NCBI GenBank assembly: GCA_009885795.1
Contig: VFKA01000003.1
Location: 112,609 to 176,608 of the forward strand
Source of the DNA: Rhodospirillales bacterium
Lineage (GTDB): Bacteria > Pseudomonadota > Alphaproteobacteria > Dongiales > Dongiaceae
Reading direction: 5' to 3'
DNA length: 64,000 bases
Numbering within the stretch: the first letter of the stretch is position 1; every line of letters starts with the position of its first letter. Made by a program: the position numbers and the translations under genes. The notes under the pieces are model-generated. The model did not search any database. It was not told the origin of the DNA and saw only the letters and a program-made list of their open reading frames with translations. This document shows positions 1-64,000 of the stretch, in pieces.

Positions 1-2
1 CG

Positions 3-446
3 GCCAAGTTGTTGCAACCGCACCCGCCCGCCGTGCAGCAGCTCACCATTCATATTCAGCGCGCGGTTCGCGACGGTCTCGATCGCATCTCGCTTCGGCT
101 GACGCCGCCCGAGCTTGGCCGCATCGACGTCAAGCTCGAATTCGCCAACGATGGGCGGCTGAGCGCGTCGATCGCGGTCGAACGCCCGGAAACCCTTGAT
201 CTGCTGCAGCGCGACGCGCGTGGACTGGAGCGCGCTCTTCAAGACGCCGGGATCAAGACCGAGAGCGGCAGCCTCACCTTCAACCTGCGCGGCGACGGGC
301 GCCAGGACGCGCGCGAGGACGGCGCGCCGGCGCGCATGACCGTGGCCGTGCCCGCCGACAAGGCCGAGGACGGCGTCACGATCGTCGAAATCGTCAGCCC
401 GCGCCCGAGCGCGGCCGGCACCGGCGCAATCGATATCCGGGTCTAG
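3..446 (+). CDS. fliK: Flagellar hook-length control protein FliK, C-terminal part
   Basis: The reading frame is open at the left edge, so only the last 147 or so codons are present. They form the conserved FliK C-terminal (Flg_hook) domain: LTPPELGRIDVKLEF, then a beta-rich stretch ending in the 'RDARGLERALQDAGI' helix, as in FliK proteins that measure hook length and switch export specificity through FlhB. The tail after the domain is acidic and low in complexity. flgD follows after 13 bp, which is the usual fliK-flgD-flgE order. The domain call is clear; the length of the N-terminal part is unknown. Confidence 0.88.
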   Translation, partial: AKLLQPHPPAVQQLTIHIQRAVRDGLDRISLRLTPPELGRIDVKLEFANDGRLSASIAVERPETLDLLQRDARGLERALQDAGIKTESGSLTFNLRGDGRQDAREDGAPARMTVAVPADKAEDGVTIVEIVSPRPSAAGTGAIDIRV

Positions 447-459
447 AGGAGCGACGACG

Positions 460-1116
460 ATGGACATTACCGGCACTGGACAATCGGCAAGCGCGGCGCT
501 GGGCGGGACGGCGTTCGGCAAGCTGTCGGAGAACTTCGACAACTTCCTGATGCTCTTGACCCAGCAGCTCAAGAATCAGGATCCCCTGTCACCGATGGAT
601 ACGGCCCAGTTCACTCAGCAATTGGTCCAGTTCGCCGGGGTCGAGCAGCAAATCAATTCCAACAAGAAGCTGGATCAGCTCATCTCGCTCCAGACCGGCA
701 ACCAGGCCGCCGCCGCGATCTCCTATCTCGGCAAGAGCGTGACGGCCGAAAGCCAGGCATTCGTGCTCGCCGACGGCACCGGCGAATTCACCTACACCTT
801 GCCAAGGCCGGCGTCCGCGTCGGTGGTGATCGTCACGGACGCCGCGGGAAGGCCGGTGCGCATCCTGCAAGGCGAAGTCTCGGCCGGCGAGCACGCCTAT
901 AGTTGGGATGGCACGGACGCCAATGGCAACAGCCTGCCCGACGGACTCTATCGCATCGAGGTCAGCGCCGTCGACGCCAAGGGCGCGCAGATCCTCGCGA
1001 CGACCCATACGACCGGCCTGGTCAGCGGCGTCGCGATCGAGAACGGCGAAATCATCCTCAACATCGGACCGCTCGCGGTGCCATTCGGCAAGGTGCGTTC
1101 GGTCAACGACGCTTGA
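460..1116 (+). CDS. flgD: Flagellar hook assembly (cap) protein FlgD
   Basis: 218 residues, the normal FlgD size. The N-terminal FlgD signature is clear around residues 23-70 (DNFLMLLTQQLKNQDPLSPM, then TAQFTQQLVQFAGVEQQ), followed by a FLIND/Ig-like beta domain that includes an HAYSWDGTDANG turn near residue 147. FlgD forms the temporary cap that lets hook subunits polymerise at the growing tip. A GAGGAG-type ribosome site precedes the ATG. It lies between fliK and flgE and is probably co-transcribed with them. Confidence 0.95.
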   Translation: MDITGTGQSASAALGGTAFGKLSENFDNFLMLLTQQLKNQDPLSPMDTAQFTQQLVQFAGVEQQINSNKKLDQLISLQTGNQAAAAISYLGKSVTAESQAFVLADGTGEFTYTLPRPASASVVIVTDAAGRPVRILQGEVSAGEHAYSWDGTDANGNSLPDGLYRIEVSAVDAKGAQILATTHTTGLVSGVAIENGEIILNIGPLAVPFGKVRSVNDA

Positions 1117-1179
1117 GGCGCAAGAACATCCGGGTAGCGGCCGCCAAGGCCGCGCGAACAAAGACGAAGGAGACGAGCA

Positions 1180-2508
1180 ATGAGTATCTACGGCGCGATG
1201 TTTTCCGGTGTATCGGGCTTGGCCGCGCAGGCGCAGGCGCTGGGCATTATTTCGGACAACATCTCCAACGTGAACACCGTCGGATACAAGACCACGGTGG
1301 CGCGCTTTCACACCCTGGTGACCGAGGCGGCGTCCAGCACGACGTACTCGCCCGGCGGCGTGCGCGCGACGCCCTACGGCCTCGTCGACCGTCAGGGATT
1401 GTTGCAGGCCTCGTCATCGGCCACCGACCTTGCCATCACCGGCAATGGCTTCTTCGTCGTCAACGAGGCGGCGGCGCCGGGAACCGGCGACCAGTATTTC
1501 TACACGCGTGCCGGCTCGTTCAATGTCGATGCCAGCGGCAACCTGGTTTCCCCGGCGGGATATTTTCTGCAAGGGTGGCGCCTCGATGCCAGCGGCAATC
1601 TGCCCGCCAGCACGACGCTGTTGACCGACCTCCAATCCGTCAACATCGCGGCCTTGACCGGCGCCGCGAGCGCCACGACCCAAATCGGGCTGGCGATGAA
1701 TCTTCCGGCCCAATCCGCGGTGGCCGCCAGCTTCAACAATACCGTGTCGTTGTACGACAAGCAGGGCTCGACGCAGAGCATGCAGCTCACCTGGGACAAG
1801 ACGGCGGTCAACACCTGGACGCTGACCGCCAATCTTCCCGGCGGCGCCTCGATCGCCAGCGACGACACCGGCGGCGCCACGCTCCTTGCCGCCGCGGTTC
1901 CCTTGGCAACCGTCGTCTTCAACGCGAATGGCACGCTGCAATCCATCACGGGCGCGGCGCCCTACGGCACGGTCAATGCCGGCAATCAGCTCGACGTCTA
2001 CTTGGATTACGACGGCAACGCGGCAACGACCTCGGTCGACGACCGGCAGCTGGTCACGTTCGATCTGGGGAGCCTCGGCCTGGGCGACGGCCTCACGCAA
2101 TATGCCGGCAGCTTCACGGTCTCGTCGATCGACCAGAACGGCGTGGCGTTCGGAAGCTTCACCGGCGTCAGTGTCGATGAAAACGGAGTCGTGACCGCGC
2201 TGTTCGACAACGGCCAGCAGCGCCGGATCTTCCAGTTGCCCATTGCGGTCTTCAGCAACCCCAACGGGCTGCAAGCGCAAAACGGCAACGTCTTTCAGGA
2301 AACGCAAGGGTCGGGCCCGGTCTTGCTGCAGGAGGCCAAGGTCGGCGGCGCCGGCCGGCTCACCCCGGGCGCGCTCGAGGCCTCGACGGTCGATATCGCC
2401 GAGGAATTCACCAACATGATCATCACGCAGCGCGCCTACTCGGCCAACGCCCGCGTCATCACCACCGCCGATGAGATGTTGGCGGAACTGATGCAGATTG
2501 GCCGCTGA
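1180..2508 (+). CDS. flgE: Flagellar hook protein FlgE
   Basis: 442 residues. The N-terminal rod/hook helix (MSIYGAMFSGVSGL then ISDNISNVNTVGYKT) and the C-terminal heptad helix (EEFTNMIITQRAYSANARVI, near residues 408-427) are the FlgE/FlgG/FlgF family ends. The large central beta domains and the position after flgD indicate hook subunit FlgE rather than a rod protein. An AAGGAG-type ribosome site lies just before the ATG. The protein is exported through the flagellar type III system and builds the extracellular hook. Confidence 0.95.
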   Translation: MSIYGAMFSGVSGLAAQAQALGIISDNISNVNTVGYKTTVARFHTLVTEAASSTTYSPGGVRATPYGLVDRQGLLQASSSATDLAITGNGFFVVNEAAAPGTGDQYFYTRAGSFNVDASGNLVSPAGYFLQGWRLDASGNLPASTTLLTDLQSVNIAALTGAASATTQIGLAMNLPAQSAVAASFNNTVSLYDKQGSTQSMQLTWDKTAVNTWTLTANLPGGASIASDDTGGATLLAAAVPLATVVFNANGTLQSITGAAPYGTVNAGNQLDVYLDYDGNAATTSVDDRQLVTFDLGSLGLGDGLTQYAGSFTVSSIDQNGVAFGSFTGVSVDENGVVTALFDNGQQRRIFQLPIAVFSNPNGLQAQNGNVFQETQGSGPVLLQEAKVGGAGRLTPGALEASTVDIAEEFTNMIITQRAYSANARVITTADEMLAELMQIGR

Positions 2509-2525
2509 TAGAGGCGTTTAGCGCT

Positions 2526-2560
2526 CGCCCCTCATCTCGTTTCCAAGGCAGCGAGGGGCG
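2526..2560 (+). terminator. Weak stem-loop after flgE
   Basis: CGCCCCTC at 2526-2533 pairs with GAGGGGCG at 2553-2560 across a 19-base loop. There is no T tract after it, so this is only a possible end of the fliK-flgD-flgE transcript. Confidence 0.3.
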
Positions 2561-2620
2561 CGCGCATCGAGACTCGAACGATCGATAAAAAACGTCGAAA
2601 AATCTTGTTAACCCTGAGAC

Positions 2621-2635
2621 TTAGGTCTTTCTTAA
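2621..2635 (+). promoter_or_regulatory. CtrA-type box upstream of sciP
   Basis: TTAG-N7-TTAA, one mismatch from the CtrA consensus TTAA-N7-TTAA, with a further TTAACC at 2608-2613. It ends immediately before the ATG at 2636, so if it is a promoter element the sciP start is more likely the ATG at 2714. CtrA is known to activate sciP in Caulobacter; here that is inference. Confidence 0.5.
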
Positions 2636-2713
2636 ATGGGGCTACGTACGATGCGCTTCGTGCCGGCGAGAATCGAGTTTATCGCCGGCGGCCCCGAGTA
2701 CGGAGCGGACGGC

Positions 2714-3040
2714 ATGGACCTGTATTCGTCTCATAGTCAGCCAACGGCGATCGGCCCCGACGGCCAGCCCTTCGGCCTAGCCGACTTGCCGCCGCCGGGG
2801 ACCAAGCGTTGGGTCATCCGGCGCAAGGCACAAGTCGTGACGGGCGTGCGCTGCGGTTTGCTCAGCCTCGAGGAAGCCTGTCATCGCTATACGCTTTCGG
2901 TCGAGGAGTTCGCGACCTGGCAGCAGTTGATCGACCGGCACGGGCTGCGCGGGCTGCGCGTCACGCGATTGCAGGACTATCGTTCGCGCCCCGCGCCGGC
3001 TAATGGCATCAAGGCCAACTCCGGGGCGCCCACGCCCTAA
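2714..3040 (+). CDS. sciP: CtrA inhibitor SciP (DUF1153)
   Basis: The conserved SciP core runs from IGPDGQPF through KRWVIRRKAQVV to LSLEEACHRYTLSVEEFATW and LRVTRLQDYR, matching the small DUF1153 helix-turn-helix protein that binds CtrA and blocks its recruitment of RNA polymerase. I chose the ATG at 2714 (108 aa) because the homology begins there and a CtrA-type box ends at 2635. An in-frame ATG at 2636 would add 26 residues without family similarity. It sits alone between flgE and fliF and is followed by a strong terminator. Confidence 0.88.
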   Translation: MDLYSSHSQPTAIGPDGQPFGLADLPPPGTKRWVIRRKAQVVTGVRCGLLSLEEACHRYTLSVEEFATWQQLIDRHGLRGLRVTRLQDYRSRPAPANGIKANSGAPTP

Positions 3041-3090
3041 CGCCAATCGAATACGACCGGCCCCCCTCGCACTATCGCGGGCCGGGGTAT

Positions 3091-3128
3091 GAGAGCCCGC
3101 CCGCCCCCCGAGCGGGCTCTCGTTTTTT
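3091..3128 (+). terminator. Rho-independent terminator after sciP
   Basis: A perfect 10-bp stem (GAGAGCCCGC at 3091-3100 with GCGGGCTCTC at 3112-3121), an 11-base loop, and six T residues at 3123-3128. It separates sciP from the fliF operon. Confidence 0.9.
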
Positions 3129-3198
3129 CGGCACAGGTTTCGGTTTTGGCGCGCTGCCCGGAAATATCTGCCGGTTTCCGGCAAAAAATGCCCATCGA

Positions 3199-3213
3199 TT
3201 AACGGCTTGTTCA
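3199..3213 (+). promoter_or_regulatory. CtrA-type box upstream of fliF
   Basis: TTAA-N7-TTCA, one mismatch from TTAA-N7-TTAA, 75 bp before the fliF GTG start. It could drive the fliF-to-flhA transcript. Confidence 0.5.
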
Positions 3214-3288
3214 TGACGCGGCGATAACGTCCGCCGCATGACGAATGACAGCCATTCGCTCTAATTCTTTCATTCTCGAGGATCGACC

Positions 3289-4950
3289 GTGAAGTCACTC
3301 TTCGACACGTTGCGCGGGCTGGGACTGACGCGCCTGGCCGCGCTGGGATTCGCCGGCGCCGCGCTGCTCGTGACCTTCGTTCTTGTAACCGCTCGACTAG
3401 CCGCGCCGGACATGGGCCTGCTCTACAGCGGCCTCGATCCTGGCGACAGCGGCAAGATCGTCACCCGTCTCGAAACCATGAGCGTGCCATATCAGCTGAC
3501 CGGCGACGGCAGCCAGATCATGGTGCCGCGCGACCAGATGCTTCGTCTGCGCATGGCGATGGCCGAGGATGGCCTGCCGACCGGCGGATCGGTCGGCTAC
3601 GAAATTTTCGATCGGACCGACGCCCTGGGCACGACGAGCTTCATTCAAGGGATCAACAGCCTGCGCGCGCTCGAAGGCGAGTTGGCCCGGACCATCGGCT
3701 CGCTCGCCCAAATTCGCGCCGCGCGCGTACACCTGGTCGTTCCCGAGCGCCAGCTCTTCACCCGGGAGCGCCCGGCGCCCTCCGCCTCCATCGTCCTCAT
3801 GCTGAACAGCGACGCCGATCTCGACCGCGCGCAGGTTCGCGCGATCCAGCATCTGGTATCGGCCGCGGTCCCGGGCCTCAAGCCCACCGCCATTTCCATC
3901 GTCGACAATCGCGGCAACCTCCTGGCCCGTAACGGCGACGAAGCAGGCGAAGGGACCGGCGGGGCCGGCGACGAACTCCGCGTCCAGTTCGAAGCGCGCA
4001 TGACCCGCACGATCGTGGAGCTTCTCGAGCGCTCGCTCGGGCCCGGCAAGGTCCAGGCCATGGTCTCGGCCGAAATGAATTTCGACCGAGTGACGACGAA
4101 TTCGGAGACCTTCGACCCGGACAGCCAGGTGGTGCGCTCGACCCAGACGGTCGAGGACAGCAGCGAAAACGGCACGCCAAGCGGTGGCGGCGCCGTCAGC
4201 GTCTCGGGAAATCTCCCCGACCCCAGCGCCCAGGAGCAGGCCGGCGGCGACGTCGAACGCTCGCAGCGTACCGAGGAAACCGTCAACTACGAAATCTCCA
4301 AATCGATCGAGACTCACGTCCGCGAGGCCGGCGAAGTGCGCCGATTGTCGGTCGCCGTTCTGGTCGATGGCAACTCGACGACCGCGGCCGACGGCACCGT
4401 CACCTACGCGCCGCGCGCGCCCGAGGAACTTGCCCAGATCGACAAGCTCGTGCGTTCCGCCATGGGGTTCGACGAAAAGCGCGGCGATACGCTGGAAATC
4501 GCCAACCTACCCTTCGCCCAAGCCGCCCTGGCCGAGGGTGGGGGCGATTCATCGGGCCTGTTCCTTGGCGTGACGATGGCCGACCTCCTTCGTTTCGCGG
4601 AGACCGGCATGCTGGCCGTGCTGGCACTCCTCGGCCTGCTGCTTGTGGTGCGGCCGGTGATGCGCGCGATCCTTGCCGCCGCCAGTCAAGGCGGCCGCCG
4701 CGTGGCGGCCATTGCCGGGCCCGCCGGCGCCACGATGGCGGCGCTGGCCGGGCCGCCCGCGGGCAACCAACTCGCGGCTCAACCCGCCGATACCGAGCGC
4801 GTCGCCAACCAGATCGACAGCATGATCGACCTGAACCAAGTGGAGGGCCGGGTGCGGGCCTCGTCGATCAAGAAGATCGGCGAGATCGTCGATCGTCACC
4901 CCGAAGAGGCGGTGAACATCATGCGCTCCTGGATGTATCAGGAAGTCTGA
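3289..4950 (+). CDS. fliF: Flagellar MS-ring protein FliF
   Basis: 553 residues, typical FliF length. An N-terminal membrane segment (about residues 17-37) is followed by the YscJ-like domain with MGLLYSGLDPGDSGKIV. The ring-building domain carries NYEISKSIETHV, a second membrane segment lies near residues 432-456, and the FliG-binding tail contains SIKKIGEIVDRHPEEAVNIM. FliF forms the membrane ring that nucleates the motor. The start is GTG. It heads the fliF-fliG-fliH-fliN-motA-flbD-flhA run. Confidence 0.97.
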   Translation: MKSLFDTLRGLGLTRLAALGFAGAALLVTFVLVTARLAAPDMGLLYSGLDPGDSGKIVTRLETMSVPYQLTGDGSQIMVPRDQMLRLRMAMAEDGLPTGGSVGYEIFDRTDALGTTSFIQGINSLRALEGELARTIGSLAQIRAARVHLVVPERQLFTRERPAPSASIVLMLNSDADLDRAQVRAIQHLVSAAVPGLKPTAISIVDNRGNLLARNGDEAGEGTGGAGDELRVQFEARMTRTIVELLERSLGPGKVQAMVSAEMNFDRVTTNSETFDPDSQVVRSTQTVEDSSENGTPSGGGAVSVSGNLPDPSAQEQAGGDVERSQRTEETVNYEISKSIETHVREAGEVRRLSVAVLVDGNSTTAADGTVTYAPRAPEELAQIDKLVRSAMGFDEKRGDTLEIANLPFAQAALAEGGGDSSGLFLGVTMADLLRFAETGMLAVLALLGLLLVVRPVMRAILAAASQGGRRVAAIAGPAGATMAALAGPPAGNQLAAQPADTERVANQIDSMIDLNQVEGRVRASSIKKIGEIVDRHPEEAVNIMRSWMYQEV

Positions 4951-4973
4951 CGGTTCGTGGCAGGATTTGAGCA

Positions 4974-5990
4974 ATGAAAGCGCGCGAGGATTACCGTGCC
5001 ATGTCCGGACCCGAGAAGGCGGCATTGCTGATGCTGTCGGTCGGCGAGGATAACGCCACCAAGATTTTCGCCCTCATGGACGAGGAGGAGATCAAGGAAG
5101 TCTCCCAGCACATGGCCAATCTCGGCACTGTCAACTCCGACATCGTCGAGCGGCTGTTCATCGAGTTCGCCGATCGCCTCTCCTCGACCGGGTCGATGGT
5201 CGGCTCCTACGAGAGCACCGAGCGTTTGTTGAGCAAGGTGCTCGAAAAGTCCAAGGTCGACAACATCATGGACGAGATCCGCGGGCCCGCGGGTCGAACC
5301 ATGTGGGACAAGCTCGGCAACGTCAACGAGGCGATGCTCGCCAATTACCTGAAAAACGAGTATCCGCAGACCGTCGCCGTCGTCATGTCGAAAATCAAGC
5401 CGGAACACGCCGCCCGCGTGCTGGCGCTCCTGCCCGAGGCGTTCGCCATGGAAGTCATCATGCGCATGCTGCGCATGGAGTCGGTGCAGAAGGACATCCT
5501 CGACGACATCGAGCAGACGCTGCGAACCGAATTCATGAGCAACCTCGCGCGCACGAACCGGCGCGACGCGCACGAGATGATGGCGGAAATCTTCAACAAT
5601 CTCGATCGCGGCACCGAGGGGCGCTTCATCACCGCGCTCGAAGAGCGCAATCGGGACGCGTCCGAGCGAATCAAGGCCCTCATGTTCACGTTCGAGGATC
5701 TGGCCAAGCTCGATCCGAGCGCCGTTCAGACCCTGTTGCGCGCCTACGACAAGGCCAAGCTGCCGCTCGCCCTCAAAGGCGCCTCGGAAGCGCTGCGCGA
5801 CCTCTTCTTCGCCAATATGTCCGAGCGCGCCGGCAAGATGCTCAAGGACGACATGGCTTCGATGGGACCGGTGCGCTTGCGCGACGTCGACGAGGCGCAG
5901 GTCGCGATGGTTGTCACCGCCAAGGAATTGGCCGCGCGCGGCGAAATCATCCTCACCGACAAGAAGGGCGAAGATGAACTCGTTTACTAG
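4974..5990 (+). CDS. fliG: Flagellar motor switch protein FliG
   Basis: 338 residues with the FliG N-terminal domain ([20 protein letters not shown]), the middle domain ([19 protein letters not shown]) and the C-terminal torque-generating domain with the charged helix [20 protein letters not shown]. It couples the stator to the MS-ring and controls rotation direction. It starts 23 bp after fliF and its 3' end overlaps fliH by 17 bp, which suggests translational coupling. Confidence 0.97.
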
Positions 5991-6687
5991 CCACGCCTCC
6001 CGCCGCGGGTCGGCCGGCGCCAAGTTCCTTTTCGACACGAACTTCGACGCGGTCGGGGCCGCGGACGCCGCGGACGCCGCGGACGAGCGCCAGAGGGCGC
6101 TGCGTAGCTACAGTTTGTCCGAGATCGACGCGATCCGCGCCGGCGCGTTCGCCGAAGGCAAGAGTGCCGGACAGGTCGATGCGCAAGCCTCGTTCGAATG
6201 CCGGAAGGCCGGCGCGCTCGAGGCCGCGGCCCACGGTCTGGCCGCGCTCATGAAATCCCAGGCGGAACTGGACCGCGACATTTCCCGGCATGCCGCCGCG
6301 ATCGGCTCCGCCCTGGTGCGTAAACTTCACCCCGCACTGGCCCGCCGCCACGGACTTCTGGAGATCGAGGGGCTGGTCGGCCGTTGTCTGGAACGCGTGC
6401 GCGACGAACCGCGCGTGGTGGTGCGCCTGAACGACGCCATGCTCGACGAGTTGCGCCCTCTGCTCGAGGAGATCGGCCGCGCCGCCGGTTACGATGGGCG
6501 CCTCGTGCTCATCGCCGACGACGCGATTCCCGGCGGCGATTGTCGCGTGGAGTGGGCCGATGGCGGGTGCGAACGCGACTGCGCGCGTTTGTGGGAAGAC
6601 ATCGAGACCGTGCTTGAACGCTCGCTGGCCGGACTTGGCGAACCCAACGAGGGCGGAAGCAAATCGGTAGCCGACCGGCTGCCTTGA
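5974..6687 (+). CDS. fliH: Flagellar assembly protein FliH
   Basis: 237 residues. The sequence is weakly conserved, as is normal for FliH, but has the expected layout: an Ala/Arg-rich N-terminus, a helical segment with small-residue spacing ([18 protein letters not shown]), and a FliH/HrpE-like C-terminal domain ending in [13 protein letters not shown] and a final helix. FliH regulates the export ATPase FliI. The position between fliG and fliN supports the call. I chose the ATG at 5974; a start at 5911 would lie deep inside fliG. Confidence 0.85.
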
Positions 6688-6700
6688 AGGAGTACAGACG

Positions 6701-7048
6701 ATGGCCGAAGACAGCCAGTTGCAGCTGAACGACATCGAAGGCGATGCGGCCGGAGCGCCGCTCGCGTCCGCGCCCGAGTCGCAGAAGGCCACGGGCAACG
6801 CCACGGAGCTTAAGGCCGTCTACGACATTCCGGTCCAGGTCTCGGCCGTCCTGGGCAAGGCCACCATGCAGGTGAGCCAACTTCTGAAGCTTGGCCGCGG
6901 CGCCGTCGTCGAGTTGGACCGCAGGGTCGGCGAGGCGATCGACATCTACGTGAACAACCGGCTCGTGGCGCGCGGCGAGGTCGTGGTGGTCGACGACCAT
7001 CTCGGGGTCACCATGACCGAGATCATCAAGATGGATCGTAGCAGTTAG
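6701..7048 (+). CDS. fliN: Flagellar motor switch protein FliN
   Basis: 115 residues. After a variable 30-residue N-terminus comes the full SpoA/FliN domain: YDIPVQVSAVLGKATMQVSQ, KLGRGAVVELDRRVGEAIDI, YVNNRLVARGEVVVVDDHLG and VTMTEII. FliN forms the lower C-ring and binds FliH/FliI. A good AAGGAG ribosome site precedes the ATG. No fliM is present in this window. Confidence 0.96.
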   Translation: MAEDSQLQLNDIEGDAAGAPLASAPESQKATGNATELKAVYDIPVQVSAVLGKATMQVSQLLKLGRGAVVELDRRVGEAIDIYVNNRLVARGEVVVVDDHLGVTMTEIIKMDRSS

Positions 7049-7083
7049 CGCCCTCGCGACCCGGAGCCAAGGACCCCTAAGCG

Positions 7084-7920
7084 ATGAGCAACATCTCCAG
7101 CGCCAAGCAGGCGATCGGCGCGGCGGATCGCGAGGACCGGCGAGTCGGCGCCCTCGACGTGACGACGCTGGCCGGTCTTGCCGGAGCGGTGGTTCTGATC
7201 GCCGTCGCCATCGCGATGGGCGGGTCCGTCATGGCCTTCTTCAACCTGCCCTCGATCCTTATCGTTTGCGGCGGGACCGTCGCCGTCACCGCCATTTCCT
7301 TTTCGATCGAAGAGGTCTTGCGCGTTCAGCCGGTCATCCTTCAATGCCTCTTGCACCGGCCGGTCGACCCTGTCGAATCCGCGCGCCGCGTCTTGCGCCT
7401 GGCCGAACAGGCGCGCCAGCGCGGCCCCATCCACCTCGAATCCCAGCTGCCCGTCATGGCTTCGGTGCCGTTCTTGCAACGCGCGCTGCGCCTGGTCGTC
7501 GACGGCGCCGCCGCGGAAGAAGTGCAGCTCGCCATGACCAGCGACCTCGAAGCCATGCGCCTGCGCCATCGCCGAAGCGTGAGCGTGCTGCGCCGGGCCG
7601 CCGACGTGGCGCCGGCGATGGGGCTGATCGGCACGCTGGTCGGACTCATTCAAATGCTGGGGCAGCTCGACGACCCGACCGCGATCGGACCCGGCATGGC
7701 GGTGGCCCTGCTGACGACTTTTTACGGCGCGATCATCTCTCACATGATGCTGCTGCCGCTGGCGGGCAAGCTCGAACGCAATTCGGAAGCCGAGACGCTG
7801 GTCAGTCGGATCTTCCTGCTGGGGGCGCTGTCTATCGCCCGGCAAGAGAGCCCGCGGCGCCTGGAAACCATGTTGAACACGGTGCTGCCGCCGGCGCAGC
7901 GCGTCCAATACTTCGATTGA
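7084..7920 (+). CDS. motA: MotA/PomA-family flagellar stator protein
   Basis: 278 residues with the MotA layout: two N-terminal membrane helices (about residues 23-43 and 47-67), a cytoplasmic loop rich in charged residues, and two C-terminal membrane helices that include APAMGLIGTLVGLIQML and the GPGMAVALLTTFYGAIISHM stretch. The pattern is closer to the sodium/proton PomA-type stators than to enterobacterial MotA. The usual MotB/PomB partner is not next to it; fliN precedes it and flbD follows. It forms the ion channel around the rotor. Confidence 0.88.
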   Translation: MSNISSAKQAIGAADREDRRVGALDVTTLAGLAGAVVLIAVAIAMGGSVMAFFNLPSILIVCGGTVAVTAISFSIEEVLRVQPVILQCLLHRPVDPVESARRVLRLAEQARQRGPIHLESQLPVMASVPFLQRALRLVVDGAAAEEVQLAMTSDLEAMRLRHRRSVSVLRRAADVAPAMGLIGTLVGLIQMLGQLDDPTAIGPGMAVALLTTFYGAIISHMMLLPLAGKLERNSEAETLVSRIFLLGALSIARQESPRRLETMLNTVLPPAQRVQYFD

Positions 7921-7957
7921 TCCGGCGGCCTACCTTGCGAATGACGGGAGAGTAACC

Positions 7958-9316
7958 ATGCGTTTGTTGATCGTTGGTCAGCTCGACGGGCACATCGTTG
8001 CCGCGGGCAAGATCGCGTTGGCGCGGGGCGCCAAGGTCGCGCACGTCGATGATGTCGACTCCGCGCTGGCGGCTTTGCGCGCCGGCCAGGGCGCCGACCT
8101 TCTCCTGTTCGACGTCAACCTCGACATCGCCCGCATGATCGAGCAGCTGAAGACCGAGCGGATCAATCTTCCCGTCGTCGCCTGCGGCATCGGCGCCAAT
8201 GCCGAGCTTGCGGTCCACGCCATTCGCGCCGGCGCCAAGGAATATGTCCCGCTGCCGCCCGACGCCGAGCTGATCGCCGCGGTCCTGGCCGCGGTCAGCG
8301 ACGACAATTCGGTCTTCATCTGGCGCGACCCGGTGATGAAGGACGTGCTGCGCCTGGCCGACCAGATCGCGCCTTCCGACGCCAGCGTCCTCGTGACCGG
8401 CGAATCGGGGACCGGCAAGGAGGTCATCGCCCGCTATCTGCACAACAAGAGCAAGCGCGCGACCCGGGGCTTCATCTGCGTGAACTGCGCCGCGATCCCG
8501 GAAAACCTGCTCGAATCGGAATTGTTCGGACACGAGAAAGGCGCTTTCACGGGCGCCATCGCCCGGCGCATCGGCAAGTTCGAGGAAGCCAATGGCGGCA
8601 CGCTGCTGCTGGACGAAATCAGCGAGATGCATCCGCATTTGCAGGCAAAGCTGCTGCGCGCCATCCAGGAACGCGAGATCGACCGCGTCGGCGGCGTCCA
8701 GCCGGTCAAGATCGACATCCGGCTCATCGCCACCTCCAACCGCGATCTCGATGACGCGGTCGCCAAGGGTCAATTCCGCGAGGATCTTTACTTTCGGCTG
8801 AACGTGGTGACGCTCCATCTGCCGCCGCTGCGCGCCCGCACCGGCGACATTCCGGCGTTGGCCGAACACTTCATCCAAAAATACGCCAAGGCCAACGGCA
8901 TGAGGGCGCCTCGCCTGACGCCGGCGGCCTTGGATCACTTACGCCGCCATGCCTGGCGCGGCAATGTCCGCGAGCTTGAGAACGCCATGCACCGTGCCGT
9001 CTTGTTGTCGACGTCGCATGATCTGGGGGTCGAGGGAATCTTGTTGTCGACACCGCGCAACGGCGCGGCCGCGGCGGCGGCCGATGCGGCCAAGATCGAG
9101 GCGACCGGATCGATCTCGGCCCTTGTCGGCCGCTCGGTGGCGGCGGTCGAGCGCGATCTCATCATCGACACGCTTAGCCACTGCCTCGGCAACCGGACCC
9201 ATGCCGCCACCATCCTCGGAATCTCCATCCGCACGCTGCGCAACAAGTTGAAGTTGTACAGCGAGGAAGGCGTGCCCGTGCCGATGCATGGCTTCGCCGA
9301 TCGCGCCGCCGTCTAG
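7958..9316 (+). CDS. flbD: Sigma-54-dependent flagellar regulator FlbD
   Basis: 452 residues. The N-terminus ([20 protein letters not shown], then [20 protein letters not shown]) resembles the atypical receiver of Caulobacter FlbD. The AAA+ domain has Walker A GESGTGKE at 148-155, the sigma-54 contact loop GAFTGA at 195-200 and Walker B LLLDE at 216-220. A Fis-type helix-turn-helix ([20 protein letters not shown]) closes the protein. It should activate late flagellar promoters with RpoN. It is embedded between motA and flhA. Confidence 0.95.
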
Positions 9317-9350
9317 ATCGTCCCCGTAAACGGATCGGCCGGGCACCGGC

Positions 9351-11480
9351 ATGAACGACATCGTCACCCCCGGTATGACGCAGGGCCCCGGCGGCGGAGC
9401 CAGCCTCGCCGTCTTCTGGTCGCACCTGCAAAGGCATCTGCGGCGCGGCGAAATCATCTTCGCGCTCGGCGTCATCGCCATCCTCACGGCGCTGATCATG
9501 CCGATTCCGGCGTGGCTGCTCGACATCCTGCTGGCGCTGTCGATCACGCTTTCCGTTCTCATTCTCATGACCGCGCTGTTCATCTCGCGGCCGCTCGATT
9601 TCAGCACGTTTCCGACCGTTCTCCTGATCGCGACGATGATACGCCTTGCCCTCAATCTTGCCTCGACGCGCCTCATCCTGGCGCACGGGCACGAAGGAAC
9701 CGATTCCGCGGGCTACGTGATCGAAGCCTTCGGCCATCTCATCATGGAAGGCAATTTCGTCATCGGCGTCATCGTGTTCGCCATTCTCGTCCTGGTGAAC
9801 TTCGTCGTCATCACCAAGGGTTCCGGACGCATCGCCGAGGTTTCCGCGCGCTTCAGCCTGGATGCCATGCCGGGCAAACAAATGGCGATCGACGCCGACC
9901 TCTCGGCCGGCCTTATCGAAGAGGGCGAGGCGCGCTCGAGGCGCAAGCAGCTCGAGGACGAAAGCGCCTTCTTCGGCGCGATGGACGGCGCCGCCAAGTT
10001 CGTGCGCGGCGATGCCGTCGCCGGCCTGATCATCACCTTCGTCAACATCATCGGCGGCATCGTCATCGGGGCGACGCAACAGGGCCTCAGCCTCGCCGAC
10101 GCCAGCCACACCTATACGGTTCTGACCGTGGGCGACGGGCTGGTGACGCAGGTGCCGGCCCTCATCGTTTCCACCGCCGCCGGCATGCTCGTCTCGAAGG
10201 CGGGCATCACCGGTTCGGCCGATAAGGCGCTGTTCGCCCAGCTCGGCGGCTATCCCGCGGCGCTCGGGCTGTGCGCGGTCCTGATGGGCGCGCTCGCCAT
10301 GCTGCCCGGCATGCCGATACTCCCCTTCCTGATCCTGTCGGCGCTGACCGGGACCGCGGCGTGGTGGCTGACAAGGCGCGAAGAAGGCGTCGTCGCCGAT
10401 GCCGCCGCCGCCAAGGCGCGCGAGGCGGCCGCGGCACCGATCCTGGAGGAGCCGATCTCCTCGGCGCTGCACATCGACATGATCCGGCTCGAACTCGGCT
10501 ATGGGCTCATCTCGCTCATCAACAACGAGCACGGCCTGCGTCTGACCGACCAGATCAAGTCGCTGCGCCGGCAAATGGCGAGCGAGCTTGGCTTCGTCCT
10601 TCCCGCGGTCCGCATTCAGGACAACCTTCAGCTCAGCGCCAACAGTTACGTCGTCCGCATCAAGGAAATCGAGATCGGGCGGGGCGAAATCCGCCCCAGC
10701 AAGCTTCTGGTCATGGACCCGCGCGGCGACAAGATCGGCCTGCCCGGCGAGGAAACGGTCGAGCCCACCTTCGGCCTTCCCGCCATGTGGATCGATGCGA
10801 CGCAGCGCGAGGAGGCGCTGTTTCGCGGCTATACGGTGGTCGACCCGGCCACCGTTATCACCACGCACCTGACCGAGTTGATCAAGGACAGCACGGGCGA
10901 CTTGCTGTCGCACGCCGAGACGCAAAAGCTGCTCGACGATCTCGCCAAGGAACATCAAAAGCTGGTGGCCGACGCCATCCCGACGCAGATTTCCGTCGGC
11001 GGCGTCTCCCGGGTGCTGCAGAATCTGCTGGCCGAGCGCGTGTCGATCCGCGACCTGCCGACCATTCTCGAAGGCATCGCCGAGGCATGCGGGTACACGC
11101 GCAACATCACCGCGATCACCGAACATGTCCGCGCGCGACTCTCGCGCCAGATCAGCGACGCGGCCACCGACCAAGCCGGAATCATCCCGCTTGTCGCGCT
11201 CTCGCCCGAATGGGAACAGGCGTTCGGCGAATCCTTGACCGGCCAGGGCGACGACCGGCAGCTTGCCATGGCGCCGAGCCGCCTCCAGCAGTTCATCGGC
11301 CTCTTGCGCCAGGTCTTCGAGCGCCACGCCATGATGGGCGTGACACCGGTGCTGCTGACCAGCCCGAGCATCCGCCCTTACGTGCGCTCGATCGTCGAAC
11401 GGTTCCGTCCGGTGACCATGGTGATGTCGCAGAACGAGATCCATCCGCGAGCGCGCATTCGCACGCTCGGCCAAGTCTAG
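9351..11480 (+). CDS. flhA: Flagellar export gate protein FlhA
   Basis: 709 residues. Eight hydrophobic segments occupy the first half, with the FHIPEP family hallmarks FPTVLLIATMIRLALNLAST, KGSGRIAEVSARFSLDAMPG and KQMAIDADLSAGLI. The cytoplasmic C-terminal half forms the substrate/chaperone-binding ring. FlhA is the proton-driven gate of the flagellar type III secretion system. It follows flbD by 34 bp and ends the fliF operon before a repeat element. Confidence 0.97.
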   Translation: MNDIVTPGMTQGPGGGASLAVFWSHLQRHLRRGEIIFALGVIAILTALIMPIPAWLLDILLALSITLSVLILMTALFISRPLDFSTFPTVLLIATMIRLALNLASTRLILAHGHEGTDSAGYVIEAFGHLIMEGNFVIGVIVFAILVLVNFVVITKGSGRIAEVSARFSLDAMPGKQMAIDADLSAGLIEEGEARSRRKQLEDESAFFGAMDGAAKFVRGDAVAGLIITFVNIIGGIVIGATQQGLSLADASHTYTVLTVGDGLVTQVPALIVSTAAGMLVSKAGITGSADKALFAQLGGYPAALGLCAVLMGALAMLPGMPILPFLILSALTGTAAWWLTRREEGVVADAAAAKAREAAAAPILEEPISSALHIDMIRLELGYGLISLINNEHGLRLTDQIKSLRRQMASELGFVLPAVRIQDNLQLSANSYVVRIKEIEIGRGEIRPSKLLVMDPRGDKIGLPGEETVEPTFGLPAMWIDATQREEALFRGYTVVDPATVITTHLTELIKDSTGDLLSHAETQKLLDDLAKEHQKLVADAIPTQISVGGVSRVLQNLLAERVSIRDLPTILEGIAEACGYTRNITAITEHVRARLSRQISDAATDQAGIIPLVALSPEWEQAFGESLTGQGDDRQLAMAPSRLQQFIGLLRQVFERHAMMGVTPVLLTSPSIRPYVRSIVERFRPVTMVMSQNEIHPRARIRTLGQV

Positions 11481-11502
11481 TATCGGAATCGCCGATGCGT
11501 GG

Positions 11503-11610
11503 CACACCCCCCTCCCTAACCCTCCCCCGCAAGGGGGGAGGGAATTTTGAAGCCGGATCGGCCTTACCCCCCGCCCCCTTGACGGGGGCGGGTCGGGGTG
11601 GGGGTGACTC
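11503..11610. repeat. GC-rich palindromic repeat between flhA and flhF
   Basis: Two adjacent hairpins, CCCTCCCCC...GGGGGAGGG (about 11520-11543) and CCGCCCC...GGGGCGG (about 11571-11592), are flanked by roughly complementary CCCC/GGGG-rich arms. This resembles the palindromic intergenic elements scattered in many alphaproteobacterial genomes; a related copy lies at 46078-46124. It may also act as a bidirectional terminator. Confidence 0.7.
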
Positions 11611-11638
11611 GCCTATCTCCGATATTGGGTACTAGCCC

Positions 11639-12616
11639 ATGCAGCTTCGCACATTCACGGCGCCCTCGATCGCCGACGCCATGCAGATGGTGCGCGACGC
11701 CTTGGGGCCGGACGCCATGATCCTGTCCTCGCAGCGCAACGGGCGCAAAGGCGTCAGCGTGACGGCGGCCGTGCAACGCCAGGAGCCTTCGCTCGCCCAG
11801 CACGCGGGCGACGCCGCCAAGGCCATCGCCGTTCTCGACGCCATCGGCTCGGCGCTCGATTTCCACGGGCTGCCGCCGGTGATCGCGGACCGCCTGATGG
11901 GGCTGGCGGCCGATGCTCCCTCGACGGACAGCATCCAGGCGCTGTCGCACGCGCTGGCGCGGCGCATGCGCTTTCAACCGATCGATCCGGCCACTCCCGT
12001 GCCGATCATGCTGGTGGGAATGCCTGGCGCCGGCAAGACGTCATGCCTGGCCAAGCTCGCCGCCCGCGCCCGGCTCGCGGGCAAGACGGTGACCGCCGTC
12101 ACCTGCGATACCGAAAGCGCCGGGGCGGTCGAGCAGCTTGCCACCTATACGCGGCTCTTGGACATTCCGGCGTTCCGCGCCAAGGATCCGGCCGCGCTCG
12201 CCCGCGCGCTCGAGGCCGCGCGCATGACCTCGGGCGTCCTCATCGACACGATGGGCACCAATCCCTTCCGCGCGGCGGACATGGCGCCCTTGCGCGCGCT
12301 CGCCGCCGCGGCCGCGGCCGAACCGGTGCTGGTCCTTGCCGCCGGCGGCGACGTCGCCGAAACCGCCGAAGCCGTGGCCGCCTTCGCCGAAATTGGGGTG
12401 AAGCGGATCGTGGCGACCAAGATCGACGCAACACGCCGCCTTGGCGCGGTCATCGCCGCCGCCGAGACCAGCCGGCTGGCGCTCGCCGATGCGAGCCTGT
12501 CGCCGCGGATCGCCGATGGCCTGCAACCGCTGGCGCCCGAAGAGCTGGCGCGGATCCTGATTCACCACCCCCTGTCAACCGTCGAGAACGCCGTCGCAAC
12601 GGGAACCCACGCATGA
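11639..12616 (+). CDS. flhF: Flagellar biosynthesis GTPase FlhF (SRP-like)
   Basis: 325 residues. The N-terminal basic/B domain begins MQLRTFTAPSIADAMQMVRD with the usual LGPDAMILSS turn. The SRP-type G domain has P-loop GMPGAGKT at 127-134 and the TKID guanine-specificity motif, and ends with IADGLQPL. FlhF sets flagellar number and pole placement together with FlhG. Its stop codon overlaps the flhG start in an ATGA, so the two are translationally coupled. Confidence 0.92.
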   Translation: MQLRTFTAPSIADAMQMVRDALGPDAMILSSQRNGRKGVSVTAAVQRQEPSLAQHAGDAAKAIAVLDAIGSALDFHGLPPVIADRLMGLAADAPSTDSIQALSHALARRMRFQPIDPATPVPIMLVGMPGAGKTSCLAKLAARARLAGKTVTAVTCDTESAGAVEQLATYTRLLDIPAFRAKDPAALARALEAARMTSGVLIDTMGTNPFRAADMAPLRALAAAAAAEPVLVLAAGGDVAETAEAVAAFAEIGVKRIVATKIDATRRLGAVIAAAETSRLALADASLSPRIADGLQPLAPEELARILIHHPLSTVENAVATGTHA

Positions 12617-13404
12617 ACCGGCCTCTTCCGATCCTAGCACCCGTCGCCGAAGCGGCGCCCGTTGCCAACATGATCGCCGTCGCCTCCGGCAAGGGCGGGG
12701 TTGGCAAGACGTGGTTTTCGATCACGCTTGCCCAGGCCATGGCGCGTCAGGGCCAACGCGTCCTGCTGTTCGATGGCGACCTCGGGCTCGCCAACGTGGA
12801 CATTCAACTCGGTCTGACTCCCGGTATCGATCTCGGCACGGTGGTGGAGCGCGGGCTGCCGCTGGATCGGGGCACGATCGCCTTCGCCGCCGGCGGTTTC
12901 GATGTCATCGCCGGCCGATCCGGGTCCGGAAGCCTGGCGCAATTGAGCATGGCCGCCTTGCAGCGGCTGAGCGTGGGGTTGGCCCGGCTTTCGCCGCGCT
13001 ACGACCGCGTCGTCGTCGATCTTGGCGCGGGCATCGAGCGCACCGTGCGCGGCCTCGCCCAGCGCTGCCGCACATGCCTCGTCCTCACCACCGACGAACC
13101 GACCGCCATCACCGACGCTTACGCCTTCATCAAGCTGACGCTGGCCGAATCGCCGGCGATGGACATGCGCATCGTGGTCAACATGGCGGCCAGCACGGCG
13201 GAGGGCCGCCGTACCTATGCGACACTGAACCAGGCCTGCTTGAAGTTCCTTAAATCGGACCCGCCGCTTGCCGGAATCATTCACCGCGACCACCGCGTCA
13301 AGGACAGCATTCGTGCCCAGTCACCCATCATGTCGCGCTACCCGGACGCGCCGGCGGTGCACGACGTCGAAGAGCTGGTGCAACGGATGCTGCACCCGTC
13401 ATGA
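12613..13404 (+). CDS. flhG: MinD/ParA-like flagellar number regulator FlhG (FleN)
   Basis: 263 residues with a deviant Walker A (ASGKGGVGKTW, 24-34), switch I DGDLGLANVDIQLGL, and VVVDLGAGIERTV in place of the MinD DxPAG region. FlhG is a membrane-cycling ATPase that limits flagellar number and stimulates FlhF GTPase. The ATG at 12613 overlaps the flhF stop, and its own stop overlaps the next gene at 13401, so three genes are coupled. A longer in-frame extension upstream lies entirely inside flhF and is not used. Confidence 0.93.
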   Translation: MNRPLPILAPVAEAAPVANMIAVASGKGGVGKTWFSITLAQAMARQGQRVLLFDGDLGLANVDIQLGLTPGIDLGTVVERGLPLDRGTIAFAAGGFDVIAGRSGSGSLAQLSMAALQRLSVGLARLSPRYDRVVVDLGAGIERTVRGLAQRCRTCLVLTTDEPTAITDAYAFIKLTLAESPAMDMRIVVNMAASTAEGRRTYATLNQACLKFLKSDPPLAGIIHRDHRVKDSIRAQSPIMSRYPDAPAVHDVEELVQRMLHPS

Positions 13405-14975
13405 GCGTCGGGTCGCTGACGTCGAGCCCCTCGGCGCGAGCTTCCGGGTCTTCGGCTCAGCCCGTGCATGGCGTGTCGGGTACGGTCGCGTCTCCGCTGG
13501 ACACCATGGCGCGCCTTGCGGTCGGCAGCATTATCCTCGGAACCGTCACCGGGCGCGATTCGCACGGTCAGCTCGTCTTGAAGACCGCCAACGGCGTCGT
13601 GTCGGTCGCCACCACCGCCAATCCGCCGGTCGGCAGCACCGTTACGCTGGAAGTACGAGCAACCGGAGATCGGCTTCAGGTGATCATTCTCAACCCCGAC
13701 CAGCGTCCGCGCGGCGGCGAGCCTCGATTGCCGCCGTCAAGTACCGCGGGCGCCGTATCTGGAAACACCGCGGCATCGAGCGCGCCTCCCGCGAACGCCG
13801 CGCCGGCGCCGCCGGTCGTCGCCTCGCCGGCGGCTTCCGTTACGGCGGCAATGGCGGCGGCCGTGCCGGCAACGGTCATCGAATCCGCCACGACCAGGCA
13901 GATCCGGCGTAGCCTCGGCGGCCCGGCCCAGGTTCTTTCGCCCGGCGCCGCCCCTGGCCAGGCTCAAGTCGCGAATCCTGGACCGGCCGGCGCCAACGCG
14001 CCTCAGGCATTGGCGGTAGGCTCGGAACTCTACGTCCGCCTGCTCCCCATGGATCAGGCGCCTGGAGACAAGCAGCGGCCCGCTACCCTGCCGGCGCCCC
14101 AAGGCCAACTTTCGGCATCGCCAAGTCCGGGAACCGCCATACCGGCGCGCGTCACCGCGCTTACGCCCAACGGACACCCGGTCCTCGAGACGCCGATCGG
14201 CGTCTTCGTTCTTGGCCGCAGGACCGACGTTCCGGTCGGCAGCATGCTCCGCTTGGAACTGGTGACGCTGCCTGCCCAAGCGCCGATCGGCGCTCCCAGC
14301 GGCGATTCCCGGCAGACCCTGATCTCGCTCGCCACCGGATGGCCGGCGCTTGCCGAAGCGCTGAGCGCCGTGAAGACGCGCGATCCCGCCGTTGTCGTCG
14401 AAATCGCCGCCCGCTATCCCCGCCTCGGCCCGCGGCTCGCCGGCGGTCTGCTGCGCGCGATTCAGGCGATGGCGCGAGGCGAGAGCGAGGCATGGGTCTC
14501 GAAATCGCTGCGCGAGGCGCTCACGCGCGGCGGGCATCAAGGGCTGTTGGAACGGATCGATACCGAAGCCTCGCACCAGGCGCGCCATGCGATCGACGGG
14601 CCGGGCTCGGATTGGCGGGTCATGTATCTGCCGCTTTACGACGGCGCCACCCTGCATCAGATCAACCTGTTCATGCGCCGGCGCGGTCAAGGGGGCGATC
14701 GAGCGGGCAGCGACACGCGTTTCGTCATCGAGGTCGATCTGAGCCGGCTGGGAGCGATTCAGCTCGACGGCCTGGTCGGCCGCAAGCGCTTCGACCTCAT
14801 GCTGCGCACGCACGCGCCGCTGTCGGAGGAAGCCCGCCGGGAGATCGCCGGCATCCATGCCGAGGCCAACAAGGCCGCCGGCGTTACCGGCGCCATCGCC
14901 TTTCAGACCATGGCGTCGTTTCCCGTGGTGCCGCTGGACGACATCGCCCATCACAGCGCCCAGGTGCTGGCGTAG
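13401..14975 (+). CDS. FliK-like protein (hook-length control family, probable)
   Basis: 524 residues. The first ~200 are Ala/Pro/Ser-rich and probably disordered. The C-terminal ~130 residues (about 395-524) carry WRVMYLPLYDGATLHQINLF, then RFVIEVDLSRLGAIQLDGLV and LMLRTHAPLSEEARREI, which match the Flg_hook domain of FliK in pattern (a 'LxxLGxVxVxL' strand, then a helix starting with R). It overlaps the flhG stop in an ATGA. Since a canonical fliK ends at position 446, this would be a second FliK-type protein. Function in hook length or another secretion ruler is inference. Confidence 0.65.
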   Translation: MSVGSLTSSPSARASGSSAQPVHGVSGTVASPLDTMARLAVGSIILGTVTGRDSHGQLVLKTANGVVSVATTANPPVGSTVTLEVRATGDRLQVIILNPDQRPRGGEPRLPPSSTAGAVSGNTAASSAPPANAAPAPPVVASPAASVTAAMAAAVPATVIESATTRQIRRSLGGPAQVLSPGAAPGQAQVANPGPAGANAPQALAVGSELYVRLLPMDQAPGDKQRPATLPAPQGQLSASPSPGTAIPARVTALTPNGHPVLETPIGVFVLGRRTDVPVGSMLRLELVTLPAQAPIGAPSGDSRQTLISLATGWPALAEALSAVKTRDPAVVVEIAARYPRLGPRLAGGLLRAIQAMARGESEAWVSKSLREALTRGGHQGLLERIDTEASHQARHAIDGPGSDWRVMYLPLYDGATLHQINLFMRRRGQGGDRAGSDTRFVIEVDLSRLGAIQLDGLVGRKRFDLMLRTHAPLSEEARREIAGIHAEANKAAGVTGAIAFQTMASFPVVPLDDIAHHSAQVLA

Positions 14976-14987
14976 ATACCGCGCATG

Positions 14988-15046
14988 CCTCGTCCTTCGA
15001 CAGGCTCGGGACGAGGCCCTCATGCCGAGCTTGTCGAAGCATGAGG
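14988..15046. repeat. Palindromic intergenic repeat (CTTCGACAGGCTC type)
   Basis: Nested inverted repeats: CCTCGTCC...GGGACGAGG (about 14989-15015), then CCTCATGC...GCATGAGG (about 15018-15045), with CTTCGACAGGCTCGG complementary to CCGAGCTTGTCGAAG across the whole element. A shorter relative lies at 47326-47361. It lies between convergent genes and may also serve as terminator. Confidence 0.75.
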
Positions 15047-15083
15047 ACCGCAGCCGCGTATCGGCGGTTTCCGAAACCCGGTA

Positions 15084-15497
15084 CTATCGCCGCCGCCGGT
15101 GCATCTCGATGCCGATATCGTCGTCGATGATCTGTTCCTTGCGCGCGGTGGCGGCGGCCTCCCGGCTTTTCCGGTTCGCCAGCGCGACTTCGTGGCGTTT
15201 CAAATCGCGATAGGCCTCGCGCAAGCCCTCCTCCGCGAGGGCGACTTCCGCTTCCACATTGGCGATAGACGCTAGAATCGAGCCTTTGCGCTGGCGGACC
15301 ACCCCGGCATAGGCTTGAAAGGTCCGCCCAGCCTCGATCGAGGCCGCGGCGGCGATCTTCTCGCGCGCGAATTCCTCTTCGAGCGATACGCCGTCCCGGC
15401 GCAGCCGATCCGCCAGCTGCTGCAACTCGGTCAATTGCCGGCGCCGCTCGTCGACCATCCAGCCGTGAACGCGAACCAGCTGTTCGAGCGCCTTCAC
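15084..15497 (-). CDS. fliJ: Flagellar export protein FliJ
   Basis: 137 residues, almost entirely alpha-helical with heptad-like spacing, as expected for the FliJ coiled coil that inserts into the FliI hexamer and links it to FlhA. Sequence identity is low in this family, so the call rests on size, helical coiled-coil character and position directly downstream of fliI, whose stop it overlaps by 4 bp. Confidence 0.82.
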
Positions 15498-16888
15498 GTC
15501 TTGTTCCCTTGCGGACCGTCGCCGAGAATCTCGGCGAGCCGCGTGTAGGTGTCGGCGAGCGTGGTCCGCTCGGACCGGTCCTGCGCCAGCAGCGCCTCAA
15601 GCGCGGGATAATAATGAATGGCCTCGTCGACGCCCGGATCGCTGCCCTTCTTATAGGCCCCGAGGCGGATGAGTTCGCCCATGTCCTCGTAGGTCGCCAG
15701 GAGTTGACGCGCCCGGCGCACCAGCGCGTTCTCGGCCTCGGAGTTGCATCCGGGCATGACGCGCGACACGCTGCGCAGAACGTTGATCGCCGGGTAGCGC
15801 CCTCGTTCGGCAATGGCCCGGTCGAGAACGATATGACCATCGAGAATGCCGCGCACCGCGTCGGCGATCGGCTCGTTGTGATCGTCGCCTTCGACGAGTA
15901 CCGTGAACAATCCGGTGATCGTGCCGGCGCCGGAGCCCGGCCCGGCGCGCTCGAGCAGCCGCGGCAATTCACCGAAGACCGATGGCGTGTAGCCCTTGCT
16001 GGCCGGCGGTTCCCCCGCCGACAACCCGATCTCGCGCAGCGCCATGGCAAAGCGCGTGACGCTGTCCATGAGGCACAAGACATCGTCGCCTTCATCGCGG
16101 AAGAACTCCGCGAGCGCCAGCGTCATGTGCGCGGCCTGGCGGCGCATCAGCGGCGGCTCGTCGGAGGTGGCGACGACGACGACGCTGCGCGCCAGCCCCT
16201 CGGCGTCGAGATCGTCATTGAGGAAGTCCTGCACCTCCCGCCCGCGCTCGCCGATGAGGCCGATGACGTTCACGTCCGAGGCGGTGTAGCGCGCCAGCAT
16301 GGACAGCAGGATCGACTTGCCGACGCCCGACCCGGCGAAGATTCCCATGCGCTGCCCCCGGCAGCAGGTCAGAAAGCCGTTCAGCGCCCGAACGCCGAGA
16401 TCGATCTTTCCGCCAAGACGCTGGCGCTGGTGGGCGGGCGGCGGCGCGGCGCGCAGGCGCATGGCGACCGGGCCTTGCGGGAGCGCTCCCTTGCCGTCGA
16501 TGGGCTCGCCCAGCGCGTTCACCACCCGCCCGAGCCAGGCCCGGGTCGGCCGCACCGTGGGTTCGGCGTGCGACAGCTCGGCGCGTGCCCCGAGCCCGAC
16601 GCCGTCCAGCGATCCATAGGCCATGCCGAGCGCGCGTCCGTCGCGGAAGCCTACGATTTCACAAACGATTCTCCGCTCGCGGCGATCGACCAGAACGCAG
16701 CGCGCGCCGACCGCGAGGTCGCGCCCAATCCCCTCGATCTCGACCAATAAACCGAGTACCGCCCCGACCCGGCCAAAGTGCTTGGCCTCGGGCAGGTGCT
16801 CCAAATCGGCGATCAGATCTCGCACTGGATCCACTAATTGCTTCATTTTCCGGTGAGAATCGGCGTTTTGCCCCAAGAAACCCATCAT
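15494..16888 (-). CDS. fliI: Flagellum-specific export ATPase FliI
   Basis: 464 residues with Walker A GSGVGKS at 186-192, [14 protein letters not shown], and Walker B ([13 protein letters not shown]). The [20 protein letters not shown] block identifies FliI rather than the F1 beta subunit. It energises flagellar type III export with FliH and FliJ. An alternative start at Met15 is possible. It is divergent from ctrA and shares a 147-bp promoter region with it, which carries a CtrA-type box 13 bp before this start. Confidence 0.96.
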
Positions 16889-16900
16889 CCCCGAGGCGGC

Positions 16901-16915
16901 TTAAAGTTTGGTGAA
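16901..16915 (-). promoter_or_regulatory. CtrA-type box upstream of fliI
   Basis: Read on the + strand it is TTAA-N7-TGAA; toward fliI it is TTCA-N7-TTAA, one mismatch from consensus. The whole block CTTAAAG-NN-TGGTGAAA recurs between chpT and cheA at 23830-23846, which argues for a shared binding site. Confidence 0.55.
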
Positions 16916-16948
16916 ACAGCGATGAACGACCTCTTGATCGCCCGGCCG

Positions 16949-16963
16949 GTAAGGGTCTATTAA
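16949..16963 (+). promoter_or_regulatory. CtrA-type autoregulatory box upstream of ctrA
   Basis: GTAA-N7-TTAA followed by CC, one mismatch from TTAA-N7-TTAACC, 73 bp before the ctrA start. A second TTAAC lies at 16983-16987, and a GANTC site (GAGTC, 16994-16998, the CcrM methylation target) is close by. Known ctrA promoters in this class have both elements; function here is inference. Confidence 0.5.
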
Positions 16964-17025
16964 CCAATTTCATGCACGATCGTTAACGGCGCGGAGTCAT
17001 GGGGGCGCCGGCAACCATAAATAAT

Positions 17026-17032
17026 GAGGGTG
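17026..17032 (+). promoter_or_regulatory. Ribosome binding site deciding the ctrA start
   Basis: GAGGGTG lies 4-10 bases before the ATG at 17036. This favours the canonical N-terminus MRVLLVEDD over the in-frame ATG at 17024, which has no such site. Confidence 0.6.
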
Positions 17033-17035
17033 TCC

Positions 17036-17752
17036 ATGCGCGTACTCCTGGTGGAAGACGATTCCGGAACCGCACAAAGCATCGAGCTGATGCTGAAATC
17101 CGCGGGCTTCATCGTTGATTCGACCGATCTCGGCGAGGATGGGCTCGAGATCGGCAAGATTTACGATTACGACATCATCCTGCTCGACCTCATGCTGCCG
17201 GACATCGACGGCTACGAGGTTCTGCGCCGGATGCGGGCCGCGCGCATCAATACGCCAATTCTCATTCTGACCGGTCTGGGCGAGCTCGACAACAAGTTGA
17301 AGGGGTTGGGGCTCGGGGCCGACGACTATCTGGTGAAGCCCTTCGACAAGCGCGAACTCATTGCCCGGATCCAGGCCATTATCCGGCGTTCCAAGGGGCA
17401 CGCGGAATCGGTCATCCAGACCGGCAAGCTGAAGGTCAATCTGGACGCCCGCACCGTCGAGGTCGAAGGCCAGCCGCTGCATCTTACCGGCAAGGAATAC
17501 GGCATCCTCGAACTCTTGTCGCTGCGCAAGGGAACGACGCTGACCAAGGAGATGTTTCTCAATCATCTCTATGGCGGCATGGACGAGCCCGAACTCAAGA
17601 TCATCGACGTCTTCGTCTGCAAGCTGCGCAAGAAATTGACGGCGGCGGCTAGGGGCGAGACCTATATCGAAACGGTCTGGGGCCGCGGCTACGTGCTGCG
17701 CGATCCCGTCGTGACGGAGAACCAGCCCGAGGCGCGCCGCGCCGCCGGCTGA
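17036..17752 (+). CDS. ctrA: Cell-cycle response regulator CtrA
   Basis: 238 residues. The receiver domain ([20 protein letters not shown]) has phospho-acceptor Asp51 in [19 protein letters not shown] and the CtrA-specific [18 protein letters not shown]. The winged-helix domain contains [20 protein letters not shown] and [20 protein letters not shown], which are nearly diagnostic for CtrA. In this class it is the master regulator of cell cycle and/or motility and is phosphorylated through CckA-ChpT. It is divergent from fliI and followed by a strong terminator. SciP, its inhibitor, and ChpT, its phosphotransferase, are both in the window. Confidence 0.98.
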
Positions 17753-17776
17753 TACGTCACGCCATCCACGACAAAC

Positions 17777-17804
17777 AAAGGGGCGCCGATTTCGGCGCCC
17801 CTTT
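17777..17804. terminator. Bidirectional terminator between ctrA and cheR
   Basis: AAAGGGGCGCC pairs with GGCGCCCCTTT around a GATTTC loop, followed by a T-rich stretch on the + strand and preceded by A-rich sequence that serves the minus-strand cheR transcript. It lies between convergent genes. Confidence 0.9.
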
Positions 17805-17827
17805 TATTCGCGCCGATAAAAGGACGG

Positions 17828-18691
17828 TCAGCCGACCGCGAACCGGGCTGGAGCGCCGGCGGTGTGCGCCGCCGGGACGCCCGCGGCGATCGTATAGACG
17901 CCGCGCTGGCCCTCGATGAGTTGAAAGCGATCGGAGACCCCGATCACGGTCTCGGCGCCGCCCAGATAGAGAATGCCATCGCCGGGCATCTGGCGCGCGA
18001 TGCCGGCCAAGACCTTGGCCTTGGTCGGATGCTCGAAGTAGATGAGAACGTTACGGCAGAACACGATATCGAAGCGCCCCAGCGGCGCCGGATCGTTGAG
18101 CAGATTGAAGGGACGGAACGTAACCATGTCGCGAATCTTCTGGGCGATCTGCCAGCGATCGCCGTTCTGCTCGAAATGTTTCATCAGCATCGTGATCGGA
18201 AGTCCGCGTTGGACCTCGAACTGGGAGTAGGCGCCTTCTTTCGCCCGGCGCAGGATGTCGCCCGACAAATCGGTGGCCAGGATGTCGACGCGCCAGCCGG
18301 CCAGCTTGGCCGCCTCCTCGCACAGGATCATGGCAATGGAGTAGGGCTCCTGTCCGCTCGAACACGCCGCGCACCAGATCCGAATGTGGCGCTGCTGCGC
18401 CCGGTTTTTCAGCATGCGCGGAAGAACCAGCGTGCGCAACTGGTCGAACGGCCGCGTGTCGCGGAAAAAGAACGATTCGTTCGTGGTCATGGCCTCGACC
18501 ACGTCGCGCAGGAGTTTCTCATCCGGCCGCGAACGCATCGCCTTGGCCAGCGCATCGAAGTTGGCGAACTTCCAGCGCGTCGCCACCGGCATGAGGCGGC
18601 TTTTCAGAAGGTAGGCCTTGTCCTTCGACAGAACGAGACCGGACTGCTCCTTCAGCATCTTGCAGAAGAAATCGTAGTCCTGGACGTTCAT
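17828..18691 (-). CDS. cheR: Chemotaxis protein methyltransferase CheR
   Basis: 287 residues starting MNVQDYDFFCKMLKEQSGL. The CheR N-terminal helical domain is followed by the SAM-dependent methyltransferase domain with RIWCAACSSGQEPYSIAMIL, DILATDLSGDIL and FDIVFCRNVLIYF. It methylates glutamates of methyl-accepting chemoreceptors for adaptation. The start codon overlaps the cheB stop in an ATGA. It is the last gene of the chpT-cheAWYBR operon. A long upstream in-frame extension lies within cheB and is not used. Confidence 0.97.
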   Translation of the reverse strand: MNVQDYDFFCKMLKEQSGLVLSKDKAYLLKSRLMPVATRWKFANFDALAKAMRSRPDEKLLRDVVEAMTTNESFFFRDTRPFDQLRTLVLPRMLKNRAQQRHIRIWCAACSSGQEPYSIAMILCEEAAKLAGWRVDILATDLSGDILRRAKEGAYSQFEVQRGLPITMLMKHFEQNGDRWQIAQKIRDMVTFRPFNLLNDPAPLGRFDIVFCRNVLIYFEHPTKAKVLAGIARQMPGDGILYLGGAETVIGVSDRFQLIEGQRGVYTIAAGVPAAHTAGAPARFAVG

Positions 18692-19842
18692 GACAAGACA
18701 CCCTGAACGGTCCTTCGCACGCGCGAGGGCAGCTCCAGCAGCGGCAGGACGGCACTGCACAGGCCGGCGGCGGCAACCGCTCCCGGCATGCCCCAGACGA
18801 CGCTCGACGCCTCGTCCTGCGCAATGACCTGGCCGCCCGCCGTCACCACGGCCTCCGACCCGCGAAGGCCGTCGCTGCCCATGCCCGTCAGCATGACCAT
18901 GAGAACCGCGTTGCCATAGGTGGCGGCGATGCCGCGCAGCATCGGATCGACCGATGGACGGCAGAAATTCTCGGCCGGTGTCTTGAGCAGCTTGATCTGT
19001 TTCCTGCCGCCCTCGTTCACGACGGTCATGTGGAAATCGCCCGGTGCCACATAAATGCGCCCCGGTTGGACCTCCTCGCCATTCTGCCCTTCGGCCGCCG
19101 GCATGCCGGCCGCCTGTCCCACATGCTCGGCCAGGATCATGGTGAAGGTCGGCGGCATGTGCTGGGTGATGAACACCGGCAGCTTCATCCACGCGCCCAT
19201 GCCGGCAATGAACTTGCCGAGCGCCTGCGGTCCCCCGGTCGAACTGCCGATCGCCAGCGCCTCGGGGCGCCCCCGCGGCGCCGGCCGCAGAACGATCGGA
19301 GATCCGGATTTGATCGGCTTCCACATCGGTGCCGTTCCCCCGGCGGCGACGCCGGGTTCCGACGGCGGCGGCAGGCCGCGCTCCTTTCGATAGACGCCGC
19401 CCCAGGCCTTGACCTTGGCGACAAGTTCGCGGTTGAAGTCGACGGCGCCGGCCAGGCTCTTGCTCGAGGGTTTGGGAATGTAATCCGATGCTCCCGCCCT
19501 CATCGCCTTCATGCTGATGGACGCGTTCTGCAGCGTCAACGTCGAGGCCATGATGACCTTGAGGCCGGGCTTGGCGGCGATCAGCTTCGGCAGCGCCGTG
19601 ATGCCGTCCATGACCGGCATCTCGATGTCGAGCACGACGATTTCGACGTCGTTCCTGGCCAGGGCACCGATCGCCATCTCGCCATTGCCGACCGAGGCGA
19701 CGATGCGAATGCCGGGATCGCTCTCGAGCGCCTTGCTGAGAAGCCCGCGGATGACCACCGAATCGTCGACGACCATGACGCGCAGCCGCGCGTCGCGCGA
19801 CGCTTCGGCCGGCGCGGAGGCATTGGAAATGCTTGTCAACAT
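18688..19842 (-). CDS. cheB: Chemotaxis methylesterase/glutamine deamidase CheB
   Basis: 384 residues. Receiver domain with Asp72 (VVLDIEMPVMDG), an 80-residue linker, then the methylesterase domain with the catalytic Ser region AIGSSTGGPQAL, His in FITQHMPPTFT and Asp in the MGSDGLRGSEAV/VDPMLRGIAATYG segment. It demethylates chemoreceptors when phosphorylated by CheA. The ATG at 19842 overlaps the cheY stop by 7 bp; longer reading-frame extensions lie inside cheY. Confidence 0.97.
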   Translation of the reverse strand: MLTSISNASAPAEASRDARLRVMVVDDSVVIRGLLSKALESDPGIRIVASVGNGEMAIGALARNDVEIVVLDIEMPVMDGITALPKLIAAKPGLKVIMASTLTLQNASISMKAMRAGASDYIPKPSSKSLAGAVDFNRELVAKVKAWGGVYRKERGLPPPSEPGVAAGGTAPMWKPIKSGSPIVLRPAPRGRPEALAIGSSTGGPQALGKFIAGMGAWMKLPVFITQHMPPTFTMILAEHVGQAAGMPAAEGQNGEEVQPGRIYVAPGDFHMTVVNEGGRKQIKLLKTPAENFCRPSVDPMLRGIAATYGNAVLMVMLTGMGSDGLRGSEAVVTAGGQVIAQDEASSVVWGMPGAVAAAGLCSAVLPLLELPSRVRRTVQGVLS

Positions 19843-20207
19843 TCGATGAGACCGACTTGCGTGAATTTCGTTTCGATGATTTCGGTGTCGAACGGCTTCA
19901 TGATGTATTCGTTGGCCCCGGCCTGGATCGCCTCGCGAATGTGCGAGAGGTCGTTCTCCGTCGTGCAGAACACGACAATGGGCCGATCGCCGCCCGCGGT
20001 CTGCCGCAGCTGCCTCAGGAAATCGATCCCGCTCATGACCGGCATGTTCCAATCGAGCAGAATCGCCTCCGGCATCCGGCGCAGACAGGCATCCATCGCC
20101 TGTTGACCATCCTCCGCCTCTTCGATTTCGAACTCGAGACCCTCGAGTATCTTGCGCGCGACCATGCGCACGACCCGAGAATCATCGACGACCAAGCACG
20201 ATTTCAT
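19836..20207 (-). CDS. cheY: Chemotaxis response regulator CheY
   Basis: 123 residues forming a single receiver domain: acidic pair in CLVVDDSRVVRMVARKIL, phospho-acceptor Asp52 in LLDWNMPVMSG, Thr in FCTTENDLSH, and Lys104 in YIMKPFD. It has no output domain, so it most likely signals to FliM. It sits between cheW (57 bp upstream) and cheB (overlapping). Confidence 0.95.
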   Translation of the reverse strand: MKSCLVVDDSRVVRMVARKILEGLEFEIEEAEDGQQAMDACLRRMPEAILLDWNMPVMSGIDFLRQLRQTAGGDRPIVVFCTTENDLSHIREAIQAGANEYIMKPFDTEIIETKFTQVGLIEC

Positions 20208-20263
20208 TGCATTGCCTGTGACTGTGGTTCCAACCCGGACGAGCGTGGGTTCAAGCTCCCGCC

Positions 20264-20755
20264 TTACGCCGCTTCGCGATTGCCGAAAACCAGCAGCCGG
20301 GCGACGTTGAGAACAATGAGCAGTTTGCCGTTCAAGCGGTAGATGCCGTCCGAGAATTCCCGCCAACGCGCATCCACGGTCGGCGGGCTGGCCTCGAACT
20401 CGCTGGATTTGAGACTGAGAACCTCGCCCACCGAATCGACCAGCAGGCTGTAGAGCTCGCCGCCGTCCTCGACCACGATGCTCATCGCTTTTTCGTCTTT
20501 CTCGCGCGGCGGCAACGATAGCCGGATGCGGACATCGACCGCCGTCACGATGCGCCCACGCAGATTGAGCGATCCCGCGACGTCGGGCGGCGCCAGGGGA
20601 ATGCGCGTGATGCGTTGCTGCCCGAGCACGTCCTGCACCTTCAGCACCGGGATGCCGAACAGGTACCCGCCGATCGTCATCGACACGAAGTCCTTGTGGT
20701 TGTCGTTCGCTTCGACCTCGGTCGAAGCGGCGGCAGCTTTGCGGTTTTTGGTCAT
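20264..20755 (-). CDS. cheW: Chemotaxis coupling protein CheW
   Basis: 163 residues with one CheW beta-barrel domain: SMTIGGYLFGIPVLKVQDVL, ITRIPLAPPDVAGSLNLRGR, IVTAVDVRIRLSL and VVEDGGELYSLLVDSVGEVL. It links chemoreceptors to CheA. The start overlaps the cheA stop by 1 bp (20755). Confidence 0.96.
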   Translation of the reverse strand: MTKNRKAAAASTEVEANDNHKDFVSMTIGGYLFGIPVLKVQDVLGQQRITRIPLAPPDVAGSLNLRGRIVTAVDVRIRLSLPPREKDEKAMSIVVEDGGELYSLLVDSVGEVLSLKSSEFEASPPTVDARWREFSDGIYRLNGKLLIVLNVARLLVFGNREAA

Positions 20756-23727
20756 TATGCGGCTCCTCGTAACTGAGTGAATGTTTCCGACAGCGCCTGC
20801 AACAGGCCGTCGCGGTCGAACTTCGCCACGTAGTCGGCAAAGCCGGCCTTGCGCCCGCGATCGATGTCCCGCGGACTGGCATGCGATGACAGCGCCACCA
20901 TCGGCGTATCGCGCCAGCGCTGGCTCTTCTTGACGGTCTCGGCGAACTCGAATCCGTTCATGCCGGGCATTTCGATATCGCTGATGATGACATCGAACTC
21001 GTCGCCCGATTCGTGCAGCGTCATGGCCTTGTCGGCGCTTTCCGCCGTCGTGACGCTGTAGCCGGCGACCGACAGAAGCGGGGCCAGCAGGTTGCGGAAG
21101 AACGCGCTGTCATCGACCAGCAGCAGACGCCTGCGATTCTGGATCTCGAAATCCGACTCGCCGGCGCTGCCGAACCAATCGCCGAAGGCTTGAGTAAGGA
21201 AATGGCCGGCGTCGACGATCTCGGTGGCATGGCCGTTGATGACGGCCGTGCCCAAATAGCCGCTGCGGTCGGAAGACAGTTTGACGTCGAGGTCGCATTC
21301 GACGATATCGACGATCCGATCGACGACCAGGCCCATCGTCCGGTCGCGATCGGAGAACACCAGCATCGGCTGGCGCCCGCTCTCGCGAATCTTGAAGTCC
21401 TCGGCCATAGGAACCAGGGGCATGAGCTGGCCGCGATATTGCACGACCAACTGGCCGTTCGAACGCTCGATCTGCGACACGTCGATTTCCTCGAGGCGCG
21501 CCACGAGAGCCAGCGGAACGGCCTTTGGAGTATCGTTGGCCGCCGTGAAGACGAGCATCGACTGCCTTTGTTGCTTGCTCTTGCCCTGTTGGGTCGCGAC
21601 CTCCGCATTGCCAACACCGCTTGCGTTCATCTGTCCGCTCGCGGCCGCGATACCATTCGGGTCGAGGATCATGATGACGCTGCCATCGCCAAGGATGGTG
21701 TTGCCGGCGAACATCGCTATGTCGCGCAGGATCGGAGCCACCGGTTTCACCACGATTTCCTCGGTGTCGAAGACGCGATCGACCATGATGCCGAAACTGT
21801 GGGTTCCGACCTGGGTCACGACGATATAGTGCTCGGTCGCTTCGACGCCGGCTCCGCTCGTCAGCCCCATCATGTCATTCAGCATGACCAGCGGCAGCAG
21901 GCGATCCCGCAACCGCAGGACCGGTGTCGACTTGATGCGTTCGACCTTGTGTTCCGAATTCGGCGAAACGCGCACCAGCTCCAGCACGCTGATCTGCGGA
22001 ATGGCGAAGCGCTCGCCGCCGCACGCCACGATCAGGGCGGAGACGATCGCCAGCGTCAGCGGAATCTTGATGACGAAGGTCGATCCCTGGCCCTCGACCG
22101 ACCGCATTTCGACGGTACCGCCGATCCTCTCGATGTTGGTCCGCACCACGTCCATGCCGACGCCGCGCCCCGATACGCTCGTGACTTTCGCCGCGGTGGA
22201 GAAGCCGGCCTTGAAGATGTATTGCTGGATCTGCTGGACGCTCATCTGCGTCAGCTCGGCCTCGGTTGCGAGCCCGTTCTGAACCACCTTAGCCTTGATC
22301 TTGTCGAGCGGCAGGCCCCGCCCGTCGTCCTTGATCTCGATGATGATGTGGCCGCCTTCGTGATAGGCGTTGAGCGTGACCTTTCCGGTCTCGGACTTGC
22401 CGGTCGCCCGCCGATCGGCGGGCGTCTCGAGGCCGTGATCGGCGGAGTTGCGGACCATGTGGGTCAGCGGATCCTTGATCATCTCGAGCACCTGGCGGTC
22501 GAGTTCGGTCTCGGCGCCCAGCATCACCAGGTCGATCTTCTTGCCAAGCTCGTGGGCAAGATCGCGCACCAGGCGCGGCAGCTTCGCCCAGGCGTTGCCG
22601 ATGGGCTGCATCCGCGTCTTCATCACGCCCTCTTGCAGCTCGGAGGTAATGTGATTGAGCCGCTGCAGCGGGGCGGCGAAGTCGCTGTCCTTCTTGGTGC
22701 GCAGGATCTGCAGCACCTGATTGCGGGTCAGCACCAATTCGCTGACCGTGGTCATCAGGTTTTCGAGCAGGTCCACGTTGACGCGGATCGATTGGGCGGC
22801 GACGGCCGATTCCTTCGCTTCGGCGTTTTCGCCTTCGACTTTCGCTTTCGTTTCCGTCATCTTTCGCTCCTTGGTTGCGGGCGCGGCTATGGTAGGTTCC
22901 GGCGCGGCGGGCTCTGGCGCGACAATCGCGGCCGGCGCCGGCGCGTTGCCGCCGGCAAGGCCGCGCGACTGCTGCAATTTGTGCATGATGGCGGTGATGG
23001 CCTTGGCCGGCACTTCCAGCGCGGTCATCGCCTCGTTCAAGTAACCGTCGAGGATAGCGACGTCCTTCGCCCCCATCCCCGGAGACACGAGCCATTCGTG
23101 GCCGGCGGCAAGCGCCGCCTCGTTTCCGCCACTGGGCCCGCCCAGAAGCATGCCCAAGGAATCCCGCTGGCCGGCCTGAAGCCGGTCCAGGTTCACATCG
23201 GCGACGAAGCCCTTAAGGCGGTCATCCGCCATGACCTTCATGTAGAGCGACTCGATAAACGCATCGATGGTGGCAAGGCCGCCGACTTGCTCGAACAAAC
23301 TTCCCTTGGGCTCGGGCTCGGGGGCCTTGGCCGCCGGCGCCGGCGCGCCGGTCCCATCGGCCAGCGCGTTCAACCTTGCGATCAGCTCGCCGTCTTCGCC
23401 GGCGGGCTCGGTCTCGGCCGCTTCGAGCGCCGTCATGATCGTGCGCACGCGATCCAGGCATTCGAGGATGAGCGAGACCGCCGCGGGCGTCACTTCGAGA
23501 GCGCCATCGCGCAGCTTGCCCAGAATGTTCTCGCCCGCATGAGCCACCGATTCGAGGCGCGGCAGTCCGATGAACCCGCACGTGCCCTTGATGGTATGAA
23601 CCAACCTGAAGATGCTGCCCAGCAGATCCGGATTGTTCGGGTTCTGCTCGAGCTTGACGAGCTCGACATCGAGTACGGCGAGGCTCTCCGATGTTTCAGT
23701 CAGAAACTCGCGAAGCAGGTCGTCCAT
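20755..23727 (-). CDS. cheA: CheA histidine kinase with embedded truncated-hemoglobin domain and C-terminal receiver
   Basis: 990 residues, longer than ordinary CheA. Domains: HPt 1-105 with phospho-His44 (RLVHTIKGTCGF); a truncated globin at about 142-256 flanked by Ala/Pro/Glu-rich linkers; dimerisation domain from about 314; ATPase domain with HMVRNSADHGLE (423-434), DDGRG (467-471) and GRGVGMDVV (520-528); first CheW domain about 560-695; second CheW-like domain about 722-850; receiver 866-985 with Asp917. The globin segment aligns without gaps to M. tuberculosis trHbN (compared from memory), keeping Tyr162 (B10), Leu183 (E7), Gln187 (E11) and proximal His210 (F8). No ordinary P2 domain is visible; the globin takes its place. 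It presumably phosphorylates CheY and CheB, with ligand-bound heme as a possible input. Confidence 0.95.
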   Translation of the reverse strand: MDDLLREFLTETSESLAVLDVELVKLEQNPNNPDLLGSIFRLVHTIKGTCGFIGLPRLESVAHAGENILGKLRDGALEVTPAAVSLILECLDRVRTIMTALEAAETEPAGEDGELIARLNALADGTGAPAPAAKAPEPEPKGSLFEQVGGLATIDAFIESLYMKVMADDRLKGFVADVNLDRLQAGQRDSLGMLLGGPSGGNEAALAAGHEWLVSPGMGAKDVAILDGYLNEAMTALEVPAKAITAIMHKLQQSRGLAGGNAPAPAAIVAPEPAAPEPTIAAPATKERKMTETKAKVEGENAEAKESAVAAQSIRVNVDLLENLMTTVSELVLTRNQVLQILRTKKDSDFAAPLQRLNHITSELQEGVMKTRMQPIGNAWAKLPRLVRDLAHELGKKIDLVMLGAETELDRQVLEMIKDPLTHMVRNSADHGLETPADRRATGKSETGKVTLNAYHEGGHIIIEIKDDGRGLPLDKIKAKVVQNGLATEAELTQMSVQQIQQYIFKAGFSTAAKVTSVSGRGVGMDVVRTNIERIGGTVEMRSVEGQGSTFVIKIPLTLAIVSALIVACGGERFAIPQISVLELVRVSPNSEHKVERIKSTPVLRLRDRLLPLVMLNDMMGLTSGAGVEATEHYIVVTQVGTHSFGIMVDRVFDTEEIVVKPVAPILRDIAMFAGNTILGDGSVIMILDPNGIAAASGQMNASGVGNAEVATQQGKSKQQRQSMLVFTAANDTPKAVPLALVARLEEIDVSQIERSNGQLVVQYRGQLMPLVPMAEDFKIRESGRQPMLVFSDRDRTMGLVVDRIVDIVECDLDVKLSSDRSGYLGTAVINGHATEIVDAGHFLTQAFGDWFGSAGESDFEIQNRRRLLLVDDSAFFRNLLAPLLSVAGYSVTTAESADKAMTLHESGDEFDVIISDIEMPGMNGFEFAETVKKSQRWRDTPMVALSSHASPRDIDRGRKAGFADYVAKFDRDGLLQALSETFTQLRGAA
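22960..23304 (-). other. Truncated (2/2) hemoglobin domain inside CheA
   Basis: Codes CheA residues 142-256. Family features are SLFEQVGG at the A/B helices, LYMKVMADDRL at the B/C turn, RLQAGQ on helix E, LLGGP, and the proximal AGHEW. The distances between Tyr162, Leu183, Gln187 and His210 equal those between Y33, L54, Q58 and H81 of trHbN. A working heme pocket is inferred from these residues, not shown. Confidence 0.88.
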
Positions 23728-23830
23728 GGTGATTTTTCCCCGTCAGAAGGTTCCAGCGGCAAGCCATCGTCCCGGCGGGCCGCCGAGACGGCGATCCGCC
23801 CGACCGCTGCGAGAAAGTCCCATGGATTGC

Positions 23831-23845
23831 TTAAAGACTGGTGAA
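23831..23845 (-). promoter_or_regulatory. CtrA-type box between chpT and cheA
   Basis: TTAA-N7-TGAA on the + strand (TTCA-N7-TTAA toward cheA), within the same CTTAAAG-NN-TGGTGAAA block found upstream of fliI. It lies about 100 bp before the cheA start and 20 bp after the chpT stop, so it could give cheA its own promoter. Confidence 0.5.
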
Positions 23846-23865
23846 AGCCCCGCCCGCGCGGGGGT

Positions 23866-24570
23866 TCAGTCGACCCGGAGAATGGCCTCGAATTCGACCG
23901 CGCCGGCTTGGGCGGCCGGTGCCGGCAGCGTTGCGCCGTGGCGCGCGGCGAACGTCTTTACGAAGTATGCGCCGACATTGCCAACCGTTAACGAGCCCAC
24001 GTCGCCGTCGCCCCCCAGGATGCCCATGGATTCCAGGGGAACGTGAGCGTCCGACCCTTTAGCCACGACCTTGATCCGCATACCCAGGTCGGTTGTGGCG
24101 ATCCGCGCCGACAAGACGCCGCCGCGCGCCAGGCATTCCGCCGCAAGCATGACCAGCCCGAGCAACATCCGGCCCCCACCCGGCGGCAATTCCGGCGCGC
24201 CCTCGGCCGTCGGCCATTCCAGCGCGATCTTCCTTCCGTCAAGGTAGCCGGAGGCCAACTGCCCGGCTTCAGCAAGCCCCAGGATCTGCCGCGCGCCGCC
24301 CGATCCAAAGACCAGGCGGAAGAACTGTAAGCGCCCCGACGCCCGGCGCGCGCTCTGCTGGGACAGTTCCATGGCCTCCTTGGCCAGCGCCGCGTCGCCT
24401 TCTTCCATGAGCTCGAGGCCGTTGCCGATGGCGCCGACGGGGCTGATCAAGTCATGACACAGCCGCGAAACCAGCAATTCGGTCAACAGCAATTCGACGT
24501 TTGCCGCCACGAGGCACTCTCCCGGATCCCACGCCGCCCCGCCGTATCTGGCGGTGGCGCGACTCGTCAT
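23866..24570 (-). CDS. chpT: Histidine phosphotransferase ChpT
   Basis: About 234 residues from the ATG at 24570. The dimerisation helix has the ChpT signature SRLCHDLISPVGAIGNGLEL with phospho-His39, and the degenerate ATPase-like domain ends VGNVGAYFVKTFAARHGATL. ChpT relays phosphate from CckA to CtrA and CpdR, so with CtrA and SciP in the window it completes part of that circuit. It precedes cheA by 138 bp on the same strand. An ATG at 24588 is an alternative start; earlier codons overlap the divergent DUF3553 gene. Confidence 0.88.
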   Translation of the reverse strand: MTSRATARYGGAAWDPGECLVAANVELLLTELLVSRLCHDLISPVGAIGNGLELMEEGDAALAKEAMELSQQSARRASGRLQFFRLVFGSGGARQILGLAEAGQLASGYLDGRKIALEWPTAEGAPELPPGGGRMLLGLVMLAAECLARGGVLSARIATTDLGMRIKVVAKGSDAHVPLESMGILGGDGDVGSLTVGNVGAYFVKTFAARHGATLPAPAAQAGAVEFEAILRVD

Positions 24571-24618
24571 GGCGTGGGATACTGCCATCGATGCCGGCCA
24601 GAAAGCGAGTGCCGACCG

Positions 24619-24801
24619 TTGGAAGCCACGTTTGCTCCAGGCGACTTCGTCCGTCACCCGCAACAGTTGGACTGGGGCATCGGCCAGGTTCAATCCGCCG
24701 ACGGCCATCGAATCACGGTCAATTTCGAGCATGCCGGCAAGCGCCTCATCAACATCGACGTGATTGCCTTGACGAGAATTGAAGCCGACTCTAACGGTTA
24801 G
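24619..24801 (+). CDS. Small DUF3553 protein
   Basis: About 60 residues from a TTG start. The core FAPGDFVRHPQQLDWGIGQV followed by VNFEHAGKRLINIDVIAL is the DUF3553 (SH3-like, CarD/UvrD-tail-like) fold, common in alphaproteobacteria beside chpT. The function is unknown; a nucleic-acid or RNA-polymerase contact is only a guess from the fold. The start is uncertain: an in-frame GTG further upstream would overlap chpT. The stop is 1 bp before the formate dehydrogenase start. Confidence 0.7.
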   Translation: MEATFAPGDFVRHPQQLDWGIGQVQSADGHRITVNFEHAGKRLINIDVIALTRIEADSNG

Positions 24802-24802
24802 C

Positions 24803-26512
24803 ATGGCCGAATCCACCGAACCCGGGAACAAGGGAACGCGCCCCGGCGCCGGGCGGCGCCAGGCCGTGCCCTTTCCGAAGGGCCGGCAGGTGGACCCCGC
24901 CGCGCTCGCCGAGGTTGGCGCGCTGCTCGGCGACAGGCCGCGCCGGCGCGACCTTCTGATCGAGCATCTGCACCTGATCCAGGATCGCCATGGTTGCCTC
25001 GAGGCAGCACACCTCGCCGCCTTGGCGGAAGAAATGAAAATGGCGCTCGCCGAGGTCTACGAGGTGGCCACGTTCTATGCCCATTTCGACGTGGTGCGCG
25101 AGGATGAGGTTCCGCCCCCTGCCCTCACCGTTCGGGTCTGCGACAGCCTGACTTGCGAATTGATGGGCGCGGCCAGACTTCTCGATGGCCTGCAACGGAA
25201 GTTGGACCCCCGGCGGGTTCGCGTCGTGCGCGCGCCCTGCATGGGCCGGTGCGATATGGCGCCGGTCGCCGAAATCGGCCACCATCACGTCGACCGCGCC
25301 AGCGTGGACAAGGTCGCGGCGGCCGCGCTCGCCGGCCACACGCACCCGGACATACCGCGCTACAAGGGCTTCGAGGACTACCTGGCGGGTGGCGGCTACG
25401 CGTTGCTCGAAGCCGCGCGCGCCGGCAAGCGCACCGTCGACGACCTCATCGCCCTCATGGAGGCCTCGGGTCTCAGGGGGCTCGGCGGCGCCGGCTTCCC
25501 GGCCGGGCGCAAGTGGCGCTTCGTGCGCCAGGAGCCGGGACCCCGCCTCATGGCCGTCAACGCCGATGAAGGCGAGCCCGGCACCTTCAAGGACCGCTAC
25601 TACCTGGAAACCGACCCGCATCGTTTTCTCGAAGGCATGCTGATCGCGGCCTGGGCGGTGGAGGCGCCGGACGTCTACATCTATCTGCGCGACGAATATC
25701 CGGCGATCCGCGAGATCCTGCTGAAGGAAATCGCCCATCTCGAGGCGCGCGGCCTTAACGGCCCGACACGAATCCATCTTCGCCGCGGCGCCGGCGCTTA
25801 TATCTGCGGCGAGGAATCGGCGATGCTGGAAAGCATCGAGGGCAAGCGCGGTCTGCCGCGCCACAAGCCGCCCTACCCTTCGCAGGTCGGCCTGTTCGGG
25901 CGCCCGACGCTCATCCACAACGTCGAGACGCTCTATTGGGTGCGCGAGATCGTCGAGCGCGGGCCGGCGTGGTTGCAGAGCCACGGGCGCAACGGCCGCA
26001 TGGGCCTGCGCGGGTTTTCGGTATCGGGGCGCGTCAAGGAGCCAGGCGTCAAGCTGGCGCCGGCCGGCATCACCGCCAAGGAGCTCATCGACGAGTTCTG
26101 CGGCGGCATGGCCGAGGGTCATCGCTTTAAGGGTTACCTGCCGGGCGGGGCGTCGGGCGGCGTTCTGCCGGCCGGCATGGCCGACATACCGCTCGATTTC
26201 GGGACGCTGGAGCCGCATGGCTGCCTGATCGGCTCGGCCGCGGTCATCGTGCTGTCCGACAAGGACAGCATGAAAGACGTGGCGCTGAACCTTATGCGAT
26301 TCTTCGAGGACGAATCCTGCGGCCAGTGCACGCCCTGCCGGGTCGGCACCGAGAAAGCGGTGAAACTGATGTCGCGCGAGCGCTGGGACGAGGCGCTGTT
26401 GACCGAGCTCGCCGCCGCCATGACCGATGCCTCGATCTGCGGCCTCGGCCAGGCCGCCTGCAATCCGCTGACGACCGTGATGAAACACTTCCGCGACGAT
26501 TGGGCGGGATAG
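24803..26512 (+). CDS. fdsB: NAD-dependent formate dehydrogenase, fused NuoE-NuoF-type diaphorase subunit
   Basis: 569 residues. Residues 45-165 are a complete NuoE-like unit: helical DLLIEHLHLIQDRHGCLEAA and a thioredoxin-fold 2Fe-2S domain with Cys113, Cys118, Cys146 and Cys150. Residues 185-569 are NuoF-like with FMN/NADH sites GLGGAGFPAGRKW (226-238), ADEGEPGTFKDR, and ICGEESAMLESIEGKRG. The C-terminal 4Fe-4S motif is SCGQCTPCRVGTEK with a distal Cys. It passes electrons from FdsA to NAD+. The ATG at 24803 gives the natural N-terminus. In FDH operons the catalytic gene normally follows directly; here it is 2.9 kb away. Confidence 0.92.
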   Translation: MAESTEPGNKGTRPGAGRRQAVPFPKGRQVDPAALAEVGALLGDRPRRRDLLIEHLHLIQDRHGCLEAAHLAALAEEMKMALAEVYEVATFYAHFDVVREDEVPPPALTVRVCDSLTCELMGAARLLDGLQRKLDPRRVRVVRAPCMGRCDMAPVAEIGHHHVDRASVDKVAAAALAGHTHPDIPRYKGFEDYLAGGGYALLEAARAGKRTVDDLIALMEASGLRGLGGAGFPAGRKWRFVRQEPGPRLMAVNADEGEPGTFKDRYYLETDPHRFLEGMLIAAWAVEAPDVYIYLRDEYPAIREILLKEIAHLEARGLNGPTRIHLRRGAGAYICGEESAMLESIEGKRGLPRHKPPYPSQVGLFGRPTLIHNVETLYWVREIVERGPAWLQSHGRNGRMGLRGFSVSGRVKEPGVKLAPAGITAKELIDEFCGGMAEGHRFKGYLPGGASGGVLPAGMADIPLDFGTLEPHGCLIGSAAVIVLSDKDSMKDVALNLMRFFEDESCGQCTPCRVGTEKAVKLMSRERWDEALLTELAAAMTDASICGLGQAACNPLTTVMKHFRDDWAG

Positions 26513-26516
26513 GCGC

Positions 26517-26587
26517 GGAAAAGGGGTCGGGAGTCGTTTTCGGGGCGGGAGTCGTTTTCGCGGGAAACGACTCCCGACCCCTTTTCC
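26517..26587. repeat. Large inverted repeat after fdsB
   Basis: The left arm (26517-26541) and right arm (26562-26587) are almost perfectly complementary around AAAAGGGGTCGGGAGTCG, with an extra internal copy of GGGAGTCGTTTTC at about 26547-26559. It could form a long stem and may terminate fdsB transcription. Confidence 0.8.
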
Positions 26588-26591
26588 CCCC

Positions 26592-26622
26592 TTGTCATCG
26601 CCGGGCTTGACCCGGCGATCCA
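26592..26622. repeat. REP-like palindrome (TCGCCGGGCTTGACCCGGCGA)
   Basis: Near-perfect palindrome preceded by TTGTCA and followed by TCCAG. It is the first of a series of related units between here and 27116. Confidence 0.8.
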
Positions 26623-26655
26623 GCGTCACGCATGACAAAACGGTCCGCTTTGCAA

Positions 26656-26945
26656 TCAACGCGACAGGTCTTCGTACAGATCCCGCCACTCGGGATTGCG
26701 TTCCTCGATGAGTGACATCTTCCAGGCGCGCGGCCATTTCTTCAGATTCTTCTCCCGTTGGATCGCGGAGCGAACATCGTCGAAGGCCTCGTGATGCACG
26801 AGCAGTTTACACCATAGCGCTTGGTGAATCCCTCGACGAGTCGCTCTTTGTGCTGGTACGCGCGAGCGGCAAGATCGCCCGCGACTCCGATGTATAGCGT
26901 GCCATTTCGCCGACTTGCCAGAATGTAGACGTGATACGTCTTCAC
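26656..26945 (-). pseudogene. GIY-YIG endonuclease-like gene, frameshifted
   Basis: The N-terminal half, from GTG at 26945, reads VKTYHVYILASRRNGTLYIG then FTKRYGV, a UPF0213/GIY-YIG core. After GGT-GTA-AA the frame breaks. A different frame then continues with LLVHHEAFDDVRSAIQREK, LKKWPRAWKMSLIEERNPEW and RDLYEDLSR before a TGA at 26656-26658, which is the normal C-terminus of the family. One base is missing in the AAC-TGC region near 26808. The uninterrupted frame upstream of the GTG is REP sequence, not protein. Confidence 0.8.
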
Positions 26946-26964
26946 GATAGAATCGTGCGCGAGT

Positions 26965-27116
26965 CTGGATCGCCGGGTCAAGCCCGGCGATGACAAAGGG
27001 GGGAGTCAGGCCCGGCGATGACGCAAAACAGGCGAATTGTCATGCTCGGCCTTGAGCCGGGCATCCATGGCGCGGCGTCACGCCGGATCGCCCGGTCAGG
27101 TCCGGCGATGACAAAA
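26965..27116. repeat. Cluster of REP-like palindromes
   Basis: At least four units in alternating orientation: ATCGCCGGGTCAAGCCCGGCGAT (about 26969-26991), a half unit at 27005-27025, TGCTCGGCCTTGAGCCGGGCA (about 27042-27064), and GGATCGCCCGGTCAGGTCCGGCGATGACA (about 27084-27112). Together with the unit at 26592 they bracket the broken GIY-YIG gene. No protein is supported here. Confidence 0.75.
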
Positions 27117-27143
27117 ATAGGAGGGTTGCGACGATCTTCCGAA

Positions 27144-27530
27144 CTACAACACTTGCTGCGCGAGTATCATCAAGACCGCCATGGCGGCGATGAAGCCGGC
27201 CTCGACGGCTATGGCGAAGTGGTTCTTCAATATGAAGAGACCATTGGCGGCGACAATAAGGATGATCGTAACCACGATCAGGATGACCGCCATCAGTCCA
27301 TAGTGCACGGCGGCGACGCCAACCGCCCAGGACAAAAAGAAGGTCGCGACAAGCTGAAGAATCATGGGAGCGACCGGCATTTTCGACGCCGATCCAAGTT
27401 CGATGCCGACCCCCTCGGCCCATTTCTTCCCGAACAGCAATGGCGAAAACCATAGCCATCCCAACAGAAACGCAAGCACCGTTCCGACGATGACCGCAAT
27501 CCAATCCACGCCCGCCGTAATCTCGCTCAT
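27144..27530 (-). CDS. DUF1761 membrane protein
   Basis: About 128 residues from the ATG at 27530, which has an AAGGGGGG ribosome site; a longer start at 27554 is less likely. Four membrane helices are visible, and the N-terminus DWIAVIVGTVLAFLLGWLWF with SPLLFGKKW is typical of DUF1761. Role unknown. It lies between the REP cluster and the lipoprotein pair, all on the strand opposite to fdsB and fdsA. Confidence 0.75.
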   Translation of the reverse strand: MSEITAGVDWIAVIVGTVLAFLLGWLWFSPLLFGKKWAEGVGIELGSASKMPVAPMILQLVATFFLSWAVGVAAVHYGLMAVILIVVTIILIVAANGLFILKNHFAIAVEAGFIAAMAVLMILAQQVL

Positions 27531-27636
27531 CGACCCGCCCCCCTTATTGGCCACTCCGCAGCCGCATTATGCAGCCCCGAACGCCCGCTGTCATGCTCAT
27601 GGCCGCAACACGACGGTTAGCCCAAAATCCACCCTA

Positions 27637-28419
27637 CTATTTAAGCTGGTCGCCAACGACCAAGATCGTGTCGCCCGATTCAACGTAATCCTTGAGCGTA
27701 GGGCTCGATTTCGTCACCATCTCACGGCAAAAAATCTCGGCTTCTTCTTGTGTAACTATTGCTCGCGATAATTTATCAGCCGGACTGCAGAGTTTTGAGT
27801 TCATGATCCGTCTCAGTTCCTCGGCCTTAACCTTGTCGGCCAGCATTTCCTTGCTAACGGCATCCGAGTCGGCCATGTCGAACGGCTTTGTCCGCCAAGC
27901 CCGCTTCACGGCGAACAAGACGTCTGTCGCCCGCATGACATAGTAGAAAGCCATCTCACCATGCGCTTCGGGTGATTGGTCCGAGGTGAACTTGAAATCG
28001 CTGCTCCCGCAATTCAATGTGAAGGCGGTCCAATCTGGCAGGGTCACTTCGTCTGGTTCATTTGTGAAAAGCCGATTCAGCCGAATCCCACCGAATTCGT
28101 CGCACCCGGCGCTGTAGCTTTTTTCGAGATAGGGAAGATAGGACAAGGGTGCCGGCAAGGCCTGTCTCGAAAGCACGTTGACTATGAGCATGTCGGACCA
28201 GTTGTGAATGTCCTGACCTTTCGGCACGAACTCGATCGTTCGGGAGTTGAGACTGAACCGATCCCAGACTTGAACCCAACCCTTGGGGACCGCCACCGCG
28301 AGATGATCTTTCGGCGGCGTGCCCTCGGAGGCTCTCTTAACCTCGGCACATCCCGCCAAAATGGCCAAGATGATTGCCACAGCCAGACATGCCCTGTTCC
28401 TTGCTTGCTTCTGCCCCAT
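27637..28419 (-). CDS. Predicted lipoprotein, paralogue A
   Basis: About 260 residues from the ATG at 28419. The signal peptide (CLAVAIILAILAGCAE) ends in a lipobox with Cys as first mature residue, so it should be lipid-anchored. The body begins DHLAVAVPKGWVQVWDRFSL followed by RTIEFVPKGQD; no known domain was recognised. The adjacent upstream gene on the same strand has the same layout (HLAVAVPEGWVRLRDD, VIEFAPIP), so the two are tandem paralogues. Base composition is visibly more AT-rich than the flanks, which fits acquisition from elsewhere. Confidence 0.7.
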   Translation of the reverse strand: MGQKQARNRACLAVAIILAILAGCAEVKRASEGTPPKDHLAVAVPKGWVQVWDRFSLNSRTIEFVPKGQDIHNWSDMLIVNVLSRQALPAPLSYLPYLEKSYSAGCDEFGGIRLNRLFTNEPDEVTLPDWTAFTLNCGSSDFKFTSDQSPEAHGEMAFYYVMRATDVLFAVKRAWRTKPFDMADSDAVSKEMLADKVKAEELRRIMNSKLCSPADKLSRAIVTQEEAEIFCREMVTKSSPTLKDYVESGDTILVVGDQLK

Positions 28420-28429
28420 CGAATTGCCC

Positions 28430-29224
28430 TCAGATCCCGTCGTCCCCGACAATGAACAATTCATCGCCATTCTCTAGGAGTTCTCCCAGTCTCGGAGCGG
28501 ACGACGCCGCATTCGCTTCGCACCATAACCTTCCTTCCTCGCGAGTAGGTGTCCCCTTCAACGTTGTATAATGGCCACAAGTTGTCATCGCGGTCACTCG
28601 TCCACGTCCGGCCTCAAACTCGGCGAATTGAACACGCGAGCTCTCCTTTAGATCGATTGTCTTGGCATCGAACGCCTCTGTTTGCCATGCAAACCTGATC
28701 AAGAAAATCGCATTTGGGCCTTCAATTACGTGGTACGAGGATATGATTCCTTTCGCAGCTGAGAGTCCACCCGAGGGCGAAGCGTCGCGGACGCGTCCGC
28801 AATACGTCAAGAATTGATAGGCATTGAAATGATCCGGGATGAACATCTCGGACCTGGCACTCACACACGACTCGTCAACGTGACTAACGACCGCTTCTAA
28901 TTGTTTCTGTAGTTCATCTTTGACCCCGCGCCGTTTGGTCACTGTAACCGAGAACAACTGCTGCCATTCTCCCATTTCTCGAGGAATCGGCGCGAACTCG
29001 ATCACGCGAGTCTCGACGGTTCGATCATCGCGGAGTCTTACCCATCCTTCGGGCACCGCAACAGCCAAATGTTGAAAGGCAAGCGTGCGCTGCGGAGTTC
29101 CCCTTGCCGCGTCGGCGCAGCCAGAAATCAGGGTCGCCAACAACACCGCCATGCAGTACACCCCCGGATTGAGTCCTGAGGTGTTGGTGGTCCCTGGCGA
29201 GAAAATTACCGTTTTCATGGGCAT
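28430..29224 (-). CDS. Predicted lipoprotein, paralogue B
   Basis: Up to 264 residues. A hydrophobic stretch CMAVLLATLISGCADA contains a lipobox; the true start may be at 29224, 29218 or the Met just before the hydrophobic run (about 29152). Shared blocks with paralogue A include HLAVAVP-GW, VIEFAP, a central Cys-containing segment, and a C-terminal E-GD-L-VGD motif. Unknown function. It is 11 bp upstream of paralogue A and probably co-transcribed, reading away from fdsA. Confidence 0.68.
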   Translation of the reverse strand: MPMKTVIFSPGTTNTSGLNPGVYCMAVLLATLISGCADAARGTPQRTLAFQHLAVAVPEGWVRLRDDRTVETRVIEFAPIPREMGEWQQLFSVTVTKRRGVKDELQKQLEAVVSHVDESCVSARSEMFIPDHFNAYQFLTYCGRVRDASPSGGLSAAKGIISSYHVIEGPNAIFLIRFAWQTEAFDAKTIDLKESSRVQFAEFEAGRGRVTAMTTCGHYTTLKGTPTREEGRLWCEANAASSAPRLGELLENGDELFIVGDDGI

Positions 29225-29390
29225 TGGTCACGCTGTGTCGTTGACGGAAGTGGTCGTGGACAATGCTATCCGCTTCCCACGATTGCTTCAACGGCGGCCG
29301 GCTGGTGCGGCTTGTCCTCGACCCGGCGTTCGGCTAAACCCGCCAGGCCAGCGGCGAGACCGCCGTCGCGGATGTTTCAAGGACCGTTCA

Positions 29391-32174
29391 ATGACCGAAC
29401 CCATCACCTTCACCCTCGACGGAAGCGAAGTGACCGCCGAGACCGGCGAGACCATCTGGCAGGTGGCCAACCGGCTTGGCAACGAGATCCCGCATCTGTG
29501 CTGGCAGCCCCTGCCGGGCTATCGGGCCGACGGCAATTGCCGGGCCTGCATGGTCGAGGTCAAGGGCGAACGCGTGCTGGCCGCTTCTTGCGTGCGCAAA
29601 CCCGCGCCGGGCATGGTCGTCATCACCGACAACGATCGGGCCAAGACCGCGCGGCGCATGGTGATCGAGATGCTGGTCGCCGACCAGCCGGCGAAGGCGG
29701 TCGCGCGCGACCCGCGGTCGGAGTTCTGGCGCTGGGCCGACGCCATGGACGTGACGGCGAGCCGGCTGCCCTCGCGCGGCAAGACCGGAAACGGCGTGCC
29801 GGCGCCCGACCGCTCGCATCCGGCGATGGCCGTCAATCTCGACGCCTGCATCCAATGCAACCTATGCGTGCGCGCCTGCCGCGAGGTCCAGGTCAACGAC
29901 GTGATCGGCATGGCCTATCGCGGCGCGCACGCCAAGATCGTGTTCGACTTCGACGATCCGATGGGGGGGAGCACCTGCGTCGCCTGCGGCGAGTGCGTGC
30001 AGGCCTGCCCCACCGGCGCCCTCATGCCATCCAATCTTCTGAACGAACGGAACGAGCGGACCCAATACGCCGACCGCGCGGTCGATTCGCTCTGCCCCTA
30101 TTGCGGCGTCGGCTGCCAGACCACCTTCCACGTCAAGGACGACAAGCTGCTCTACGTCGAAGGGCGCGACGGCCCGGCCAATGAGAACCGGCTCTGCGTC
30201 AAGGGCCGCTTCGGCTTCGATTACATTCACCACCCGCATCGCCTCATGAAGCCCTTGCTGCGGAAAGCGGGCGTGCCGAAGCACGCCGACGACCGGGTCG
30301 ATCCGGCCAATCCGTGGACGCATTTCCGCGAGGCCTCGTGGGACGAGGCGCTCGATGTCGCGGCGGGGGGCTTCAAGCGCGTGCGCGACCGCGACGGGCC
30401 GGCGGCTCTGGCGGGATTCGGCTCGGCCAAGGGCTCGAACGAGGAAGCGTATCTCTTCCAGAAGCTGGTGCGCACCGGCTTTGGCACCAACAACGTCGAT
30501 CATTGCACGCGCCTCTGTCACGCCTCCTCGGTGGCGGCGCTGATGGAATGCATCAACTCCGGCGCCGTCACCGCGCCCTTCACCGCCGCCAAGGACGCCG
30601 AGGTCATCTTCGTGATCGGCGCCAATCCGACCGTCAATCATCCGGTCGCCGCCACCTTCATCAAGAACGCGGTGAAACGCGGCGCCAAACTCATCGTCGC
30701 CGACCCGCGCGGCCAGTCGCTGTCGCGCCACGCCACCCACATGCTGAAGTTCAAGCCCGGCGCCGACGTGGCGCTCCTGAACGCCATGCTCCACACGATC
30801 ATCGCCGAGGACCTCCACGACAAGCAGTATGTCGAGGGTTACACGGAGGGGTTCGCGGCCTTGCGCGAGAAGATCAAGGACTTCGTGCCGGAAAAGATGG
30901 CGTCCGTCTGCGGCGTCGATGCTCAGACCATCCGGACGGTGGCGCGCCTGTTCGCGACCTCGAAGGCCTCCATCATTTTCTGGGGCATGGGCATCTCGCA
31001 GCACGTTCACGGCACCGACAACGCCCGCTGCCTCATCAGCCTCGCCCTCATCACCGGCCAGATCGGGCGGCCCGGCACCGGCCTTCACCCCTTGCGCGGC
31101 CAGAACAACGTGCAAGGCGCCTCCGACGCCGGCCTCATCCCGCTGGTCTATCCCGACTACCAAAGGGTCGGGGACGCGAAGGTCAGGAAGCTGTTCGAGG
31201 AGTTCTGGAAGACGGACCTCGACCCATTTAACGGACTCACCGTCGTCGAGATCATCAACGCGGCCCATGACGGCAAGATCAAGGCCATGTATGTCGAGGG
31301 CGAAAATCCGGCCATGTCCGATCCCGACGCCCACCACGCCCGCGAGGCGCTGGCGCGGCTGGAGCACCTGGTGGTGCAGGACATTTTTCTCACCGAGACC
31401 GCGTTTTATGCCGACGTCGTCCTGCCGGCGTCCGCGTTCCCGGAGAAGGACGGCACCTTCACCAATACCAACCGGCAAGTGCAGATGGGCCGCGCGGCGC
31501 TGAAGCTGCCGGGCGAGACGCGCCAGGATTGGTGGATCATTCAGGAGATCGCGCGGCGCATCGGGCTCGATTGGACCTACACGCATCCGCGCGACGTGTT
31601 CGCCGAGATGGCCCGGATCATGCCGTCCTTCAAGAACATCACCTGGCGGCGCCTGGAGCGGGAGGGCTCGGTGACCTATCCATGCGACAGCGCCGACGGG
31701 CCCGGCAACGAGATCATCTTCGGCGGCGGATTTCCAACCGCGAGCGGGCGCGGCAAGCTCGTGCCCACCGACATCGTGCCGCCCGACGAATTGCCCGACC
31801 AGGACTATCCCATGGTCTTGTCGACCGGCCGGCTCCTCGAACATTGGCACACCGGCGCCATGACCAGGCGCGCGACCTATCTCGACGAGATCGAACCGGA
31901 AGCGGTCGCCAGCATGTCGCCGCGCGATCTCCAGCGCCGGGGGTTCTCCGCCGGCGAGATCCTCCGCGTCAGCACGCGCCGCGGCGCCATCGACATCAAG
32001 GTGCGCTCCGACCGCGACGTTCCCGAGGGCATGGTCTTCATCCCGTTCTGTTTCGCCGAGGCCGCCGCGAACCTGTTGACGAACGCGGCGCTCGATCCCA
32101 TCGGCAAGATCCCCGAATTCAAGTTCTGCGCCGCGAAGGTGGAGGCCGCCGCCCGAGTGCAAGCGGCGGAATAG
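29391..32174 (+). CDS. fdsA: NAD-dependent formate dehydrogenase catalytic subunit FdsA
   Basis: 927 residues from the ATG at 29391, with AAGGA 8 bases upstream. An N-terminal 2Fe-2S ferredoxin domain (Cys37, 50, 53, 67) is followed by a NuoG-like 4Fe-4S region (CIQCNLCVRACREV and CVACGECVQACPTG) and SLCPYCGVGCQT before the bis-pterin Mo/W domain. The metal ligand is probably the Cys of CTRLCHASS (no selenocysteine). The C-terminal domain has VLSTGRLLEHWHTGAMTRR. It oxidises formate to CO2 and passes electrons to the FdsB diaphorase. No small FdsD subunit was seen after it. Longer 5' extensions overlap the divergent lipoprotein gene. Confidence 0.96.
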   Translation: MTEPITFTLDGSEVTAETGETIWQVANRLGNEIPHLCWQPLPGYRADGNCRACMVEVKGERVLAASCVRKPAPGMVVITDNDRAKTARRMVIEMLVADQPAKAVARDPRSEFWRWADAMDVTASRLPSRGKTGNGVPAPDRSHPAMAVNLDACIQCNLCVRACREVQVNDVIGMAYRGAHAKIVFDFDDPMGGSTCVACGECVQACPTGALMPSNLLNERNERTQYADRAVDSLCPYCGVGCQTTFHVKDDKLLYVEGRDGPANENRLCVKGRFGFDYIHHPHRLMKPLLRKAGVPKHADDRVDPANPWTHFREASWDEALDVAAGGFKRVRDRDGPAALAGFGSAKGSNEEAYLFQKLVRTGFGTNNVDHCTRLCHASSVAALMECINSGAVTAPFTAAKDAEVIFVIGANPTVNHPVAATFIKNAVKRGAKLIVADPRGQSLSRHATHMLKFKPGADVALLNAMLHTIIAEDLHDKQYVEGYTEGFAALREKIKDFVPEKMASVCGVDAQTIRTVARLFATSKASIIFWGMGISQHVHGTDNARCLISLALITGQIGRPGTGLHPLRGQNNVQGASDAGLIPLVYPDYQRVGDAKVRKLFEEFWKTDLDPFNGLTVVEIINAAHDGKIKAMYVEGENPAMSDPDAHHAREALARLEHLVVQDIFLTETAFYADVVLPASAFPEKDGTFTNTNRQVQMGRAALKLPGETRQDWWIIQEIARRIGLDWTYTHPRDVFAEMARIMPSFKNITWRRLEREGSVTYPCDSADGPGNEIIFGGGFPTASGRGKLVPTDIVPPDELPDQDYPMVLSTGRLLEHWHTGAMTRRATYLDEIEPEAVASMSPRDLQRRGFSAGEILRVSTRRGAIDIKVRSDRDVPEGMVFIPFCFAEAAANLLTNAALDPIGKIPEFKFCAAKVEAAARVQAAE

Positions 32175-32227
32175 GCGCCGCCGGCAGCGCCTTGCGGCCG
32201 GACCTGCTTCACATTAGGCTGTCGGTC

Positions 32228-32440
32228 ATGAGCCAATCGCCGATCACCTGCTCGGCCGAAATCATGGGGGGAACCCCTGTCTTCGCCGGCACGCGCGTGC
32301 CCGTCCAGACGCTGATCGACTACTTCGAGGCGGGCGAGACGATCGACGATTTCCTCGATGGTTTCCCCTCCGTTACCCGCGAGCAGGTCATCGCGTTTCT
32401 TGAAGAGGCAAAGCGGCGCGTCGTGGCCGCGGCTTCGTGA
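32228..32440 (+). CDS. DUF433 antitoxin-like protein
   Basis: 70 residues, the complete DUF433 domain: ITCSAEIMGGTPVFAGTRVP, then LIDYFEAGETIDDFLDGFPS and VTREQVIAFLEEAKRRV. DUF433 proteins are helix-turn-helix antitoxins usually followed by a DUF5615 PIN-like toxin. The toxin start overlaps this stop in a GTGA, but the toxin is broken (see 32437-32563). Confidence 0.85.
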   Translation: MSQSPITCSAEIMGGTPVFAGTRVPVQTLIDYFEAGETIDDFLDGFPSVTREQVIAFLEEAKRRVVAAAS

Positions 32441-32563
32441 GGATACTGCTGGACGAATGCATCGACCGGCGATCGCAACCCGTGGTTCCGGCAACTCCAT
32501 TCCGCTCGCGACGTCGCGGCCCTGGCCGATCTCAAGAAAGGCAGCGTCACGCTGATCGAATGA
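32437..32563 (+). pseudogene. Remnant of DUF5615 PIN-like toxin
   Basis: The first 12 codons from GTG at 32437 read VRILLDECIDRR, the start of DUF5615 proteins. A different frame then gives NPWFRQLHSARDVAALADLK and KGSVTLIE before TGA at 32561-32563, which is the usual C-terminus of this family. About two thirds of a normal ~115-residue toxin is missing and the ends are out of frame, so an internal deletion has destroyed it. Confidence 0.72.
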
Positions 32564-32578
32564 ACGACCGCCGCCGCC

Positions 32579-34006
32579 ATGTCCCGTAAGCCCGCCAGCA
32601 AGCTCGAATGGCGCCGCCGCCAACGCCTTCGCCGCCTCTATCTTCAGGCCGAGCGTGAAGGGCTGGCACGGCTTTTTTTTGCCCGCACGCTGACCCTCGT
32701 CGCCATCGCCGCCTATTTTCTCGCCACCGAAATCTGGGACCTCGAGCTCGTCTATCCGCTGGGGGCCATCGCCGGATTCGTCCTTCTCGGAGCCCTGTCC
32801 TACAGCGTCGGGCGCAACGATTCGATCCGGGGCTTGGCGGCCTACGTCTTCGTGGCCCTCGATGTCGCGCTTCTGGCCGCGGTCATCGTCATACCCAATC
32901 CGTTCGACGCCGCCCGGATGCCGGAGCCGATCGTTCCGGGCGGCGTCGACAGTTTCGTCTATCTGACGATCTTCATCGCCCTGGCGGCACTGAGCCTCTC
33001 CCCCTGGCTGGTGATCTGGGCCGGGTTCGTGGTGGCGTTCGGTTGGGGGTTCCTGGTCTGGTTCGTGGCCCGGCAGCCCGGCTCGCCGCCCTCCGCCCCG
33101 TCCGAGGTTCCCGAGCCGGGCATGCTGGAAACATTTCTGGCCGATTATCTCGATCCGCGGTTCATCGATCTTCAAGGCCATCTGGCCCAGGGCCTGGCGG
33201 CGCTGCTCGTCGCCTTCATCCTGGCGCTTGCGGTCGCGCGTCTTCGGCGCGTCGTCAACGCCCATGCCCGCACCGAGCGCGAACGCGGCAATCTCGCGCG
33301 CTATTTCTCGCCGCGCGTGATCAACGAGCTTGCCAGCACCGACGACCCCATCGGCCCGGTCCGCCAGCAGGAGGTCGGCGTGCTGTTCGTCGACATCGTC
33401 GGCTTCACCGGTTTCGCCGCCCAGCACTCCCCCGAAACCGCCATGGAATTGGTTCGCGAATTTTACCAGCGCATGGAAGAAGCCGTGTTCGCCCATGACG
33501 GCACGCTGGACAAGTACATGGGCGACGCGCTCATGGCGACGTTCGGGGTGCCCAAGCCCACCGGCCGCGATGCCGGCAACGCCATCGCCTGCGCCCGCGA
33601 CATGATGGCGGCGCTCGCCGACTGGAACCGCCAGCGCCGGGACGCCGGATTGGCGCCCTTGGATGCGCGCGTCGGCATCGATTACGGGCCGGTTGTCGTC
33701 GGCGCCGTCGGCAGCGAGCGCAGCCTCGCCTTCGCGGTCATCGGCGATACCGTCAACATCGCCAGCCGGTTGCAGGAGGCGGCGCGGGAATTCGACGCCA
33801 GCATCGCGGTCAGCAACGCCGTGCTGGAAACGGCCCGGCGCGAGAATCCGGACGCGATGGTGGCGGATTTTCGCGATGGCGGCGATTGGTCGATCCCGGG
33901 CCACCCGCAATCCGTCCGGGTCTGGATGCTGGGGCGCCCGCCGGTCCCGCGCGCCGCCGGCGATCCTCGCGCCGACAGCGGCTTGCAGCCGGCTGTCCAA
34001 GGCTAG
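32579..34006 (+). CDS. Membrane-bound class III adenylate/guanylate cyclase
   Basis: 475 residues. About six membrane helices lie in residues 36-222, followed by a short coiled linker (ARTERERGNLARYFSPRVIN) and a class III catalytic domain. Metal-binding aspartates are Asp272 (VLFVDIVGFT) and Asp316 (LDKYMGDALMATFG), with GDTVNIASRLQ near the transition-state region. It makes cAMP or cGMP in response to an unknown membrane signal. The C-terminal 40 residues are Pro/Arg-rich. It is followed 15 bp later by dprA. Confidence 0.88.
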   Translation: MSRKPASKLEWRRRQRLRRLYLQAEREGLARLFFARTLTLVAIAAYFLATEIWDLELVYPLGAIAGFVLLGALSYSVGRNDSIRGLAAYVFVALDVALLAAVIVIPNPFDAARMPEPIVPGGVDSFVYLTIFIALAALSLSPWLVIWAGFVVAFGWGFLVWFVARQPGSPPSAPSEVPEPGMLETFLADYLDPRFIDLQGHLAQGLAALLVAFILALAVARLRRVVNAHARTERERGNLARYFSPRVINELASTDDPIGPVRQQEVGVLFVDIVGFTGFAAQHSPETAMELVREFYQRMEEAVFAHDGTLDKYMGDALMATFGVPKPTGRDAGNAIACARDMMAALADWNRQRRDAGLAPLDARVGIDYGPVVVGAVGSERSLAFAVIGDTVNIASRLQEAAREFDASIAVSNAVLETARRENPDAMVADFRDGGDWSIPGHPQSVRVWMLGRPPVPRAAGDPRADSGLQPAVQG

Positions 34007-34021
34007 CGGCGGTACCCGCCC

Positions 34022-35134
34022 ATGGCCGCCCGTCGCGTACTCACCGATGAGGAACGACTCGACTGGCTGTGCCTCGCCCGCAGCGACAATGTCGGGCCGA
34101 TCGCCTTCCGCCAGCTGATCGAGCGCTTCGGCAACGCCGGGGCGGCGCTCGACGCCTTGCCCGACCTCGCGCGTCGCGGCGGGCGCGGTCAGCCCATCCG
34201 CCTCTTCCCGCGAGCATCCGCCGAGCGCGAGGTGGAACAGGTAATCGAGCTTGGCGGGCGAATCCTTGCGAGCGCCGAACCGGACTACCCGGAGGCGCTG
34301 GCGGCAATCGAGGACGCGCCGCCCATCATCTCCATCCGCGGCAGCGCCACGGTCTTGGCCAAGCGCCTCGTCGCCATCGTCGGGGCCCGGAACGCCTCCG
34401 CCAATGGCTGCCGCTTCGCTCAAGACCTCGCCCGCGAGCTTGGGCTAGCGGGCCTGGCCGTCGTCTCGGGCCTGGCGCGGGGCATCGATGCCGCCGCCCA
34501 CCGCGGCAGCTTGGCCACCGGCACCATCGCGGTCGTGGCCGGCGGCCTCGATATCGTCTACCCGCCGGAGCACGAAGGCCTGCAGCGCGACATCGGCGAG
34601 CAGGGCGTCGTGATCGCCGAGATGCCGCCCGGCACCCAACCCCTCGGGCGTCACTTCCCCCGCCGCAACCGCATCATCTCGGGCCTGGCGGTGGGCGTCG
34701 CCGTGGTCGAGGCCGCGAGAAAGTCGGGTTCGCTTATCACCGCCCGCCTCGCGCTCGAGCAAGGCCGCGAGGTGATGGCGGTTCCAGGATCGCCCCAGGA
34801 TCCCCGCTGCCAGGGAACAAACGACCTGATCCGGCAGGGCGCTTTGCTCATCCAATCCGCAAGCGATGTCATTGAAGCCATTGGCGAAACACCGCCTATC
34901 CGCCTCGCAAGCGGAGACCTGGAGTACAGGATCGAGGCCCCGGCCGAGATCCCGGCGGATGCCCGGCTGCGGGTCGAGAGGCTTCTCGGCCCCTCGCCCG
35001 TCGCGGTTGACGAACTGCTGAGGCAGTGCCACCTTGCGCCCCCCGTCGTCCGGACCGTCCTGCTCGAACTGGAGTTGGCCGGCAGGCTTGAGCGCCATCC
35101 GGGCAACAGGGTTTCGCTGCTCGTTGGCACCTGA
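34022..35134 (+). CDS. dprA: DNA processing protein DprA
   Basis: 370 residues. SAM-like N-terminal domain (LDWLCLARSDNVGPIAFRQL), central Rossmann domain with VAIVGARNAS, VVSGLARGIDAAAHRGSL, PPEHEGLQ and RNRIISGLAVGVAVVEAA, and a C-terminal winged helix. DprA loads RecA on incoming single-stranded DNA in transformation. In several alphaproteobacteria dprA belongs to the CtrA regulon, but the CtrA box nearby lies after this gene, before topA. Confidence 0.95.
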   Translation: MAARRVLTDEERLDWLCLARSDNVGPIAFRQLIERFGNAGAALDALPDLARRGGRGQPIRLFPRASAEREVEQVIELGGRILASAEPDYPEALAAIEDAPPIISIRGSATVLAKRLVAIVGARNASANGCRFAQDLARELGLAGLAVVSGLARGIDAAAHRGSLATGTIAVVAGGLDIVYPPEHEGLQRDIGEQGVVIAEMPPGTQPLGRHFPRRNRIISGLAVGVAVVEAARKSGSLITARLALEQGREVMAVPGSPQDPRCQGTNDLIRQGALLIQSASDVIEAIGETPPIRLASGDLEYRIEAPAEIPADARLRVERLLGPSPVAVDELLRQCHLAPPVVRTVLLELELAGRLERHPGNRVSLLVGT

Positions 35135-35161
35135 TCGTCGGCCGCCGGCCGGCGAGGTCCG

Positions 35162-35176
35162 TTAACGCCGCCTTAA
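35162..35176 (+). promoter_or_regulatory. Perfect CtrA-type box upstream of topA
   Basis: TTAA-CGCCGCC-TTAA followed by C, exactly TTAA-N7-TTAAC, ending 27 bp before the topA ATG and after the dprA stop. Confidence 0.65.
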
Positions 35177-35202
35177 CGATAATCCCGGATGACCGGTCGC
35201 CC

Positions 35203-37776
35203 ATGAACGTCGTGGTCGTTGAATCGCCGGCCAAGGCCAAGGCCATTAACAAATACCTCGGTCCCGGTTATCGGGTCGTGGCCAGCTACGGCCATGTCCG
35301 CGACCTGCCGGCCAAGGAGGGGTCGGTACGCCCCGACGAAGACTTCGCCATGAGTTGGGAGGTCGACGGCCGGGCCGAGCCGCGCCTGAAAGAGATCGCC
35401 AAGGCGCTTAAGGGCGCCAGCCAGCTGATCCTCGCGACCGACCCCGATCGCGAAGGCGAAGCCATTTCCTGGCACATCATGTCGGAGCTCGAGCGCCGGC
35501 ATGCCCTCAAGGGCATCGACGTGAAGCGCGTGGTGTTCCATGAAATCACCCGCTCGGCGGTCCTCGACGCCATGGCCAACCCGCGCGCCCTCAACAAGGA
35601 GTTGATCGACGCCTATTTGGCGCGGCGCGCGCTCGACTATCTGGTCGGGTTCACGCTCTCGCCGGTGCTATGGCGCAAGCTGCCGGGGTCGCGTTCCGCG
35701 GGCCGGGTGCAATCGGTGGCGCTTCGGCTCATCTGCGAGCGCGAGGCCGAGATCGAGGCCTTTCAGCCGCGCGAGTACTGGACCGTGGAAGCGGCCTTTG
35801 CCACCGCGAAGGGCGAAAATTTCAAGGCCCGCCTGACGCAACTCGACGGCCGCAAGCTCGAAAAATTCGACTTGGGCAGCGAAGAAGCGGCTGGCGCGGC
35901 GGTGGCGCGGCTGAACTCCGGCGCTCCCTACCGGGTGGCGGCGGTCGAACGCAAGACGGTGCGCCGCAACCCCTACCCGCCCTTCATCACCTCGACGCTG
36001 CAGCAGGAAGCCTCGCGCAAGCTGGGGCTGGGCGCCTCCGCCACCATGCGGCTCGCCCAGCGCCTCTATGAAGGCATCGATCTCGACGGCGAGACGGTCG
36101 GCCTCATCACTTACATGCGCACCGACGGCGTGCAGCTCTCGAACGAGGCCGTCGACGGCGCCCGGAAGCTGATCGCGGCCGATTACGGCAAGCAATACCT
36201 GCCCGAAGCCCCGCGCCGCTACAAATCCACGGCGAAGAACGCCCAAGAAGCGCATGAGGCAATACGGCCGACCGACCTTGCCCGCCGGCCGCGCGACCTC
36301 GCCGGCGTGCTCGACCGCGAGCAATTGCGGCTCTACGAGCTGATCTGGAAGCGGACCATCGCCTGCCAGATGGAAAGCGCCGTCATCGACCAGGTCGCGG
36401 TCGACGTCGATGCCAAGGACGGCGTGGCGCGGCTGCGGGTGACGGGCTCGACCATTCGCTTCGACGGCTTCCTCACGCTCTATCAGGAGGATCGCGACGA
36501 TCCGGCCGAGGACGAGAATGGCGAAGGACGCCTGCCCGCGCTCGCCGAAGGCCAGGCGGTCGATCGCGGCGCCGTGACGCCGGCCCAGCATTTCACCGAG
36601 CCGCCGCCGCGCTTTTCCGAAGCCAGCCTGGTGAAGCGCCTGGAAGAGCTCGGCATCGGCCGGCCGTCGACCTACGCCTCCATCATCCAGGTGCTTCAGG
36701 ATCGCGACTATGTGCGCATCGACAAGCGCCGCTTCATTCCCGAGGACCGCGGCCGCATTGTGACGGCGTTCCTGTCCAGCTTCTTCGAGCGCTATGTCCA
36801 GTACAATTTCACCGCCGAGCTCGAGAACGAACTCGATGACGTGTCGGGCGGGCGCACCGATTGGAAATCCGTGCTGCGCAATTTCTGGGGCGATTTCATC
36901 CAGGCGGTGGAAGGCACGCGGGATTTGCGCATCGGCGAGGTCATCGACACGCTGGACGCGGAGCTTGGGCCGCATTTCTTCCCGCCCCATCCAGGTGGCG
37001 GCGATTCGCGGGCCTGCCCCACTTGCACGGTCGGCCGCCTCAATCTGAAGCTCGGCAAGTTCGGCGCCTTCATCGGCTGCTCCACTTACCCGGAGTGCCG
37101 CTACACAAGGCGGCTCGCCATCGTCAACGGCAATGGCGAGGCCGGCGGCGAGCTCGAGGGGCCGAAGCTACTCGGGCTAGACCCGGTGAGCGGCCTGCCG
37201 GTCAGCTTGCGCGTCGGCCCTTACGGACCCTATGCCCAGCTCGGCGACGCCGTCGACAAGAAGGAAAAGCCGAAGCGAGTCTCGTTGCCCAAGGGCACCG
37301 CGCCCGACACCGTCGATCTGGCGCACGCCCTCGGGCTGCTGGCGCTGCCGCGCGAGATCGGCAAGCATCCGGAGACCGGCCACATGATCGCCGCGGGGGT
37401 TGGACGGTTCGGTCCCTACCTGAAGCATGACGGCAAGTTCCGCTCGCTCGCCGCCGACGACAGCCCGCTCACCATCGGCCTCAACCGCGCCGTCGACGTC
37501 TTGGCGCAAGCACCGTCGCGCCCAGGCCGGATCGCGGGCAAGCCCGTCGGCGACCACCCCGATGGGGGGACCATCACGTTGCACAGTGGCCGCTACGGTC
37601 CCTACGTCCGTCACGGCAAGGTGCTTGCCTCGCTGTCGAAATCGATGGACCCCGACACGCTCACCGTCGAGGCGGCGGCCGAGTTGCTCGCGGCCCGGGC
37701 GGCCAAGTCGCCGGGCGGCGGCAAGAAAGCCAAGCCCAAGCGCAAGGCGCCTCGGGCCAAGGCAAAGAAGAAGTAA
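35203..37776 (+). CDS. topA: DNA topoisomerase I
   Basis: 857 residues. Toprim domain (MNVVVVESPAKAKAINKYLG, ATDPDREGEAISWHI), catalytic core with RRALDYLVGFTLSPVLWRKL, active-site Tyr in LITYMRTDG, and ELGIGRPSTYASIIQVLQDR. One C4 zinc-ribbon repeat (CPTCTVGRLNLKLGKFGAFI followed by two more Cys) is followed by several cysteine-free repeats (VGPYGPYAQLG, VGRFGPYLKHDG, SGRYGPYVRHGK) and a Lys/Arg-rich tail. It relaxes negative supercoils. A perfect CtrA-type box precedes it. Confidence 0.97.
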   Translation: MNVVVVESPAKAKAINKYLGPGYRVVASYGHVRDLPAKEGSVRPDEDFAMSWEVDGRAEPRLKEIAKALKGASQLILATDPDREGEAISWHIMSELERRHALKGIDVKRVVFHEITRSAVLDAMANPRALNKELIDAYLARRALDYLVGFTLSPVLWRKLPGSRSAGRVQSVALRLICEREAEIEAFQPREYWTVEAAFATAKGENFKARLTQLDGRKLEKFDLGSEEAAGAAVARLNSGAPYRVAAVERKTVRRNPYPPFITSTLQQEASRKLGLGASATMRLAQRLYEGIDLDGETVGLITYMRTDGVQLSNEAVDGARKLIAADYGKQYLPEAPRRYKSTAKNAQEAHEAIRPTDLARRPRDLAGVLDREQLRLYELIWKRTIACQMESAVIDQVAVDVDAKDGVARLRVTGSTIRFDGFLTLYQEDRDDPAEDENGEGRLPALAEGQAVDRGAVTPAQHFTEPPPRFSEASLVKRLEELGIGRPSTYASIIQVLQDRDYVRIDKRRFIPEDRGRIVTAFLSSFFERYVQYNFTAELENELDDVSGGRTDWKSVLRNFWGDFIQAVEGTRDLRIGEVIDTLDAELGPHFFPPHPGGGDSRACPTCTVGRLNLKLGKFGAFIGCSTYPECRYTRRLAIVNGNGEAGGELEGPKLLGLDPVSGLPVSLRVGPYGPYAQLGDAVDKKEKPKRVSLPKGTAPDTVDLAHALGLLALPREIGKHPETGHMIAAGVGRFGPYLKHDGKFRSLAADDSPLTIGLNRAVDVLAQAPSRPGRIAGKPVGDHPDGGTITLHSGRYGPYVRHGKVLASLSKSMDPDTLTVEAAAELLAARAAKSPGGGKKAKPKRKAPRAKAKKK

Positions 37777-37838
37777 ATGGGGTCGGAGTAGAATTGTCCC
37801 GACAGCCGCCGGTCGCGGGGTTGAGCCGTCTCCGCTCC

Positions 37839-37853
37839 TTAAACCTTCCTTAA
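37839..37853 (+). promoter_or_regulatory. Perfect CtrA-type box upstream of the flhB'/fliOP operon
   Basis: TTAA-ACCTTCC-TTAA, an exact TTAA-N7-TTAA, 54 bp before the TTG start at 37908. Confidence 0.65.
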
Positions 37854-37907
37854 GCATAATTGCCGAGGATCGGGCGGCATTCTTGTCACTGTCCCGGAGC
37901 CGCCACC

Positions 37908-38252
37908 TTGTCCGACGCCAAGCCGCCGGTTCGCGACCCTTCGCCCGATGCCCAAACGCCGCGCGAACGCAAGGTCGCCGTGGCGCTGCACTACGATCCG
38001 GGCGCGGCGGCGACGCCGCGCATCGTCGCAACCGGGCGGGGCGCGCTCGCCGAACAGATTCTCTCCATCGCCTTCGCCGCCGGCGTCAGGGTCCGCGAGG
38101 ACGCGGATCTGGCCGAGATCCTCGCCAAGGTCGATGTCGATAGCGAGATTCCGATCGAGGCCCTGGCCGCGGTCGCCGAGATTCTGGCCTATGTCTACCG
38201 GCTGAACGCGATGCCGGTTCCGGCGCTGCCGCCGGTGAAGGGCGGCGCATGA
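37908..38252 (+). CDS. Stand-alone FlhB cytoplasmic C-domain protein
   Basis: 114 residues from TTG at 37908, which has GGAG upstream. KVAVALHYDPGAAATPRIVA followed by GALAEQILSIAFAAGVRVRE and DSEIPIEALAAVAEILAYVY match only the FlhB region after its NPTH autocleavage site. There are no membrane helices and no NPTH, so it mimics the cleaved FlhB-CC fragment. It may modulate export specificity or compete with FlhB. It is first in an operon with an unknown small gene, fliO and fliP. Confidence 0.8.
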   Translation: MSDAKPPVRDPSPDAQTPRERKVAVALHYDPGAAATPRIVATGRGALAEQILSIAFAAGVRVREDADLAEILAKVDVDSEIPIEALAAVAEILAYVYRLNAMPVPALPPVKGGA

Positions 38253-38527
38253 GCGATCTTGCCGCCATTCGCCGCGAGCTCGACGACCTGGCCGGCACCA
38301 TCGCCGCGGCCGAGCATCTGGTCTATCTCGGCCATGTCGTCGAGATCCCGCCCATCGAAACGCGGGTCGATGTGCTTTGCGCCGGGATTCTCACCCTTGC
38401 GCCCGACGACGCCCGCGCCTGCCGTTCGGTGCTGACCGCGCTCATCCGCTCGCTCGACGCCCTGCTCGACAGTTTGCGCCTGCGCCGCGACGCGCTCGAA
38501 CGCGACCTGGCCGAGCGCCGGGCCTGA
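38249..38527 (+). CDS. Small helical protein of unknown function in the flhB'/fliOP operon
   Basis: 92 residues, overlapping the previous stop in an ATGA and 16 bp before fliO. It is predicted mostly helical with a Leu/Arg-rich C-terminal heptad pattern (LIRSLDALLDSLRLRRDALE), so possibly a coiled coil. No family was recognised. Position suggests a flagellar role such as an export chaperone, but this is inference. Confidence 0.6.
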   Translation: MSDLAAIRRELDDLAGTIAAAEHLVYLGHVVEIPPIETRVDVLCAGILTLAPDDARACRSVLTALIRSLDALLDSLRLRRDALERDLAERRA

Positions 38528-38543
38528 TCGCCTAGGCAAGAGC

Positions 38544-38852
38544 ATGGAATTCGAAACCTATCTCCGCTTCGTGCTGGCGCTGGTGTTCGTGCTGGCGCTC
38601 ATCGGTGTCATCGCCTGGGTGGCGCGCCGGTTCGGGCTCGCCGGCCGGTTGCCGGTCACGCGCGGGCCCCGGCGCTTGGCGATCGTCGAGGTGGCGCCGA
38701 TCGATGCGCGCCGGCGCCTTGTCCTCTTCCGCCGCGACGGGGTGGAACACCTGGTGCTTCTGGGCGCCACGTCGGACCTCGTCATCGAAAGCGGCATCGC
38801 GCAGGCAGGATTCGAAGACCTCATCGAAAAGCACGGGGACGACCCGGCATGA
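38544..38852 (+). CDS. fliO: Flagellar biosynthetic protein FliO
   Basis: 102 residues. One membrane helix (FVLALVFVLALIGVIAWVAR, about 9-28) is followed by a small beta domain LAIVEVAPIDARRRLVLFRR and DGVEHLVLLGATSDLVIE, the FliO/MopB signature. FliO helps assemble the FliP pore. Its stop overlaps the fliP start by 4 bp. Confidence 0.88.
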   Translation: MEFETYLRFVLALVFVLALIGVIAWVARRFGLAGRLPVTRGPRRLAIVEVAPIDARRRLVLFRRDGVEHLVLLGATSDLVIESGIAQAGFEDLIEKHGDDPA

Positions 38853-39613
38853 TTTGGGGGATCCACCGGCCGAGGCGCTTAGGCGCCGCGATTCTTGCCG
38901 CCGCGCCGATCCTGGCTATCGCGGGTGCCGCCGCCGCCCAGTCGCTGTCTCTCGACCTCGGCGATCTCGGCGAGGGCGGCGGCACCGCGGGCCGCCTGCT
39001 GCAACTCGTGGCGCTGCTCACGATCCTCAGTCTGGCGCCCGGCATACTCGTCACCGTCACCTCCTTCGTTCGCATCGTCGTCGTGCTGTCGCTGCTCCGT
39101 AGCGCGCTCGGAACCCAGCAGGCGCCGCCCAACGTGGTCATGGTGAGCCTGGCGCTCTTCCTCACCGCCTTCGTCATGCTCCCCACGGTGCAAACGGCCT
39201 ATAACGACGGCCTGGCGCCGCTCATCGCCGGGGAGATCGACGAGACCGAGGCGTTCACCCGGACCATGGCGCCCTTGCGCCAGTTCATGCTGACCCAGGT
39301 GCGCGACGAGGATCTGGCGCTCTTCATGGAGTTGGGCAATCTGCCGGCGGTCGCGACCCCGGCCGAGACGCCGCTACAGGCGCTCGTCCCGGCTTTCATG
39401 ATCAGCGAGCTGCGCCGCGCCTTCGAGATCGGTTTTCTTCTGTTCGTGCCCTTTCTCATCATCGACATGGTGGTGGCTTCGATCCTCATGTCGATGGGCA
39501 TGATGATGCTGCCGCCGGTGATGATCAGCCTGCCGTTCAAGCTGATCTTCTTCGTGCTGGTCGACGGCTGGTACCTCATCGCCGGCAGCCTGGTCCGCAG
39601 CTTCGGGACGTAA
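38849..39613 (+). CDS. fliP: Flagellar export pore protein FliP
   Basis: 254 residues. N-terminal signal peptide (AAILAAAPILAIAGAAAAQS), then LLTILSLAPGILVTVTSFVR and IVVVLSLLRSALGTQQAPPN, a periplasmic segment, and LVPAFMISELRRAFEIGFLL with FLIIDMVVASILMSMGMMML. FliP forms the core of the export pore with FliQ and FliR, which are not in the window. It ends 1 bp before a convergent sulfotransferase. Confidence 0.97.
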   Translation: MIWGIHRPRRLGAAILAAAPILAIAGAAAAQSLSLDLGDLGEGGGTAGRLLQLVALLTILSLAPGILVTVTSFVRIVVVLSLLRSALGTQQAPPNVVMVSLALFLTAFVMLPTVQTAYNDGLAPLIAGEIDETEAFTRTMAPLRQFMLTQVRDEDLALFMELGNLPAVATPAETPLQALVPAFMISELRRAFEIGFLLFVPFLIIDMVVASILMSMGMMMLPPVMISLPFKLIFFVLVDGWYLIAGSLVRSFGT

Positions 39614-39614
39614 A

Positions 39615-40565
39615 CTAACTTCGGCTGGCGGCAACCGCACTTTCGTAGAGCGGCATGGCTTCGCGCTCGATGTAGTCGCGCTCGGCCGGATCGAGCCACG
39701 AGACCCGCTCCAGCGACAGCTTGTTGACCCCGGTCTCGGCCACCTGGAAGGATGAATTCGGCGGAACCGGCTGACCGAGATAGGTGGGCACCGTCAGGAT
39801 GTCTAGGTACTCGATCCCAAGCCACGCGGCAAGCCGCGCCATGACCCGCGGCGGATCGGCGATCAGCGCCTCATAGGCGACAAAGAAATGACTTTCCGGC
39901 TTCGCCGCCGCCAGCGCGAGAACGGCTTCGGTCGACCGCCGCCATTGGTCGATCGCGCGCGCCGGATCGGGGTAGGTCTCGGGGCTGTGCGCGCGGCTCG
40001 ATACATACCAGGTGCGCGGGTCGCGCACGCTGGAGACGATGCGCCCGTCCGGGTAGTCGGCGAGGAAACGCGCCACGCTCCCGGCATGCATGACCACGCG
40101 CGGGCAGAACGCGGTCACATAACGTTCCCGCCCTGTCGCCCGCCAATCCGCCCAGGCCCCGAAATACGAGGTGAAATAGGCGTCGAGGATGTCGCGCTGC
40201 GAGCGCGCCGGGCGGGCGGCGCAGACTTCGAGGAACAGCTCGCGCTGGCGTTCCGGCGAAAAGTCGTATGGCATTTTCTGTCGGCGCGCGTGTTCGTTGG
40301 ACTTACCCTTGGAGAATCCCTTCTTCACGAACTTCAGAAGCTCGTGCTCGAACAAGGCACCGAACCAATTGAGGGGCCTGACCCCGAGATCGAGCCGCGG
40401 CCAATCCCACTTGTTCGGATAGCCGATGAAGAGCTCGGCCGGGTGCGCGAATATTTCGGGGTGGCCGTCGAAAAGCTGCGCCAGCATCGACCCGCCCGAA
40501 CGCTGAATCTGGCTGATCAGGACCAGCGGCTGGTCTATGAACGCCGCCGCCGTTGGTTGGTTCAT
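39615..40565 (-). CDS. Sulfotransferase family protein
   Basis: 316 residues. The PAPS 5'-phosphosulfate loop is ISQIQRSGGSMLAQLFDGHP near residues 17-36, and the 3'-phosphate site is RIVSSVRDPRTWYVSSRA near residue 180, the layout of cytosolic/carbohydrate sulfotransferases. It would transfer sulfate from PAPS to an unknown acceptor. It overlaps the 2OG-oxygenase gene by 4 bp (ATGA), so the two products probably work on the same pathway, for instance decoration of a surface glycan. It is convergent with fliP. Confidence 0.82.
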   Translation of the reverse strand: MNQPTAAAFIDQPLVLISQIQRSGGSMLAQLFDGHPEIFAHPAELFIGYPNKWDWPRLDLGVRPLNWFGALFEHELLKFVKKGFSKGKSNEHARRQKMPYDFSPERQRELFLEVCAARPARSQRDILDAYFTSYFGAWADWRATGRERYVTAFCPRVVMHAGSVARFLADYPDGRIVSSVRDPRTWYVSSRAHSPETYPDPARAIDQWRRSTEAVLALAAAKPESHFFVAYEALIADPPRVMARLAAWLGIEYLDILTVPTYLGQPVPPNSSFQVAETGVNKLSLERVSWLDPAERDYIEREAMPLYESAVAASRS

Positions 40566-41314
40566 TCGCCGGTCTCGGCCATGTCGAGATTGATGAAGGC
40601 GAGCTGCATGAGATAGCGCGCCGTCGCCGGGCCCTCCACCGTCTCGCGGCCATGAAAGGAATTATCGGTCTTCATGAAGCACATCGCGCTGTTGGGCGCG
40701 AAGTCGAACCGGCGATGGAGTTGGAACCAGTCGAACGGAAACTGGGTCGCCTTCTCCGAACGGAAATCGGCCATCCTAGGCACATAGATCGAGGTACCGA
40801 GGTCGAGCTGCGAACGGTCGCGGGGCAGGTAGATCAGCATGCTGAAAGTCTTGTGCGGCGCGTCGGTGTGCGGGCCGATCCGGTAGTTCTCCCGGTCGAG
40901 CAGAACTTCGAGCCTGCCGGCGAGTCGCGGCACGGCGCCATATCGCGCCAAGACGAACGGCCGGAACCGCTCGACGACCGCCGCGATGAAGCCCGCGCCG
41001 CACAGCACCTCATTGACCTCTGCCCAAATCCGGCGGCGCGCCTCGGCAAGGTTCGGAAGAGTCGCCGCGTTCAAGGGTAGGCGCAGGCGATTGGCGGCGT
41101 AGACATTGCCCGAGCGGCGGATGTCGCGCATCTCTTCCGGCCGCGGCAGCGACGCCAGCATCCGCTCATAGACCGGGGCGGGGAAAAGCTCCGTCACGGT
41201 GAAATGCGGGAAGGGCCGCGGCTCGGTTTCGGCCGCAGCGATCCGCTCTAGCGTCGCCGCCGCCCAAGACGGCTCCAAGCCTTCCTCGCCAGCCGATCGG
41301 TCCTTGTCGATCAT
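40562..41314 (-). CDS. 2-oxoglutarate/Fe(II)-dependent oxygenase-like protein
   Basis: 250 residues from the ATG at 41314. A double-stranded beta-helix pattern carries the iron triad His149-x-Asp151 (YRIGPHTDAPHKTFSMLIYL) and His221 (DNSFHGRETV), with Arg233 a candidate 2-oxoglutarate ligand. This fits a hydroxylase of a sugar, lipid or peptide. The substrate is unknown. It lies between a P-loop protein gene and a sulfotransferase gene on the same strand. Confidence 0.75.
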   Translation of the reverse strand: MIDKDRSAGEEGLEPSWAAATLERIAAAETEPRPFPHFTVTELFPAPVYERMLASLPRPEEMRDIRRSGNVYAANRLRLPLNAATLPNLAEARRRIWAEVNEVLCGAGFIAAVVERFRPFVLARYGAVPRLAGRLEVLLDRENYRIGPHTDAPHKTFSMLIYLPRDRSQLDLGTSIYVPRMADFRSEKATQFPFDWFQLHRRFDFAPNSAMCFMKTDNSFHGRETVEGPATARYLMQLAFINLDMAETGE

Positions 41315-41376
41315 GACGGCCAACCTATCATGACCCGTCTCTCGAATAGGCGTGCATTTGTCGTGGACAGTCCCTG

Positions 41377-41973
41377 TCAGTCGGCGAGGCAGGCCCGCGC
41401 CGCCTCTTCCCATTCGGCCAAGGTGAAGAAGCGTACGCCGCCCGTGAGACCGACGATGGCATGGTTCGCCGCCCGCTCCTCCAGGCGGCGGAACCAGGCG
41501 CGGTAGAGGTCGATGACCCGGCTTGGTTCGGCGTAGAATCTCTGTACGTGTTGATATCTCTCGCGGACGTGTCGGTCGTCATCCGTTTGGCGATGCAGGC
41601 GAGCCAACTTCGCCGCTTCGTGCTGGCGGCGCAACACATTCGGCGCACACCAGATCGTCAGGACGTCGAGACGCTCGGCAAGTTCGAAGCCATCCGTTTT
41701 CCGATCCGCCGCCAGGCCGCCGCCCAGCTCCGCGAACTGCCGGACCAGATCGTAATGCAGGAACAGTTTCAGCGGCCGCCCTTCCTTCTGGACCGCCGCG
41801 TCCGTCGCAAGCATCGTCGGCCACTCGGAAGCGTCCAGGATGTTCAGATGGCGCGCGACCTCCGGCAGCTGGTATCGCCTGAGGGCATCGATCAGCGTCG
41901 ATTTCCCGCAGCCCGAAGGCCCGGCGATGACGACCATCCGCTCGATGCGCGGGGGTGTCTCGGTCGCGGTCAT
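41377..41973 (-). CDS. P-loop NTPase / kinase-like protein
   Basis: About 198 residues from the ATG at 41973. Walker A MVVIAGPSGCGKSTLIDAL is at the N-terminus, of the guanylate-kinase/adenylylsulfate-kinase type. No further family motif was recognised. The rest is helical with basic residues. Given a sulfotransferase two genes downstream, activation of a sulfo- or phospho-acceptor is possible but unproven. It is first gene of the minus-strand trio. Confidence 0.68.
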   Translation of the reverse strand: MTATETPPRIERMVVIAGPSGCGKSTLIDALRRYQLPEVARHLNILDASEWPTMLATDAAVQKEGRPLKLFLHYDLVRQFAELGGGLAADRKTDGFELAERLDVLTIWCAPNVLRRQHEAAKLARLHRQTDDDRHVRERYQHVQRFYAEPSRVIDLYRAWFRRLEERAANHAIVGLTGGVRFFTLAEWEEAARACLAD

Positions 41974-42150
41974 GGCTCCACTCTCGCTTGCGACTTCCCG
42001 ATCCGCCAATTTGCCTCGGCGCCCGGCTGAAAGGAAGAAGCTGGCTAATGCCCTCTCAAGTAGCGCCTAAGGTACTCGGCGCCAAGACCCAGGGCGGCGG
42101 AACGGCTTCGTCTTGCCTTGACGGCGTGCCCCGCCTATAAAGCCGCTTTG

Positions 42151-43134
42151 ATGCCCCCCGCCCTCGCCCCTGGCCCCGCCATCGTCTTCGATCGTCGCCA
42201 TCTCCTGGGCATCGAGGGCCTGTCGGCGGCGGAAATCGACGGCCTCATCGACCTCGCCGACTCCTATGTCGCCTTGAATCGCCAGGCCGAGAAGAAATCC
42301 TCGGCCTTGCGCGGGCGCACCATCATCAATCTCTTTTTCGAGACCTCGACCCGCACCCGGACCTCGTTCGAGCTGGCCGGCAAGCGCCTCGGCGCCGATG
42401 TCATCAACATGGCGGTGGCGACGAGCTCCATCAAGAAGGGCGAGACCCTCATCGACACCGCCATGACCCTGAACGCCATGCGGCCCGACGTGCTGGTGGT
42501 GCGCCACCCCGAATCGGGCGCCGTCAGCCTGTTGGCGCAGAAGGTGGATTGCTCGGTGGTGAACGCCGGCGACGGCAGCCACGAGCATCCGACCCAGGCG
42601 CTCTTGGACGCCCTCACCATCCGGCGCCGGCGCGGGCGGCTCGCCGGCCTCGTCGTCGCCATCTGCGGCGACGTGCGCCACAGCAGGGTCGCGCGCTCCA
42701 ACATCCACTTGCTGACGACGATGGGCGCGCACGTCCGCGTCATCGCTCCGCCTACCCTGCTGCCCGCCGCGATCGAGCGCATGGGCGTCGAGGCCTTCAC
42801 CGACATGCGCCGCGGCCTCGAGGCTTGCGACGTCGTCATGATGCTGCGCCTGCAAGTGGAACGCATGCAGGGCAATTTCGTGCCCTCGACGCGCGAGTAT
42901 TTCCGCTTCTGGGGCCTCGATTACGACAAGCTGGCCGCGGCCCGGCCCGACGCCATCATCATGCATCCGGGGCCGATGAACCGCGGCGTCGAGATCGACA
43001 GCGAGGTCGCCGACGACATCGACCGCAGCGTCATCCGCGAGCAGGTCGAGATGGGGGTCGCCGTGCGCATGGCCTGCCTCGACGCGCTGACGCGCGCGGC
43101 TCGCGCCAACCGCCCGGCGGACAAGGGCCGATGA
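42151..43134 (+). CDS. pyrB: Aspartate carbamoyltransferase catalytic subunit
   Basis: 327 residues. Carbamoyl-phosphate loop [61 protein letters not shown], and the aspartate domain ending [14 protein letters not shown]. It makes carbamoyl-aspartate in pyrimidine synthesis. The ATG at 42151 gives the natural start; a TTG at 42118 is less likely. It overlaps the dihydroorotase homologue by 4 bp. Confidence 0.97.
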
Positions 43135-44450
43135 GCAGGAAAGCGCGCAGCCCCAAGGGTCCCGTCCGGCCGGCGGCGTTCCTCGATGCGAGGATTCTCG
43201 ATCCGGCCACCGGCCGCGACGAGAAAGGCGGCCTCCTCGTCATCGATGGCGTCATCGCCGATGTCGGGCCGCATATCGTCGAAAGCACGCTCGCCCCGGC
43301 CTATGAGCGCATCGATTGCGCCGGCTTCTGCCTGGCGCCGGGCCTCGTCGACATGCGCACCCAATTGCGCGAGCCGGGCGAGGAGCACAAGGAAACCATC
43401 GCCAGCGCCACCGCCGCGGCGGCCGCGGGCGGCATCACCTCGATGGTCTGCCTGCCCAACACCGATCCGGTGATCGACGACGTCGCCGCCGTCGAATTCA
43501 TCGCCCGGCGCGCGCGCGAGAACCGCCTGAGCAAAGTCTATTGCTATGGCGCGCTCACCCGCGGGCTTGGCGGCAGCGAGTTGGTCGAGCTCGGGCTCTT
43601 GGCCGAAAGCGGCGCGCTCGGCTTCACCGACGGCGTGCGCGCGCTCGGCGATTCGCGGGTGATGCAGCGCGCCTTGAGCTACGCCAGCCATTTCGGCGTC
43701 CTCGTCATCCAGCACCCGGAGGAACCCGCGCTCGCCGCCGGCGGCGTCATGAACGCCGGGCTGCTGGCGACCCGCCTCGGCCTCGCCGGCATTCCCCGAG
43801 CGGCGGAGGTCATGCTGATCGAGCGCGATCTCCATCTCGTCGCCATGACCGGCGCGCGCTATCACGCGGCCCATCTATCGACCGCGGCGGCCGTCGATGC
43901 CATCCGCGCCGCCAGGGCGCGCGGCCTCAAGGTCACCTGCGACACCGCCCCGCCCTATTTCGCGCTGACCGAGGACGCCATCGGCGACTATCGGACCTTC
44001 GCCCGTCTCTCGCCGCCCTTGCGCGGCGAGGAGGACCGCGCCGCCATCGCCGCCGCCGTGGCCGACGGCACGATCGACGCCGTCGCCTCCGACCACGCGC
44101 CCCACGACCAGGATTCGAAGCGCGTGCCCTTCGCCCAGGCCGATTCCGGCGGCATCGGGCTCGAGACGCTCCTCGCCCTGTCGCTCGGCCTCTATCATGA
44201 AGGGCGCATGTCTTTGCTCGACGCGCTACGCCGCCTCACGCTGGCACCCGCCGACATCCTGCATCTGCCGCAGGGGCGCATCGCCAAGGCCGCGCCCGCC
44301 GATCTCGTGCTGTTCGATCCGGACCGCGCCTGGCGGGTGGACGCGGACAAGTTTCTCAGCAAATCCAAGAACTCGCCCTTCGACGGCCACGAGTTGAAGG
44401 GCGCCGTGCTGCGCACCGTGGTCGACGGCCGCACCGTGTTCGAGGCGTGA
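43131..44450 (+). CDS. pyrC: Dihydroorotase homologue lacking the HxH metal motif
   Basis: 439 residues, an amidohydrolase barrel with the dihydroorotase landmarks [26 protein letters not shown] and [10 protein letters not shown]. The first metal motif, normally DxHxHLREPG, reads [10 protein letters not shown] (residues 74-83): the two histidines are Arg76 and Gln78. Such homologues next to pyrB may be non-catalytic partners that stabilise the carbamoyltransferase, as with Pseudomonas PyrC'; activity in this alphaproteobacterial form is uncertain. It is coupled to pyrB by an ATGA overlap. Confidence 0.85.
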
Positions 44451-44465
44451 TCGCGGATGCGCGCC

Positions 44466-44580
44466 ACTCAAGCCGCCCTTCGAGACGCCGGCTCCTCAGG
44501 GCGAGGACTAATTTCTCCAAGTAACGACCTCGTCCCGAGGAGCGCCCGTGAGGGCGCGTCTCGAAGGATGAGGTCGCCGC
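44466..44580. repeat. Palindromic intergenic repeat (CTTCGAGACGC / CTCCTCAGG type)
   Basis: Contains CTTCGAGACGCCGGCTCCTC followed by AGGG-CGAGG and, after a 20-base spacer, an inverted unit ending CGTCTCGAAGGATGAGG. Related units are at 54491-54718. It fills the gap between pyrC and the EamA gene. Confidence 0.75.
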
Positions 44581-44602
44581 GCTCGAATCCGGAAACCCCC
44601 TG

Positions 44603-45469
44603 ATGCGCCCGCGCGACGTCGCCCTCGCCCTCTGCCCGCCTTTGATGTGGGGCTTCGCCTTCGTGCTGGCCAAGCCCGCGGCCGAGCACTTCCCACCGAT
44701 CTTCATGATGGCGATGGCCTACGGCCTGTGCGCGGTCTTCACGTTTCCGCTGCTGCGCGGGGCGAAGACGCCGATCTGGGCCATGATCGCCATCGGCACG
44801 CTGGGCGGCGCCATTCAGTCTTCGCTGTTGTTCATGGGCTTGCGCGACATGCCGGCCTCGACCGCCGTGGTCGTGCTGCAATCCCAGGTGCCGCTGGCGG
44901 TGGTGCTGTCCTCGCTGATGGGCGACGAGCGCCTGAGCCCGCGCCGGCTTCTCGGCATCGCGGTCGCGATCGGCGGCATCGTCGTCATCGCCGGCGCGCC
45001 CGACGCGGTGGGATCGTGGCTCGCCCTCTGGCTGGTCATCCTCGGCGGTCTCGCCTGGGCGGCGGCGCAGGCCATGATCCGCCACTTCGGCCGCGACCAG
45101 GGCCCGGCGGTGACGGCGTCGATCTCCATCGTCTCGGCGCCGCTCTGCCTCGCGGCGTCGTTCGTACTCGAGGACGGCTGGATGGAATCGATCGCCGGCG
45201 CCTATGCGATCGAATGGGCGTCCTTCGCCGGCCTCGTGCTGGGCGGCCTCTCCATCCCCTATTTCATCTGGTACGGGCTGCTGCGGCGGTTCCGCGTCGA
45301 CCAGGTGATGCCCTTCGTCCTGTTGATGCCGGTGGTGGGCGTCGCGGCGAGCGCCCTCTTCCTCGGCGAGCCCCTGGGCGTGGCGCAAGCAGTGGGCGGC
45401 GCCGTCGTCATCGCCGGCCTCGCCCTCGTCGTGCTGACCCCGGCCCGAGAGGCGCCCGCCGGTGCCTGA
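44603..45469 (+). CDS. EamA/DMT-family transporter
   Basis: 288 residues, about ten membrane helices in two EamA repeats (first near residues 8-135, second near 145-280), with the typical end-of-repeat SLLMGDERLSPRRLLGIAVA and SALFLGEPLGVAQAVGGAVV segments. Such proteins export amino acids or other small metabolites; the substrate cannot be deduced. Its end overlaps the plsY start by 8 bp. Confidence 0.88.
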   Translation: MRPRDVALALCPPLMWGFAFVLAKPAAEHFPPIFMMAMAYGLCAVFTFPLLRGAKTPIWAMIAIGTLGGAIQSSLLFMGLRDMPASTAVVVLQSQVPLAVVLSSLMGDERLSPRRLLGIAVAIGGIVVIAGAPDAVGSWLALWLVILGGLAWAAAQAMIRHFGRDQGPAVTASISIVSAPLCLAASFVLEDGWMESIAGAYAIEWASFAGLVLGGLSIPYFIWYGLLRRFRVDQVMPFVLLMPVVGVAASALFLGEPLGVAQAVGGAVVIAGLALVVLTPAREAPAGA

Positions 45470-46100
45470 CCTCTTGGGCGATATCGGCTTCACCTGGCCG
45501 TTCTACGCCGCGGCGCTGGCCGGCTATCTCCTGGGCGCGATCCCCTTCGGCCTGGTGCTGACCAAGGCCGCGGGCCTGGGCGACATCCGCAAGATGGGCT
45601 CGGGCAACATCGGTGCCACCAACGTGCTGAGGACCGGGAACCGGTGGCTCGCCGCCGCGACCCTGCTGCTCGACGGCGGCAAGGGCGCGGCCGCCGCGCT
45701 CATCGCCGGCCAGTGGGGGCCGGACATGGCGATCATGGCCGGCGCCGGCGCCTTCATCGGCCATCTCTATCCGGTCTGGATCGGCTTCAAGGGCGGCAAG
45801 GGCATGGCGACGGCGCTGGGCGTTCTCCTCGCTCTCGCATGGCCCGTGGGATTGGCCGCCTGCCTCGTCTGGGCGATGGTCTTCGCGGCCTTCCGCTATT
45901 CCTCGCTGGCCGCGCTCATGGCCATCGCCGCGGCGCCGTTCGCGGCATGGGCCTTCGCCCCGCGCGAGACGATCCAGTTCGCGGCTTTCCTCGCCATCCT
46001 CGTCTGGTGGAAGCACCGCGCGAATATTGCGCGCCTTCTCAAGGGCGAGGAGCCGAAGTCGAGCTTGGGCGGGGGTACGCCCCCCTCGCCCCGCCCTTAG
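45462..46100 (+). CDS. plsY: Glycerol-3-phosphate acyltransferase PlsY
   Basis: 212 residues with a GTG start. The three PlsY motifs are visible: GYLLGAIPFGLVLTKA, GSGNIGATNVLRTGNRW plus LDGGKGAAAALIA, and GFKGGKGMATALGVLLAL. It transfers acyl from acyl-phosphate to glycerol-3-phosphate at the inner membrane. The last ~10 residues (GGGTPPSPRP) are encoded by a palindromic repeat. Confidence 0.96.
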   Translation: MPDLLGDIGFTWPFYAAALAGYLLGAIPFGLVLTKAAGLGDIRKMGSGNIGATNVLRTGNRWLAAATLLLDGGKGAAAALIAGQWGPDMAIMAGAGAFIGHLYPVWIGFKGGKGMATALGVLLALAWPVGLAACLVWAMVFAAFRYSSLAALMAIAAAPFAAWAFAPRETIQFAAFLAILVWWKHRANIARLLKGEEPKSSLGGGTPPSPRP

Positions 46101-46124
46101 CGGGGAGAGGGCCGGGGTGAGGGG
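46078..46124. repeat. GC-rich palindrome spanning two gene ends
   Basis: CCCCTCGCCCC-GCCC-TTAG-CGGGG-AGAGGGCCGGGGTGAGGGG forms an imperfect hairpin of the same type as the element at 11503-11610. It encodes the C-termini of both plsY (+) and the mntA-like gene (-). Confidence 0.75.
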
Positions 46125-46450
46125 TTTGCGGCTGCGGCCGCCGAACCCGCCGCCTGCACCACGACGCACGCCTTGCCGATGATCTTACGGAATTCCTCGT
46201 CGATGCCGGCCCAATCCACCAAATCCACCTTGTAGGCAAGATCGGATTCGCTGAACGCCTCGCGCAGATCCGCCATCCGCGCCGAATCCAGCGGCGCTGC
46301 GGTCATGATCGCGAGGTCGAGGTCGGAGGTCCGCCGCGCCGTGCCGAGTACCCGCGAGCCGAAGGCCCGCACCTCGAACTCCGGGAGGTGCCGGCGCAGG
46401 ATTTCGCGTACGATCCGAAGATCGCGAGGGGCGAGGTCGAGCGCGGTCAC
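46097..46450 (-). CDS. MntA-type nucleotidyltransferase antitoxin
   Basis: 117 residues from GTG at 46450. The minimal nucleotidyltransferase motif GSRVLGTARRTSDLD matches GS-x10-DxD (Gly31-Ser32, Asp43, Asp45). In characterised pairs MntA AMPylates the HEPN toxin HepT and neutralises it. The start overlaps the HepT stop in a GTGA. The last ~10 residues come from the palindromic repeat at 46078. Confidence 0.85.
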   Translation of the reverse strand: MTALDLAPRDLRIVREILRRHLPEFEVRAFGSRVLGTARRTSDLDLAIMTAAPLDSARMADLREAFSESDLAYKVDLVDWAGIDEEFRKIIGKACVVVQAAGSAAAAANPSPRPSPR

Positions 46451-46869
46451 GGGTTCCGCTTCTTCAGTTGCTCCAGCACGAAATGCATGTCCCGCGCAAA
46501 AGGTTCGATGACGGTCAACACCTCCTCGGCCTTCGCCTCGTTGTAGGCGTGACTGGTGATGTTGCGCTTCTCCCGATAGAGCCAGAATGGCGGCGCCTCG
46601 CGGACCAGCCCAGCATCGGCCGCCGTGCGGATGAGATCGCGGAAGTTCAGCTCGCGCAAACCCGACGGCGCCGGCACAATCTGTTCGAGCTGGCGTAGGA
46701 TCATCTTGGTTCCCAGCTCGTAGGTGTATTCGAACGCCTGTATCGAAGCGGCGCGGAATTGCTTGCGGAGCTCGGGATCGTGTCCGCTGGCCTCGGAATG
46801 CAGGTATCGCAGGCTCGTCTCCAATTGCGCCAGCGCCTTTTCGAAGGCGGAGTAGCTGAGTGTTGTCAT
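46447..46869 (-). CDS. HepT-type HEPN ribonuclease toxin (HI0074 family)
   Basis: 140 residues from the ATG at 46869. An all-helical HI0074-like protein with the HEPN catalytic motif R-x4-H-x-Y at Arg102-His107-Tyr109 (EKRNITSHAYNEAKAEEVL). HepT proteins cleave tRNA until modified by the adjacent MntA. Older annotation calls this a nucleotidyltransferase substrate-binding protein. Upstream in-frame codons to 46992 show no family similarity. Confidence 0.85.
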   Translation of the reverse strand: MTTLSYSAFEKALAQLETSLRYLHSEASGHDPELRKQFRAASIQAFEYTYELGTKMILRQLEQIVPAPSGLRELNFRDLIRTAADAGLVREAPPFWLYREKRNITSHAYNEAKAEEVLTVIEPFARDMHFVLEQLKKRNP

Positions 46870-47325
46870 CGCTCGCACAATGCTCCCACGCCCGAATCTC
46901 TCGCGTACCGATCCACAGCATGGCTCGGTGCGAGGGGGTATTCCTATGACCCGCCTAGTGGGCATTGACCGCGAATTCGCATTCGATATCAAGCGTCGCC
47001 TATTTCTCGATTGACTTTGGTGGTTTAGTTCCTATGATGTTCTCTGTTTGCATTTTAGTTCTTTGACATCGTGAACATGGTCTTTGGGAAACGGCGCCCG
47101 CGCGGGAGAGCGGACGCCGAACGGTGAAGCCGTGGCGCCTGGGAAAATGGCCGTTTTCCGAGACGGCCTGCCGCCAAGAAAGTCTTCATGGGGTTGTTCC
47201 TCGAGAATTTAGAATCGCGCGCGGGCGTTTTTCTACGAATTACCATTTCAGAACAATTGGTTAGATCGTCAATCAGGACTGAATTGAACCTCCGATTTTT
47301 ACCCTGGGGTATATGTCCCGCTGAC
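46870..47325. other. Gene-free region upstream of the HepT-MntA pair
   Basis: About 450 bp, AT-richer than its surroundings at both ends. A GC-rich core near 47090-47145 contains GGCGCC at each end and an ACGG-TGAAG-CCGT hairpin, suggesting a folded RNA or degenerate repeat. TTTGACATCGTGAACAT near 47062 resembles a -35 region on the + strand. No convincing reading frame was found; a 99-codon minus-strand frame at 47055-47354 runs through the 47326-47361 repeat and is probably chance. Confidence 0.45.
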
Positions 47326-47361
47326 GGCCCTCGATGCTTCGGCAGGCTCAGCATGAGGGCC
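47326..47361. repeat. Palindromic repeat (GGCCCTC...GAGGGCC)
   Basis: GGCCCTCGATGCTTCGGCAG followed by GCTCAGCATGAGGGCC forms a hairpin. It is a relative of the 14988-15046 element and lies 9 bp after the mobA stop. Confidence 0.7.
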
Positions 47362-47369
47362 TTAAGCTC

Positions 47370-47999
47370 CTACCCCTTCCCCGCCATGAGTCTCTCCGCT
47401 TCCGCTAGATCCTCCGGGCGGTTAGCATTGAAGAACGGATCGACTCCCTCGGCCCCCGCCGCGAACGCCACCGTCGCCAGGCGGTACCGCGCGGTCCACG
47501 CATCCACCTTGCGGATACCCTCCTCTACCAGCGCCCGGCGCAACGCCGCCCGCAAGGCAACCGGCCACAACCCCGCCACCGGATGCGCCTGCCCTCCCGA
47601 CGAGGCAGTCGCCATGTCGGCCTCCCCCCGCGCCACCGGCGCCAACAGCCTCGCCGCCAGATCCAAGGGCAGGAACGGCGCGTCGGTCGGCGCACTGAGC
47701 ACATAGTCGATACCCGGCGCGTTCACCGCCGCCCAGTCGAGCCCGGCCAGCACGCCGGCCAACGGCCCGGCATATCCCTCGACCCCGTCCGCCACCACGG
47801 CAAGGCCGAAGCCGGCGAACCTCGCCGGGTCGCCATTGGCATTGAGGATGAGCCGCGCCACCTGCGGCCTCACGCGCTCGATGACATGCGCCAGCACCGG
47901 CCGCCCGGCCAACGGCCGCAGGCACTTGTCGCCCCCGCCCATGCGCCGCGACAGCCCGCCGGCCAAGAGCAGCCCAAGGACTACTTTCTCAGGACGCAT
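47370..47999 (-). CDS. mobA: Molybdenum cofactor guanylyltransferase MobA
   Basis: 209 residues. GTP-binding loop [20 protein letters not shown], then [15 protein letters not shown] and the metal-binding [12 protein letters not shown]. MobA attaches GMP to molybdopterin to give the MGD cofactor needed by the bis-MGD formate dehydrogenase in this window. Its start overlaps the fdhD end by 11 bp, so the two are co-transcribed. Confidence 0.93.
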
Positions 48000-48879
48000 C
48001 CTCGGCCATGCTCGCCTTGCGCCGCTGGCGCGCCGGCTCCTCGATGGCGACGGTCTTGGGGTCGACGTCGAACACGATCCGCCCCTCGCCCGCGAGCGCC
48101 ACGAACCTTCTCCCCTTGGCCCGGCCGATGAGCGTCAGGTTGGCGCGCCGCGCCAGCTCCACGCCCCAGGCGGTGAAGCCCGAGCGCGAGATGAGGATCG
48201 GGATGCGCATCTGCACGGTCTTGATCACCATCTCGCTGGTGAGGCGCCCGGTGGTGTAGAATATCTTCCCCTCCGGCCCGATGCCGTTCCGGCGCATGTA
48301 GCCGGCGATCTTGTCGACGGCATTGTGGCGCCCCACGTCCTCCATGTAGATAAGCGCCCGGTCCTCCTGGGCTAAGACGCAGCCATGGATGGCGCCGGCC
48401 GCCAGATAGAGGCTGGGCGCCGTGTTGATCGCCTTCATCAGCGCGTAGAGCCACGAGGTCTTGAGCCTGGCTTGCGCGTCGAGCGCGATGGCGTCGAACT
48501 TCTCCATCACGTCGCCGAACACGGTCCCCTGCGCGCAGCCCGAAGTCAGCGTCTTCTTGCGCAGCTTCTTCTCATAGTTGGTGCGCCGCTTGGTGCGCAC
48601 CACGACGACGCCAAGCTCCGGGTCATGCTCCACCGCCGTCACCTCGTCGTCCTCGGCCAGCATGTTCTGGTTGGCGAGATACCCAATCGCCAGATACTCG
48701 GGGTAATCCCCGATCGTCATCATGGTGACGATCTCCTGGCCGTTGAGGAAAAGGGTGAGCGCCCGCTCCTCGACCACGGTGGCCTCGATCGGCCTTCCGG
48801 ACTCGTCGATGCCGGGCACGCGGCGCGTGAGAAGCGGGTCGTCCGGGTTGGGCGCGACCAGCAGAGAGGGCTTCGCCAT
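47989..48879 (-). CDS. fdhD: Formate dehydrogenase accessory sulfurtransferase FdhD
   Basis: 296 residues. Family blocks: [20 protein letters not shown] with [55 protein letters not shown] and [20 protein letters not shown]. FdhD passes sulfur to the FDH metal centre. The active loop is GCAQG (Cys115) with Gly where the E. coli CxxC motif has its second Cys. It is divergent from tupB, with only 60 bp between the starts. Confidence 0.94.
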
Positions 48880-48939
48880 GAAGGCGATTGTACGGCATTA
48901 TCGGCCGCGACGCCTCATCCTGGTTAGCCCCCTTCCCCC

Positions 48940-49641
48940 ATGCACGACATCGCCGCCGCCTTCGCCACATCCTTCGGGCTGATCCTGACCCTGGACCAGG
49001 GCCTCGTCGAGATCGTCCTGCGCTCGCTCCAGGTCAGCCTGCTGGCGGTCGGGGCCGCGGCCATCGTCGGCCTGCCGCTCGGCGCCGCCGTGGCCTTGCT
49101 ACGCTTTCCCGGCCGGCGGGCGGTCGCCATCCTGCTGTCGTCGCTCATGGGCCTGCCGCCGGTGGTGGTCGGCCTCATCGTCTATCTGCTGCTGTCGCGC
49201 GCCGGGCCCTTGGGCGTGCTGGGGCTGCTGTTCACGCCCTCGGCCATGGTCGCGGCGCAATTCGTCCTCGTCACCCCCATCGTCGCCGCGCTCGCCCGCC
49301 AGGTCGTCGAGGATCTCTGGGCCGAGTACGAGGAGCAGCTGCGTTCGCTCGGCGCCGGCCCCCGCCGCGCCATCGCCACGCTCCTCTGGGACGGGCGGTT
49401 CAGCCTGATGACGGCGCTGCTCGCCGGCTTCGGCCGCGCCAGCGCCGAAGTGGGCGCGGTCATGATCGTCGGCGGCAACATCGACCACGTCACCCGCGTC
49501 ATGACCACGGCGATCGCTCTCGAAACCAGCAAGGGCGACCTGGCGCTGGCTCTGGGCCTCGGCCTCATCCTGATCGCGCTGTCGCTGCTGGTGAACGGCG
49601 CCGCCTTCGTCGTGCGCGACTTGGCGCGAAGCGGCGCATGA
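48940..49641 (+). CDS. tupB: Tungstate ABC transporter permease TupB
   Basis: 233 residues, five to six membrane helices with the permease EAA-type loop EEQLRSLGAGPRRAIATLLW and the GFGRASAEVGAVMIVGGNID block characteristic of the TupB branch. It forms the channel for tungstate (or molybdate) import with TupC and TupA. It is first in a tupB-tupC-tupA-moaA run. Confidence 0.92.
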   Translation: MHDIAAAFATSFGLILTLDQGLVEIVLRSLQVSLLAVGAAAIVGLPLGAAVALLRFPGRRAVAILLSSLMGLPPVVVGLIVYLLLSRAGPLGVLGLLFTPSAMVAAQFVLVTPIVAALARQVVEDLWAEYEEQLRSLGAGPRRAIATLLWDGRFSLMTALLAGFGRASAEVGAVMIVGGNIDHVTRVMTTAIALETSKGDLALALGLGLILIALSLLVNGAAFVVRDLARSGA

Positions 49642-50366
49642 CCATCGCCCCGGCCTCGATCCTGCCCTTGCGCCTCGATGGCGTGTGCTACGACGCCGGG
49701 GGTAAGCGCCTCGTCGATGGCGTGTCGCTCGCCTTTGCCGCCGGTCCGCGCACGCTCATCCTCGGGCCGAACGGCGCCGGCAAGAGCCTCCTGCTCCGCC
49801 TCGCTCATGGCCTGCTGGCGCCGACCGCGGGGCTTGTCCTTTGGCAAGGCCCGGATGCCCGCAACGCGGGCCGTCACCAGGCGATGGTGTTCCAGCGCCC
49901 GGTCATGCTGCGCCGCTCGGCCGCCGCCAACATCGACTACGCGCTTCGCCTGCGCGGCGTGCCCAGGGATTCGCGCCGGCCCCGCGTCGAGGAAGCGCTC
50001 GAGCGCGCCGGCCTCGAGCGCTTCGCGGGCACGCCGGCCCGCGCGCTCTCGATCGGCGAGCAGCAGCGCCTGGCGCTGGCGCGCGCCTGGGCGACCCTGC
50101 CGCAGGTCCTGTTCCTCGACGAGCCGACCGCCAGCCTCGATCCCGCCGCCACCTGGGCCGTGGAAGGCATCATCGACGCCATCCACCGCGCCGGCACCAA
50201 GATCGTCATGACCACCCATGACCTCGCCCAGGCGCGCCGGCTCGCCGACGACATCGTCTTCCTGAACCACGGCCGGGTCGTGGAACAGGGAACGGCGGAA
50301 CGCTTCTTCGCCTCGCCCAGGACACCCGAAGCGGCGGCGTTCATTGCCGGCACGCTGCGCTGGTGA
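49638..50366 (+). CDS. tupC: Tungstate ABC transporter ATP-binding protein TupC
   Basis: 242 residues. Walker A ILGPNGAGKSLLLRL, Q-loop MVFQRPVML, signature LSIGEQQRLALARA (Ile-Gly-Glu replacing the usual Gly-Gly-Gln), Walker B VLFLDEPTASLDP and switch His TTHD. It overlaps tupB by 4 bp and is followed by tupA after 31 bp. Confidence 0.93.
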   Translation: MTIAPASILPLRLDGVCYDAGGKRLVDGVSLAFAAGPRTLILGPNGAGKSLLLRLAHGLLAPTAGLVLWQGPDARNAGRHQAMVFQRPVMLRRSAAANIDYALRLRGVPRDSRRPRVEEALERAGLERFAGTPARALSIGEQQRLALARAWATLPQVLFLDEPTASLDPAATWAVEGIIDAIHRAGTKIVMTTHDLAQARRLADDIVFLNHGRVVEQGTAERFFASPRTPEAAAFIAGTLRW

Positions 50367-50397
50367 TACGCGATTGCCGATCGACCGGAGGAGCCCA

Positions 50398-51231
50398 ATG
50401 ATCTCGCGCCGTCTGTCGCTTCTCGCTCCGCTGTTTGTCGCGATCCTGATGGCCGGTCCCGGCCAGGCGCTGGAACGCGGCATCGTCGTCGCCTCGACCA
50501 CCTCGACGCAGGATTCAGGGCTGTTCGATCATCTGCTGCCGATCTTCACCGCCAGGACCGGGATCGAAGTTCGGGTGGTCGCCAGGGGCACCGGCCAGGC
50601 GATCAAGCTCGCCCAGAACGGCGATGCCGACGTCCTCTTCGTCCACGACACCGCCTCGGAAGAGAAGTTCGTGGCCGAAGGCTATGGGGTCAGGCGCTTC
50701 CCGGTCATGTACAACGACTTCATCATCGTCGGGCCGAAGGCGGACCCAGCGCAGATCGCCGGTCTCAAGGACAGCGTGGCGGCGCTGCAAAGTATCGCCG
50801 CGGCCAAGGCCCCCTTCGCCTCGCGCGGCGACGACAGCGGCACGCACAAAGCCGAACAGCGCCTGTGGAACGCGGCCGGAATCGACGCCAAGGCGGCGTC
50901 GGGAACTTGGTACCGAGAGACCGGCTCCGGCATGGGCCAGACTCTCAACCTCGCGGTCGGCATGGGCGCCTATGCGCTGAGCGACCGCGCGACATGGCTT
51001 GCCTTCAAGAACAAGGGCGATTTCGCCATTCTCGCCGAAGGCGACCGGCGGCTGTTCAATCAGTATGGGGTCATCCTGGTGAACCCGGAGAGGTTCGCGC
51101 ACGTGAAGGCGGCGGACGGCCAGGCCTTCGTGGATTGGCTGATCTCCCCGGAGGGCCAGCGGGCCATCGACGATTTCAATGTCGAGGGCCAGCAGGTATT
51201 CTTCGGCAACTACAAATCCGACCCCAGCTAG
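50398..51231 (+). CDS. tupA: Tungstate-binding periplasmic protein TupA
   Basis: 277 residues. Signal peptide ([18 protein letters not shown]) followed by the TupA hallmark [58 protein letters not shown] and [20 protein letters not shown]. It captures tungstate in the periplasm. The ATG at 50398 has GGAGGAG just upstream. An uncommon gene order puts it last (tupB-C-A). Confidence 0.94.
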
Positions 51232-51271
51232 ACTTGTGACTCTCGGCGCCAATTGCTGTACTGATCTGGCC

Positions 51272-52261
51272 ATGCAAGACCCCTTCGGCCGCGCCATCAC
51301 CTATCTTCGCGTCTCGGTCACCGACCGCTGCGACTTCCGCTGCGTCTACTGCATGTCGGAGGACATGTCGTTCCTGCCCAAGGCCGAGCTGCTGACGCTG
51401 GAGGAACTCGACCGGGTCTGCGGCGCCTTCGTGCGCCTGGGCGTGCGCAAGCTGCGCATGACCGGCGGCGAGCCGCTGGTGCGCCGGAACGTGATGAGCC
51501 TGTTCCATAGCTTGTCGCGCCACCTGTCATCGGGCGCGCTCGACGAGCTGACCCTCACCACCAACGGCAGCCAGCTCGCCAAATACGCGGCCGAGCTCAA
51601 GGACATCGGCGTGCGCCGGGTCAACGTCTCGCTCGACACCCTCGACGCCACGAAATTCACCGCCATCACCCGCTGGGGCAAATTGGACAAGGTGCTGGAA
51701 GGCATCGCCGCCGCCAAGGCCGCCGGCCTCCACGTCAAGATCAACACCGTCGCCTTGAAGGGCGTCAACGACGGCGAGTTCGACCGCCTCATCGAATGGT
51801 GCGGCGGCGAGGGCATGGACCTCACCTTCATCGAGGTGATGCCCATGGGCGAAGTGGGCGAACAGCGCACCGACCAATACCTGCCGCTCTCGGCGGTGCG
51901 CGGGAACCTCATGCAACGCTGGACGCTCTCCGACCTGCCCGACCGCACCGGCGGGCCGGCGCGCTATGTGCGCGTGGGCGAGACCGGCGGGCGCCTCGGC
52001 TTCATCACCCCGCTTACCCATAATTTCTGCGAGAGCTGCAACCGCGTGCGCCTCACCTGCACCGGCACCCTCTACATGTGCCTCGGCCAGGAAGACGCCG
52101 CCGATCTGCGGGCACCCATCCGCAAGAGCGAGGCCGACGAGCTGTTGGACGCGGCGATCCGCGAAGCCATCTCGCGCAAGCCCAAGGGTCACGACTTCAT
52201 CATCGACCGCCGCCACGACCGCCCCGCCGTCGCCCGCCATATGAGCGTCACCGGCGGATAA
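51272..52261 (+). CDS. moaA: GTP 3',8-cyclase MoaA
   Basis: 329 residues. Radical-SAM cluster Cys20-x3-Cys24-x2-Cys27 ([14 protein letters not shown]), [31 protein letters not shown], and the second cluster [20 protein letters not shown]. It catalyses the first step of molybdopterin synthesis. It follows tupA by 40 bp, linking oxyanion uptake with cofactor synthesis. Confidence 0.97.
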
Positions 52262-52264
52262 CTC

Positions 52265-52753
52265 TCATTCGATGATGATCCGGTGGGCGAAGCTCTTGCC
52301 GTCGCTCACCGTCAGTTGCCGGAACCCCAAGAGCTTCAAGAGATCGAGGAACGTCGCCTCCTCCACCACCGCGTTCTCGCGCAGGAATGGCGTCAGGCGC
52401 GCGACCGCGGTCAGCGTCGCCAGCAGCGCCCGCATGCGGTAGAGCGTGTCGTAATAACCCTCGACCACGCTGACGATGATCATCTTGTCGCCCTCGTCGC
52501 CCTTGGCGAAGATGGCATAGGTCGGCGAATAGTCGGCGCCCAGGATCTGCTTGGTCATGCCGGTGACGAAACCGACGCGCCGCACCCGGCTCGTGTCCGG
52601 CAGCGTGTCGGCCTGCGACTCGTAAACCTCGGTGGTTTGCGGCGGCGGGTAATAGTAGCCGGCGTGGCGGTCGCCCTCGTCCCCGGTACTTTGCGCCCAG
52701 GCGAAGGCTGGGCCAAGCACCACCCCCAGCACCATCAAGGTTCGAACGAACAT
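52265..52753 (-). CDS. Secreted protein of unknown function
   Basis: 162 residues with a signal peptide ([20 protein letters not shown], cleavage after AWA-Q). The mature part has [52 protein letters not shown], and [16 protein letters not shown]. Homologues in alphaproteobacteria are often labelled as molybdopterin-guanine dinucleotide synthesis protein without evidence I know of. It is convergent with moaA, 3 bp apart. Confidence 0.7.
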
Positions 52754-52789
52754 GGACTCGCCCCCCTCTCGAATTCACCGAGCGCCTTG

Positions 52790-52795
52790 GCTATA
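52790..52795 (+). promoter_or_regulatory. Possible -10 element for nadK
   Basis: TATACT, a good sigma-70 -10 hexamer, lies about 35 bp before the TTG start. A TTCACC about 17 bp upstream is a weak -35. If used, it rules out start codons before about 52800. Confidence 0.4.
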
Positions 52796-52829
52796 CTGCG
52801 TGAGCATCCGAAAATCGAGAGAACTCGCC

Positions 52830-53597
52830 TTGCCCCTGAAATCCTTTGCCCTGGTCGCGGCCGAGACCGACGAAGCGAAGGCCGCCCTGAAGCGGATCGA
52901 GTCGCGCTATGCCACCGTTTCGCCCGAACAAGCCGACATCATCGTGGCGCTGGGCGGCGACGGCTTCATGCTGGAGACGCTGCACCGTTTCCTCGACCGC
53001 GGCACGCCGATCTACGGCATGAATTGCGGCACCGTCGGCTTCCTCATGAACGCCTTCGGCGAGGACGGCCTGCCCCGGCGCCTCGAAGCCGCCCAGACCG
53101 TCCGGCTCCACCCCCTCGCCATGACGGCGCGCGACGTAACCGGCGCGGAGCATCGCGCGCTCGCCATCAACGAGGTCTCGCTGCTCCGCGAAACCCGCCA
53201 GGCGGCCAAGATCGCCATCAGGATCGACGGCGTCGTGCGCTTGGCCGAGCTCATCTGCGACGGCGTCCTGGTGGCGACGCCCGCCGGCAGCACCGCCTAC
53301 AATCTCTCGGCCTATGGCCCGATCCTGCCGATCGGCAGTGGCGTGCTGGCGCTCACCCCCATCAGCGCCTTTCGCCCGCGGCGCTGGCGCGGGGCGCTGT
53401 TGCCGCATACGGCCGAAGCGGTGTTCGAGATCCTCGAACACGCCAAGCGCCCGGTCAGCGCGGTTGCCGATTTCACCGAAATTCGCGACGTGGTCGAGGT
53501 GCGCGTGCGCGAGGAGCGCGGCGTCGCCCTCACGCTTCTCTTCGATCCCGAACACAATCTCGAGGAGCGGATCCTGCGCGAGCAGTTCCTGCCGTGA
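52830..53597 (+). CDS. nadK: NAD kinase
   Basis: About 255 residues from TTG at 52830. The GGDG motif ([20 protein letters not shown]), [12 protein letters not shown], the NE-x motif ([12 protein letters not shown]) and [20 protein letters not shown] are all present. It phosphorylates NAD to NADP. GTG at 52800 is an alternative start, but homologues begin near [10 protein letters not shown]. Its 3' end overlaps the convergent amidohydrolase gene by 68 bp. Confidence 0.93.
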
Positions 53598-54462
53598 TCC
53601 CGGCGCGCTCGCGCGCGTAATCGGCGAGCGCGGCGACCAGCCGGCCGAGATTGGATGCGAGCGCGGCGAAGCCATCGTTGCGCTCCAGCGTCGCGTCGTC
53701 GAGATAGAGCCGCCGGTTCACCTCGATCTGCAGGCTGTGGCGTCGCAGCAAGGGATCGCTGTAGCGGTTGACGATCTCGGCCCCCTTGAAGGGATCGTTG
53801 AGGCGGACGGTGTAACCCATGGCTTCGAGCGTCCGGCCGACGAACGCGGTGAACTCCGCCTCGCAAGTCGTGCCATCGCCGTCGCTGAGCACGATGTCGG
53901 CGCGCGGATCCCCGTCGCCGCCCCGCTCGCGTCCATGCGCGCGCATCGAATGGCAGTTGAGGTGCCAGACCGCGCCGAAGCGCGAGGCCGCGCCATCGAT
54001 GAGCGCCCGAAGCTCGGCGTGATAGGGGCGATGATAGCGCTCGATGCGCCGCGCGACCTCTGCCACGGCCAGGCGCCGGTCATAGACCGGCAGCGCCGGG
54101 CTCACCAGGCTGCGGATGAGCCCGAGGCCGCGCCGGCTGCGTTCGGTGGGATTGATCGCGTCGGGCCAGGGCTCGGCCAGAAGCGCCGGCTCGATGTCGG
54201 TCTCGTGCCGGTTGGGATCGATGTAGCTTCTGGGGAAGAGGGCCGCCAGCAGCGCCGCGCCGTGGGATGGCGCCTCGGCGAAGAGCTCGTCCACATAGGA
54301 ATCCTCGGCCCGGCGCAACTCCGCGAACGGCGCCGAATGCCCGAAATCCTCCGGATAGTCGCGCCCGCTATGCGGCGAATCGAGAACGACCGGTCGCGGC
54401 TCGCCGGCCGGGTCGTGGCGGGCGAGGACGCCTTCGACGATGTAGCTCGCGGTCCCCGTCAT
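53530..54462 (-). CDS. N-formylglutamate amidohydrolase
   Basis: 310 residues. Family blocks [56 protein letters not shown] and [13 protein letters not shown] match the FGase (HutG-type) family, a zinc hydrolase of histidine breakdown or related formyl-amino-acid clean-up. No other hut gene is nearby. The C-terminal ~22 residues overlap nadK on the opposite strand. Confidence 0.9.
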
Positions 54463-54490
54463 CCTGCCCCCATCGCCGCCGCCTGGCTTT

Positions 54491-54718
54491 CCTCATCCTT
54501 CGAGACGGCCCTGCGGGCCTCCTCAGGATGAGGAAAACCAACAAGAAGCCTCATGGTGAGGAGGCCCGTAGGGCCGTCTCGAACCATGAGTTGCCGCACC
54601 CCTGGCGCATCATGGTTCGAGACGGCCGCTGACGCGGCCTCCTCACCATGAGGTTCTTCGGGGGTTTCCTCACCCTGAGGAGCGCCCGAAAGGGCGCGTC
54701 TCGAAGGGCGAGGAAACC
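54491..54718. repeat. Array of palindromic intergenic repeats
   Basis: Three or four related units in alternating orientation: CCTTCGAGACGGCCCTGCGG with GCCTCCTCAGGATGAGG; then CCTCATGGTGAGGAGG with CCGTCTCGAACCATGAG; then GGTTCGAGACGGCCGCTGAC with CCTCCTCACCATGAGG; then CTCACCCTGAGGAGCGCCCG with CGCGTCTCGAAGGGCGAGG. It fills most of the 328-bp gap between the amidohydrolase and argE. No gene is supported here. Confidence 0.85.
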
Positions 54719-54790
54719 CATAACGCCCAAATGTGACTGCTCACTTACCACCCCTGGCGCCCTGCCCATGCCTCGTTCATACTACACTCC

Positions 54791-55957
54791 ATGCAATCCC
54801 CCTCGCCCGATGTTCTCGCCATGGTGCGCCGGCTGATCGCCTTCGACACCACCAGCCGCAATTCCAATCTCGACCTCATCCACTATGTGCGGGATTACCT
54901 TAAGCAGCACGGCGTCGACTCGCGCCTCGTTCACGACGAGACCAAGGGCAAGGCCAATCTCTACGCCACCCTGGGACCGCAAGACCGGCCCGGCATCGCG
55001 CTCTCCGGCCACACCGACGTCGTGCCCGTGGACGGGCAGGAATGGTCGAGCGATCCGTGGACCTTGACCGAGCGCGACGGGCGGCTCTATGGCCGCGGCG
55101 CCTGCGACATGAAGGGCTTCATCGGCGTGGCGCTCGCCGCGGTGCCCGAATTCCTGAAACGCGGCCTCAAGACGCCGATCCACATCGTCCTCTCCCATGA
55201 CGAGGAGGTGGGCTGCGTCGGCGTGCGGCGCCTGCTCGCGATCTTGCGCGGCATGCCCAACCGCCCCTATGCCGCCATCATCGGCGAACCCACGAGCATG
55301 AAGGTGACCATCGGCCACAAGGGCAAGAGAAGTGCCCGCGCCCGCGTGCGCGGCCTCGAATGCCATTCGTCGCTGGCGCCCAAGGGCGTGAACGCGGTCG
55401 AGGTGGCGGCGCGCATCGTCGTTCACTTGAGCGACATGGGCCGGCGCTTCGCCGCCAAGGGCCCTTACGACCACGATTATGACGTGCCGCACGCGACGGT
55501 TCACACCGGAATCATCCACGGCGGCACGGCGCTCAACATCGTGCCCAAGGATTGCCATTTCGACTTCGAGTTCCGCTATCTGCCGGAGAACGACCCCGAC
55601 GCGCTCTTCGGCGAGCTTCGGCAATTCATCGAGCGCGACATCCTGCCGGCGATGCACAAGGTGAGCGCGGACACCGGCGTCGCGTTCGAGGACTTTCCGT
55701 CCTTCCCCGGATTGAACACGCCCGAGGACAGCGAGATCGTCCAGCTGGTGAAGGCGCTGACCGGCGCCAACGCGGTGGCCAAGGTCGCCTTCGGCACCGA
55801 GGCCGGCCTCTTCCAGGAGGCCGACATCGCCACCGTCATCTGCGGTCCCGGCAGCATCGAGCAGGCGCACAAGCCCGACGAGTATGTCAGCCTGGATCAG
55901 CTCGGGGAATGCGAAGCGTTCATGCGCCGCCTCCTGGGCCGGGTCTGCGCGGCCTGA
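54791..55957 (+). CDS. argE: Acetylornithine deacetylase (ArgE-type M20 peptidase)
   Basis: 388 residues. Zinc ligands in LSGHTDVVPVDGQEW and GRGACDMKGFIGV, catalytic Glu pair in LSHDEEVGCVGV, the IIGEPTSMKVTIGHKGK dimer-domain start, and FGTEAGLFQEADI near the C-terminus. It removes the acetyl group from N-acetylornithine in arginine synthesis; closely related M20 enzymes cannot be excluded. Confidence 0.9.
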   Translation: MQSPSPDVLAMVRRLIAFDTTSRNSNLDLIHYVRDYLKQHGVDSRLVHDETKGKANLYATLGPQDRPGIALSGHTDVVPVDGQEWSSDPWTLTERDGRLYGRGACDMKGFIGVALAAVPEFLKRGLKTPIHIVLSHDEEVGCVGVRRLLAILRGMPNRPYAAIIGEPTSMKVTIGHKGKRSARARVRGLECHSSLAPKGVNAVEVAARIVVHLSDMGRRFAAKGPYDHDYDVPHATVHTGIIHGGTALNIVPKDCHFDFEFRYLPENDPDALFGELRQFIERDILPAMHKVSADTGVAFEDFPSFPGLNTPEDSEIVQLVKALTGANAVAKVAFGTEAGLFQEADIATVICGPGSIEQAHKPDEYVSLDQLGECEAFMRRLLGRVCAA

Positions 55958-56017
55958 TTGGGGCAGCGGGGCCGTGCCTGTGGCTGGCGCCGGCCGCAAG
56001 CGCGGAAAAACACTTCT

Positions 56018-56088
56018 GTCGCCCCGACGAAAGTCGGGGCCAACCGCGAAATGGCTCGATGGATTCCGGCTTTCGCCGGAATGACAGT
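56018..56088. repeat. Two REP-type palindromes before the hydrolase gene
   Basis: GCCCCGACGAAAGTCGGGGC (about 56021-56040) and GATTCCGGCTTTCGCCGGAA (about 56062-56081) followed by TGACA. Both are perfect or near-perfect hairpins of widespread types. Confidence 0.85.
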
Positions 56089-56091
56089 CTA

Positions 56092-56904
56092 ATGGAGAAG
56101 GGGACGCAACCCCTTCGCAAAGGACTGCGTTCCCTTTCCGTGGTCATCGCCCTGTGCCTCGCGCCGGCCGCGATCGCCGGCGACGCTGCGGGCAAAGCGG
56201 CGCGAAGTTGGGCGGGCGCCGACGCCTATGTCCGGGTCGAGAACGAGGAGTTGCGCCGCGTCATCGTCTCGGGGCCGATGGCGGCGCCGTACATGGCGAC
56301 GATCCTGGACCGCCTCTCGCGCGATCCGCCTCGGGGCGTGGTGCTCCTCTTTCACGGCTGCTTTTATCGGCCCGGCGAGCCCGACATGGGCGCGCAGGCG
56401 CGTTTCCTGGCCGGGCTCGGCTACGCTGTCCTTCTCCCCAACAGCTTCAAGCGCGAGGGCCGGATGGCGACCTGCGACCCGCGCACGAGGGTCGCCTTGA
56501 AGGACGCCGACCTCGAGGCCGCGCACGGCTTGCGCCTCGAGGAGATCGCATTCGCGGTGGACAGGGTCCGCGCCTTGCCCTGGGCCCGGGGCCGGCGGCT
56601 CATCCTCGCCGGCTATGGCGAAGGCGCCGACGCGGTCCTGGCGTTCGCCCACAAGGCGGTCTCGGCGCGCGTCGCCATCGACGCCAGATGCCGGCACGGC
56701 CTCGACCTCGATCCGCCGGCGCCGACCTTCATTCTGACCTCAAGCCGGGTACCGACTGTCGCCGAACCAAACCGCTGTCGAGAGGCGGCCGCCGGCGATC
56801 CCTTCGTCGAACTCCATGAGCCCGAGGGCAGCCTGTCGAACGCGCTACTCTACCGCGACGCACAAACCGCGCTCTCGCGGTTCCTCGCCCGAATCGATCT
56901 GTAG
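56092..56904 (+). CDS. Secreted alpha/beta hydrolase (dienelactone-hydrolase-like)
   Basis: 270 residues from the ATG at 56092. Signal peptide (SLSVVIALCLAPAAIAGDA), then GVVLLFHGCFYRPGEPD (oxyanion strand), YAVLLPNSFKREGRM, and the nucleophile elbow position reads LAGYGEGADAVLAF: Gly-Tyr-Gly-Glu-Gly, so the usual Ser/Cys is replaced by Gly-Glu. That raises doubt about classical activity. The first codons contain a short inverted sequence GGGGACGC-AACCCCTTC. It is convergent with the RTX remnant. Confidence 0.7.
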   Translation: MEKGTQPLRKGLRSLSVVIALCLAPAAIAGDAAGKAARSWAGADAYVRVENEELRRVIVSGPMAAPYMATILDRLSRDPPRGVVLLFHGCFYRPGEPDMGAQARFLAGLGYAVLLPNSFKREGRMATCDPRTRVALKDADLEAAHGLRLEEIAFAVDRVRALPWARGRRLILAGYGEGADAVLAFAHKAVSARVAIDARCRHGLDLDPPAPTFILTSSRVPTVAEPNRCREAAAGDPFVELHEPEGSLSNALLYRDAQTALSRFLARIDL

Positions 56905-56920
56905 AAGGGAATCGGCGACC

Positions 56921-59121
56921 CTACAAGACGAAGTCCGCGGCCGTGAAGTCTTCGGTAACGCCATCCACCCAGATCGCAATCTCGAGGTTGCTGTCTTCGT
57001 CGGTGTTGCCGAGGATCCATGTGCCGTCGTTGCCGGTCGGACTCGTGTTCTCGTCTTCGTAAAAGAAGGCCAATTCGCCGGGGTCCAAGCCTCCAAAACC
57101 GAAGACCTCGCCGACGAAGTCGAACGCGTCGTTGCCGTTCTCCTCGTCGTCGGCGTCGATGTCCGAGACATCGATCAGGTCGCCGTAGTAGGGGTCGTCC
57201 GCTCCGGCGAAATTGTAGACGATGTCGTAATACCCGTCCCCCCCCATCTTCGCTGTAGGAATCGCCGGTCGAATTGAAATCGATCACATCGGGATCGGAT
57301 TCGTCGGCGGCGTAAATCTTGTCGGCACCGAGCCCGCCGACCAACGTGTCGACGCCTTCGCCGCCGATGAGCGTGTCGTAGCCCGACCCGCCGTACATGT
57401 AGTCGTCGCCGCCGGCGTCGTCTCCGTCGCTATTCGTGGAATCCTCTCCATCGCCGGACATGAGGTCATTGCCGGTGCCGCCATACATCACGTCGTTGCC
57501 GTAGCCGTAAGATTCATCGTCATTGGAAAATGCGTCGCCATACATGAAGTCGTTGCCGCCACCGCCATGCATGGTGTCGTGACCGAATCCGAAGGCGTCG
57601 TAACTAATGGAGCGCGCGTCGCCGTACATGGTGTCGTCACCGCCGCCACCTTGCATCGAATCGTTGCCATAGCCATAGGCCTCGTCATTGGAAAATGCGT
57701 CGCCGACCATCATGTCGCCGCTGCCGTCGTAGTACGAGTACGAGTAATCCCCGAACATGGTGTCGTCGCCATAGCCGTACGCCCTGCCGTGGTTGCCATA
57801 GGCGTCGCCGACCATGTTGTCGTAGCCGTAGCCCCCGTACATGAGATCCGCGCCGAACCCGTAGGCATTTCCTTCATCGTAGATCCAGGCGTCGCCGAAC
57901 ATTTCGTCGGAGCCGTCGCCGCCGTGCATCACGTCGTCGCCGTAGCCGTGGGCGTCGGCGTAGCGGGCATACGCGTCGCCGACCATGAAGTCTTCGCTTT
58001 CGTCCGCGTCCTCGGACGCATATTTGCCGCCATACATGGTGTCGTTGCCGAAGCCGAAGGTGTCGCCGGATTCGTAGCCTTCCTCGCCGCCGGTCGAGGC
58101 GGCGTCGCCGATCAGCTTGTCTTCGCCGAAATTGCCATACATGAGGTCGTGGCCGGTGCCGCGCGCCGAGCCGCCGAGGGCGCCGTCGGGCCCGCCGTCG
58201 ACGTAGTAGTATTGCTGCGCCGCGTCGCCGACTAATATGTCGTCGCCGCCGCCGCCGTCCATAGTGTCGTCGCCGGAGCCGAACGCGTAATCCTCGGCGT
58301 AAGCGTCGCCGATCAAAAAGTCGTAGCCGCCGCCGCCGTACATCAGATCGTCGCCATAGCCCTTCGCCACGTTGTCGCTCGAATAGGCGTCGCCCACCAT
58401 CAAGTCGTCGCCATAGCCCTCGTCGTCGCCGTAGATAGAGCGATCACCATACATGGTGTCGTTGCCCTTGCCGATGGCGAGCACGTCTTCCGACCCGGCG
58501 TCGCCGACCAGGAAGTCGTCGTTGTCCCCGCCATAGATGCGATCCTTGCCGCTGCCCGTGGCCGGGCCGGCGTAGGAATAGGCGTCGCCGAAGACAGTGT
58601 CGTAGCCCTCTCCCCCGTCCAGGGTGTCGTTGTTCGTCCCCGTGGCCGAGGAACCGAAGGCGAGCGCGTCGCCGACGATCAAATCGCTGTCATAGCCGCC
58701 ATAGATGAGGTCGCGTTTTTGGCCGACCGCGTTGCCGTGATAGGGCGCGAAGTCGCCCACCAGCGTGTCGTCGCCGTCGTACCCGAAGATGCGGTCGTTG
58801 CCCGCCGCCCCGGTTGCGAACCCTTCATCGAGGTCCACATAAAGATTGCCGCCATTGTACCAGGCCCAGGTGTCGCCGGGCTCGTCGCTGCCGCCGTCGA
58901 TGTAGTCGTTGCCCTTGCCGCCGTCGAGCGTGTCGTCGCCGTTGCCGCCGAAGAGTCCGTCATTGCCCTTGCCGCCATCGAGGAAATCGTCGCCGTCGTC
59001 GCCTTCCAGAAAATCGCTGCCGTCGCCGCCATGGATCGTGTCGTCGTCCTCGCCGCCATGGAGTGCGTCGTCGCCCTTGCCGCCGTCGATGAAGTCGTCG
59101 CCGTCGAAGCCATAGCGGATT
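56921..59121 (-). pseudogene. RTX-type calcium-binding repeat protein, start missing and frameshifted
   Basis: Roughly 730 codons of Gly/Asp repeats in two frames. The first ~60 residues are classical RTX nonapeptides (GKGNDGLFGGNGDDTLDGG), then longer compound units of the type GDAFSN-DESYGYGNDVMYGG. The main frame runs straight on from the end of the histidine kinase gene with no ATG/GTG/TTG in the junction; the first Met lies about 215 residues into the repeats. At an 8-G tract (57238-57245) the frame shifts, and the normal RTX C-terminus GGDGYYDIVYNFAGADD then FEAF-like acidic segment ends at 56921 in another frame. Either a decayed gene or a sequencing slip at the tract plus 5' loss. Confidence 0.72.
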
Positions 59122-60481
59122 TTAAGGGGACGCTTCCCTGTATCCCGTCGCGCGCGGCGCGGCCGCCGGAAGGTCGAGCACGGCGCGCAAGCCCCCCAGC
59201 GGCGAGGCATCGAGCATCGCCTTGCCGTCATAAAGCTCGGCGATGTCGCGCACGATGGCCAGACCATGGCCGCTCCCCGGCACGCGCTCATCCAACCGCT
59301 TGCCGCGCTGAAAGAGGCCGTCCCGGTCATCGGATGCGAGACCCGGCCCATCGTCATCGACGGTGATGTGAAGCCGATCCTCACGCCTCTCCGCCCGCAC
59401 TTCGATGCGCGAGCGGCCCCATTTGCAGGCGTTATCGATGAGATTGCCCAGCATCTCCTCCAAATCCTGGCGCTCGCCGCGAAACATCAGGCCCGGCTCG
59501 CAAACGACCTCGATGGCGACGCCGCGATCGCGGTGAAGACGAAGCAGCGTGCGCCGAAGATCCTCGATCGCCGGGGCCACCTCGGTGCGGATGCCGATGA
59601 CGCCGCGCGCGGCGGCCGTGCGCGCCCGCGACAGGTAGTGATCGACTTGGCCGCGCATCGCCGCGATCTGCCGGCGCACGGTCTGGGCGAAGGCGTCCTC
59701 GCCGCGCTCGGCCTCGTTGGCCAGCACGGCGAGCGGCGTCTTCAACGCATGGGCGAGATTGCTCACATGGGTCCGCGCGCGCTCCACCACCGCGGCGTTG
59801 TGCTCGAGCAGGTTGTTGAGCTCGTTCGACAGCGGCGCGATCTCGGAGGGGAAGTCGCCCTCGAGCCGGCTGGCCTCTCCCATGCGTATCGCGATCAGCG
59901 CCTGGCGCACAAGGCGCAACGGCCGCAAGCCATATCGCACTTGAACGAGCAGCGCGATCAAGAGGCCGGCGCCGAGCACGCTCAAGGACCAGGCAAGCGC
60001 GATATTGAAGCCGCGGATCTCCGCCTCGATCTCTCCGGTGCCGCCCGCGACGATGTAGCGCAAAGCCGCCGGCGCTCCCGGCAGCTTGATGTCGCGTGCC
60101 ACCGCGCGAAGCCGATTGCCGTCGGCATCGCCGATGTCATAGCCGGTGGCCTGGCCCGGCAGGGTCGCCTGGTCCGTCGCCAGGGTCTGGTCCCACAACG
60201 AGCGCGAGCGCTGCGCCTCCATGCCCGGCGCCGACACCTGCCAATACCATCCGGACAGCGCCTGGTCGAAGCGCGGATCGCCCAACGCGGCGTCGATAGC
60301 AAGAACGCCCGTGGGGTCGATCTCGCTGCCGGCGACCAGCGCCTCGAGATAGACGACGAGGCGGGCATCGAAGCTTCGTAGCGCCGAGCCGGCGAACAAC
60401 GACGACAGCAGGAAACCGCCGATGGCCAGCGCCGCCGCCATCCACAATCCCGCGGCGACGACCAGCCGAAGCGCCAGCGAA

Positions 60482-60495
<14 letters not shown>
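59122..60495 (-). CDS. Two-component sensor histidine kinase
   Basis: 457 residues. Two membrane helices (about 12-34 and 168-190) enclose a ~130-residue periplasmic sensor of the PhoQ/QseC kind, then HAMP, H-box NLAHALKTPLAVLANEAERG, N-box LIDNACKWGRSRIEV, and G boxes DDDGPGLASDDRDGLFQRGK and GSGHGLAIVRDI. It overlaps the response regulator gene by 14 bp. The stop (TAA) abuts the RTX remnant directly. Confidence 0.92.
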
Positions 60496-61156
<661 letters not shown>

Positions 61157-61164
61157 GGCTTCCC

Positions 61165-61479
61165 TCAGTTCCCCCCGCCCCGCCAATCGAGGATCTCGCC
61201 ACTGCCGCCATCGACGATGACGTCGGCGACATTGCCGTTCTCGTCGAGGACTTTCAGGTTGTAGATCCAGCGCCCGGGGCCGACCTCCTGCAGTTCGGCG
61301 TCGAGCAGGCGCCCGTCGCCGCGCCGCTTCAACTTGCGGACGATCTTGTTGAGCGGGATGACCTCGCCCGACTCGACCGCCTCGCGGGCGCGCTGCTGCT
61401 CATTTTTCGTCTTCGCTTCGGCCGGATGGCCGGCGGCGAGGCTCGTCAGCAGGATCAGCATGGCAAGAAACAGGCGCAT
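61165..61479 (-). CDS. Secreted PepSY-domain protein
   Basis: 104 residues. Signal peptide (MRLFLAMLILLTSLAAGHPA), then a PepSY domain: EVIPLNKIVRKLKRRGDGRL, DAELQEVGPGRWIYNLKVLD and NVADVIVDGGSGEILDWRG. PepSY proteins are periplasmic and often accompany PhoP-like systems. First gene of the PepSY-regulator-kinase operon, 8 bp before the regulator. Confidence 0.9.
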   Translation of the reverse strand: MRLFLAMLILLTSLAAGHPAEAKTKNEQQRAREAVESGEVIPLNKIVRKLKRRGDGRLLDAELQEVGPGRWIYNLKVLDENGNVADVIVDGGSGEILDWRGGGN

Positions 61480-61506
61480 GGGATGGGTTCATTAGGCCGC
61501 ACCGGC

Positions 61507-61543
61507 TGAACGCCGGATGAACGGCTCTCTCCGTGTTCGTTCA
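61507..61543. promoter_or_regulatory. TGAACG repeats between PepSY gene and the divergent secreted gene
   Basis: TGAACG at 61507-61512 and 61518-61523 are direct repeats with 5 bases between them (11-bp period), the geometry of OmpR/PhoP-family operators. An inverted CGTTCA is at 61538-61543 and GGTTCA at 61486-61491. Both divergent genes could be controlled by the adjacent response regulator; inference. Confidence 0.5.
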
Positions 61544-61605
61544 GGGGGATTGTCGCAGACTCGGCCTCAGTTAGCCACGCTTGAACCAAACGAAGGAGGC
61601 TCCCC

Positions 61606-62109
61606 ATGTTTAAGACGGCACTATTGGCACTAGCGATCCTGGGCGGCGCCGGCGCGCTCGCGGCACCGGTTCTCGCCGATAACGACAGCACGCGGCAATG
61701 GCCGAATTGGAATGACGGGCAACCGCAGCGCCATGACAGGCAGGGCGAGGATGATGACTGGAGGCGCGATTGGGACGACGATGACCAGCGGCGCGATTGG
61801 GACGACGATGACCGGTGGCAGGATGGGAACCGGCGCCACCGGTCCGACAACCAGTGGTCAAACCCTTGGTGGCGGCCCGGCGGCGGACAGGGCTGGTACG
61901 ACAACAACCGCAATCGCTGCGCCGCCTGGCATGGGCGCAGGTTGAGCCAGCGCGACTTGGCGCATTACCTGCGGGGCTTCGGCTATCGCCACATCTTGAA
62001 CTTCGACCGCCGGAACGATGGATACTCGGTCAGGGCGGTCGACCGCGATGGACGGCGCGTCAGGCTGTTCGTCGATGGCCGATGCGGGCGCGTCAGCCGC
62101 TGGCGGTAA
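61606..62109 (+). CDS. Secreted Asp/Arg/Trp-rich protein
   Basis: 167 residues. Signal peptide (ALLALAILGGAGALAAPVLA), a highly charged central region with repeats of RRDWDDDDQRRDWDDDDRW, and a C-terminal globular part (LSQRDLAHYLRGFGYRHILN, YSVRAVDRDGRRVRLFVDGR) that resembles PepSY/BLIP-like small domains. It is divergent from the PepSY-two-component operon and shares its promoter region, so it may be its regulated target. AGGAGG precedes the ATG. Confidence 0.75.
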   Translation: MFKTALLALAILGGAGALAAPVLADNDSTRQWPNWNDGQPQRHDRQGEDDDWRRDWDDDDQRRDWDDDDRWQDGNRRHRSDNQWSNPWWRPGGGQGWYDNNRNRCAAWHGRRLSQRDLAHYLRGFGYRHILNFDRRNDGYSVRAVDRDGRRVRLFVDGRCGRVSRWR

Positions 62110-62125
62110 CCGCGGAGCCTTGTTC

Positions 62126-62165
62126 GGGGACACAATACTTCATGATGATTGAGTGTTGTGTCCCC
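62126..62165. repeat. Inverted repeat (GGGGACACAA...TTGTGTCCCC)
   Basis: Perfect 10-bp arms at 62126-62135 and 62156-62165, extendable to 14 bp with one mismatch, 13-25 bp before the next gene. Confidence 0.85.
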
Positions 62166-62177
62166 GCAACAAGTCTT

Positions 62178-63338
62178 ATGATGCCGTCGATGGCCGACTC
62201 CAAGGACACAAGGCCCGCGACTCAACTGGCGCAGGCGCTCGGAATCATCGAGCCAGCTTATGGCGGCTTGGTGCCGGCGCTGCACTGGTCCACCACCTAC
62301 GAACGCGCGCCCGACGGCGGATATCCGAAGGGCCGCGCCTACGGACGCGACGAGAATCCGAGCTACGACGCGGCCGAGGCAGTGCTGAAGCAGCTAGAGG
62401 GCGGGGCCGAGGCGCTGCTCTTCGCCTCCGGCATGGCCGCCGCCACCGCGGTGTTCCTGGCGCTCTCGCCGGGCGATCACGTGGTCGCGCCACGGGTGAT
62501 GTACTGGGCGCTCCGGAAGTGGCTTAGCCAGACCGGCGCCCGGCTCGGACTCGCCGTCGATTTCGCCGACGCCGATGACAATGACGCGCTCAAAGCCGCA
62601 ATCCGGCCGGGCCGCACGCGCCTCGTCTGGATCGAGACGCCGGCCAATCCGACCTGGGTCGTCACCGACATCGCCGCGGCCGCCTCTATCGCGCACGGCG
62701 CCGGGGCCTTGCTCGCGGTCGATTCGACCGTCGCGACGCCGCTCCTCACCCGGCCGATCGAACACGGGGCGGACATCGTCATGCATGCCGCGACCAAGTA
62801 CCTGAACGGACATTCGGACGTAATCGCCGGCGCGCTGATCGCCCGGGAAAAGGACGAGTTCTGGGCGCGCATTCGCGCCAACCGGGCCGGCATGGGCGGC
62901 ATCCTCGGGCCGATGGAGGCATGGCTGTTGCTCCGGGGCTTGCGCACGCTGCACTTGCGCGTCGCCGCCGCCTGCCAATCGGCGGCGCGTATCGCTCGCT
63001 TCTGCGAAACCCATCCGGCTTGCGTCGGCGTGCTTTATCCGGGCCTGCCGAACAGCCCCGGCCACGCCGTCGCCCTGCGGCAAATGCGGGGAGGATTCGG
63101 CGGGATGCTATCGATCCGCACGCGGGGCGGCGAGGCCGGTGCGTTTCGTGTGGCCGGCGCGCTCAAGGTCTTCAAGCGCGCGACGTCCCTTGGCGGCGTC
63201 GAGAGCCTGGTCGAGCATCGCGCTTCGGTCGAGGGCGCCGGCACGCCGGCCCCGCCCGACATGCTGCGGTTGTCGATCGGAATCGAGGATGTCGAGGATC
63301 TTGTCGCCGACCTCGACCGGGCGCTCGGGGCGGCCTAA
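62178..63338 (+). CDS. Cystathionine beta-lyase-type PLP enzyme (Cys/Met metabolism family)
   Basis: 382-386 residues; ATGs at 62178, 62181 and 62190 are all in frame, and homology begins at TRPATQLAQALGIIEPAYGG. Family blocks: AYGRDENPSYDAAEAVLKQL, EALLFASGMAAATAVFLAL, VWIETPANPTWVVTDI, the PLP-binding Lys in HAATKYLNGHSDVIAGAL, and KVFKRATSLGGVESLVEH. It could be cystathionine beta-lyase, gamma-synthase/lyase or O-acylhomoserine sulfhydrylase; the first is favoured by overall pattern. The end overlaps a convergent PilZ gene by 4 bp. Confidence 0.85.
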   Translation: MMPSMADSKDTRPATQLAQALGIIEPAYGGLVPALHWSTTYERAPDGGYPKGRAYGRDENPSYDAAEAVLKQLEGGAEALLFASGMAAATAVFLALSPGDHVVAPRVMYWALRKWLSQTGARLGLAVDFADADDNDALKAAIRPGRTRLVWIETPANPTWVVTDIAAAASIAHGAGALLAVDSTVATPLLTRPIEHGADIVMHAATKYLNGHSDVIAGALIAREKDEFWARIRANRAGMGGILGPMEAWLLLRGLRTLHLRVAAACQSAARIARFCETHPACVGVLYPGLPNSPGHAVALRQMRGGFGGMLSIRTRGGEAGAFRVAGALKVFKRATSLGGVESLVEHRASVEGAGTPAPPDMLRLSIGIEDVEDLVADLDRALGAA

Positions 63339-63715
63339 CTTAGGTCCGGCGCTTGCAAGAAATACTCGTCCGGCAGGACGCGGCCGATGGCCGCCATCAC
63401 GACATCGGGCGCATCGACGAAGCGAACGCCCAACGTCGTTTCGTTGCTCCAGACGATCTTGACTTGAAAATCCACCGGGCTCGCCATTCGTAGGATCGAA
63501 TTCAAATTCATCATGGCGGCCCCGCCGGCCGGCAAGGGCCGATCGACGCCGAGCCGGGCGCCTTTCAACGATAGATCGAGGACGACGCAATCGACGATTT
63601 TTGGTCCGACAACCAGGCAGCCCGACAGCAGGCCCTTGGCCCGAGGGAATCGCCGGTGCTCGGCCCCAATCGGCCGCGCCTCGTCATCCAGAGTTAGCTT
63701 GTCCGGCAACCTCAC
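63335..63715 (-). CDS. PilZ-domain protein
   Basis: 126 residues. The c-di-GMP motif appears as RRFPRAKG followed by VVLDLSLKGARLGVDRPLP, matching RxxxR and [D/N]xSxxG. Such single-domain PilZ proteins bind c-di-GMP and adjust motility or surface polysaccharide. It is convergent with the PLP enzyme gene and downstream of the acidic-repeat gene. Confidence 0.85.
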   Translation of the reverse strand: MRLPDKLTLDDEARPIGAEHRRFPRAKGLLSGCLVVGPKIVDCVVLDLSLKGARLGVDRPLPAGGAAMMNLNSILRMASPVDFQVKIVWSNETTLGVRFVDAPDVVMAAIGRVLPDEYFLQAPDLS

Positions 63716-63781
63716 ACCTACAGGCCCAATTCACCGGCGCGGAATTGCCATGCCTCGACGACCGCCGTTCCTGGCACCGCG

Positions 63782-64000
63782 CTATTCGTCACCACCTTCG
63801 TCGCCGCTGTCTTCACCGCCATCCTCGCCGCCGTCCTCACCGCCGCCGCCGTCGTCATCATCATCGTCATCGTCGCCAGCGCCGCCGTCATCGTCATCGT
63901 CATCGTCGCCAGCGCCGCCGTCGTCATCATCATCATCATCATCGTCATCGTCATCGTCGCCAGCGCCGCCGTCATCGTCATCGTCATCGTCGCCAGCGCC
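63782..64000 (-). CDS. 3' end of a gene with Asp-rich tandem repeats
   Basis: Partial: the 5' end lies beyond the right edge and the stop (TAG) is at 63782-63784. The visible 72 codons encode four GGAG-(D)7-12 units, each a multiple of 3 bases (33 bp, one expanded to 51 bp), followed by GGGGEDGGEDGGEDSGDEGG and DE at the end. This is the extreme acidic, low-complexity tail of an unknown protein, possibly secreted and calcium-binding. The other two frames give only Met/Thr or Val/Ser-type low-complexity strings. Confidence 0.65.
   Translation of the reverse strand, partial: GAGDDDDDDDGGAGDDDDDDDDDDDDDGGAGDDDDDDDGGAGDDDDDDDDGGGGEDGGEDGGEDSGDEGGDE

Follow-up and report, generated by a model that had tools for sequence, protein, structure and literature searches.

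A group I truncated-hemoglobin domain in the linker of a chemotaxis kinase CheA and its recurrence among alphaproteobacterial relatives

Globins in chemotaxis and described forms of CheA

In the standard view of chemotaxis, receptors sense and CheA merely relays. The HemAT-type globin-coupled sensors likewise bring a globin into chemotaxis, but theirs is a protoglobin (PF11563), which belongs to another globin class and is carried on the receptor. Multidomain truncated hemoglobins (trHbs), in which a trHb is joined to other domains as it is in the CheA analysed here, are reportedly the subject of Hade et al. 2017 (IUBMB Life). MCPs with a Bac_globin domain, namely Cc_4972 of C. coralloides (PMC6194562) and the proteins P0014 and P0016, carry a globin of the same family as this CheA, although theirs sits on the receptor instead of the kinase; no globin is named for the CheA of the C. 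coralloides cluster in the part of PMC6194562 drawn on here.

A 2023 survey of CheA architecture (PMC10782961) states in its abstract that a sensor (input) domain is lacking in CheA, lists P2, receiver and CheC/CheX in its auxiliary-domain section, and has no occurrence of ‘globin’ or ‘heme’ in its main text. The CheA of these sections of the survey and the CheA described below have the same core of Hpt, dimerisation, HATPase and CheW domains, together with a C-terminal receiver. Globins are placed under receptors in the portion used of a 2026 aerotaxis review (PMC13401364), a CheA globin is not described in the corresponding portions of PMC3770913 and PMC1592074, and fusions of trHb to a protein kinase and to nitrate reductase are mentioned in that of PMC7082302. 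No description of a globin in CheA was found in the open-access literature searched, in keeping with an initial sequence-only reading of this DNA, which had known of no described system with such an arrangement.

The CheA globin and its heme pocket

The features of the window, by which we mean the whole stretch of 64,000 nucleotides that was analysed, are collected in Table 1. The Hpt, dimerisation, HATPase and CheW-like domains of its CheA each score above their Pfam cut-offs, and the phospho-acceptor His44 is conserved, with His in 31 of 32 aligned rows (the window's CheA is counted twice, and the broken L019 fragment is blank). A frame or annotation error is ruled out, as the 990-residue frame is open and colinear with its orthologues.

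Table 1. Features of the cheA region, with the heme-pocket positions of the globin domain
Feature	Position	Strand	Basis or remark
FliJ	15084-15497		beside FliI-type ATPase
FliI-type ATPase	15494..16888	(-)	flagellar by FliJ neighbour
Receiver/winged-helix regulator	17024-17752	opposite to cheA	
ORF with cheR	17828..19324	(-)	
ORF with cheB (receiver and methylesterase)	18688..20052	(-)	
ORF with cheY, receiver ~19872-20195	19836..20882	(-)	Pfam PF00072; true start probably downstream of ORF start
cheW	20264..20755	(-)	Pfam PF01584
cheA	20755..23727	(-)	990 aa; Hpt, globin, dimerisation, HATPase, two CheW stretches, receiver
Receiver domain, C-terminal, residues 869-979	20791..21123	(-)	Pfam PF00072
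First CheW-like (P5) domain, residues 564-694	21646..22038	(-)	Pfam PF01584, two stretches
HATPase (P4) domain, residues 419-558	22054..22473	(-)	Pfam PF02518
Dimerisation (P3) domain, residues 312-371	22615..22794	(-)	Pfam PF02895
Linker B, Ala/Pro/Glu-rich, residues 257-308	22804..22959	(-)	sequence; conservation low
Group I truncated-hemoglobin domain, residues 142-256	22960..23304	(-)	profile, sequence and fold matches
His210 (F8), proximal heme ligand by homology	23098..23100	(-)	aligned with trHbN position 81
Ser190 (E14)	23158..23160	(-)	Phe in 25/25 stand-alone or tandem relatives
Gln187 (E11)	23167..23169	(-)	alignment to trHbN
Leu183 (E7)	23179..23181	(-)	alignment to trHbN
Val175 (CD1)	23203..23205	(-)	Phe in 25/25 stand-alone or tandem relatives
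Tyr162 (B10)	23242..23244	(-)	alignment to trHbN
Linker A, Ala/Pro-rich, residues 126-141	23305..23352	(-)	sequence; conservation among relatives poor
Hpt (P1) domain, residues 3-96, His44	23440..23721	(-)	Pfam PF01627, E 1.3e-16
ChpT-like histidine phosphotransferase, upstream of cheA	23866..24831	(-)	Pfam PF10090

On the cheA strand the order is ChpT-like gene, cheA, cheW, cheY, cheB and cheR, with the FliI-type ATPase and FliJ beyond. Flagellin was matched four times in the genome, once right at the cut-off, and another contig carries L001, a stand-alone trHb whose pocket is canonical. An MCP signalling domain was matched once in this 103-contig assembly, against 2–40 times in 16 relatives of the family; because this sole match runs off the end of its contig, the count is to be taken as a minimum number of receptors.

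The presence of a truncated-hemoglobin domain inside this CheA is confirmed, and is well supported as a domain architecture. The sequence-only reading had assigned a group I, trHbN-like globin to the region between the Hpt and dimerisation domains, and had named a HMMER comparison with PF01152 and a structure prediction as checks. The Pfam domain map places the domain there, the PF01152 score (curated cut-off 21 bits) is 25.7 bits for the whole CheA and 31.6 bits for the segment alone, and the best PDB match, by sequence and by fold, is a group I truncated hemoglobin (trHbN). The predicted structure has the 2-on-2 globin fold, the model being least certain near F8 (pLDDT ~58). A chance match is ruled out by an E-value of 9e-13 against PDB sequences together with the fold match, and a protoglobin or globin-coupled-sensor identity by PF11563, which is not among the Pfam matches of the CheA and has no match in the genome.

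The proximal His at F8, Tyr at B10, a polar residue or Leu at E7 and Gln at E11, as expected of group I trHbs, are found in the domain as His210, Tyr162, Leu183 and Gln187, and for these four residues the alignment agrees with the sequence-only reading. That reading had also called the pocket complete, which does not stand: the positions that we name CD1 and E14, where Phe is presumed to pack on the heme, hold Val175 and Ser190, whereas both are Phe in all 25 stand-alone or tandem relatives. As aligned, four of six pocket positions are thus canonical. The domain is still a homologue of the group I family, with which it has TyrB10, LeuE7, GlnE11 and HisF8 in common, and from which it differs in lying inside a kinase and in the replacement of the two Phe, its heme binding being predicted.

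In the nearest relative, P0002, CD1 is Ile and E14 is again Ser. Its globin region is 72% identical to that of the window's CheA (P0001), with flanking linkers that align poorly, and the stretch Leu183–Trp212, which runs from the E helix to just beyond F8 and includes GlnE11 and HisF8, is invariant between the two; B10, E11 and F8 are retained together in L003, P0002 and L004. Judged by these residues, the window's pocket is intermediate between the canonical kinase globins (L070–L072, P0008–P0010, P0012 and P0013) and the heme-less ones. Heme binding may be weakened here by Val175 and Ser190; on balance we lean towards a globin that binds heme, with His210 as the predicted ligand.

The same reading had the globin replace the P2 domain, and this part is not upheld. 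None of the seven Pfam families matched by the window's CheA at E<=1 is a P2 or CheY-binding family, and the P2 profile PF07194, which responds in 4 of 14 controls, matches none of 372 genomes of the class; that the segment is itself a P2 domain is ruled out by the lack of a match to this profile. According to the part of PMC10782961 used here, P2 is absent from more than half of CheA, and profile searches recover under half of the P2 domains found by more sensitive methods. Among 93 CheA proteins without the globin, the linker is 55–148 residues long in 84 and longer in two (L017, 179; L026, 197), the seven without a length being L019, L025, L123, L128, L144, L154 and L168; those linkers that were inspected are of low complexity. 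Together, the missing P2 matches and the length of the globin-less linkers argue that the globin is likely an insertion into a linker already devoid of P2, and not a swap for that domain.

Recurrence, origin and loss of the proximal histidine

The architecture recurs widely in the class, beyond what the sequence-only reading had envisaged. A linker globin is present in 40 of 133 CheA (very weak remnants in two, L135 and L162) and absent from 93; the 133 comprise 126 loci and seven database proteins, an uneven sample to which G241 (10% contamination) contributes two. Uniqueness to the window's genome is thereby ruled out, as is restriction to the family of Dongia, by linker globins in other families of the class. 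They occur in 12 of 67 coded families, in two of the 12 by very weak matches alone, and a CheA globin is also found beyond these in f181 (L198), f184 (L197) and the SI072 MAG (L061). At the level of the order, where a search for CheA with the same insertion had been suggested, 16 of 17 genomes encode one, with an open CheA frame in 15; in the sixteenth (G015, L019) the frame with the globin is broken by two stop codons. The remaining genome (G001) has a shorter CheA frame and yielded no globin domain of this kind.

A search with the globin alignment in 385 genomes of the class outside the family gave 73 with any match, and the long frames among them include CheA with a globin in the same linker. 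CheA orthologues, defined by the core region at E<=1e-200, are present in 113 of the 385, and 109 were taken in (G018, G071, G257 and G355 were left out); of these, 17 have a linker globin (15 clear, two very weak), a few rows being truncated at the N-terminus. L076 and L089, from the long frames of this search, were ruled out as CheA fusions, as were L079, L087 and L088, which are other proteins; in L087, a CheW-like protein, the globin is C-terminal and has no F8 His. In 398 genomes of the phylum, five stretches were followed among the matches listed and gave two CheA fusions (L197 and L198), both from the same class, L199, L200 and L201 not being CheA; this is weak evidence against CheA globins outside the class. 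In L074 and L078 a second globin, with a fully canonical pocket, lies inside P5, in an apparent loop of the first CheW-like domain.

On the tree of the CheA core (127 rows, without the truncated or broken L019, L123, L130, L144, L146 and L159), the globin trait needs nine changes, at least seven of them forced by well-supported branches, and ten changes once L197 and L198 are added. The globin tree (70 rows) needs six changes and does not hold together the 16 globins of the window's family; it leaves out L135 and L162 (<40 bits), stand-alone matches below 30 bits and all but two of the P0006 domains. Of the 38 linker globins in this tree, 32 group together along with a single MCP globin (support 94/88), and those of L074, L075, L078, L082, L086 and P0015 fall outside it. 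A single clade is rejected neither for the full set of 38 linker globins (p-AU 0.085) nor for the 16 family globins (p-AU 0.29), and, the domain being short, the trees allow both a single gain followed by many losses and a number of separate gains. The MCP globin P0014 pairs with the CheA globin P0012 (support 96/91), and P0016 with the P5 globin of CheA L078 (support 99/98), which suggests traffic of the module between receptor and kinase and a shared use of the globin. We read the truncated globin as a module that may move between parts of the chemosensory array, namely the MCP, the CheA linker, P5 and the CheW-like L087.

Of 42 globin-bearing CheA, 18 lack HisF8, with eight changes on a tree that leaves out the short L072 and L086, the labels having been set by hand from the pocket alignment and, for L197 and L198, by reading the sequences. 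As aligned, the proximal His is repeatedly lost among CheA globins. It is present in 24 of 40 linker globins, and the F8 column of the 38 that were aligned holds His in 24, Pro in five, Phe in five, Lys in three and Leu in one; CD1 is Phe in 30 of these and E14 is Phe or Tyr in 29. The full Tyr/Phe/Leu/Gln/Phe/His pocket occurs in ten linker globins (L070, L071, L072, L075, L086, P0008, P0009, P0010, P0012 and P0013). All 25 stand-alone or tandem globins, two of which are domains of P0006, have His at F8 along with the two Phe, and the four receptor globins agree with them at all three positions.

The His-less domain of the Dongia group retains the predicted fold and is under purifying selection. 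Fourteen pairs were compared by dN/dS, the core value being absent for three, of which one (L084–L085) is saturated. The globin value is 0.17–0.22 in three His-bearing g4 pairs (L008, L015 and L016), whereas in the two f87 pairs it is 0.51 and 0.73 and exceeds that of their own linkers in most comparisons; the other 11 of the 13 pairs that have a globin value lie at 0.03–0.34. With HisF8 absent from 18 of 42, whatever maintains the domain does not require heme, and lineages without it probably retain the same fold as a heme-free docking or spacing module.

Possible roles of the domain

The reading preferred here, to which we give an even chance on the present comparisons, is that the CheA carries a tethered group I globin that would hold heme through His210 and make phosphotransfer from the kinase tunable by O2 or NO; the gating of the kinase by a gas, as a separate part, falls somewhat short of even. 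The globin would be held between the Hpt and dimerisation domains by the two low-complexity linkers, which are presumably flexible, and would bind heme even with Val175 and Ser190 in the pocket. A ligand would then alter the docking of the globin on P1, on P4, on the other globin in the CheA dimer or on the substrate regulators, and the change in docking would set how often P1 meets the ATP site or passes phosphate to CheY/CheB. We prefer tethered docking to a rigid conformational coupling, since the globin is flanked by Ala/Pro-rich linkers of poor conservation, which leave no obvious rigid signal path to P1 and count against allostery. Ligand-dependent docking would explain why the globin recurs in CheA, is shared with MCPs and is also inserted into P5.

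Counted in favour of heme sensing were the invariance of Leu183–Trp212, the g4 dN/dS of 0.17–0.22, HisF8 in 24 of 40, the ten full pockets, the MCP–CheA globin pairings, and a genome with no protoglobin and one MCP match. Counted against it were the Val and Ser at CD1 and E14, the lack of HisF8 in 18 of 42, the pLDDT of ~58 near F8, the poorly conserved linkers, the fast f87 globins and the possibility of missing receptors.

In the main rival, the globin fold now works without heme as a docking or spacing domain in the role of P2, bringing CheY/CheB or ChpT to P1 or setting the reach of P1, and His210 is a leftover. Since the heme ligand is absent in several lineages that keep the fold, the domain also has a heme-free use; for the window's CheA, this explanation is possible but doubtful, as it sits poorly with the invariance of Leu183–Trp212, GlnE11 and HisF8 included, between P0001 and P0002, with the joint retention of B10, E11 and F8 in L003, P0002 and L004, and with the full canonical pocket of ten linker globins and both P5 globins. 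A globin that binds heme and acts locally within the receptor array, as an NO dioxygenase or a buffer of O2, leaving the kinase ungated, is improbable: the TyrB10/GlnE11 pair is identical to that of M. tuberculosis trHbN, for which NO dioxygenase activity is given in the portion of PMC7082302 used, but the genome already has the stand-alone canonical L001, a reductase fusion is absent from the Pfam map of the window's CheA, and the recurrent insertion into CheA and the module shared with MCPs point to signalling. Least probable is a neutral passenger, dropped into a permissive linker and decaying, which would fit the patchy distribution with nine changes on the CheA tree, the fast f87 pairs and the two very weak remnants, but not the low globin dN/dS of the other 11 of 13 pairs, the open CheA frame with the domain in 15 of 17 genomes of the order (the sixteenth being broken) or globin folds predicted with good confidence.

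What is new here is the linker globin in 40 of 133 CheA across 12 coded families, the P5 globins, and the absence of HisF8 in 18 of 42. The heme-based gas-sensing reading can be extended, tentatively, to many alphaproteobacteria, in which CheA would read O2 or NO through a globin in the P1–P3 linker and twice also in P5, would override or set the gain of the array, and would several times have turned heme-free. If true, this would provide a natural series from gas-sensing to gas-blind kinases, at work here in a genome in which a single chemoreceptor was found. The CheA family is in any case a natural experiment, with canonical pockets, a drifted pocket in the window and domains without the heme ligand, in which what heme adds is testable. 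A globin inside CheA would place a whole-cell signal, O2 or NO, directly on the kinase common to all receptors.

Linker motifs and further globins in CheA

In 11 of the 133 CheA proteins examined for a linker globin (among them the loci L023, L025, L029, L118 and L140 and the database protein P0015), the linker between the P1 and P3 domains contains the short sequence GEVSxxELEAAF, which is present twice in three of these 11 and may be a docking motif. Two further CheA proteins, L197 (family f184) and L198 (family f181), also contain a globin-like domain in the linker, which in both lacks the proximal heme ligand HisF8 and is preceded by a motif resembling GEVSxxELEAAF. The CheA orthologue L019, from a genome of the Dongia family (G015), is interrupted by two in-frame stop codons, which may be an assembly error.

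The CheA frames of two other relatives, L074 and L078, encode a second truncated globin in addition to that of the linker, and the pocket of both second globins is fully canonical. In both, as judged from the sequence, the second globin lies in an apparent loop within the first CheW-like (P5) domain.

Coordinates of the features discussed in this part
Feature	Location	Coordinates	Strand	Remark
Second truncated globin	L074, CheA frame	residues 709-822		
Second truncated globin	L078, CheA frame	residues 658-772		
CheW-like protein with globin	L087	2479-3684	+	
Stand-alone truncated hemoglobin	L001, window's genome	1489-1860		same strand as next gene
Gene downstream of truncated hemoglobin	L001, window's genome	1911-2927		same strand as hemoglobin gene
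Single MCP match	L192, G000 contig C65	461-958		gene cut by contig end
Nuo51-like and molybdopterin/2Fe-2S proteins	window	24779-26512 and 29085-32174	+ (both)	near che genes

Truncated globins outside the kinase

Read from its sequence, L087 encodes a CheW-like protein with a truncated-globin domain at the C-terminus that lacks HisF8; the CheA of the same genome (L121) has no globin. The database proteins P0014 and P0016 are MCPs (PF00015) that combine an N-terminal truncated globin with PAS domains; for P0014 the precomputed annotation additionally lists PF11563. The loci L079 and L088 resemble this arrangement, a likeness that covers the N-terminal part only.

The 1086-residue database protein P0006 reads as approximately eight truncated-globin domains in tandem. 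Among the matches listed, several genomes outside the Alphaproteobacteria have stand-alone truncated-globin genes in pairs, approximately 500 bases apart, for example G418, G442 (f188) and G466 (f207). The gene downstream of the stand-alone truncated hemoglobin of the window's genome reads, by eye, like a ferredoxin-type reductase.

Chemoreceptors and che gene surroundings in the window's genome

The search for MCP signalling domains yielded only one in the window's genome, compared with 2–40 in 16 family relatives; the count of one may be too low because the gene runs off the contig end. Close to its che genes, the window also encodes Nuo51-like and molybdopterin/2Fe-2S proteins, which may represent an NAD-dependent formate dehydrogenase.
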